This document shows positions 1 to 31,015 of a stretch of DNA of 31,015 bases, piece after piece. A program made the position numbers and the translations under genes. The notes beneath the pieces are model-generated. The model had not been told where the DNA came from. It searched no databases and saw only the letters and a program-made list of their open reading frames with translations. How positions within the stretch are numbered: the stretch's first letter is position 1; every line of letters begins with the position of its first letter. This stretch comes from a virus, in the IMG/VR virus record IMGVR_UViG_3300045425_000105, positions 1-31,015 of that record. One strand, written 5' to 3'.

Positions 1-21
1 CCCCTAGGAAGGACCCGTGAA

Positions 22-573
22 TCATTTCTTCCAGTTCAGGTTCTCTTCCTTCTTGGACACTATCGGCGCTCTAACCATAGGCCCGCAGTCCACACAATAC
101 GCGTCTGCCCTGTACGATTCTGTTATAAATCTCTCCGCCACCCCGCATGATGCACACGGAACATTGATATGTGACTCTCTGCTGTTGGTCCTGTGGAGCT
201 TGCAGAACAGTGAACCATCCGCCCTCTTGTCCTGGCATACAGGATGGATGCATACCGACTTAGTGTAACTGGCTATATACCCTCGCCGCTCAGCGGCAGC
301 GCATGCCCGGCACAATCCTGCCGAGAAATTGTTGGTGTAAATGTAATCAACCCCGCACTCTTTGCATGTATTGGCTGCCTTGCGAGCACTGGGAAGGCTC
401 GCTTCTCTGCGCTCCATGGCAGAGATATGCGCTTTCTTGCGCGCCTCTAATGCTGCGATCCTCTCCTCCAGAGTCATTGTATTTTCCTTTATGACAGTGC
501 AGGCTGCAGGCAATGCCTCTCGACTCCATCCCATGGAATCCATGGCCCATGTATTTATATTATGTGTTTTCAT
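22..573 (-). CDS. Cysteine-rich putative zinc-binding protein
   Basis: I do not recognise a named family. The 183-residue product has an N-terminal charged helix rich in Glu and Arg (residues 34-66), followed by three Cys clusters. C70xxC73 with C88xxC91 and C140xxC143 with C160xxC163 look like zinc ribbons, and C108/C113/C124/H127 lies between them. That arrangement suggests a nucleic-acid- or protein-binding adaptor, but the role is unknown. The start at 573 has an AGGAGA site eight bases upstream. A second in-frame ATG at 477, with its own AAGGAAA site, begins just before the charged helix and could be the true start. It is the last gene of the leftward operon that holds the endolysin, separated from it by about 200 bases. 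Confidence 0.7.
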   Translation of the reverse strand: MKTHNINTWAMDSMGWSREALPAACTVIKENTMTLEERIAALEARKKAHISAMERREASLPSARKAANTCKECGVDYIYTNNFSAGLCRACAAAERRGYIASYTKSVCIHPVCQDKRADGSLFCKLHRTNSRESHINVPCASCGVAERFITESYRADAYCVDCGPMVRAPIVSKKEENLNWKK

Positions 574-777
574 ATAATGATCTCCTGTTAATCGTGGACC
601 CTTAGCTTATACCGTTTAATTTTAAGCGGCACGGTTTGCACTGGTCTCCAAGCCATGAAAGCGATCATACATGCCTGGCGTTAACTTGGTCCAGCAGCTA
701 TGGTTTTGTAACCGATCCCAAGTGACCGGCATAACTATTTTAAGGAGTACCGCTCCGCCGTTCAAATTCTAAAACTG

Positions 778-1506
778 TTAAGCCAAAAACTCCGACCCAT
801 CAAATAGAGCAGCCCGCGGGAAAGTAGACGCCTCATACTTGGTGACAACATGGTCGCCGTTCTTGTCTAGCGAGCTGTTTGCGTTATATTGCCGAGGCCT
901 GGTGGCGAGTGTCCACATCTCATAGTCATTCGGCTTGCCAACTGCTACCGGCCAGATTATCGCCATGTACATGTCCTCAAGATTTTTTATGCGCCCTGCG
1001 AATGACTTGAAATACTTGCGCACGTAGACATCGAGCTGCTGCTCTGCAGTCATCAGTGCCAGCTTGTCAACTGTTGTGCCCAGGCCAATAGCCGTGGCCC
1101 CCATAAACTGGATCAGCCCGGTTGCAGAGCTGTTAGGATTCTTGATGGACGGGCTGAAAGTCCTCGCGGTCTCGAAGGCCATGCACGCCATAAGCCAATT
1201 GGGGTCGCACCCAAGCTCCATAGCGATGTCTCGAACGATCCGCCTGAACTCGGGTGATACCTTAGCCCCCCACACCAAAGGCCTGACTAATGGAGCCATG
1301 TCAGGATGATTTGATATTGCTCCCTGCTCTGACATAAGACTGGCTGTTGCCACAGATCTAAGCTCCTGCAATTGGTCCAGCGCCTTGCTGATAGCAGCAT
1401 AAGTCTTTGGCCCAATATACCCATCAACATCAACATCTATACCGAATGACCTAAGTTTGCGCTGTATATCCGTTATTACCATGCTGAATCTGTAATCGTC
1501 CATCAT
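778..1506 (-). CDS. Endolysin: peptidoglycan-binding plus lysozyme-like transglycosylase domain
   Basis: Cuts host cell-wall glycan at lysis. The 242-residue product starts with a PG_binding_1-type segment (DIQRKLRSFGIDVDVDGYIG region) and then has an SLT/lysozyme-like catalytic domain. The likely catalytic Glu lies in MAFETARTFSP, and the family's A-x-GLIQFM signature follows it. The carboxyl end (LEDMYMAIIWPVAVGKP) resembles other phage endolysins of this type. A longer in-frame reading starting at 1614 is rejected, because the ATG at 1506 has an AGAGGG site and overlaps the stop of the preceding small membrane gene by one base (TGATG), which implies translational coupling. There is no signal peptide, so export would need a holin. 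Confidence 0.88.
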   Translation of the reverse strand: MMDDYRFSMVITDIQRKLRSFGIDVDVDGYIGPKTYAAISKALDQLQELRSVATASLMSEQGAISNHPDMAPLVRPLVWGAKVSPEFRRIVRDIAMELGCDPNWLMACMAFETARTFSPSIKNPNSSATGLIQFMGATAIGLGTTVDKLALMTAEQQLDVYVRKYFKSFAGRIKNLEDMYMAIIWPVAVGKPNDYEMWTLATRPRQYNANSSLDKNGDHVVTKYEASTFPRAALFDGSEFLA

Positions 1507-1664
1507 CAAACACCCTCTGTCAGTCCAAAATACAAGGCCGCCACAATAACCTGCATGCATACCACGATTGCGGCGATTTCTGCAGGGCTTGCTATTACCA
1601 CCGCTTTTTTCCATACAGTAATCTTAGCCTGATTCATCGGCTCGTAATATTTCCTTATTTCCAT
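1506..1664 (-). CDS. 52-residue single-span membrane protein, candidate holin-like peptide
   Basis: A short gene read directly from the sequence. The product has a charged N-terminus (MEIRKYYEPMNQAK), a basic WKK boundary and one hydrophobic segment at about residues 29-48 (AEIAAIVVCMQVIVAALYFG), ending TEGV. The ATG at 1664 lies inside the 3' end of the upstream gene, with a purine-rich GGGGGATTGAG stretch before it. The stop overlaps the endolysin start as TGATG. A tiny membrane protein coupled to an endolysin fits a holin, pinholin or other export helper by position, but no family match is claimed. The coupling and hydrophobicity are seen; the function is inferred. Confidence 0.6.
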   Translation of the reverse strand: MEIRKYYEPMNQAKITVWKKAVVIASPAEIAAIVVCMQVIVAALYFGLTEGV

Positions 1665-2188
1665 TTTCTCAATCCCCCAATTAATAAAGCGCCTAAAGCA
1701 ACAAGGGCGAAAGGCCCTGGCTCTGACACGTGCGCTACACTACTACAACTGCCACTACTACTGCCACCGTTACCCTTGCCAATCATAGGCCCGACTCCCC
1801 ACGACTCAAACATTTGGCCTATAACCCATGGATGGACGCGCCCAGTTGTACTACTTCGTGGAACCTGATAAAACTCAGCTCCCCTCGGTTTCTCATAATA
1901 CGAGGATGGCGGTATTTCTGGTACAGGTGGATCTGCCTCGCATGGCAGCCCGCCCTTTGTCAGGCAGTCGGCTCCTGGGTAGTAGTTGTGCTTAATGCCA
2001 AATTCAGCGCTCCCGTAATAATCCTGGTCTGACCACATGACATCCCCGGCGCCACATTCCATGCCAGCAGTATGGTGTTCTGGCTCAGAATGCATCCAGT
2101 ACACAACCCCACCAATAGTGGCAGCAAACAGAGCCGCGCCTACTATTTCCCGGCTCCATCTACTTGTGCGCCTACGCCTGCGGATCAT
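1655..2188 (-). CDS. Exported protein with C-terminal PEP-CTERM-like sorting signal
   Basis: The 177-residue product has an Arg-rich N-terminus (MIRRRRR) and a hydrophobic segment at about residues 15-31, consistent with a signal peptide or anchor. A low-complexity, Cys-containing middle follows (C45, C75, C83, C148) with a Gly/Ser stretch at 139-150. The end is V-S-E-P at 154-157, then a hydrophobic run 158-173 and the basic tail RKWK. That triple layout of (P/S)EP, transmembrane helix and Arg-rich end is the hallmark of PEP-CTERM proteins processed by exosortase. The gene overlaps the HNH/AP2 gene by four bases (ATGA) and the small membrane gene downstream by ten. Its function is unknown; the signal suggests delivery to the host envelope. 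Confidence 0.7.
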   Translation of the reverse strand: MIRRRRRTSRWSREIVGAALFAATIGGVVYWMHSEPEHHTAGMECGAGDVMWSDQDYYGSAEFGIKHNYYPGADCLTKGGLPCEADPPVPEIPPSSYYEKPRGAEFYQVPRSSTTGRVHPWVIGQMFESWGVGPMIGKGNGGSSSGSCSSVAHVSEPGPFALVALGALLIGGLRKWK

Positions 2189-2691
2189 TCCCGCACCTCA
2201 TTACAGAATTCACCGAAATATTCCTTTGCAACAACCTTCCTTGCTGCGGCCGCCTTTTCGATGGTGTCGAAAAATCCAAGGTGGATATGCTTTCCCTGAA
2301 CACAGATATAGGCTACCCACTTCTGGATCCGCTTGTGCCAACAAACCCCGCGAACCCCTGATGTGTTATTAGAGCGCATGCGTTGCGCTCCGGCGGCCTT
2401 GCCCCATGCATCACAAGCAAGATTATCCCACTTTAAGTTTTTAATGTCCTTGTCCTTAAATATTATGCGCTCCAAGTCTTTAGGCCATGCGCCTGTATAA
2501 ATGCCAAATGCTATGATGCTCCTGCTCATCCGCCTTCTATTAAATGTAATTGCTCGACATGCCCCCCCGGCAACCATCCCGGCTGTCTTGTGAGTAAGAC
2601 GGTCAACCTTCCATCTAAGCTCGCCAGTAGCTGGGTTATAAGACCATAACTCGCGAGCTTCTTCTACCGTCATACCTCTGTACGTTTTCAT
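2185..2691 (-). CDS. HNH-type homing endonuclease-like protein with AP2 DNA-binding domain, catalytically degenerate
   Basis: The 168-residue product matches phage HNH/AP2 proteins. The N-terminal YNPATGELRWK motif (residues 18-28) is typical, and the C-terminal AP2-like domain runs NTSGVRGVCWHKRIQKWVAY to AAAARKVV (about 108-158). In this family the middle usually holds a His-Arg and an Asp-His pair for metal binding. Here the equivalent stretches read RSIIAF and ERIIF, so the expected histidines seem to be absent. It may be a dead endonuclease kept as a DNA-binding protein, or a decaying homing gene. The start at 2691 has AAGGAG nine bases upstream. It overlaps the PEP-CTERM-like gene by four bases, which suggests it is still co-translated. 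Confidence 0.75.
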   Translation of the reverse strand: MKTYRGMTVEEARELWSYNPATGELRWKVDRLTHKTAGMVAGGACRAITFNRRRMSRSIIAFGIYTGAWPKDLERIIFKDKDIKNLKWDNLACDAWGKAAGAQRMRSNNTSGVRGVCWHKRIQKWVAYICVQGKHIHLGFFDTIEKAAAARKVVAKEYFGEFCNEVRE

Positions 2692-2750
2692 TTAAATTTA
2701 CTCCTTGCATTGTTATTAAATTAAATGGGCAACCGCCAAGTTCCAGAGAC

Positions 2751-3644
2751 TCATTTTACCCTCCAACCATTTGTAAGATTAACCAGCTGCGGAAACTCTC
2801 GCGCCCCGACTACCTGCTCCGGCTCAATGCTCCCCCATGTGAAGAAGGCAACAGCTCCTATATCCAGCCCCAGGGTATCAATGGCGAGCTTATACTCTGT
2901 CATGATCTTTGCGCAATCCCACATGCCGCATAAATTAGGCGACGACATTGCAGGCGGGATCAAGGAGATCTTGCGAGCAGCCCCATTAATAGGCGCACCG
3001 TGCAGAGTGTTATACCGCGTGACAGTATTGAAAATTGTAGAATGTTCGGCCATCGCGTCTGGCTTGCCCTGCTGTACGCAGTCGCTAAGACAAAAGTAAT
3101 TATCTACCGACAGGTAGTTAACTGTCTTTGCCATATCAAATTCATTACTCCAGTCAGGTACTACCGTATAGGCCTCATTGTGCCAAGATAAAGAACCTCC
3201 TATATTAGCCTTAACCACTGCATCCGCAGCTTCTATCCGGTTAATATGCCAATCGTTTGATTGCCCTTGCCCGCTGCTGATGATCTCATCATACAGCACG
3301 ATAATTTGCAGTCCGTGACTATTTGCCAGATTGATATCCTGCGCAAAGTCCACAGGATCAAACTCGGCGAACTCTGCAGGCGACACAACTACAACAGCGG
3401 CGGAAAATCCGTATGCTTCCCCAAGATAATCTACAGCGTTGCTTGCTCCATTGTTAGCGGATCCATCATATATAAACCCGAAAGCGTTATGGTCTGTCTG
3501 TGCCCTCACCTCTGCAACCTGCGCAGGATCTGTTACCAATGCGCCTATATTGTCAATATTAAATTCAGCCGCCGCAGCTCCCGAGAACATTTCCGCAACA
3601 GCAATTGCAAATATTGTGCGGTTTATTTTTTTATTTATATACAT
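2751..3644 (-). CDS. Exported protein of unknown function
   Basis: The product is 297 residues. The first 26 form a classical signal peptide: basic MYINKKINR, a hydrophobic core and an SGAAAA cleavage region before EFNID. The rest alternates hydrophobic strands and helices (AAVVVVSPAEF, LQIIVLYDE, IGAVAFFTWG), which suggests an alpha/beta, possibly TIM-barrel-like fold with acidic residues after the strands. A glycosidase-like role is possible but not shown. The start at 3644 has an ideal AAGGAG six bases upstream; an in-frame start at 3665 lacks one. It is the first gene after a strong leftward promoter. An exported protein at the head of a phage operon suggests envelope modification during infection or lysogeny. 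Confidence 0.75.
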   Translation of the reverse strand: MYINKKINRTIFAIAVAEMFSGAAAAEFNIDNIGALVTDPAQVAEVRAQTDHNAFGFIYDGSANNGASNAVDYLGEAYGFSAAVVVVSPAEFAEFDPVDFAQDINLANSHGLQIIVLYDEIISSGQGQSNDWHINRIEAADAVVKANIGGSLSWHNEAYTVVPDWSNEFDMAKTVNYLSVDNYFCLSDCVQQGKPDAMAEHSTIFNTVTRYNTLHGAPINGAARKISLIPPAMSSPNLCGMWDCAKIMTEYKLAIDTLGLDIGAVAFFTWGSIEPEQVVGAREFPQLVNLTNGWRVK

Positions 3645-3661
3645 TTTGGTCTCCTTGTTTG

Positions 3662-3691
3662 GCAAGGCAAAACGCCTACGCCATGCCTTGC
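3662..3691 (-). promoter_or_regulatory. Inverted repeat in the leader of the exported-protein gene
   Basis: An 8-bp perfect inverted repeat (GCAAGGCA at 3662-3669 and TGCCTTGC at 3684-3691) sits between the -10 box and the ribosome-binding site. It could form a leader hairpin or serve as a repressor operator; the sequence cannot tell which. Confidence 0.45.
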
Positions 3692-3719
3692 ATCATACAC
3701 TAACAAAAACACTTGTCAA
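3692..3719 (-). promoter_or_regulatory. Sigma70-type promoter, leftward
   Basis: On the minus strand there is a perfect TTGACA at 3719-3714, a 16-bp spacer and TATGAT at 3697-3692. It lies 48 bases upstream of the exported-protein start and within 5 bases of the end of the diphosphohydrolase gene. It probably drives the whole leftward operon down to position 22. Confidence 0.7.
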
Positions 3720-3722
3720 CAT

Positions 3723-4025
3723 TTATTTACCCTTGCCTTGTCGACACGAGATATACTCGCGCTTGCGCGCTACTACATAGGCAAACATCAAACGTGTGGA
3801 TGCATGCCCAAGATGCGATAATCCGCTCTCTGAGTCTATACGATCCCCCCTGAGATGCTTAACAGCATGGCTAATAGCTGCGTATATGTGATCACTTACA
3901 GGAATCCTGTCCCATCCTGCAGCCGGGTATTTTGTCATGCCGAATGCAAGCACTTCTCCGACCTCCATGACCCAGTCATGATCAACCAGGTCAATGCCAA
4001 GCTCTGCATCTATATCTTTTATCAT
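3723..4025 (-). CDS. dATP/dGTP diphosphohydrolase-like protein (DUF5664 / MazZ-like domain)
   Basis: The 100-residue product matches the small all-alpha phage family annotated as dATP/dGTP diphosphohydrolase N-terminal domain. The signature is visible: EVLAFGMTKYPAAGWDRIPVSDHIYAAISHAVKHLRG, then the acidic IDSESGLSHLGHASTRLMFA. In the family the His, Glu and Asp residues of these helices are thought to bind metal and hydrolyse purine deoxynucleotides to monophosphates; MazZ of 2-aminoadenine phages is a relative. No PurZ or DatZ is in this window, so a modified-base pathway is not supported here. A GAGG site lies about eight bases before the ATG at 4025. It overlaps the 34-residue gene upstream by four bases. 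Confidence 0.72.
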   Translation of the reverse strand: MIKDIDAELGIDLVDHDWVMEVGEVLAFGMTKYPAAGWDRIPVSDHIYAAISHAVKHLRGDRIDSESGLSHLGHASTRLMFAYVVARKREYISCRQGKGK

Positions 4026-4126
4026 CTAGCTGTCCTCAATGCAAAATCCAAAGCTTTTTCGAATTCTTCGTTTGTTTTACTGCGTACTGCTGCCATGATT
4101 GTATTGATCCCTTTTGAATCATTCAT
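4022..4126 (-). CDS. 34-residue peptide sharing a helix with the tail-like protein at 6467-7159
   Basis: The short gene ends in a TGA that overlaps the next ATG (ATGA), so it is coupled to the diphosphohydrolase. A weak GAGAA precedes its ATG. Its last 20 residues, VRSKTNEEFEKALDFALRTA plus R, closely match the C-terminus of the protein encoded at 6467-7159 (VRNKASEELEKALDFALRTA plus G). About 15 of 20 positions are identical while the codons have diverged, so it is not a recent copy. The sequence predicts an amphipathic helix. Whether it is a functional peptide, a shared interaction tag or a gene remnant is unknown. Confidence 0.55.
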   Translation of the reverse strand: MNDSKGINTIMAAVRSKTNEEFEKALDFALRTAR

Positions 4127-4234
4127 TTCGATTCTCAAATTTGATAATTAACATGCATCGCAGTTTAACACATGAAAACTTCTTGCAACATAATTAAATT
4201 ATAAATGTAAATTTATAAAAAAATATGATTATAG

Positions 4235-4265
4235 TTGCTTTCAACATGTGCGATCAGTGTATAAT
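4235..4265 (+). promoter_or_regulatory. Rightward promoter of the repeat-protein unit
   Basis: A perfect TATAAT at 4260-4265 follows a TTGCTT at 4235-4240 with a long 19-bp spacer. The heptamer CGATCAG occurs on both sides of the -10 box (4251-4257 and 4274-4280), a possible operator. The surrounding 4150-4235 stretch is very AT-rich. The first downstream gene starts at 4311. Confidence 0.5.
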
Positions 4266-4310
4266 TAATTTATCGATCAGGCAATTCCGCCCGGTACAGG
4301 AGCATTGAAA

Positions 4311-4895
4311 ATGAGTAACAAAAAATACGAATTAACGAACGAAACAAAAATTATGCCGACAGGAGAAACTGTGTACAGAATCAGAGCGTTACTCAGTTTC
4401 GACACAATCTATCAACCAGTAAAAGCTGGCGACCTGGGCGGCTGGGTACAGTCAGAAGATAACTTATCCCACGAAGGAAACTGCTGGCTTTTCGAAGAAG
4501 CAACCGGTTACCAAAACGCTAAACGATCTGGTGACTCTGTTGGTTATGGCAACAGTTGTCAGCTTGAAAACAGTCGCCAGTATGGTAACAGCAGGCAGTT
4601 TGGCTGCAGTGTGCAATCAGGCAGCAGCCAACAGTTTGCTGACAGTCGCCAGTTTGGCTGGAGTCGGCAGTTTGGCAACAGTCAGCAATACGACAACAGC
4701 CAACAGTATGGAGACAGCCGTCAATATGGCGACAGCCGTCAGTATGGTGAGAGCCAACAGTATGGCAACAGCCGCCAATATGGTGACAGCCAACAGTTTG
4801 GCTGGAGTAGGCAGTATGACTGCAGCCGCCAGTACGGTAACAGCCGCCAGTATTGCAAAAGCCGTAGGTATGGCAGCAGCCGAACATCGGATTAA
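4311..4895 (+). CDS. YdcK-like hexapeptide-repeat protein A (left-handed beta-helix type)
   Basis: The 194-residue product has an N-terminal domain (1-72) with the motif PVKAGDLGGWVQSEDNLSHE and a conserved GNCWLF, as in prophage and YdcK-type proteins. About 17 six-residue repeats follow, of consensus Q-(Y/F)-G-(N/D)-S-(R/Q). In relatives the repeat reads V-Y-G-N-A-R and is expected to fold as a left-handed beta-helix. Here Val is replaced by Gln and Ala by Ser throughout. The start at 4311 has AGGAG eight bases upstream; a TTG two codons earlier is less likely. It is the first gene of the rightward unit and is followed 37 bases later by a longer paralogue. The function is unknown; beta-helix repeat proteins can act as structural or binding scaffolds. 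Confidence 0.75.
   Translation: MSNKKYELTNETKIMPTGETVYRIRALLSFDTIYQPVKAGDLGGWVQSEDNLSHEGNCWLFEEATGYQNAKRSGDSVGYGNSCQLENSRQYGNSRQFGCSVQSGSSQQFADSRQFGWSRQFGNSQQYDNSQQYGDSRQYGDSRQYGESQQYGNSRQYGDSQQFGWSRQYDCSRQYGNSRQYCKSRRYGSSRTSD
4578..4880 (+). repeat. 18-bp tandem repeat array, about 17 units
   Basis: In-frame tandem units of 18 bp (consensus CAGTATGGCAACAGCCAA with third-position variation) encode the hexapeptide repeats of protein A. Identity between units is strong in DNA as well as protein, which indicates recent expansion by slippage or unequal recombination. The 15-bp sequence at 4881-4895 is directly repeated at 4896-4910, just after the array. Confidence 0.85.
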
Positions 4896-4932
4896 CGAAC
4901 ATCGGATTAACAGCAACACAGGAGCAATAAAA

Positions 4933-6153
4933 ATGAGTACCAACGCTACAACCAAAAAGAAATACGAGCTTACGGAAGAAACAAGAGTGATGCCGACAGG
5001 AGAAACTGTGTATCGAATAAAAGCTTTGCGTGATTTTGATACAACCCATAAGCCAGTAAAAGCTGGTGACTTGGGTGGCTGGGTGCAGTCCGAAAAAAAC
5101 TTATCCCACGAAGGAAACTGTTGGCTTTTCGACGAAGCAACAGGTTATCAAAACTCTAAACGAACTGGTAACGCTGTTGGTTACAATCGTAGCCGTCAGT
5201 ATGGAAACAGCCGTCAGTATGGCGACAGCCAACAGTATGGCAACAGCCAACAGTATGACGACAGCCGTCAATATGGCGACAGCCAACAATGCGGCAACAG
5301 CCAACAGTATGGCTGCAGCCAACAGTATGGCGACAGCCGTCAGTATTGTAATAGTCAGCAGTATGGCGACAGTCAGCAGTATGGTGACAGCGAACAGTAT
5401 GGCGACAGCCAACAGTATGGCTGCAGCCAACAGTATGGAGACAGCCAACAATGTGGCAACAGCCAACAGTATGACTATAGCCATCAGTGTGGAAACAGTT
5501 GGCAATATGGCAATAGTCGCCAGTATGGTAACAGCCAACAGTTTGCTGACAGTCGCCAGTTTGGTAACAGCGAACAGTATGGCGACAGCCGCCAGTTTGG
5601 TAACAGCGAACAGTATGGCGACAGCCGCCAATATGGTGACAGCCGCCAGTATGGAAACAGTTGGCAATACGACAATAGTCGCCAGTTTGGAAACAGTTGG
5701 CAATACGACAATAGTCGCCAGTTTGGAAACAGTTGGCAATACGACAATAGTCGCCAGTTTGGTAACAGCCAACAGTTTGCTGACAGTCGCCAGTATGGTA
5801 ACAGCCAACAGTTTGCTGACAGTCGCCAGTTTGGTAACAGCGAACAGTATGGCGACAGCCGCCAGTTTGGTAACAGCCAACAGTATGACTATAGCCATCA
5901 GTGTGGAAACAGTTGGCAATACGACAATAGTCGCCAGTTTGGTAACAGCCAACAGTTTGCTGACAGTCGCCAGTATGGTAACAGCCAACAGTTTGGTGAC
6001 AGCCGCCAGTGTGGCAACAGCCAACAGTATGACTATAGCCATCAGTGTGGAAACAGTTGGCAATATGGCAATAGTCGCCAGTATGGTGACAGCCAACAGT
6101 TTGGCGACAGCCGTCAATATGGTGACAGCCAGCAGTGTGGCCACGAAGATTAA
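4933..6153 (+). CDS. YdcK-like hexapeptide-repeat protein B (left-handed beta-helix type)
   Basis: The 406-residue product is a paralogue of the preceding gene. The N-terminal 88 residues are highly similar (YELTEETRVMPTGETVYRIK, KAGDLGGWVQSE, NLSHEGNCWLF). It then has 52 complete six-residue repeats of consensus Q-(Y/F)-G-(N/D)-S-(R/Q/E/W), three times as many as protein A. Such an array could form a very long rod if it folds as a left-handed beta-helix. The start at 4933 has AGGAG eight bases upstream; a much longer reading from 4531 runs through the repeats of protein A in another frame and is rejected. Gln at the usual Val position would give a polar ladder, which is unusual. Membrane segments and a signal peptide are absent. 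Confidence 0.78.
   Translation: MSTNATTKKKYELTEETRVMPTGETVYRIKALRDFDTTHKPVKAGDLGGWVQSEKNLSHEGNCWLFDEATGYQNSKRTGNAVGYNRSRQYGNSRQYGDSQQYGNSQQYDDSRQYGDSQQCGNSQQYGCSQQYGDSRQYCNSQQYGDSQQYGDSEQYGDSQQYGCSQQYGDSQQCGNSQQYDYSHQCGNSWQYGNSRQYGNSQQFADSRQFGNSEQYGDSRQFGNSEQYGDSRQYGDSRQYGNSWQYDNSRQFGNSWQYDNSRQFGNSWQYDNSRQFGNSQQFADSRQYGNSQQFADSRQFGNSEQYGDSRQFGNSQQYDYSHQCGNSWQYDNSRQFGNSQQFADSRQYGNSQQFGDSRQCGNSQQYDYSHQCGNSWQYGNSRQYGDSQQFGDSRQYGDSQQCGHED
5197..6132 (+). repeat. 18-bp tandem repeat array, 52 units
   Basis: Fifty-two contiguous 18-bp units, all in frame, encode the repeats of protein B. Higher-order duplications are visible: the block around AACAGTTGGCAATACGACAA recurs three times in a row at about 5676-5755 and again near 5910. 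Because the unit length is a multiple of three, two other frames are also open through the array. Confidence 0.88.
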
Positions 6154-6159
6154 TTAATT

Positions 6160-6389
6160 GGAGTAATTGTCATCCTGCTCCATTTCCGATAGAAATAGCA
6201 CGTGACCATATTTTAAGTTGGTCTAATGAATGTGATTTAATTTTTGATCCATTTGGTGGAAGTGGAACAACGGCAATTGCAGCTGAAAATACAAATCGAA
6301 AATGGGTATGTTGTGAAATAAGTGAAGAATACACAACAAAAGCAGTCGAACGAATTCTAAATCATCAACGCGAAGATGATGGAAATTGA
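6160..6389 (+). pseudogene. C-terminal fragment of an N6-adenine/N4-cytosine DNA methyltransferase
   Basis: The reading frame encodes NCHPAPFPIEIARDHILSWS, then the SAM-binding motif DPFGGSGTTAIAA, then a CCEISEEYTTKAVERI ending. This is the standard C-terminal part of class-beta phage methyltransferases. The catalytic (D/S)PP(Y/W) motif and all of the N-terminal half are missing. The fragment begins right after the stop of the repeat gene, in a different frame and with no ribosome-binding site. The codons are noticeably more AT-rich than those of neighbouring genes. It is probably the remnant left when the repeat genes replaced the 5' part of a methyltransferase gene, or the reverse. Confidence 0.8.
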
Positions 6390-6430
6390 AAATAAAAGAA
6401 ACAGCCCGCCCGCCGGTTTGACTAAACTAC

Positions 6431-6458
6431 AATGGGCTTCGGCCCATTTCTTTTTTTA
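6431..6458 (+). terminator. Rho-independent terminator with UUCG tetraloop
   Basis: A perfect 7-bp stem AATGGGC/GCCCATT (6431-6437 and 6442-6448) closes a TTCG tetraloop and is followed by TCTTTTTTT. It ends the rightward repeat-protein unit and sits just before the 3' end of the convergent tail-like gene at 6467. Confidence 0.9.
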
Positions 6459-6466
6459 TTCAGAGT

Positions 6467-7159
6467 TCACCCGGCAGTGCGCAAAGCGAAATCAAGTGCC
6501 TTTTCCAGCTCCTCGCTTGCTTTATTGCGCACTTCCGACTCGACGACCTTTTCCAGATCCACAAATTGCTTGTAAGTTGGGTCCTTCACGAATCCAAGTA
6601 TCAGCTCTGGTGGGCGCTCATTTCTCCTTGGTGGGCGCCTATTCTCGCTTACCGGAACCTGCTCCTTAACAACTATAATTCTGTCCTTCGGACGGAAGGC
6701 CCTCCATATACCGGGCGCAAGTGTAGATTTTACCGGTGGCGTTAGCTTTGATATTATCTTTGACAGGTTGCTGCGCGAAATATTCCCGGCCGCATTAAGC
6801 TTAGCGCCGGGCCCAGGCACCGTGTAACTGCCTGCATCCATGTATCCATTTGATATTAGATAGCGCTCATAAGGCTTTTGCTCTCGCGTTCCGCCAGTAA
6901 ACAAGTGACCAAATAACCTTGTATTATCAACCTTGACACGCGCTACTGGGGCGCGCTTAGTGGCCTTGTCAATCTTGATCTGCCGCAATGCGAACCGCCC
7001 GGGCTTCTGCAGTTTCCTCTCCATTTCAGCCTGCGTAGCCCTGCGCCCAGACCATGCAAGCGCAGTGAGCGCAAGCGCCGTAGCAAATGGCACCTGCTCC
7101 CTCTGCGTGTACGTAAGCTCACGTACCATCTTGTCCAGGTCGCTGCGTATTGATATCAT
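6467..7159 (-). CDS. Minor tail / head-tail connection-like protein
   Basis: The 230-residue product resembles phage proteins with an N-terminal helix of the type ISIRSDLDKMVRELTYTQREQVPFATALALTALAW, followed by a basic, strand-rich middle (ARVKVDNTRLFGHLFTGGT). Such proteins are often annotated as minor tail protein Z-like or head-tail connectors; the exact role is not certain. The C-terminal helix from residue 210 (EVRNKASEELEKALDFALRT) is shared with the 34-residue peptide at 4022-4126. The start overlaps the stop of the preceding small gene as ATGA. A virion role is inferred from family resemblance, not from context, since the neighbours are mixed. Confidence 0.55.
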   Translation of the reverse strand: MISIRSDLDKMVRELTYTQREQVPFATALALTALAWSGRRATQAEMERKLQKPGRFALRQIKIDKATKRAPVARVKVDNTRLFGHLFTGGTREQKPYERYLISNGYMDAGSYTVPGPGAKLNAAGNISRSNLSKIISKLTPPVKSTLAPGIWRAFRPKDRIIVVKEQVPVSENRRPPRRNERPPELILGFVKDPTYKQFVDLEKVVESEVRNKASEELEKALDFALRTAG

Positions 7160-7380
7160 CTGGTCCCCACCATAGTAACGATAAGCCTGTTGTCGCGGCT
7201 TATCGTATCAACTCGCAATCCCGCCGCCTTTGTGTATCGGTATATCTTTTGTCTTGCCGCAGCCAATGCAGCTGATCCTTCGGACGAAAAATCGAATTCG
7301 ACAGATTCACCGGTCGAAAGATACAGGGTCGTGCTGATTACAAGATCCTTCGGCGGTGTGATTCCGTGCGTAATAATCAT
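7156..7380 (-). CDS. Small conserved-looking protein upstream of the tail-like gene
   Basis: The 74-residue product is not recognised. It has a strand-rich start (ISTTLYLSTGESVEFDFSSE) and a basic helix (AALAAARQKIYRYTK), ending in a strand LIVTMVGTR. AGGAG lies eight bases before the ATG. Its stop overlaps the start of the tail-like gene by four bases, so the two are co-translated and probably act together. A promoter is visible directly upstream. Confidence 0.6.
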   Translation of the reverse strand: MIITHGITPPKDLVISTTLYLSTGESVEFDFSSEGSAALAAARQKIYRYTKAAGLRVDTISRDNRLIVTMVGTR

Positions 7381-7393
7381 TTTTATTTCTCCT

Positions 7394-7440
7394 AAAACGT
7401 CTATTTTAATTTAATAAACGCGAAACTTCAAGAACGTTTT
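7394..7440 (-). promoter_or_regulatory. Leftward promoter bracketed by an inverted repeat
   Basis: On the minus strand TTGAAG (7431-7426), a 17-bp spacer and TAAAAT (7408-7403) precede the 74-residue gene. A 7-bp inverted repeat AAAACGT (7394-7400) / ACGTTTT (7434-7440) flanks the whole promoter core, a plausible regulator site. Confidence 0.5.
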
Positions 7441-7623
7441 ACATTTATCGGCCAATCACTGGCTCCATGCAAACCGACATCAAACTATCACTCAGAATGC
7501 CACCAGAATCGATCAGAACAGCCCTAGAATCGATTATCTTTTGAATCCTAGGTCGTAGTACCAAATAGCACTTCCAGGGACTTGTAGGCCGTTTAAATGG
7601 CTCGGCATGCTTCTTATCCTGAT

Positions 7624-7960
7624 TTTGGGGTATGGGGTGGAAATTCGCGAATTTCCCGAAAATCACTTTTGATTCAATAACTTACACGGCTTTGGGGTGT
7701 TTTATGGGGAGGAATTCCGAAGTCGAATTACTCATTTAAATCAACAGCTTAAGCGCGTTTGGGGTGGAAAGGTGGAATTCCCTAAGCGCATGTATAGGGG
7801 TATACATGCATAGGACTGTATAAAAAAAACTGTAATTTCTCTTAATAAGAATTATTCCTATTTAAGAATGATTCTTGTCTAATAGTAATTATTATAATAA
7901 TAATTATTATTATACCACATATATATATATATACATATATAATACAATACTTTCAAGAAC
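7624..7960. other. Candidate replication origin or partition/operator region: 67-bp-spaced repeats plus AT-rich tract
   Basis: This gene-free stretch contains TTTGGGGT at 7624, 7691 and 7758, spaced exactly 67 bp apart. Each is followed by a GG-rich segment and a palindrome: an 18-bp perfect palindrome at 7639-7656, then GGAATTCC at 7711-7718 and 7774-7781. A 9-bp hairpin with GGGG loop lies at 7788-7809. From about 7820 to 7950 the sequence is almost pure A/T, including ATT/TAT runs and a (TA)n tract. Repeats beside an AT-rich unwinding tract, next to primase and helicase genes, are the usual layout of an iteron-type origin. No clear DnaA box was recognised. Confidence 0.55.
7788..7809. repeat. 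Perfect 9-bp inverted repeat with GGGG loop
   Basis: GCATGTATA (7788-7796) is followed by GGGG and then its exact complement TATACATGC (7801-7809). It lies immediately after the third 67-bp repeat motif and before the AT-rich tract. It is not followed by a T-run, so it is more likely a protein-binding site than a terminator. Confidence 0.7.
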
Positions 7961-7963
7961 TTA

Positions 7964-7988
7964 GCGTGGGGTGACCGGAATACCACGC
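7964..7988. repeat. GC-rich inverted repeat between the AT-rich tract and the replication genes
   Basis: GCGTGG (7964-7969) pairs with CCACGC (7983-7988) around a 13-base loop that contains another GGGGTG-like element. An eight-C run follows. It could be a further element of the repeat region or a weak transcription end for the leftward replication operon. Nothing else is recognised up to 8066. Confidence 0.35.
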
Positions 7989-8066
7989 CCCCCCCACAAT
8001 CTGCTGAAACGCCCTGCCCACGCGGGTTACAGCCGATTTGAATTTAACCCCAAGTTCACCACAATA

Positions 8067-9479
8067 TCATTGATTTAGCTTGTATTCTCGCTTGCCGCCA
8101 GACGCATCGGATGAAAGAAGTCCTTGATTACACATCTCTTTCAGGTTTTCCCTGATCAAGTCCGATCTATTTCCAGTGAAACTTATAAAAGGTTCTACGC
8201 ATTTACGCGACTGCAGGATTTCTCTCTCTGTAATCAAGTCCTTACGCTTAAACATCTTCAGAATGGCCTCAAATTCAGACTTTTGTCCTGATATCCCCTT
8301 ACTCTGACAAAGGTTAAGACTGGAAATAAGTAGATCATCAGCAATGCCGATGGCCGCCAGAACATGAAAATCCTCAATCAAATCATTGTCTTGATCATAC
8401 AGCAAATGCATGTTTGACGCCAGTTTAAGGATGGTTATATCCACTTTGCCAGCAGCTCCACGTAAGGCTGCGTGTCCAAATTTGCCGCCGTCGGCCAAGT
8501 GCGGCTCTATCTCTTGCCGGTAATTGTCGATTAGTTGCCAGCCTCGTGACGATAGCCGTAATGGTATAAGATCAGCTAACCTCTTGGGATCTTCTAGGAT
8601 CTCGTCGATAAAATGGCACTTATTGTTGTAAAAGAGCTTTTCAATATCGCCGAAGAAACCGAACTTTTCAGCATCTCGCGTGAAGTCCCGCTTGCCTAAA
8701 TAGTGAGGCTCGCTTAGCATGATGAATCGCTCAGCAAGCCCCGTTCCATTACTGGCGGATAGGACTTTTTCAATCCCGCCGGGCTGGGCAAAGCAAACTA
8801 CACTGCCAACCACAGATCCGCAGTATGCCTTTCTGGAAGTGCGCCGAGTAGCCACATTGCCGCCGTCAAATCCGTTTAAGATGGCGTCGTTGTTGTTTGC
8901 CCTGCCTTTCTCGCCGTAGCTCAGGCCCAAGAGCGAGTCAAAAAGACCTTGCTCACTTGATATGGCGGAAAAAAAACCTTTGTTTTCAGTGAGTACCGCG
9001 TCAAGCGCCTCTGGCGTAGAATTTGTCACAAACAGCTGTCTTGATGCAATATCCAGCCGCTTATCAATATCATCCTCTTCATCCTCAGTCTTGGCTTTAT
9101 CTCGCGCCCCAACTAGCGCGCCAATTACCGCCACCTGCTGATCAATAAATTTTTGCTGGAACACCTTGATCACGCGTGACTTGCCAGTTGCTGGCGGCTG
9201 CTCTAGTACTGCATATATCCCTATTGGCAGCCGATCTCCATTTGGATAAGATACGCACCATTTACGCATCGCGATTGAGCTAAAAACCCCAAGTCCAGCC
9301 ATAAAAACAGTGCTGGGCGGCATGTATGCGCGTTTTGCAAGACTCTCTGATATGCGCCTTATAATGTGCTCCTCGTGTATATGCCGCAACAAATCAAGCT
9401 CGCAGTACCTGCTGCCGTCGTCAAGAGTTTTATTGATTCCTGATACCGGCGTGTATTTCATTTCGATTATATTAGTCAT
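8067..9479 (-). CDS. DUF3987-type phage replication ATPase/helicase-like protein
   Basis: The 470-residue product matches the DUF3987 family found beside phage primases. A Walker A motif PPATGKS is at about 95-101, following LPIGIYAVLEQ. Later segments typical of the family include SSEQGLFDSLLG, NAILNGFDGG and a GTGLAERFIML region. The C-terminal 120 residues look like a winged-helix region (EREILQSRKCVEPFI, LKEMCNQGLLSSD). It probably unwinds or remodels DNA with the primase. The start is uncertain: ATG 9488 has no ribosome-binding site, whereas ATG 9479 has a weak GGAAA. Either way it overlaps the 3' end of the primase gene in another frame. Confidence 0.8.
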   Translation of the reverse strand: MTNIIEMKYTPVSGINKTLDDGSRYCELDLLRHIHEEHIIRRISESLAKRAYMPPSTVFMAGLGVFSSIAMRKWCVSYPNGDRLPIGIYAVLEQPPATGKSRVIKVFQQKFIDQQVAVIGALVGARDKAKTEDEEDDIDKRLDIASRQLFVTNSTPEALDAVLTENKGFFSAISSEQGLFDSLLGLSYGEKGRANNNDAILNGFDGGNVATRRTSRKAYCGSVVGSVVCFAQPGGIEKVLSASNGTGLAERFIMLSEPHYLGKRDFTRDAEKFGFFGDIEKLFYNNKCHFIDEILEDPKRLADLIPLRLSSRGWQLIDNYRQEIEPHLADGGKFGHAALRGAAGKVDITILKLASNMHLLYDQDNDLIEDFHVLAAIGIADDLLISSLNLCQSKGISGQKSEFEAILKMFKRKDLITEREILQSRKCVEPFISFTGNRSDLIRENLKEMCNQGLLSSDASGGKREYKLNQ

Positions 9480-10272
9480 TGTTTCCATTGGTTAAATAGT
9501 CGTTCCAATCCTCACTCACATTTGGAGGCATCAGCACGCTGCCATATACTGCAATAGCTGCGTCCTCCGCTGCTTTTTGCCCAACTCCAGACTCATCGTT
9601 GTCTGCGCATATTATGATCTCAGGGCCTTTAAACAGGCTATTGATCTCCAGTGCTACAGTCTTTAGGTTACCGGCATCAAAGGCAACTATTACACAGTGC
9701 CCTGTGTGATCCCGCAGGCTGGCTCCTGTAGCAAAGCCCTCGCAGATCAATAGCTTGTCTGTAGGCTCTCCTATAGGGCAAAAGCATCCCTTTTTGCGTC
9801 CGCCAGACAAAAAGCGCTTTGTGCCGTCGGCATTTATAAATTGCAGGTTAACAAGCGCCTTATCCGCATTGTATAAAGGAATGACCAGCGCACCTGCAAA
9901 TTCGCGCGCTCCAAATGGCTTGATCTTTTTAGCGGCAAGGTAAGGATGATCTACAGCATGCGCCGATCCATGCCAATATGTATGTGCTTTCCGCGCTGCC
10001 TTCGCTTGCATCTTTTTTCGCTCATCGTCTGCAGCCTGCTTGGATTTCTCTATGCGCTCCTGACTTGGTGGCTCACCGCTTGCGCTCCATGATTGAGATA
10101 TGCCCGACTTAAAATCACAAAACCAGCCTGCTGGCGGCTCGTCGGGGTAATGTATATAGCTGCCATTCTTTGTCCCAGGAGAGTGCCCAGGGACGTGAAA
10201 CCTGTGGATCTTTCCATCGGCTATTATCTCGCCTGTATAATTGATACCGGCTGCGCGCATTGCGTCTATCAT
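9472..10272 (-). CDS. Toprim-domain DNA primase
   Basis: Probably synthesises primers for phage DNA replication. The 266-residue product has an N-terminal region with GWFCDFKSG (49-57), a CHC2-type primase-like signature, then a charged helix (70-97). The Toprim domain follows: LLICEGFATGASL with Glu178, and IIICADNDESG with Asp224 and Asp226, the metal-binding DxD. It lacks a helicase domain, which the next gene may supply. The start at 10272 has GGGAG nine bases upstream and overlaps the stop of the 51-residue gene (ATGA). A longer in-frame reading from 10371 passes through that gene and is rejected. Confidence 0.85.
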   Translation of the reverse strand: MIDAMRAAGINYTGEIIADGKIHRFHVPGHSPGTKNGSYIHYPDEPPAGWFCDFKSGISQSWSASGEPPSQERIEKSKQAADDERKKMQAKAARKAHTYWHGSAHAVDHPYLAAKKIKPFGAREFAGALVIPLYNADKALVNLQFINADGTKRFLSGGRKKGCFCPIGEPTDKLLICEGFATGASLRDHTGHCVIVAFDAGNLKTVALEINSLFKGPEIIICADNDESGVGQKAAEDAAIAVYGSVLMPPNVSEDWNDYLTNGNND

Positions 10273-10424
10273 TTTATTAACTCCCTGGTTACAAGTATCC
10301 AGAATTCTCGGGCTTCCTCTGGATTTAGATCGGCGTAGTCTATAGCGTCCTGCGTTTCCTCCTGTCCCCAATCATCACTACTTGCATAAATTTTTATCAG
10401 GTCAGCTGTTGTATAGGTAATCAT
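10269..10424 (-). CDS. 51-residue acidic protein leading the primase operon
   Basis: The short gene encodes MITYTTADLIKIYASSDDWG through an acidic helix (EETQDAIDYADLNPEEAREF) to WILVTRELIK. An ideal AAGGAG precedes the ATG by eight bases. The stop overlaps the primase start (AAAATGA), so the two are coupled. It lies directly behind a consensus promoter. The family is not recognised; small acidic proteins in this position often regulate or accompany replication proteins, but that is only a guess. Confidence 0.6.
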   Translation of the reverse strand: MITYTTADLIKIYASSDDWGQEETQDAIDYADLNPEEAREFWILVTRELIK

Positions 10425-10452
10425 ATTTTTATCTCCTTTTTGTAAATATGAT

Positions 10453-10486
10453 TTGACAATATAAACACCGTGCTATATCTTGTCAA
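10453..10486. promoter_or_regulatory. Face-to-face overlapping sigma70 promoters in one near-palindrome
   Basis: Rightward: TTGACA (10453-10458), 17-bp spacer, TATCTT (10476-10481). Leftward: TTGACA (10486-10481), 17-bp spacer, TATATT (10463-10458). Each -35 box touches the other promoter's -10 box. The 34-bp element is nearly symmetric, with arms TTGACAAnATAnA. The two polymerases cannot bind together, so the replication (left) and recombination (right) operons are expected to compete or to share one symmetric regulator. Confidence 0.75.
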
Positions 10487-10528
10487 CATCGAATGACACA
10501 CAGCAAGATTTTTAAAAGGATTAGAAAC

Positions 10529-11269
10529 ATGTTAGAAATAGTAAAGCCTGAAGATACCGGAATTATCATAGCCACCATAACCGGCGAAGCAGGAATTGGC
10601 AAAACATCGTTAGCCTGCACTTTTCCAAAGCCCATCGTTATAAGGACTGAAGATGGTTTAAAGTCTGTGCCAATAGCGAGCAGGCCGGATGCTCTGGAAT
10701 TGGTCGAAGATGCAGATCATCTATTTAAACAGTTGGCTGCTATACTAAAGGAGGATCATGACTATAAAACGTTGATTATAGACAGCATCACCCAATTGGA
10801 TCAGGTATTTACAGACAAGATAATATCTGAAGAAAGATCAGAAACCAAGACTCTGGCAACCGCAATGGGAGGATATGGAGCTGGGTTTAATGCATTGTCT
10901 GCTATGCATGGCAGGGTGCGCAAATACGCTCAGGCCATACACGATAAGCGCAAAATGAACATAATATTTGTAGCCCATACTGATATGGAAACCATAGACC
11001 TGCCTGATCAGGACCCGTACAGCAGGTACTCGCTGCGCATCCATAAGAAGAGCCTGAAGCATTACGTTGATAACGTAGACCTTGTAGGGCATATCAAGCT
11101 GGATATGGTGGTAAAAGGAAAAGACAAAATAAAAAAAGCAGGCAGTAATGGATCTCGCTACATGGTGGCATATACCACCGCTAACTGTGTTAGCAAAAAC
11201 AGATTTGGTATCAGCGATGATATCCAGATAGAAATGGGTAAAAACCCTTTACAATCAATCATTAAATAA
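10529..11269 (+). CDS. Sak4-like P-loop single-strand annealing recombinase (AAA_24)
   Basis: The 246-residue product has Walker A GEAGIGKTS (19-27), Walker B TLIIDS (81-86) and a sensor-like IIFVAHTDME stretch. This matches phage AAA_24/Sak4-type RecA-like ATPases, which anneal single strands in phage recombination. The start at 10529 has AAGGA eight bases upstream. An in-frame ATG at 10493 lies only a few bases past the expected transcript start and has no ribosome-binding site. It is the first gene of the rightward operon, and the next gene encodes an SSB-like protein, the usual partner of Sak4. Confidence 0.82.
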   Translation: MLEIVKPEDTGIIIATITGEAGIGKTSLACTFPKPIVIRTEDGLKSVPIASRPDALELVEDADHLFKQLAAILKEDHDYKTLIIDSITQLDQVFTDKIISEERSETKTLATAMGGYGAGFNALSAMHGRVRKYAQAIHDKRKMNIIFVAHTDMETIDLPDQDPYSRYSLRIHKKSLKHYVDNVDLVGHIKLDMVVKGKDKIKKAGSNGSRYMVAYTTANCVSKNRFGISDDIQIEMGKNPLQSIIK

Positions 11270-11279
11270 GGAAAACATT

Positions 11280-11774
11280 ATGTCATTTTGGACGCTATCT
11301 AACGGCGAAAACATAAAACCAACAGATAATTTTGAATCTGGAGGATTTAAGCTTATACCGGACGGTACAGTATGTAATGCGGTCATCGAAGAGGCTGCCT
11401 GGGACACGATACAGCCGAACGAAAGGAACTCTGAGCCGGAAGAATACATATCAATACAGTGGAAGATCGAATCACCAAGCGAATTTAAGGGCGCGACTAT
11501 ATTTCAAAAAGTTAGATGCAAGAGATCTGAAGAGAAACAACGCGACTCTGCCCTGCAGATGCTGGTAACCATAGATACGCTCGCGCAGGGTAAGCTCCAA
11601 AAACTGGACGGTGACCCAACCGACAGACATCTGCAAGTAGCACTTGAGTCCGCCAAGATGAGCATCAAGGTCAGGGTATGGGAGATTGGAGACAAATCTG
11701 GGAACTGGGTATCTGGCGTGTCCAAATATCAGAAAGGTGGTGCAGATATCGAATCAGACGACATCCCTTTCTAG
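11280..11774 (+). CDS. SSB-like single-strand DNA-binding protein (DUF669-type)
   Basis: The 164-residue product has an OB-like strand-rich core (YISIQWKIESPSEFKGATIF, MSIKVRVWEIGDKSGNWVSG) and an acidic end ESDDIPF. That end is nearly identical to the SSB C-terminal tip that recruits recombination and replication enzymes. It resembles the DUF669 proteins that accompany Sak4 recombinases. AAGGAAA precedes the ATG. It lies between the recombinase and the exonuclease genes, three bases before the latter, so the three form a single-strand annealing cassette. Confidence 0.8.
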   Translation: MSFWTLSNGENIKPTDNFESGGFKLIPDGTVCNAVIEEAAWDTIQPNERNSEPEEYISIQWKIESPSEFKGATIFQKVRCKRSEEKQRDSALQMLVTIDTLAQGKLQKLDGDPTDRHLQVALESAKMSIKVRVWEIGDKSGNWVSGVSKYQKGGADIESDDIPF

Positions 11775-11776
11775 CC

Positions 11777-12583
11777 ATGAAAAACAACCACATAGACGTT
11801 GAGCAGCGTTCTGACGCGTGGTTCCTTGCCCGCAAGGGCAGGGTTACCGCATCAATTGCAGGCGCATTACTTGGCATTGATCCCCTTGTGTCTACAAGTC
11901 AGGCGATAAAAAGGATACTTCCTATTGGCTCCCAAATGTCTGATAACCAGGCAATGTGTAACGGACGCATCTTCGAGGATTTCGCCAGAGAAGATTTCGA
12001 GATAGAAACAGGTCTGCAAGTAGAGCAGTGCGGATTTTTTACGTACGAGGATTGGCTGGGAGGATCACCGGATGGCCTTGTTAGTGATGGATCGATCATC
12101 GAAATAAAGATACCATATTCAGCCAAGGATTTTGTATCCATATATGCTAAGCCGCACTACTACGCCCAGGTACAGATATGCATGCACCTGACCGGAAAGC
12201 ACAAAGCATATTTTTATCAATGGTCTAGCACCAAAAAATCCATGTTGGAGATAGTGCAGTATGACCTGATCTGGATACAGGCAAACCTGCCAATATTACA
12301 GGAGATACACAAAATGATACATACCCCGCCAGAGCATCTAAACGAAATGGTGATTAAATACAAGACAATGACAGACTCTATAAAAGAGCTTGAGATCGCC
12401 AAGAAAGAATTACTCGATCAGATAGTCTGGGCTTGTGACGACAAAGAAACAATCGTCGGTGAGCACGTGGTTAAGTTAACCACGAGAAAAGGCACGGTTG
12501 ATTACAAGCGCCTGTGTAGTGATGCAGGACTTAACCCTGAAGATTACCGCGGCAGCGATCTATCGTATTGGTCTATAAAGTAA
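11777..12583 (+). CDS. YqaJ-type (lambda exonuclease-like) viral recombination nuclease
   Basis: Degrades one strand of double-stranded ends so that the annealase can act. The 268-residue product begins with the typical QRSDAWFLARKGRVTAS (10-26). It carries the PD-(D/E)xK residues: Asp99 in GGSPDG, Glu109 and Lys111 in IIEIK, with the helix YYAQVQICMHLTG following at about 128-140. The C-terminal part has a helical coil (IKELEIAKKELLDQI). It starts three bases after the SSB-like stop, and a longer in-frame reading from 11678 overlaps that gene and is rejected. Confidence 0.87.
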   Translation: MKNNHIDVEQRSDAWFLARKGRVTASIAGALLGIDPLVSTSQAIKRILPIGSQMSDNQAMCNGRIFEDFAREDFEIETGLQVEQCGFFTYEDWLGGSPDGLVSDGSIIEIKIPYSAKDFVSIYAKPHYYAQVQICMHLTGKHKAYFYQWSSTKKSMLEIVQYDLIWIQANLPILQEIHKMIHTPPEHLNEMVIKYKTMTDSIKELEIAKKELLDQIVWACDDKETIVGEHVVKLTTRKGTVDYKRLCSDAGLNPEDYRGSDLSYWSIK

Positions 12584-12584
12584 C

Positions 12585-14300
12585 ATGCTTAGACCGTACC
12601 AACAGAGCGCCCATGATGCTGTCATGTCTTGGGTGTTGCTCAACCGTGAGTCGTGCGTCATCGATGCGGCCACAGCTGCCGGGAAAAGTCACATAATCGC
12701 GGCAGTTGTAGAATCTCTGCATAAGGCAAGCAATGGGAAAAAAGTGTTATGCCTTGCGCCGTCTGCAGACCTGGTAATCCAGAACAGAGATAAATATGTT
12801 GCCACCGGAAACCCCGCAAGCCTTTATAGCGCATCTCTTGGGCGCAAGTCTCTGAAGCATAAAGCAGTTTTCGGTACGCCTGTAACAGTGCTAAACGCCA
12901 TTGCCAGTTTCGGAGGGGATTTTTGCGCGGTTATCGTCGATGAGTGCCACGAGATAACGCCCACCATAAAAACAATAATAGCCAGCCTGCAAGCGCGTAA
13001 CAGTAACCTGCGCGTTATCGGCCTAACGGCCACGCCATACAGGAGGCTCGAAGGATACATATATAAGGTAGACATAGACGGCAACCCGTCAAGCGATGAC
13101 ACTTCAGTAGCATATTTTCATAAGCTGGTTTACAGGATATCGCCACAGGAACTCATAGACGCAGGGTATATCACCAAGCCTATTATAGGATTTACGCGCG
13201 AGCACTACGACACGATAGGTATGCAGCTAAACAGGCTTGGATCTTTTGACAGGGATGATATGGATAGAGCGTACCTTGGGAAAGGACGCAAAACCGCTTA
13301 TATCATCGACGACATAGTAGAGCAGGCGCAGAACAGGCATGGGGTTATGATCTTTGCCGCCAGCATAGAGCATGCAAAGGAGTGCATGGAGTCTTTGCCT
13401 GAGCACATATCTTGTATGGTGGATGGCACGACGCCCAAGAAAGAGCGCACCCGGATTCTGCAAATGTTCAAGGACAAAAAAATAAAATACTTAGTAAACC
13501 GTGACGTTTTAACGACAGGCTTTGACGCGCCACACGTAGACCTGGTGGCCTTGTTGCGGGCGACCGAATCGCCGTCCTTACTGCAACAGATGATAGGTCG
13601 GGGGCTGCGACTGCATCCAGATAAAGACCATTGCCTGGTACTTGATTACGCGGAAAATATAGCTCGCCATTGCCCGGATGGTGACGTTTTTAACCCTAAT
13701 ATATCAGGATACAAACGCAACCGAGAAAACGACATGATATCTTGCACATGCGGCACGTGTGGATCAACAAATACTTTCCTGGCCCGCCCTAACGAAGAAG
13801 GCTACGGGCTGCACGAAACCGGATACTTTACCGACCTCAACGGCAACAAGCTGCCAATACCATCTCACTATGGACGGCGCTGCCAATCATGGGATAATGG
13901 CAAGCAATGCGGACATAGATGGATAGGCAAGGACTGCGAGTCATGCCTCCATACAAATGATATAGCAGCGCGCTTTTGCGAAAAATGCAAGCATGAGCTT
14001 GTGAATCCTAATGACAAGCTTACACACGACAGGATAAAAAGCATCCCTGTTATAGACTGGGTAATCGATGACGGAGTAAGCAAAAAAGGGAATAAATTCA
14101 AAAAGATCACATATATACTGGGCACAGGAACAAGCGTGCCGATCTGGTATGTAGAATCAAGGCACTTTCAAGCTAGGAAAGCTATGTGGGAATTAATGGT
14201 CGCAACTAACAATTTAGAATCCCCGCCAAAAGCAATTACCTATGTCAAGAATTGGAAAACAGGATTCCACGAAATTGTTAAATATGAAAATAATTGTTGA
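12585..14300 (+). CDS. Superfamily 2 DNA helicase with C-terminal zinc-ribbon cysteines
   Basis: The 571-residue product carries the full SF2 motif set: Walker A AATAAGKSH (28-36), motif II DECH (119-122), motif III TAT (148-150), motif V TTGFDAPHVD (310-319) and motif VI QMIGRGLR (335-342). The order matches phage UvsW/RecG-like or type-III-restriction-like helicases. After residue 380 there are Cys groups (C387/C389/C392, C433/C442, C451/C454/C465/C468) forming probable zinc ribbons, then a C-terminal domain with WYVESRHFQARKAMWEL. It begins one base after the exonuclease stop. It probably remodels recombination or replication forks. Confidence 0.87.
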   Translation: MLRPYQQSAHDAVMSWVLLNRESCVIDAATAAGKSHIIAAVVESLHKASNGKKVLCLAPSADLVIQNRDKYVATGNPASLYSASLGRKSLKHKAVFGTPVTVLNAIASFGGDFCAVIVDECHEITPTIKTIIASLQARNSNLRVIGLTATPYRRLEGYIYKVDIDGNPSSDDTSVAYFHKLVYRISPQELIDAGYITKPIIGFTREHYDTIGMQLNRLGSFDRDDMDRAYLGKGRKTAYIIDDIVEQAQNRHGVMIFAASIEHAKECMESLPEHISCMVDGTTPKKERTRILQMFKDKKIKYLVNRDVLTTGFDAPHVDLVALLRATESPSLLQQMIGRGLRLHPDKDHCLVLDYAENIARHCPDGDVFNPNISGYKRNRENDMISCTCGTCGSTNTFLARPNEEGYGLHETGYFTDLNGNKLPIPSHYGRRCQSWDNGKQCGHRWIGKDCESCLHTNDIAARFCEKCKHELVNPNDKLTHDRIKSIPVIDWVIDDGVSKKGNKFKKITYILGTGTSVPIWYVESRHFQARKAMWELMVATNNLESPPKAITYVKNWKTGFHEIVKYENNC

Positions 14301-14323
14301 GTGCAGAGTAATCTGTGTATAAT
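14294..14323 (+). promoter_or_regulatory. Sigma70-type promoter for the VRR-NUC/MazG pair
   Basis: TTGTTG (14294-14299), an 18-bp spacer and a perfect TATAAT (14318-14323) overlap the end of the helicase gene. They lie about 30 bases before the next start. The -10 region GTGTATAAT is the same as at 4257-4265. Confidence 0.55.
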
Positions 14324-14353
14324 ACTTTTTTGCAAGAAAAAGGAGGCAAATAG

Positions 14354-14758
14354 ATGATTTTCCCTGATTGGTTAACTGTTCATGGAGACAGATCCTTTCG
14401 TGGACTGTGCCCCAAGGAAACTGCTGAGCAAGTCACTTTCTTTGCGATGGTACGTAAGAGCCACCCACGATCACCTGTCCTGCATATTAGGAACGAAGGC
14501 ATCAGGACTGCTTACCAGATAAGCAAGGAGAAGTCAGAAGGATTGATCACTGGCGCTGCGGATATTATAGGTATTGGCAGCCCAACCTTGGTAATAGAGT
14601 TAAAAAGAAAAGACCATACCAAGAGCAAGTATGGTGATGGGCAGATTGACTTTTTATATTCGTGCCAAAATCTTGGCGCACGAGTTAGCGTATGCCTTGG
14701 ACACGAGGCCGCATACAATGAATTCTTAGATTGGAGTAAAAAAAATGGACTATATTAA
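14354..14758 (+). CDS. VRR-NUC domain nuclease (PD-(D/E)xK fold)
   Basis: The 134-residue product is a stand-alone VRR-NUC protein. LHIRNEG (43-49), TGAADIIGIG with Asp70, VIELKRKD with Glu82 and Lys84, and the later Gln97 in DGQIDFL make up the active site. GARVSVCLGHEAA (108-120) is the family's typical final strand and helix. Related phage proteins are thought to cut branched or flapped DNA, including Holliday junctions. The ATG has AGGAGG seven bases upstream and follows its own promoter. It overlaps the MazG-like gene by 14 bases. Confidence 0.85.
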   Translation: MIFPDWLTVHGDRSFRGLCPKETAEQVTFFAMVRKSHPRSPVLHIRNEGIRTAYQISKEKSEGLITGAADIIGIGSPTLVIELKRKDHTKSKYGDGQIDFLYSCQNLGARVSVCLGHEAAYNEFLDWSKKNGLY

Positions 14759-15347
14759 AGAAGCAAGAAGAACCAGATCCGACGACTATCACGGGGAAAG
14801 CGTATCTTTTCATGATTTCCACGACTGTTTGACATCAGCCATAAAATCCCTGCGAGAACTTGATCAAATTAAAAAAGCCTTGTTCTACGGGAAAAAAATA
14901 GAGCATGACAGGATAAATGGCGATTGCTCGCTGTTGCCTGCATGGGTTGCTGATAGCGACGAACGAGCTATCGACATAATGCACGGAATAATCGGCAAAG
15001 CTACGGAAGCGGGTGAATTGCTGGAAGCGCTCTATAAGTGCACCATTGAAGGCGAACCACTTGATGAAAGCAACACCATTGAAGAAGTTGGGGATGGCCT
15101 CTGGTATGATGCCCTGATACTTGGAGCGCTTGGAGCAAGTTTTGAAGATGCACAGCGTATTAATATCTCAAAACTGCGCAAGAGATACCCGGACAAGTTT
15201 ACCGCAGAAAGAGCAGAACATAGAGACATTGAAGCAGAAAGGCAGGAAATGGCCGCAGCCACAGGTTATAGTGATGACGCGGCAGACCTTGCAATAGATC
15301 GTAAGCAAGACCTGCCGTTTATCAACGGCCAGTCATTTTATGACTAG
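14745..15347 (+). CDS. MazG-like nucleoside triphosphate pyrophosphohydrolase
   Basis: Hydrolyses (d)NTPs to monophosphates. The 200-residue product has the MazG metal-binding motifs E88-A-G-E91 (KATEAGELLEAL) and E114-V-G-D117 (TIEEVGDGLWYDA), followed by NISKLRKRYPDKF, the family's usual end. A long N-terminal extension (1-75) and a C-terminal charged tail (153-200) are additional. GGAG sits eight bases before the ATG. It is the last gene of the rightward operon, and its TAG lies in a CTAG that also provides the stop of the convergent gene. Confidence 0.83.
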   Translation: MDYIKEARRTRSDDYHGESVSFHDFHDCLTSAIKSLRELDQIKKALFYGKKIEHDRINGDCSLLPAWVADSDERAIDIMHGIIGKATEAGELLEALYKCTIEGEPLDESNTIEEVGDGLWYDALILGALGASFEDAQRINISKLRKRYPDKFTAERAEHRDIEAERQEMAAATGYSDDAADLAIDRKQDLPFINGQSFYD

Positions 15348-15541
15348 GCTTGTGTGGTGTCCGCGTTGATGGCGTCAACGTCAGTGATTGCTGTCTGGAG
15401 TGCATTCAGGGCGTTTTCTACTTCTACGGGGACCACCTGAGCATCATCTGCATTTTGCTTTAGCGCGCTGACCTCGGCAAAAATTTTATTAACTGTTGCG
15501 GTCAGTGCATTTAGTGTTACGGCAATCTCATTAATATTCAT
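15344..15541 (-). CDS. Small coiled-coil protein at the end of the late operon
   Basis: The 65-residue product is helical with hydrophobic heptads (IAVTLNALTATVNKIFAEVS) and an acidic, Ala-rich C-terminus. No family is recognised. The ATG at 15541 has GAGGA seven bases upstream, while earlier in-frame starts lie in poorly coding sequence. It follows the DUF1353 gene after 83 bases and shares a palindromic CTAG stop with the convergent MazG-like gene. Confidence 0.55.
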   Translation of the reverse strand: MNINEIAVTLNALTATVNKIFAEVSALKQNADDAQVVPVEVENALNALQTAITDVDAINADTTQA

Positions 15542-15624
15542 TGTCATTTCCTCGATTTGGTGTTTGAGCCGGTTTATATCGCCCCGGCCCGGTAGCGCAT
15601 CGTCGCCTGTAGTAAGTAATAATT

Positions 15625-16074
15625 TCAATGATTCCGCTCCCAGTGGGATCCGCCAAATATGCGCAGAGCTGCCCACATAGCCCAAGATTTAAGCAACGCC
15701 TTAAAACTTGCCCTGACCGCCAAGAAAGATGATTTATCATCAAACGTTCCTGCCATGTCCTGATAAGCAGCACCGCGGAAAGACTCGTCAGCATCTGCCC
15801 TGGTGTATTGTTTTCCGCTAGGCAATCGCCCTTGTGGTGAATACAGATAGTCATGCAGCGTTGCTGGCTCCTGCGCCAAGTTAGCAAACAGAGAGTACAT
15901 CAAAGGTATCCTGCGCATACTCACAAAATTTGTGACAAAACCAACCGGCACAATAACCGTGCCGAGTGTGTCAGACTGGTAGACAAGCGGCGATTGCAAG
16001 ATCCATTTTACGCCCTCGCCGTCGTCGGACCCTCGTAGCATACTTGCGTTCAGTTCAGTTACAAAATATCCCAT
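15625..16074 (-). CDS. DUF1353 phage protein
   Basis: The 149-residue product matches DUF1353, common near phage lysis and tail genes. Family signatures are TVIVPVGFVTNFVSMRRIP (39-57), then ATLHDYLYS (71-79) and the RADADESFRGAAYQ helix (91-104). Its biochemical role is not established. The ATG follows the previous TAG directly, with GGAGGATAAATAG before it. It is within the lipoprotein/membrane-protein cluster that I suspect of acting in lysis. Confidence 0.8.
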   Translation of the reverse strand: MGYFVTELNASMLRGSDDGEGVKWILQSPLVYQSDTLGTVIVPVGFVTNFVSMRRIPLMYSLFANLAQEPATLHDYLYSPQGRLPSGKQYTRADADESFRGAAYQDMAGTFDDKSSFLAVRASFKALLKSWAMWAALRIFGGSHWERNH

Positions 16075-16380
16075 CTATTTATCCTCCCCACTGTACGCGG
16101 TCCAGCCAATTGCTGCCGCAAAGCTCAAAACCTCGACATTTGATGACTGATCGAGCACCGAAAATGCCGATGCCCCCACAGTGACCCCCAGAAGCCGTTT
16201 AACGCATTTATATGTTTTCTGTGGGTTTGACTTCAGCAGCCAATAATTAATCGATTGTACGCGATCCTGCTTGACGTAATTTTCGAGCGAGTAGTAAATC
16301 ATAACGCCAAAAGCAGTCAGAAAGAAGATCAGGCCCTTTTGCAATGGCGACAGGTATATCGCATTGATTGCATCGATCAC
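16075..16380 (-). CDS. Small membrane protein, holin candidate
   Basis: The 101-residue product has a clear transmembrane segment at about 15-32 (KGLIFFLTAFGVMIYYSL), a basic loop, and two weaker hydrophobic stretches at about 63-76 and 82-96. Size and topology are compatible with a holin. It lies between a lipoprotein and DUF1353, but no family match is certain. The likely start is a GTG at 16380, overlapping the lipoprotein stop as GTGA. Confidence 0.5.
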   Translation of the reverse strand: MIDAINAIYLSPLQKGLIFFLTAFGVMIYYSLENYVKQDRVQSINYWLLKSNPQKTYKCVKRLLGVTVGASAFSVLDQSSNVEVLSFAAAIGWTAYSGEDK

Positions 16381-16877
16381 AAAACCACCTTGAGGATCAT
16401 CGCGCTAAAAGTAAGCGCATCCATTAATGCCTGATGCCCTTTTTTGGCGGATATGAAAGCCTGTACCGACTCGTCCAGTTTTTCGGCTCGCGACTGATAA
16501 TCGTTTAGATTGGCTTTTTGCTCCGGTGAATACCTCCACCAATTAGCGGCGATTATCGCGGACAAAGTATCGTACTCAGCCTGCAACAGCCTGTAGTCTG
16601 CATCAAAGGATTGCATGCGACCGGCCAGACCGTCGAAGTCGCCTATTGACACACTCCACTTGGCGATAAAATCCTCATATCTTTTTTTGGCGGAATTGAC
16701 TTTGTTTTCCTCATCCGCCGTTAGAGCTATGGATTTGATGGATGCCTCCACCTCGCCGGATGATATTGCTTCGTGCGCTATCCCTGCGTTAGTAACTGCG
16801 TTCCCGTACTTCTCGATCGCCGCGCAGCCAGTCAACATTGCAAACAATACCATAAAAATAAAAAATAGATTACTCAT
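16377..16877 (-). CDS. Lipoprotein, possible unimolecular spanin
   Basis: The 166-residue product starts with a lipoprotein signal, hydrophobic FFIFMVLFAM and lipobox LTGC with Cys18. The middle is almost entirely helical and charged (KSIALTADEENKVNSAKKRY onward). The last 16 residues (ALMDALTFSAMILKVVL region) are hydrophobic, so an outer-membrane-anchored N-terminus and an inner-membrane C-terminus are possible, as in u-spanins. The C-terminal segment is short for a membrane helix, so this is a suggestion. It overlaps the preceding gene by eight bases, with GGAGGG as ribosome-binding site. Confidence 0.6.
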   Translation of the reverse strand: MSNLFFIFMVLFAMLTGCAAIEKYGNAVTNAGIAHEAISSGEVEASIKSIALTADEENKVNSAKKRYEDFIAKWSVSIGDFDGLAGRMQSFDADYRLLQAEYDTLSAIIAANWWRYSPEQKANLNDYQSRAEKLDESVQAFISAKKGHQALMDALTFSAMILKVVL

Positions 16878-17148
16878 ATTCCCTCCGAATTAGCCTGCCA
16901 TTTATATCTCGATCAAATTTGCAGCGCTTCATTTTAAACTCATCTTTTATCAGTCTTTCCAACTCGGCGCGGTCTGACAGTGTAAATTGGTGGCCTTCAG
17001 TTACACACAACCCAGTCAAAAATATCACGTCATCGTCTAAGAATCGCGCTGTCATTGTCCATTTGAACGGATCCCCATATTTCCCGCCTGGGGAATGCCC
17101 GCGCAGTATGCAGGATTTTTCAGGGTTCCAGTCAACACTAATGCTCAT
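16870..17148 (-). CDS. Unrecognised 92-residue protein
   Basis: The product mixes strands and a C-terminal basic helix (LERLIKDEFKMKRCKFDRDI) and ends RREYE. I see no motif, membrane segment or signal peptide. It lies between the sigma-factor gene, which it overlaps by 11 bases, and the lipoprotein gene, so it belongs to the late operon. Confidence 0.6.
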   Translation of the reverse strand: MSISVDWNPEKSCILRGHSPGGKYGDPFKWTMTARFLDDDVIFLTGLCVTEGHQFTLSDRAELERLIKDEFKMKRCKFDRDINGRLIRREYE

Positions 17149-17791
17149 ATAGGGCCTGCATTTTTTTTAGTGCACCAGTCTTTATTTGGCACACCCTCAT
17201 CTGTGTCACGCCAAGCTCCTCAGCGATATCCAATAACGACCGTCCTTCGATTGCGTACTCCTGGACAACATAACGCTCTCTTTCCGTCAATAATCCAAGT
17301 GCCGCCACGATGGTTTTGCATATCTCGGAATAGCTCGCATCCTCTTGGTACGGTTCATCGACCCATACATCAGAATCCTCATAATATAGAGGTTCTCCTG
17401 CTGCGGCATCGTACTTTATATCCCTGTACACTTTCTCGGTCACGCCCATCTTTTCAGCTATCTCCGATGCTAAAGGGTCTCTGCCAAGCTCATTCCTTAA
17501 ATCAAGCTCGGCCCTCGATGCTGCTTTCACCCTCGTGCGCTGGTGACGCGGCAAGATATCTTGGTCTCTCAACTGATCAATGATTGCGCCACGGATGCGC
17601 CGGGAGGAGTAAGTATTAAATGATCCTCCAAGCGAGCTATCGTATCTGGGTAATGCATCCATCAAGCCAAGCATCCCGGCTTGTATAATGTCGTCAAGTT
17701 CTATGTTATGCGGCAGCGTTGATCTGATATGCCTGGCAATCCTCACCACCAATGGAGCGTGTTCCAGGATCATATCATTTGTTATTATCAT
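17138..17791 (-). CDS. FliA/sigma28-type RNA polymerase sigma factor
   Basis: The 217-residue product has sigma region 2 (HAPLVVRIARHIRSTLPHNI, then ELDDIIQAGMLGLMDALPRY and SSRRIRGAIIDQLRDQD), a region 3 (RNELGRDPLASEIAEKMGVT) and region 4 with the helix-turn-helix LLDIAEELGVTQMRVCQIKTGALKKMQ. Region 1 is absent, as in group 3 sigma factors of the FliA/WhiG type. It probably redirects host polymerase to certain phage promoters. The start at 17791 fits the family N-terminus and has GGGA eight bases upstream; an in-frame ATG at 17809 is possible. It overlaps the upstream gene. Its place inside the late structural operon is unusual. Confidence 0.87.
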   Translation of the reverse strand: MIITNDMILEHAPLVVRIARHIRSTLPHNIELDDIIQAGMLGLMDALPRYDSSLGGSFNTYSSRRIRGAIIDQLRDQDILPRHQRTRVKAASRAELDLRNELGRDPLASEIAEKMGVTEKVYRDIKYDAAAGEPLYYEDSDVWVDEPYQEDASYSEICKTIVAALGLLTERERYVVQEYAIEGRSLLDIAEELGVTQMRVCQIKTGALKKMQALYEH

Positions 17792-18113
17792 CAAACATCC
17801 CGGTAACATAAGATATTATCCCGATAGCAATTCCTGTGATAGCAGTAGTTGCTATCCAGATACCTTTGCCTTTATACAGGCCCTCGTGGATCATATCTAT
17901 TTTATTTTCCATCTTCTCCATGCGTTCGAACACAGTCTGCCGCCTTATGATCTCGTCTCGAACTTCACGATTGAGCCGCTCAAGATCAGATAATCTACCG
18001 CACATATCATGCAACTTAACCATTATCTCGATAGATTCGCTGCGCGTAAGGGAGCAAGGCTCATCATCTCTATCGTAAGATCGCCTCTCAATGATCGCTC
18101 CCCTACTATCCAT
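17775..18113 (-). CDS. Coiled-coil protein with C-terminal membrane anchor
   Basis: The 112-residue product has a charged N-terminus, a coiled coil at about 25-80 (IMVKLHDMCGRLSDLERLNR, then MEKMENKIDMIHEGL) and one transmembrane helix at about 87-106 (IATTAITGIAIGIISYVTGM). This plan resembles XhlA-like or holin-accessory proteins but is not specific. The ATG at 18113 follows the preceding TGA within three bases, suggesting re-initiation. A GTG at 18119 is an alternative start. Confidence 0.6.
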   Translation of the reverse strand: MDSRGAIIERRSYDRDDEPCSLTRSESIEIMVKLHDMCGRLSDLERLNREVRDEIIRRQTVFERMEKMENKIDMIHEGLYKGKGIWIATTAITGIAIGIISYVTGMFDDNNK

Positions 18114-18115
18114 TA

Positions 18116-18580
18116 TCACGCTATATCTATAATTGCCCCGACTCCATCAACAGAGTCAAATCTGATTTCCAGCGGATCCACTGCCAGATTGCGCACCGTT
18201 AAAAGATCAATGAAAGCAATGCATCTCTTGGTGGCTGCCGATGAGTTATAGATGATCGCATAGCGAGCATCAGTTGGATTTGCCCCATTGGCGGCGATCA
18301 GTACCTTAGCAGCACGCCAAGGGACAGTTGCGCCGGACATGACAAAATCAACTGATCCCAATGTAACTCCACCAGCCGTGTAGTTTCCGCCTGGCGTACA
18401 CTGATTAGTTGCGTAGTTGACTGTCCCTGTGCCACCAAAATGCGGTAACGCGGCTCCGATAGTTGGAGCAACTGCAGACGTAACCAGGGCAAGCTTGATT
18501 ACATCCGTATCCAGGTCGTGTATCTTGTTGCCAAGATCGGCCCGGAACTGATTAAAAACCGAAACGTTTACTGTTGCCAT
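18116..18580 (-). CDS. Phage structural protein
   Basis: The 154-residue product begins MATVNVSVFNQFRADLGNKI and continues with DLDTDVIKLALVTSAVAP, a pattern I recognise from phage virion proteins encoded near fiber genes. The Gly-rich, strand-rich middle and polar repeats support a beta fold. AGGAGG precedes the ATG. The exact role (decoration, fiber-associated or adaptor) is not clear. Confidence 0.6.
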   Translation of the reverse strand: MATVNVSVFNQFRADLGNKIHDLDTDVIKLALVTSAVAPTIGAALPHFGGTGTVNYATNQCTPGGNYTAGGVTLGSVDFVMSGATVPWRAAKVLIAANGANPTDARYAIIYNSSAATKRCIAFIDLLTVRNLAVDPLEIRFDSVDGVGAIIDIA

Positions 18581-18595
18581 TTTACAGCCTCCTGA

Positions 18596-18922
18596 TTATA
18601 TAACTTTGATCTTAAATGCAAATGCTGGCGATCTGCTAAGACCGCCGTATGAAAAACTTGTGGTTACATATATGTTTACCGTATAAGTCATGCCAACTTC
18701 TCCGCCCGATATCCATGCAAGCACTGATCTGCCGCTATTGACGATATCAACCCCTACCAAATTAATTCCAGTATCTGCGTCTCCGCTAGCCGACACCACC
18801 ACTTCACCGTCAGACAAGTAGTTCTCAAAGCCAAGCCCGTGTTCCTTGGCGGCCAGTTCCACCATATAGTCAACTGCCCCAGGTGTCAGCCTATGCAAAA
18901 AAGTCTTAGCGCATTGTGTCAA
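18596..18922 (-). CDS. Fiber-tail adaptor-like protein
   Basis: The product has about 108 residues. Its last 65 (VVVSASGDADTGINLVGVDI, SGRSVLAWISGGEVGMTYTV, then the NIYVTTSFSYGG region) follow the pattern of small Ig-like phage fiber-tail adaptor proteins, in which a WLSGG(T)-type turn and a final KIKV strand are conserved. The likely start is a TTG at 18922 with GGGG five bases upstream, overlapping the previous gene; an ATG at 18865 is the alternative. It belongs to the tail-fiber gene string. Confidence 0.55.
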   Translation of the reverse strand: MTQCAKTFLHRLTPGAVDYMVELAAKEHGLGFENYLSDGEVVVSASGDADTGINLVGVDIVNSGRSVLAWISGGEVGMTYTVNIYVTTSFSYGGLSRSPAFAFKIKVI

Positions 18923-19511
18923 TATAGCCCCGTCCCTTTATAATCAGCACCCTGCTTCTATGCGGAATTATGATCATCGTATCATTGATGCTGGCATCAA
19001 CACCAAGCACACTTAATGCTGCCGCTATTGCATCGGTAGGTTCTGCTCCCTCCATCAGCTCAGCTGGTAGCCCTGCAATATTAACCGACCCAGATATAGC
19101 ATCGAGTATAGCGTACTGCACAAACTCTGCATTATTGCCTCGTATAATAACATTATCTGGCAATGCCTGCATCATAACGGCGATTGCTTCTGCGGTTTTT
19201 TCGGTGATTGTTATCTGCGCGGTAGTTGCATTAAATACCTCAGCCACGCCATCAACTAGCGTTGCTAGTTTACCGGAAACATATACAATATCCTTAGTAG
19301 CGCTCGATGCTTGAAGTATTGATATCGCAGGTTTTGGCTGTATGGAAATGACGCCTTTGATGGCATCATAAGCTCCGGATGATAACAGCGTACCAGTAGT
19401 GCCCGAAACAGTGACTACGCCCTTGGTCGCATCCAGGCTAATAACTTCTGCCGGATTGAACTTGTAAGCCGCCGCGCTGCCTCCTACCCCTAGCCTGGTT
19501 AGCGAGGCCAT
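18906..19511 (-). CDS. Putative structural protein of the fiber region
   Basis: The 201-residue product contains repeated strand-rich segments with a shared pattern (KGVVTVSGTTGTLLSSGAYD, KDIVYVSGKLATLVDG, GSVNIAGLPAELMEG), that is, weakly repeated VxVSGxxxxL units of about 35-40 residues. That suggests a beta-solenoid or fiber shaft. No family is recognised. The start is six bases after the previous stop, without a clear ribosome-binding site, so it is probably coupled. Confidence 0.6.
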   Translation of the reverse strand: MASLTRLGVGGSAAAYKFNPAEVISLDATKGVVTVSGTTGTLLSSGAYDAIKGVISIQPKPAISILQASSATKDIVYVSGKLATLVDGVAEVFNATTAQITITEKTAEAIAVMMQALPDNVIIRGNNAEFVQYAILDAISGSVNIAGLPAELMEGAEPTDAIAAALSVLGVDASINDTMIIIPHRSRVLIIKGRGYIDTMR

Positions 19512-19515
19512 AATA

Positions 19516-20166
19516 TTAGAGCATTACCGCAACAGCGGTAGCCCCTATTGCCGCGACAGATGCGCTTATCGTAGCCGTCTTGGTAGCGCCGTTATAGGAT
19601 AAGATGGAACACGCCTGATCCTTTACGTTGGCGGGCCCTGAGAATATGAGAACCCTATTTTTATAAATGTCCGTTGTGCTGGACGCAGCGGATCCGTCCA
19701 CAGTATTAATCACCGCTGTAGTGGTGGTGCCGCCCGCCGAGAAAGTAACCGGAACCGCCCTGAGTGCGTTTTCCCGTAGATAGGTGGCAGCGCTTAGGTT
19801 GCTATCTATTTGTAAGATATTTACTCCGAGCGACCCAATCCCATCCACGAGCGCATCGTATACTGCAGCAGTCAGGACGGTGAACTCCCTACGGACGGGT
19901 AGCGCCCCTGCAACTGACACGTTTATTTCTAGTAATCCTGTTGTGTTAGTGTCTGTTGCATCGAGGACAGCGTAGTACCGCCCTGCTGTTATGTGAGTCG
20001 CCCCGCCTGAGTTTTTGTTTGCTTCTGCCGTCGCTCCCGCTTTGAACAACTTTATGTCCGTGTTGGCGATGGTTAACGCTGTTTCGGGCGTTACGCCGTC
20101 TGTGCTGTCAAGGAACGTGCCTAGTAATATTTCCTGACTAGCTGTTGATTTTCTAAGGAACATCAT
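19516..20166 (-). CDS. Tail fiber-associated protein
   Basis: The 216-residue product begins MMFLRKSTASQEILLGTFLD and contains NKNSGGATHITAGRYYAVLD, then GLLEINVSVAGALPVRREFT. This stretch is shared by many phage tail-fiber-region proteins of unknown exact role. The C-terminal half is beta-rich with Ala/Thr repeats. An AAGGAT precedes the start by about a dozen bases. It is a likely virion component by context. Confidence 0.62.
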   Translation of the reverse strand: MMFLRKSTASQEILLGTFLDSTDGVTPETALTIANTDIKLFKAGATAEANKNSGGATHITAGRYYAVLDATDTNTTGLLEINVSVAGALPVRREFTVLTAAVYDALVDGIGSLGVNILQIDSNLSAATYLRENALRAVPVTFSAGGTTTTAVINTVDGSAASSTTDIYKNRVLIFSGPANVKDQACSILSYNGATKTATISASVAAIGATAVAVML

Positions 20167-20169
20167 AAT

Positions 20170-20787
20170 TCAAGCCCATCCTTGATTCATGTAATAATTT
20201 CTCAAAAACGCAGGACTCAACCCTGACGTTGGTATAGATTCGACTGAAAAATGCGCGATGTATGCATAGCTTTGACCTGATATAGGCTGTCCGGCGTTAT
20301 ATACCCTCAGCGTGCTGCTGGTAAAGGTTAAGTCCACCGATTGGTTTAACGACGGCCAATTTGCGGCAGTGAGCTCGACATTAGATGCATCAATATAGCT
20401 CCCGGCCGCACTTAAACCCTGTGGTGGGATAATCTCAGACAATAAGCTACTATTATCAAATATCCTTATATTGGCTCCGCGAATCGAATCGTACCGCCCT
20501 GCCGCACAGCGTATGCGATACGTGCCGGCTGCAGGTAAATTTACCCGGTAAATCCCCGGTGCACCAGCGATACCGTTGCCACGGGACCCGGCTAGGCGTA
20601 CATCAACAGATGGCGATGACGAAATATTAAATTTAAAGGGGTCGTAACCGACCTGCTCCCACCCCACAGTATTGCCCTGTGCTGTTACCGTTGGGTAAGT
20701 GACAGACAACGTAGCCTCGACATGAGCATCCACGCTGTCATCCGAACGGAAGCCAGTAGTTGCGCGAAAGTTAATCTCTTGTTTCAA
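20170..20787 (-). CDS. Putative structural protein, beta-sandwich type
   Basis: The 205-residue product has PAAGTYRIRCAAGRYDS and SVDLTFTSSTLRVYNAG, which look like a jelly-roll or carbohydrate-binding-like fold. No family is assigned. The likely start is a TTG at 20787 with GGGA seven bases upstream, overlapping nothing. It is part of the fiber gene string, so a receptor-binding or adaptor role is possible. Confidence 0.55.
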   Translation of the reverse strand: MKQEINFRATTGFRSDDSVDAHVEATLSVTYPTVTAQGNTVGWEQVGYDPFKFNISSSPSVDVRLAGSRGNGIAGAPGIYRVNLPAAGTYRIRCAAGRYDSIRGANIRIFDNSSLLSEIIPPQGLSAAGSYIDASNVELTAANWPSLNQSVDLTFTSSTLRVYNAGQPISGQSYAYIAHFSVESIPTSGLSPAFLRNYYMNQGWA

Positions 20788-20790
20788 CGA

Positions 20791-21207
20791 CTAATCCCAA
20801 ACGCTAGGTGAGGGGTTAACATTGTCGATCAGGTAGTCGCACGCGGTAATTATTTCTTCGTATGTTGTGCGTGGCATGGCTGCGAACACGTCAATATGGT
20901 CAGCAACAGCTTGCCCTACTGCACTAACTGTTTGCAAAGTAAGCTTCATCGCGTCACCAACTACGGCCATACCCGGGTCTGACGGCATTACCACGTCGCG
21001 GAAGTACCTTAGTTTTGCACGAACACCCTCATAGGCGTTGATTGTGTTGGTAATTTTCTCTTGCAAGTCCGATAACTCCATCTGGTCTTGCGCCCATTTC
21101 TTATGAGTTAAGGCATTGTTATGCACACTGCTTTGAAGATTGATTACACCAATCTCCACTTGCTCAACCATGCGCTTGCGGTGCATGTCTGTAATTTGAA
21201 TGGTCAT
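20791..21207 (-). CDS. Helical protein of the tail-fiber region
   Basis: The 138-residue product is mostly helical (MHRKRMVEQVEIGVINLQSS, ITNTINAYEGVRAKLRYFRD), with an Asp-rich end. I do not recognise it. The ATG at 21207 overlaps the stop of a 27-codon reading frame by one base (TAATG). A longer in-frame reading from 21276 runs through that small frame and is less likely. Confidence 0.55.
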   Translation of the reverse strand: MTIQITDMHRKRMVEQVEIGVINLQSSVHNNALTHKKWAQDQMELSDLQEKITNTINAYEGVRAKLRYFRDVVMPSDPGMAVVGDAMKLTLQTVSAVGQAVADHIDVFAAMPRTTYEEIITACDYLIDNVNPSPSVWD

Positions 21208-21290
21208 TATTGAAGTACCCAAGAGTTGAAAAGATCGGATGACGTTATGTCGGAACCGAGATTTGCTTCTGCCCAAGATATGTTTTTCAT
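21207..21290 (-). CDS. 27-residue peptide, possible
   Basis: The short frame MKNISWAEANLGSDITSSDL, ending FNSWVLQ, fills the gap between two late genes. Its stop overlaps the next start (TAATG), which is what a coupled gene would show. No ribosome-binding site is visible, so it is tentative. Confidence 0.3.
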   Translation of the reverse strand: MKNISWAEANLGSDITSSDLFNSWVLQ

Positions 21291-21296
21291 TTGTAT

Positions 21297-21896
21297 TTAT
21301 GTGCGTTTTGTAAAGTTGCGCAAGCTATATATGCGCGCGTCGGCGATTCCTGTAACATTAGTATCCACGTATACCCGCGCTAATGGCATCATCCCAAATA
21401 GCATAGCTGGGTCGTGGGCGCCGGGAAAAGATGCGGTCAGACCACCGCCACCAAAATTTGTTTTAGCTGCTGCGGATGCTACGCCGGTAGTAATGCCCAC
21501 GCTAGATCCGTCCGCTGTCGCCGCTATGTATACAATATCGTACCGCCCGAATCCTGCTGTTGCTGGGGCACCGGCTAATAGCAGGCTGGTGTCTGTACTT
21601 GCCGACTTATTGATATTTGGCGCGTACACTAAGCGGCCATAAACAAATGCAAGATTAGGGTATTGCTCCGGGCGTATCGGTGTTGCTTGTACGTCAGGGT
21701 TTACGTGGTCGGCGGATCCATCCAAAGCCAGATACATATCTGCGGATGATACACCTTGCGTAACCTTAAACCCATACTCCACGTAGTCGCCGTCACGCAC
21801 ATATCCGGGGGCCCCATCGATGGACCCAGATATAACAGCCCTTAGCGCCTGTACCTGCTGCCTTAGAGCTTGTATCTGTTGTGGGATTGTTGACAT
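21297..21896 (-). CDS. Putative tail structural protein
   Basis: The 199-residue product has an N-terminal helix (IQALRQQVQALRAVI) and a beta-rich body with FGRYDIVYIAATADGSSVGI and MLFGMMPLARVYVDTN. The phrasing is common in phage fiber-region proteins that present a baseplate-like beta domain. The family is not named. The start is three bases past the previous stop, with no clear ribosome-binding site. Confidence 0.6.
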   Translation of the reverse strand: MSTIPQQIQALRQQVQALRAVISGSIDGAPGYVRDGDYVEYGFKVTQGVSSADMYLALDGSADHVNPDVQATPIRPEQYPNLAFVYGRLVYAPNINKSASTDTSLLLAGAPATAGFGRYDIVYIAATADGSSVGITTGVASAAAKTNFGGGGLTASFPGAHDPAMLFGMMPLARVYVDTNVTGIADARIYSLRNFTKRT

Positions 21897-21899
21897 TGA

Positions 21900-22088
21900 T
21901 TAGATTGATTGTTGTTTTGGTGGGGTGCAAGGATCGTCTATCTCTGAGCAATCTGACGTCCCGTCCTCATCCGCAGCAACCATCCTGCCCATGGTCACTG
22001 CAAAGCCCTGCAAAAGCTCCAGCGTTATTTTGCTTCCCATGTTATTTGCTATCATGGATACAATATCTTGTCTTTCCTGCGGTTTCAT
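21900..22088 (-). CDS. Small helical protein of the fiber region
   Basis: The 62-residue product is helical (RQDIVSMIANNMGSKITLEL) with an acidic C-terminus (EDGTSDCSEIDDP). The ATG has AGGAG seven bases upstream and overlaps the previous stop (ATGA). Function is unknown. Confidence 0.55.
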   Translation of the reverse strand: MKPQERQDIVSMIANNMGSKITLELLQGFAVTMGRMVAADEDGTSDCSEIDDPCTPPKQQSI

Positions 22089-22360
22089 TCGGCGCTCCTG
22101 AGTATATCTATTAAGGGCCAAAGATCATTCTTGCGGAATACGCCTGCTGGCTTGCTGGTCTCTGTATCCTCGGCAACTAGCTGCGCGTATAGATCCCCGG
22201 TGAACTCGTACATTATAAAGGTTTGCGGATGGTGTGGGGTAAAAGTTCCATCAATTACATTGCCAACTCCTACTAAGCACCGGGCCATCTGCGCAGATTC
22301 TATGTGCTCGTAACTGATTATATCTTCAGACGTTACCGCTGGCTGCGTTAATTCTCGCAT
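22085..22360 (-). CDS. Unrecognised 91-residue protein following the fiber gene
   Basis: The product has a short helix, then strands (GNVIDGTFTPHHPQTFIMYE). No motif is recognised. It starts inside the 3' end of the fiber gene with GAGGAG just upstream, and overlaps the next gene as ATGA. A tail-fiber chaperone role would fit that position, but this is inference only. Confidence 0.55.
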   Translation of the reverse strand: MRELTQPAVTSEDIISYEHIESAQMARCLVGVGNVIDGTFTPHHPQTFIMYEFTGDLYAQLVAEDTETSKPAGVFRKNDLWPLIDILRSAE

Positions 22361-25259
22361 TCATCTCCTCTATCTTATCGTTTAATTGTTGTATCGCTTT
22401 CACAATGATTGACTCGAGACCGTTGTAGTCTACTCCAAGCATACCGTTATCATTATTAATAACCGTGCAGTCGGTTACATCAGTAATGATACCCTTAATC
22501 TCCTGAGCGATAAACCCATGATATCTTTTCCCAGGCTGATCACGCATTTCATACGTTCGAGGACGCATACGCATTACAAAAGCAAGCCCGTCTTCCTCGT
22601 CCAGTATATTATTTTTCAGCCGCCTGTCAGAAGTTGATATTGCGGTAACTGTGTTGCCGGATCCCGACCAACCAACGCCTGGCACGCTGGACGCGAACTG
22701 TATTCCGTTGCCAGCTGCATTGGCCGTCCCGCCGGGGGTGGAGAAAATTCTTGCCCATCCGGCGGATGATACGCCTCCAAGACTGTTGGCATTACCTGCG
22801 GTGCTTGCGGAATCTGACGATACTGCGGTTGCTGCTCTTAGGTTGGCCACGGTTGATGAAGATGTTATGGTCATGGTTCCCTGTACTTGCAGGGCAGGGC
22901 CAGATGAGGAGGACGCTCTGACACCTATCCCGCCAACTGTTGTGCCGTTGCCTATAACCCCGACCCCTCCTTGCCCAGACACCCCAGCACCAGTGCTGCT
23001 GTGGAAGCCGCGAACTGCCTCGAAAGATGGCACTGATGATACGGCGAGCACCCCGCCGCGCCCAGATAGACCTGAATCATTAATGACAGCACCCCAGCTA
23101 CTGCCCCCAGAGCTTGTAAGACCATTAAACTTGGCCGTACCCGCAATATCAATGTTCGCGCTACCAGTAATGTTCCCAGCATTAACACTGCCAAGATTTG
23201 CCGTAATCGCCGATAATGTTGATACATTGATCTTATCCGACGTTATGCTGTTAGACGCAATCCTCGCTGCTGCCAGCGTTCCGGTCGTGATAGATGACGC
23301 GTTAACCGTACCCCCCGCCTTCCACGTCCCGGAAGTCCGGAACCACATTACTTGAGTAGCGGTATTCCAGTGCGCATTGCCATCAACCCCGCCGGTAGGA
23401 TTAGATGATGACTGGGTGAATAAATTTTCTGTCGCGCCTGGTGGCGGCTTAGTGCCTGATACATTGCCGTAATCCAAAGCAGTAATCGCCCCTCCACCAG
23501 CACCAAGTAATGTGCCATTCGATGACAAAGTGATCCCAGTATTTTTAACCCCGCTCGGCGGAGTCCCGTCAATGTTTGCCGTGATATTGCCGGTCACCCC
23601 AGTGCGCACCCATGAGTTAACGATCGCTCCCTTCTCGATCCCTAGACTTGATTTTCTAGCTGCGACAATCCCAACTCGATAGCTCTTATCCATTGGCACG
23701 CCGCTAATAGTGAGATTAGTGGCAGACCCATCTACTGTAGCCAGTATGGGTGATGCAGTGGTAGGATTGGTAGTTCCCTCCAATACATACAGGTAAAAAA
23801 ACTCGGCCTTGCGCGCGCCCTGCGTGTATGACCATGTGAGCTTGATGTCAACAGTACCGATACTGCTGGACGTGGTTGTAACTGCCCCAATGATAGGCTG
23901 ATTTGACGGTGCCCCGGTTGCGCGAAAATCTGTCGTGCCGGTATATGCAGTATCACCATTAGCCGCGTTGCTTTTTATAGCCCCGAATGTCACCCCATCA
24001 ACCGTAGCGCTGTTAACGATGATGCTATTGGCGGCGATTGTCCCGGAGAATACTGGATTCCCTGACGCATCGATACTCACGCTATCAACCCATGCCCCGT
24101 CTGACGACCGGTTGTACCCCATTGCTATCCCGGCCGACGATATCCCAAGAGCGGTTTTTACCGACCCTGGAGCTGCCGATCCCTTATATACTGCGTCTTT
24201 GTGCTGGAAGGTCACCAGCGCGTTAGCCGCATCAACATTAAGCCTGTAATTGCTGCCTATGCCTGCAAGCACGTTTGTGACGCCAGCATCCAACGCGCCC
24301 TGCAGATCAAAAGTGCTGCCAGACGCATCAATAAGGTCCTGCATAGTAGTGCTGCCGCCGCTGATTGTAACGGTATTAGCTATCACGCTATTGGCTGATA
24401 CGGTGCCGAGGAATGTGGCGTTGCCAGCCGCAGATATTGCAACAGAGTTAACCCATGCTCCGTCTGATGATCTGTTGTAACCCATTGCTATCCCTGCCGC
24501 CGAAATACCTAGAGCGGGCTTATTTGACCCGGGCGACGCTGTCCCTTGGTAAACAGCATCCTTGTGCCTAAAGGCCACAAATGCGTTAGCAGTATCAACG
24601 TCTAACCTGTAATTGCTGCCAACCCCTGCCAAGATATCGGCCACTCCAGCGTCAAGCGCTCCTTGCAGATCAAACGTGCTGCCAGACGCATCGATGATAT
24701 CCTGCATGCTCATACCGCTACCGCTGACAGTAACAGTGTTGGTTATCACGCTACCAGCTATTAACTGGCCCTTAATTGTCGCGCTTTGGGCGGTTAGGTT
24801 GCCCAGCGAGTCAACGGAAAACTTCGGCGCGATGCTCCCGCCCGTTGTGAGCGATCCGTTATCAAGGTTAAACTGCGATCCGGTTGTGGTTGTCCAGTTG
24901 GTAGACTCTATAATCCCTGTCTGGATCTTCCCCCCGGTGATCCTGGTCATACTGGACTTATCTATGCCGCCAGTCGGGTTGCCGCTTATATCTCGTATCC
25001 AGTCGGCAATGTTCAGCTGGCCAAGTATGCTTACCTGATCCGCCATAAGCACAATATCGCGGTCTGTAAGGATGATCCTTGCAAGAGCATCTGCCGATAC
25101 AGCGTGCTCAATCTTACGCTCAGCATTATTAACTCTTGCCGCCAGCCTGTCGATAAGCGCCGCAATATCAAGACCGGTTTCTGGGGCGGTTACAACTGCT
25201 GCGGTATTGTCTGACTCTGTTCCTCCGCCATCAGGCGACGGCTGAAAATACAGTGACAT
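22326..25259 (-). CDS. Tail fiber protein with S74 intramolecular chaperone
   Basis: The 977-residue protein probably trimerises and binds the host. The N-terminal part (1-150) has a J-like segment: AALIDRLAARVNNAERKIEH, then IILTDRDIVLMADQ. It is followed by two 121-residue tandem repeats containing DASGSTFDLQGALDAG and GIAMGYNRSSDGAWV, then an FN3-like region. A Gly/Ser-rich shaft with collagen-like and VxGxGTTVGGIG segments follows. The last 110 residues are a Peptidase_S74 domain (STSDRRLKNNILDEEDG, YHGFIAQEIKG) that chaperones trimer folding and then cleaves itself off. The start at 25259 overlaps the J-like stop as TAATG. Confidence 0.88.
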   Translation of the reverse strand: MSLYFQPSPDGGGTESDNTAAVVTAPETGLDIAALIDRLAARVNNAERKIEHAVSADALARIILTDRDIVLMADQVSILGQLNIADWIRDISGNPTGGIDKSSMTRITGGKIQTGIIESTNWTTTTGSQFNLDNGSLTTGGSIAPKFSVDSLGNLTAQSATIKGQLIAGSVITNTVTVSGSGMSMQDIIDASGSTFDLQGALDAGVADILAGVGSNYRLDVDTANAFVAFRHKDAVYQGTASPGSNKPALGISAAGIAMGYNRSSDGAWVNSVAISAAGNATFLGTVSANSVIANTVTISGGSTTMQDLIDASGSTFDLQGALDAGVTNVLAGIGSNYRLNVDAANALVTFQHKDAVYKGSAAPGSVKTALGISSAGIAMGYNRSSDGAWVDSVSIDASGNPVFSGTIAANSIIVNSATVDGVTFGAIKSNAANGDTAYTGTTDFRATGAPSNQPIIGAVTTTSSSIGTVDIKLTWSYTQGARKAEFFYLYVLEGTTNPTTASPILATVDGSATNLTISGVPMDKSYRVGIVAARKSSLGIEKGAIVNSWVRTGVTGNITANIDGTPPSGVKNTGITLSSNGTLLGAGGGAITALDYGNVSGTKPPPGATENLFTQSSSNPTGGVDGNAHWNTATQVMWFRTSGTWKAGGTVNASSITTGTLAAARIASNSITSDKINVSTLSAITANLGSVNAGNITGSANIDIAGTAKFNGLTSSGGSSWGAVINDSGLSGRGGVLAVSSVPSFEAVRGFHSSTGAGVSGQGGVGVIGNGTTVGGIGVRASSSSGPALQVQGTMTITSSSTVANLRAATAVSSDSASTAGNANSLGGVSSAGWARIFSTPGGTANAAGNGIQFASSVPGVGWSGSGNTVTAISTSDRRLKNNILDEEDGLAFVMRMRPRTYEMRDQPGKRYHGFIAQEIKGIITDVTDCTVINNDNGMLGVDYNGLESIIVKAIQQLNDKIEEMNARINAASGNV
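23967..24692 (-). repeat. Two 363-bp tandem repeats inside the fiber gene
   Basis: Units 24692-24330 and 24329-23967 encode 121-residue repeats, both starting at DASGSTFDLQ. DNA similarity is high, including near-identical stretches around 24300 and 24663. This is an internal duplication that lengthens the fiber. Confidence 0.8.
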
Positions 25260-28200
25260 TATTCTGGCCTCCAATCTGTAATTGGTATTATAGGCGATCT
25301 TACTACTCTCATCCCGCTTAATCTGTATGTTGCCATGGTGGCCGCCCCCCACGCTCCCGGCGGTATGGTTACATGCACATCAGTAGATGCCTCGAAGCTC
25401 CCGTCATCCAGCTCAACAAAGTTGGCGGCCGGGATATAGATTATGTCAGTACCAGCTCCTGGGGCCGGGTAATACTGCGCCTTGATCGCTGTAACCTGGG
25501 TCGTGCCCTCTTGCGCTCGCGCTGGCGTGCTGATCCTGTACTTCCCACCAATAAATGTGATCTCTCCCCACTTGGCTACCTCAGTGCTGCCGTTCGCGGC
25601 CACAAGATTGAGCAAGCGGAATTCCTCGTCGCGCTCATCTGCAAAGGCAAGCTCAACCCAGGTGACATTTGCACCTATGGTGGGCGTCGCAGTAAACGGC
25701 TGGGCAAACTGCACTGAGTTTGCATCATTAGACGTTGCCTTGCGATATTCGATGCCATCCAGAGATGCCCAGAAAAATCCAGACAGATTGATATCTGGGA
25801 GTGGGTCAGATGCTGGAGCTATCACAATATCATCATTGGTGGATCCAGCCAAAATATTGAACGTCCCGGTATTGAGTACCTCAACACTATTGATCAGCAG
25901 ATACGATCCAAAATCAGTAACTGTAATTTCGCGCGGCTCGGATTGCACGCTGAACATCAGGGCCACGGCGGATGGTGTTGCGCCAGTGGTCAATTCGACA
26001 TTAGCCCTAAGCTTAACCCTTGACACATATCCGTCCGACTCAAGCGTATAAGACGCACGAACATTTGTGGGAGCTGGCAAGCCAAGCTCAAATTCAGTTT
26101 GCACGTTTACGACCGTGAGCGGCTCAGACCAAGGTGATTCTGCGTTGCTAAAAAATCCATGCAGCCCTTGTACCTGCCCGGTCTGCTTGGCCTGCAGCTC
26201 ATACGTGCCCTCGCTCTCTACCTCTATATAGAGCGTCCCGGAATCCACGGATATAACCTGCCACGGATCCCCTGCTGTTGCGTCCCGGTATCTCACAAAA
26301 AACCTGCGGTTTGCCAGTGGCGTGCGTACGTCCACATCGCTGACAGACCCGGACACAAAGATGCGTCGCTTAAACTCTCCGCTTGCTATATCTCCTTGGT
26401 ACAGCTCGGCATAAGCATGATCTATAATAGGCGCATCCAGTTGTACGGGCACTAGCTTGCCGGTTATCTGGGTGTTAAATGGCGGGATTGGTCCGGTATC
26501 TGCGGTATAGATTGCTGGCGCGTAATCCACCAAAAAGATTTGCGCTACAAGATCAGACTGCCTACGGATGCTGTGCACAATCAAGTCAACGCCAGTGCTA
26601 TCGGCCACATTAAACATTGCCAAGTCATCAGCTACAGGCGCGCTCGCTATAGGCAGCGGGGATGCAAACATCAGAGTATTGGTGTCCCCGTCAACGGTAT
26701 TGATCGTTAGCACCAAAGATGCACCGGATAGCATCCGGAATCTGCACGCATATATCTTGCCAGACTCCATGGATACGGTCTCGTCCAAAATTACGCCTGT
26801 AGCATTAGGCCCAGACGTGATAACAGATTTAACCCGGCCCCAATGATCACCCCATCTCGGTATATCGTGCAGCACTTTAACCAGACTATTGCGTGCAAAT
26901 GTCAGATGCTCAAAGTCCATATACACGCTATACATTTCGGGCCGCAGCCGTGCTTGGGCAATATGGAATCTGCCAAACTTCCAGGCTAAATCGCTATCGG
27001 TTATGCCTCTAAACTGCAGCGCCTCAATAACGGTTGCGTTGCCTGCATTGTACCCGTCGTCGTATGCGATAACCTCATCCGCCAGATAGTCCTGGTCCTG
27101 GTTGTTAAATCCAATTTTAAAGCCGTGCGGCATATCTATTAACGACTTGGACGAACTAAACCCCCAGCTATTGCGTGGGGTTATATGGCCGTCGATACTG
27201 CGAGCCATACCATCAACGGTCACAGACCACATATGGCCAAATCTCTTATAGGGAGCAGCCCGCCCGGCGAAAGCTATATCGCTGATCGTATCCCATACGC
27301 TTTGGATCTCATCATGTACCCGGTTGTACTTGTATCCTTGCGTCTCGCAAAAATCATACCACTCACCTAACAGCACATCATCAAGCGCAGACACATCAGC
27401 ACCGCGCACGATCGCTTTATGGGTTAGCGCTGCGCGGAACAGCGCTGCCGGGTTGCTAGATGTACCAGTCGGGACTGACTCCCAAGCCCCTCCGCCCAAA
27501 TGCTTGCATGCATACGACTCCACCATACAATTAATTATATCAATCTGATTTTGCGCGCCCTCTGACGCCTTAATACGCATGGCAATCTGTGCCATCTTCA
27601 CAGGGTAATTTAATGGCGGATCATTGCGTATACCTCGCATCACCGACCAGTAAACCTTGTCCGCCGTTTTTTCCGACGGATCGTCTACAGTTGCGCGGAA
27701 CAGTCCGATGTCATAGCTCTTAGTCCGGTCAATTTTTGATGTAAGCGTCCGGCGAACCATAGATGTTGTTTTACCGGTAACAGTAAATGCAGACGGGGGA
27801 TCAAACGATCCACCAGAAACATTGATGTGCGTGCCTGTGGAAGATATAACCAGACCTGACTTGCCTGGCAGGGCGTTATGTACTATCCCGCTGACTGTCC
27901 CGGTAGAGCTTAAGATAAACCCGCCGAGCGTGGTGAACCCTGGCATGCTGCCGCCCGCACTTCCAGGGTGTATCTCAATAACTCCACCCATGCCTGGCAA
28001 CACGACCGCCCATCCTCCAGTATATAGCTCTGACTTTGCCTTGCTTATACCTGAGTATGTCCTGGTAGCGTCAAAGTCATTCCACGTTCCAGACCCATGC
28101 TCGCGCCACCGGACCTTTATATCTATCGTTACGCTTGTCTTGTTACCTTTTTTGTTGTAATGCACAAGCCCCTGCGGGAATGCGATATCAACAGCAACCT

Positions 28201-29017
28201 CATCATAGCCAGCCGCTAAAGTGCGGTCTACGTACCCGGCAGAGTTTTCCAGCAGCGAGTCGAACCTGTCCTGGTGGACAACATTCGGGACGATCGTAAT
28301 TGGCGCGTCATGCTCCCATCCCTCGCGCACCTCTAGCGATGATGTGCCGTCGTCGAATCCAGGGTATGATGCAATTGGAGTATCTCCGATCCGTATATCG
28401 TCAATCTTTACCGGCCCAGCCATATACAACAGGACGCGCATATACTCGTCGTCGCCCACTATCTCAGTGTAATATTTTGCACCCAGAGACGGGAAAACTC
28501 TGTGCTTGCCCAGTACCACCATTGCTGGCGAGTACGGAGCAAGCTGGTTACGCGCACCGGTTATCTGGTAGGTAGGGGAGTCTTGTTTTTGCGCTTTTGG
28601 TGGTCGTATTGGAGCAATCGCATTGATTAGCGTCATGCCTGCAAAACCAACTACTCCTACAGCGATCCCGGTAGCCACTTGCGCCGACAGGAAAGGTATA
28701 GTAATTTCCGGGATAAAAGCAGTAGCAAACACCAAAGCAACAGATAGCAATATGCGCAGCGGTGATTTTCCGCCGCCGCGTACTGGCATATATACCTCTA
28801 CCGATTGCCCGACTCTAGGCATATATTCCCACGAACCGCGCGGAAGATACTCGCCATCTACCATCACGTCGTAGTTGCCAGTCCGCAATATCTGCGGGAT
28901 CCCTGCGTCATCATTTGCCAGGCGCACTATGTCATTGATCGTGCTGCCAGCTGGCACTCCAAGCTCTACTGGCTTGGCAAAAGGCGCTGGCGCGATCTTA
29001 ATTGGTAGCTGTTGCAT
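25259..29017 (-). CDS. Lambda J-like tail tip / host specificity protein
   Basis: Forms the tail tip in lambda-like siphoviruses. The 1252-residue product has an N-terminal domain (IKIAPAPFAKPVELGVPAGS), two hydrophobic helices at about 87-132 (LLSVALVFATAFIPEITIPF, GIAVGVVGFAGMTLINAI), and then the Phage-tail_3 core. The core contains PAALFRAALTHKAIVRGADV and the RVHDEIQSVWDTISDIAFAG region, typical of J. Several FN3-like domains follow. Unlike lambda J, the protein ends before the fiber part, which is a separate gene. The start at 29017 has GGAGA, overlapping the NlpC gene's end. An in-frame extension to 29137 is rejected. Confidence 0.9.
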   Translation of the reverse strand: MQQLPIKIAPAPFAKPVELGVPAGSTINDIVRLANDDAGIPQILRTGNYDVMVDGEYLPRGSWEYMPRVGQSVEVYMPVRGGGKSPLRILLSVALVFATAFIPEITIPFLSAQVATGIAVGVVGFAGMTLINAIAPIRPPKAQKQDSPTYQITGARNQLAPYSPAMVVLGKHRVFPSLGAKYYTEIVGDDEYMRVLLYMAGPVKIDDIRIGDTPIASYPGFDDGTSSLEVREGWEHDAPITIVPNVVHQDRFDSLLENSAGYVDRTLAAGYDEVAVDIAFPQGLVHYNKKGNKTSVTIDIKVRWREHGSGTWNDFDATRTYSGISKAKSELYTGGWAVVLPGMGGVIEIHPGSAGGSMPGFTTLGGFILSSTGTVSGIVHNALPGKSGLVISSTGTHINVSGGSFDPPSAFTVTGKTTSMVRRTLTSKIDRTKSYDIGLFRATVDDPSEKTADKVYWSVMRGIRNDPPLNYPVKMAQIAMRIKASEGAQNQIDIINCMVESYACKHLGGGAWESVPTGTSSNPAALFRAALTHKAIVRGADVSALDDVLLGEWYDFCETQGYKYNRVHDEIQSVWDTISDIAFAGRAAPYKRFGHMWSVTVDGMARSIDGHITPRNSWGFSSSKSLIDMPHGFKIGFNNQDQDYLADEVIAYDDGYNAGNATVIEALQFRGITDSDLAWKFGRFHIAQARLRPEMYSVYMDFEHLTFARNSLVKVLHDIPRWGDHWGRVKSVITSGPNATGVILDETVSMESGKIYACRFRMLSGASLVLTINTVDGDTNTLMFASPLPIASAPVADDLAMFNVADSTGVDLIVHSIRRQSDLVAQIFLVDYAPAIYTADTGPIPPFNTQITGKLVPVQLDAPIIDHAYAELYQGDIASGEFKRRIFVSGSVSDVDVRTPLANRRFFVRYRDATAGDPWQVISVDSGTLYIEVESEGTYELQAKQTGQVQGLHGFFSNAESPWSEPLTVVNVQTEFELGLPAPTNVRASYTLESDGYVSRVKLRANVELTTGATPSAVALMFSVQSEPREITVTDFGSYLLINSVEVLNTGTFNILAGSTNDDIVIAPASDPLPDINLSGFFWASLDGIEYRKATSNDANSVQFAQPFTATPTIGANVTWVELAFADERDEEFRLLNLVAANGSTEVAKWGEITFIGGKYRISTPARAQEGTTQVTAIKAQYYPAPGAGTDIIYIPAANFVELDDGSFEASTDVHVTIPPGAWGAATMATYRLSGMRVVRSPIIPITDWRPE

Positions 29018-29429
29018 ATATCTCCATTGATGGATGCCGCACGACCTCGTTAACCCGCTCCCTCCATAAAGGTGATGCAATGGTTTCGATAGCCACTCCG
29101 CAAGGGTTGTCACAATGTATAAATCTCGAAGAGTCAATCATGATGCCGACATGGAACGCGTGCCTGCCAGTGCGCAATGACACCATGTCAAACTCATTTA
29201 GTCGTCCGTCTACCTTGCGCCATATATTGCGCTGCGCAGTCATCAGGCTGGCTATCTCTATGTATTTTACCGGCGTGCGATCATTAAAAACCCCGTCATA
29301 GCTCGGAATGGCAATGCCTAGCTCTTGCTGGTATATCTGACATACCAAACCCCAACAGTCCAGTCCATCCATGCCTCTCCCGTCCGCCAAAAATGGGACC
29401 CCTATATACTTGTCAGTCCACGCCGTCAT
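28998..29429 (-). CDS. NlpC/P60-family tail assembly peptidase (lambda K-like)
   Basis: The 143-residue product has Cys25 in MDGLDCWGLVCQ, His93 in AFHVGIMID and His105 in SRFIHC, the NlpC/P60 catalytic triad arrangement. In lambda-like tails gpK sits at the tip and probably hydrolyses peptidoglycan during DNA entry. The lambda gpK N-terminal domain is missing, so this is the short form. The ATG overlaps the previous stop (ATGA) and the end overlaps the J-like gene by 20 bases. Confidence 0.9.
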   Translation of the reverse strand: MTAWTDKYIGVPFLADGRGMDGLDCWGLVCQIYQQELGIAIPSYDGVFNDRTPVKYIEIASLMTAQRNIWRKVDGRLNEFDMVSLRTGRHAFHVGIMIDSSRFIHCDNPCGVAIETIASPLWRERVNEVVRHPSMEIYATATN

Positions 29430-29935
29430 GCAAAAATCCCCGGGGTTGTCCCGGGTGTGGCCATCAATCCCGGGAATGGCTCCCTGGTAAGATCATCAAC
29501 CACCAGTGTCATTGATATGGTGGCCGCATTGTAGCTGATAGCGCTGATCATATACTCCGGGAAAAGTACGTCTACCGTGTCGAGTGCGTTGTCCATGACA
29601 AACTCTATTTTAACCTTAGCCGGGGTTGCCACCGCGCGGATTGCCTGCGTCAGCTCCCGACCAATATTGTCAAGCTCTAGTGTCATCTGCCCCCCGCCAG
29701 AATCGTCGTCGTCCGGGAGCTTTAGCGTCATCGGTAAAAAAACGTAGTTATTGCCCCTGGACAATGTCCCGTAAATAACTCCCACAGACGAGGCAGTTAT
29801 ACGCATGGTGGGATCGGCTGATATATACAGCGTCTCGGCCATGTCAGGATGCGTGATGGTAAGCAGCGCTATTGGCACGCGTCCGGTTTCAGACGCATAC
29901 GCGGCCTGCCTGAAATTTAGTGATATGATCGTCAT
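29426..29935 (-). CDS. DUF1833 tail-tip protein (lambda L-like position)
   Basis: The 169-residue product is typical of DUF1833: FRQAAYASETGRVPIALLTI, TLYISADPTMR, LDNIGRELTQAIRAV and MISAISYNAATISMTLVVDD. It occupies the lambda gpL position, between the gpM-like protein and NlpC, and probably helps initiate tail assembly. There is no clear ribosome-binding site. The upstream side contains the inserted opposite-strand ParB-like gene and a leftward promoter (TTGTTT/TATACA). Confidence 0.85.
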   Translation of the reverse strand: MTIISLNFRQAAYASETGRVPIALLTITHPDMAETLYISADPTMRITASSVGVIYGTLSRGNNYVFLPMTLKLPDDDDSGGGQMTLELDNIGRELTQAIRAVATPAKVKIEFVMDNALDTVDVLFPEYMISAISYNAATISMTLVVDDLTREPFPGLMATPGTTPGIFA

Positions 29936-29959
29936 GTGTCAAATACTTGCAAATAAATG

Positions 29960-30007
29960 TTAACAGCAGTTAATAATATGTATACAATGGACTCATCAAT
30001 CAAACAA
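29960..30007. promoter_or_regulatory. Overlapping divergent promoters around the ParB-like insertion
   Basis: Rightward: TTAACA (29960-29965), 17-bp spacer, TACAAT (29983-29988), serving the ParB-like gene. Leftward: TTGTTT (30007-30002), 17-bp spacer, TATACA (29984-29979), directed at the DUF1833 gene. The two -10 boxes overlap. Confidence 0.5.
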
Positions 30008-30020
30008 CAAGGAGCCTAAA

Positions 30021-30326
30021 ATGAAAATCGCACTCTTACACAAACACTTCGACGCAGCAAAGCTTGAATCAGTAAAATCAGAAATGTCAGTATTGGGAGC
30101 ACCAACAATCAAAGCAGTGTGGCTCTAGTACTTGGACTTATTCGCCGCATTGGAAGGCTGCCACAGAATCCGCGCAGCTAAAGAACTTGGCCTAGACGTG
30201 ATAATCGACGAAGTTGAATACAGCGAATACCCCATCGAACTAAATGAATTTGGCGACACTGCTTTGATCAGCGACATATGCGACGGCGCAGCACACGCCA
30301 AAATCATGGAAGTATCTCAAGGCTAA
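30021..30326 (+). pseudogene. ParB/Srx-like domain protein interrupted by one in-frame amber codon
   Basis: Reading from the ATG at 30021 (GGAG six bases upstream) gives MKIALLHKHF to GAPTIKAVWL, then TAG at 30126-30128. It continues in the same frame as YLDLFAALEGCHRIRAAKEL to the TAA at 30324. The joined product (100 residues plus the amber position) matches the ParB-like family, where GAPTI(K/R)AVW...ALEG(C/S)HR(I/L)RAA is continuous. So one codon became amber without a frameshift. It is either a fresh pseudogene, a readthrough gene or a sequencing error. TAG ends other genes here, so general recoding is unlikely. The last 23 bases overlap the convergent tail gene. Confidence 0.75.
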
Positions 30327-30657
30327 GAGCCACATCATAAAACAGGCCCGGTTTAGTCCAGCTGGGCACCTCTGCGAAACGCATTTCAACAGCCGCTCCG
30401 GTATCTGGATCCGTCCAGCTAAAGCGTAGCACGCCTGATTGTGTGGTGACCAAATAAAACTGGGCGAATATTGCCAGCTGAGCACGATCCATTTTAAGTG
30501 TTCCGCTAAACTTGGATGGCGCGGAAGTTGTGCGCCGCCTGATCTTGCCCGGCCCGACATCCATCTGTGACTCTAAGCGATTGTCTGGTGCGCTGCGTGC
30601 GTACCCTGCAATCAGAAACTCTTGCGGCAATGTCAGCGGCCAAACTGGTATAGCCAT
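30304..30657 (-). CDS. Phage minor tail protein (lambda M-like position)
   Basis: The 117-residue product matches small tail-tip proteins that follow the tape measure: WPLTLPQEFL, MDVGPGKIRRRTTSAP, LAIFAQFYLVTTQSGVLRFSW and the final LSLEILP are family hallmarks. It probably joins the tape-measure end to the tail tip. The ATG at 30657 follows the tape-measure TAG by one base, with AGGAGG just upstream. Its 3' end overlaps the convergent ParB-like gene by 23 bases. Confidence 0.82.
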   Translation of the reverse strand: MAIPVWPLTLPQEFLIAGYARSAPDNRLESQMDVGPGKIRRRTTSAPSKFSGTLKMDRAQLAIFAQFYLVTTQSGVLRFSWTDPDTGAAVEMRFAEVPSWTKPGLFYDVALSLEILP

Positions 30658-30658
30658 A

Positions 30659-31015
30659 CTACCTCCTAATTAACTGCTCCTGCGCCCCGAAGTTTTGCCG
30701 CATACTCTTATTGCTTGCTGAGCCGCGGCTTGCCTGTTTACGCGCAACCATCTCATCAACGTAGACATCGATCTCTTTGCCTTGAGTACCTTGTCTTCGC
30801 TCGACTTGTCCGCCTTTACCTGGTGATTCTATCACGTTGACCGTGATGTTTCCGTCGCCACCCGACCCGCCGCGGGCACCGGATCCACCTCCACCACCAC
30901 CGCCCATAGCAACCGGCGTGACTGATCCGCTCTGTGATTGCGGCATGAGCAAAAATTGCTTTTGCCCGGCATTAAGCAGCTCAGGAGTGTTGTTTTCGTT
31001 TACCTCGTAAATCCC
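30659..31015 (-). CDS. Tape measure protein, C-terminal part only
   Basis: The frame is open to the window edge (118 residues visible). GIYEVNENNTPELLNAGQKQ opens the typical C-terminal segment of lambda-H-type tape measures. A Gly-rich linker follows, then NITVNVIE, EIDVYVDEMVARKQ, NKSMRQNFGAQEQLIRR, again standard for the family. It sets tail length and enters the cell with the DNA. The N-terminal bulk lies beyond the window. Confidence 0.87.
   Translation of the reverse strand, partial: GIYEVNENNTPELLNAGQKQFLLMPQSQSGSVTPVAMGGGGGGGSGARGGSGGDGNITVNVIESPGKGGQVERRQGTQGKEIDVYVDEMVARKQASRGSASNKSMRQNFGAQEQLIRR

What the first reader, a model, noticed from the sequence alone, without database searches (positions are those of the whole stretch)
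4235..6458. Self-contained unit with two paralogous hexapeptide-repeat proteins whose beta-helix core appears to be a glutamine ladder
Seen: promoter, two tandem genes with almost identical 72-88-residue heads (KAGDLGGWVQSE...NLSHEGNCWLF), 17 and 52 uniform six-residue repeats, and a strong UUCG terminator. Known: relatives (YdcK and prophage proteins) have repeats like V-Y-G-N-A-R, expected to form a left-handed beta-helix with Val and Ala inside. Here Val is Gln and Ala is Ser in nearly every unit, so the interior would be polar. Inference: either a new kind of solenoid held by Gln/Ser ladders and stacked Tyr/Phe, or a fibrous or prion-like polymer. The unit looks like a moron expressed independently of phage modules, and the copy-number difference suggests repeat-length variation.
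Basis: partly seen in the sequence, partly recalled or inferred. Interest (0 to 1): 0.75.

Follow-up and report, generated by a model that had tools for sequence, protein, structure and literature searches.

The report
Phage solenoid with glutamine-serine core
Two neighbouring genes of an uncultured phage belong to a widespread but uncharacterised family of six-residue-repeat proteins; here the two repeat positions expected to be buried have switched from valine/alanine to glutamine/serine in almost every repeat, while the rest of the repeat is unchanged.

Summary
Gene 1 (4311-4895, 194 aa) and gene 2 (4933-6153, 406 aa) share a head (77-79% identical) followed by unbroken runs of 17 and 52 hexads, Q-[YF]-G-[ND]-S-x. 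The head belongs to a large phage family (phrog_5070; 373 IMG/VR matches), distantly related to solved YdcK. Nearly all relatives have V-Y-G-N-A-R hexads. Against 122 relatives, only positions 1 (V to Q, 98%) and 5 (A to S, 98%) differ; positions 2, 3, 4 and 6 keep nearly the same residues. Proteins are all-or-none, with no V/Q mixtures. Q/S proteins occur in six phage lineages here (ten contigs). One lineage encodes every position-5 Ser with TCN and the others almost all with AGY, which favours separate origins. Best reading: a beta-solenoid of the YdcK-like family whose core has been replaced by near-isosteric polar Gln/Ser ladders, analogous to ladders modelled in ice-nucleation protein and curli. 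Fold details are not proven: one AlphaFold2 model of five gives a solenoid, right-handed, at odds with the YdcK relationship, and AF2 over-predicts solenoids for repeats. Biological role unknown; most likely an accessory rod or scaffold. Novelty: new variant of a known kind.

The parts
4235..4265 (+). Possible promoter: TTGCTT, 19-nt spacer, TATAAT (weak)
   Evidence: coordinates; not listed by the sigma-70 scan
4311..4895 (+). Gene 1, 194 aa, Q/S-core hexapeptide-repeat protein (short paralogue)
   Evidence: ribosome-binding-like AGGAG shortly upstream (read)
4311..4487 (+). Head of gene 1 (residues 1-59, up to the conserved CW)
   Evidence: phrog_5070 E 6.3e-34 over residues 3-170; up to 49% identity to phage homologues
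4560..4865 (+). 17 uninterrupted Q...S. hexads of gene 1 (residues 84-185)
4881..4911 (+). 15-bp tandem duplication CGAACATCGGATTAA that includes the gene 1 stop codon
4933..6153 (+). Gene 2, 406 aa, Q/S-core hexapeptide-repeat protein (long paralogue)
   Evidence: AGGAG shortly upstream (read)
4933..5124 (+). Head of gene 2 (residues 1-64)
   Evidence: 79% / 77% identical to the gene 1 head
5197..6132 (+). 52 uninterrupted Q...S. hexads of gene 2 (residues 89-400); DNA amplified in 36-bp and 144-bp units
6153..6389 (+). C-terminal remnant of an N6/N4 DNA methylase directly behind gene 2
   Evidence: PF01555 E 3.5e-21, profile positions 160-220 of 221
6431..6458 (+). Intrinsic terminator AATGGGC-TTCG-GCCCATT followed by a T tract

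Best explanation
The unit encodes two paralogous members of the phage YdcK-like hexapeptide-solenoid family. Each is a ~60-residue N-terminal cap followed by a beta-solenoid whose coils are built from hexads. SHOWN: in this and five other phage lineages the two hexad positions that are hydrophobic/small in the other relatives (1 = V/I/L, 5 = A) are uniformly Gln and Ser, while the remaining positions are nearly unchanged. INFERRED: positions 1 and 5 are the inward ones, so the hydrophobic core has been replaced by axial Gln and Ser side-chain ladders (hydrogen-bonded polar zippers). Gln is nearly isosteric with Val and Ser with Ala, so the coil can keep its size. The all-or-none pattern follows if a polar ladder works only when each rung is stacked on a like rung. 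INFERRED, weak: the product is a cytoplasmic, accessory (moron-like) rod or scaffold with a Tyr/Phe-studded surface, made in a short and a long version; its target is unknown.
For: Position-wise comparison of 260 hexads from 9 Q/S proteins with 1905 hexads from 122 relatives: Jensen-Shannon divergence 0.99 at position 1 and 0.84 at position 5, but 0.06-0.10 at positions 2, 3, 4, 6. Bimodality: Gln fraction at position 1 is at least 0.77 in 9 proteins, at most 0.08 in all others. Never Glu at position 1 although the run definition allowed it, in 267 hexads with both CAA and CAG in use. No phase break in any of 9 Q/S proteins, against 18 of 131 others. One Q/S protein (L009) keeps the same C-terminal domain as V/A relatives such as the Pd_22F protein. 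V/A relatives show lag-3-hexad correlation (position 5 z 6.7, positions 2 and 4 z 3.3), the stacking expected of 18-residue coils. Relationship to solved YdcK: E 3.2e-6. AF2 of gene 1: strands at hexad positions 5-6-1-2, turns at 3-4, repeat pLDDT about 68-88; an out-of-frame, equally six-periodic translation of the same DNA gave pLDDT 39 and no solenoid. Precedents: internal Ser and Gln ladders modelled in ice-nucleation protein (PMC3196904), Gln ladder in curli (PMC10192328). Ser codons at position 5 are 33/33 TCN in L081 but 248 of 260 AGY in the others, which favours repeated origin of the same core.
Against: No experimental structure. [quoted passage not shown] The control had no alignment, so it is not matched. 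The model's handedness disagrees with YdcK. Repeats inside a gene are not independent, because gene 2 was amplified recently. One origin of the Q/S type is not rejected by the head tree (AU p 0.15). No conserved neighbour gene and no defence-database match points to a role.
Confidence: 0.68

Rival explanations
1. A prion-like or low-complexity chain: Q/S/G/Y/N-rich repeats with Tyr and Arg 'stickers' that stay disordered and condense or form amyloid; the resemblance to hexapeptide solenoids is only ancestry.
For: In gene 2 Q, S, G, Y and N make up about 62% of residues. Four of five AF2 models were poor. No Pfam repeat family matches.
Against: Exact hexad phase in all nine proteins, Gln and Ser fixed at two positions only, Glu never replacing Gln, and the other four positions keeping the preferences of the solenoid relatives. 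A loose low-complexity chain would not need this.
Confidence: 0.13
2. A solenoid, but re-registered or re-wound: the switch to Q/S accompanies a different coil (for example right-handed, as in the AF2 model and in modelled ice-nucleation protein), so the interior is not simply the old core with new residues.
For: VIA-align gives 2.3-3.0 A over 90-133 residues to right-handed beta-helices (tapirin 6n2b, pectate lyase 4yzx, Ag43 4kh3, bactofilin 6ria) but 10-12.6 A to YdcK, LpxA- and LpxD-type helices. Ice-nucleation protein was modelled as right-handed with Ser/Gln ladders.
Against: Homologous head and, in L009, homologous C-terminal domain flank the repeats; positions 2, 3, 4 and 6 are nearly unchanged. 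AF2 handedness here rests on one model of five.
Confidence: 0.15
3. No special structure: recent tandem amplification of one founder hexad made the repeats uniform, and Q/S is merely what the founder carried.
For: Gene 2 holds 36-bp and 144-bp repeat units and 80-bp exact duplicates 270 bp apart. Codon usage inside each gene is lineage-specific.
Against: Positions 2, 3, 4 and 6 vary widely in the same arrays and synonymous sites vary, yet positions 1 and 5 stay Gln and Ser; the same pair recurs in lineages with different Ser codon families.
Confidence: 0.04

Closest known systems
YdcK (PDB 2f9c, 2pig) and phage families phrog_5070 / phrog_7964, often annotated 'polymer-forming cytoskeletal protein' or 'acyltransferase'
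   Same: Homologous N-terminal head (phrog_5070 E 6.3e-34 and 5.4e-62; PDB E 3.2e-6); hexad repeats in the same register; same residues at positions 2, 3, 4, 6; tandem paralogues common in the family
   Different: Gln/Ser instead of Val/Ala at positions 1 and 5; perfectly regular repeats without loops; up to 66 uninterrupted hexads (L096)
Left-handed beta-helix hexapeptide acyltransferases (LpxA, LpxD, GlmU; Pfam Hexapep)
   Same: Six-residue periodicity; the family-level solenoid architecture
   Different: No Pfam match at E up to 1; no hydrophobic [LIV] at the i position; no loops interrupting the repeats
Bacterial ice-nucleation protein central repeats (model PMC3196904)
   Same: Proposed internal Ser ladder and Gln ladder; exposed Tyr ladder; very long regular repeat array
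   Different: 16-residue repeat with TQTA/SLTA motifs, right-handed model, ice-nucleating protein; no sequence relationship found here
Curli subunit CsgA (PMC10192328)
   Same: Gln side-chain ladder hydrogen-bonded along a beta-solenoid axis
   Different: About 22-residue strand-arc-strand repeats with a hydrophobic centre; secreted amyloid
Bactofilins
   Same: Cytoplasmic beta-helical rods; the AF2 model superposes on 6ria at 2.4 A over 90 residues
   Different: Hydrophobic core; no sequence match in Pfam

Membership tests
Phage YdcK-like hexapeptide family (phrog_5070) | Conserved N-terminal head (YRI.AL ... GD.GGW ... NLS ... CW) | tested here: met
Phage YdcK-like hexapeptide family (phrog_5070) | C-terminal tandem hexads in fixed phase with the head | tested here: met
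Phage YdcK-like hexapeptide family (phrog_5070) | Hydrophobic residue at hexad position 1 and Ala/small at position 5, the rule in the 122 other head-bearing proteins tabulated | tested here: not met
   Gln 98% and Ser 98%; so it is a variant branch of the family, not a canonical member
NCBIfam YdcK_fam (NF040481) | Score above the curated cut-off of 350 bits | tested here: not met
   35.7 and 42.4 bits; distant relative only
Left-handed beta-helix (Hexapep) proteins | [LIV]-[GAED]-X2-[STAV]-X repeats recognised by Pfam Hexapep | tested here: not met
   no Pfam family up to E 1
Left-handed beta-helix (Hexapep) proteins | Left-handed coil with 18 residues per turn | tested here: inconclusive
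   Relatives show lag-3 stacking; the AF2 model of gene 1 appears right-handed
Ice-nucleation proteins | 16-residue repeats with TxT-type ice-binding motifs | tested here: not met
   Repeat period is 6 residues (18 bp and multiples)
Bactofilins | Sequence match to the bactofilin family in Pfam | tested here: not met
Prion-like low-complexity domains | Disordered chain that forms condensates or amyloid | not testable with these tools
   Composition is compatible; behaviour needs experiment
Known anti-phage defence proteins | Match in PADLOC-DB | tested here: not met
   no match up to E 1

The most novel reading that the evidence does not exclude
A natural beta-solenoid in which the whole hydrophobic core of a known fold has been exchanged, all-or-none and more than once in evolution, for hydrogen-bonded Gln and Ser ladders. 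It would be a soluble, genetically encoded realisation of the 'polar zipper' beta-helix that was proposed for polyglutamine.
Probability: 0.5. Interest if true: 0.8.

Novelty: new variant of a known kind. Interest (0 to 1): 0.62.

Why it matters
Stable protein folds are thought to need a hydrophobic core. Here a large natural family gives matched pairs: same head, same surface preferences, same period, but either a V/A core or a Q/S core, with nothing in between. That is a ready-made experiment on whether side-chain amide ladders alone can hold a solenoid, which is the question behind polyglutamine beta-helix models and behind the proposed Gln/Ser ladders of ice-nucleation proteins. It also exposes a very common phage protein family (hundreds of IMG/VR contigs) whose role is unknown.

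Tried and rejected
Frameshift origin of the Q/S repeats: rejected, because the relatives' V-Y-G-N-A-R and Q-Y-G-N-S-R are in the same reading frame and share four positions. Out-of-frame ORFs (540 and 363 aa on +, 347 aa on -) are by-products of stop-free frames of an 18-bp repeat. DNA-mimic idea: net charge is near zero. Conserved partner gene: clustering of neighbours in 90 loci gave no general partner, apart from family paralogues and, in a few loci, early-region genes such as an SSB-like protein. Wider searches: no Q/S array in INPHARED by DNA, none related in 697 genomes of two phyla sampled by an AGY-codon pattern (the single hit is an unrelated QDDISI repeat), none among the 8 bacterial loci found with the Q-type head alignment. 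The two plasmid tblastn hits inspected were unrelated compositional repeats. Lag-3 stacking could not be tested within Q/S arrays, because the core is invariant and gene 2 was amplified in 2- and 8-hexad units. Open-access papers searched held no description of a Q/S hexapeptide solenoid; most subscription papers are not in that library.

Full report
What is there. The window is a 31,015-base IMG/VR virus record. Two + strand genes, 4311-4895 (194 aa) and 4933-6153 (406 aa), stand alone between - strand genes and are followed by a strong UUCG terminator at 6431-6458. A promoter is possible (TTGCTT-19-TATAAT at 4235-4265) but was not listed by the scan used. Both genes have a similar leader (AGGAG before the start) and heads of 77-79% amino-acid identity, followed by 17 and 52 unbroken hexads.

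Family. The head belongs to phrog_5070 (E 6.3e-34 and 5.4e-62) and is a distant relative of YdcK (NCBIfam 35.7 and 42.4 bits against a cut-off of 350; solved structures 2f9c/2pig, E 3.2e-6). 105 phage records and 373 IMG/VR stretches encode it. In 27 of 90 loci it occurs in two to six copies. Almost all relatives carry V-Y-G-N-A-R-like hexads.

The core swap. I anchored the hexads on the conserved Trp of the head and compared nine Q/S proteins with 122 others. Position 1: Q 98% against V 71 / I 18 / L 4. Position 5: S 98% against A 76 / V 7 / S 5. Positions 2 (Y, F, S, C ...), 3 (G, D), 4 (N, D) and 6 (R, Q, K, E, W) are close to identical in the two sets (Jensen-Shannon 0.06-0.10). There is no intermediate protein: the Gln fraction at position 1 is at least 0.77 or at most 0.08. 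Within the Q/S arrays CAA and CAG both occur, as do AGC and AGT, so the residue rather than the DNA is conserved; Glu, one mutation away, never occurs at position 1 in 267 hexads (those runs were defined as Q or E at position 1 and S at position 5, so only the absence of Glu is informative there, and the unbiased counts are). The first three or four hexads after the head deviate in a shared way (G, R, G at position 1 in the window genes and L003), which looks like a transition cap.

Where else. Q/S proteins were found in five further lineages: L003; L009/L010; L004; L092 with L093/L095/L096/L097 (four contigs of one phage, where a short 217-aa and a long 501-aa gene again stand in tandem); and L081. 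L009 ends in the same C-terminal domain as V/A relatives, so only the middle of the protein was exchanged. On the head tree the Q/S label needs four changes, at least two forced by well-supported branches, but one origin is not rejected by the AU test (p 0.15; 61 columns only). Independent evidence comes from codons: all 33 position-5 serines of L081 are TCN, whereas 248 of 260 in the others are AGY, even though those genes use TCN for other serines. Moving between the codon families needs two base changes, and TCN is one change from Ala GCN. I therefore think that the Q/S core arose, or at least was amplified, independently at least twice; repeats within a gene are not independent data.

Fold. 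In the V/A relatives residues correlate at a lag of three hexads (position 5 z 6.7; positions 2 and 4 z 3.3), as expected if 18-residue coils stack. In the classical left-handed beta-helix the position-1 residue and the small position-5 residue point inward (established knowledge). Val and Gln, and Ala and Ser, have nearly equal volumes (about 140 and 144, 89 and 89 cubic angstroms; from general knowledge), so the swap conserves volume. AF2 with an eight-sequence alignment gave strands at positions 5-6-1-2 and turns at 3-4, pLDDT 68-88 in the repeats, but only in the best of five models. A six-periodic out-of-frame translation of the same DNA gave pLDDT 39 and no solenoid; it was run without an alignment, so the control is not perfectly matched. 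The model fits right-handed beta-helices (2.3-3.0 A) and not left-handed ones including YdcK (10-12.6 A); its best matches among predicted viral structures are V/A members of the same family, likewise at high rmsd. Because AF2 makes confident, unrealistic solenoids for near-perfect repeats, I take from it only that a hexad-periodic solenoid is compatible, and leave handedness open.

Mechanism. Shown: head homology, phase, the two-position swap, its all-or-none nature and its recurrence. Inferred: Gln and Ser form axial hydrogen-bond ladders inside the solenoid. Such ladders have been modelled in ice-nucleation protein (internal Ser and Gln ladders with an outer Tyr ladder) and in curli. A ladder works only with like on like, which would explain why V/A and Q/S are never mixed. 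Uniform hexads are interchangeable, which fits amplification in units of 2 and 8 hexads (36 and 144 bp) that do not respect a three-hexad turn. Weakly inferred: the products are cytoplasmic accessory rods or scaffolds; near-neutral charge argues against DNA mimicry, no defence-library match was found, and no neighbour is conserved across loci.

Verdict. I class it as a new variant of a known kind.

Noticed in passing
6153-6389: Only the C-terminal third of an N6/N4 DNA methylase remains directly behind gene 2; in L010 (1061-1180) an orphan fragment of Q/S repeats lies directly in front of a methylase of the same Pfam family, so recombination at repeats may link the two.
   Followed up: partly
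L089 2640-2963: In Vibrio phage 1.034 the hexapeptide repeats inside a protein gene are annotated as 'CRISPR spacers', probably a misannotation of an 18-bp coding repeat.
   Followed up: no
L015 2771-3496 and 3998-4702: Two relatives have a Met/Leu-rich position 1 with Ser or Ala at position 5 (SQMLGNSQMLGN), another fairly uniform core variant of the same family.
   Followed up: no
24087-24753: A 363-bp duplication (1.8 copies, about 75% alike) inside the large tail-region gene 22326-25352 on the - strand.
   Followed up: no
2185-2691: HNH-type gene with an AP2 domain (PF00847 E 4.8e-9), probably a free-standing homing endonuclease.
   Followed up: partly
3723-4025: dATP/dGTP diphosphohydrolase N-terminal domain (PF18909 E 1.4e-16) on the - strand next to the unit.
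   Followed up: no
Hits H2, H5, H20, H46 (Javan phage records): Head-bearing hexapeptide proteins are annotated 'glycerol kinase' in several Streptococcus Javan phages, most likely a propagated misannotation.
   Followed up: no
L022, L038, L041, L062, L070, L076: Relatives of the V/A type stand in arrays of four to six divergent paralogues in single phages, unusual for a gene family without known function.
   Followed up: partly
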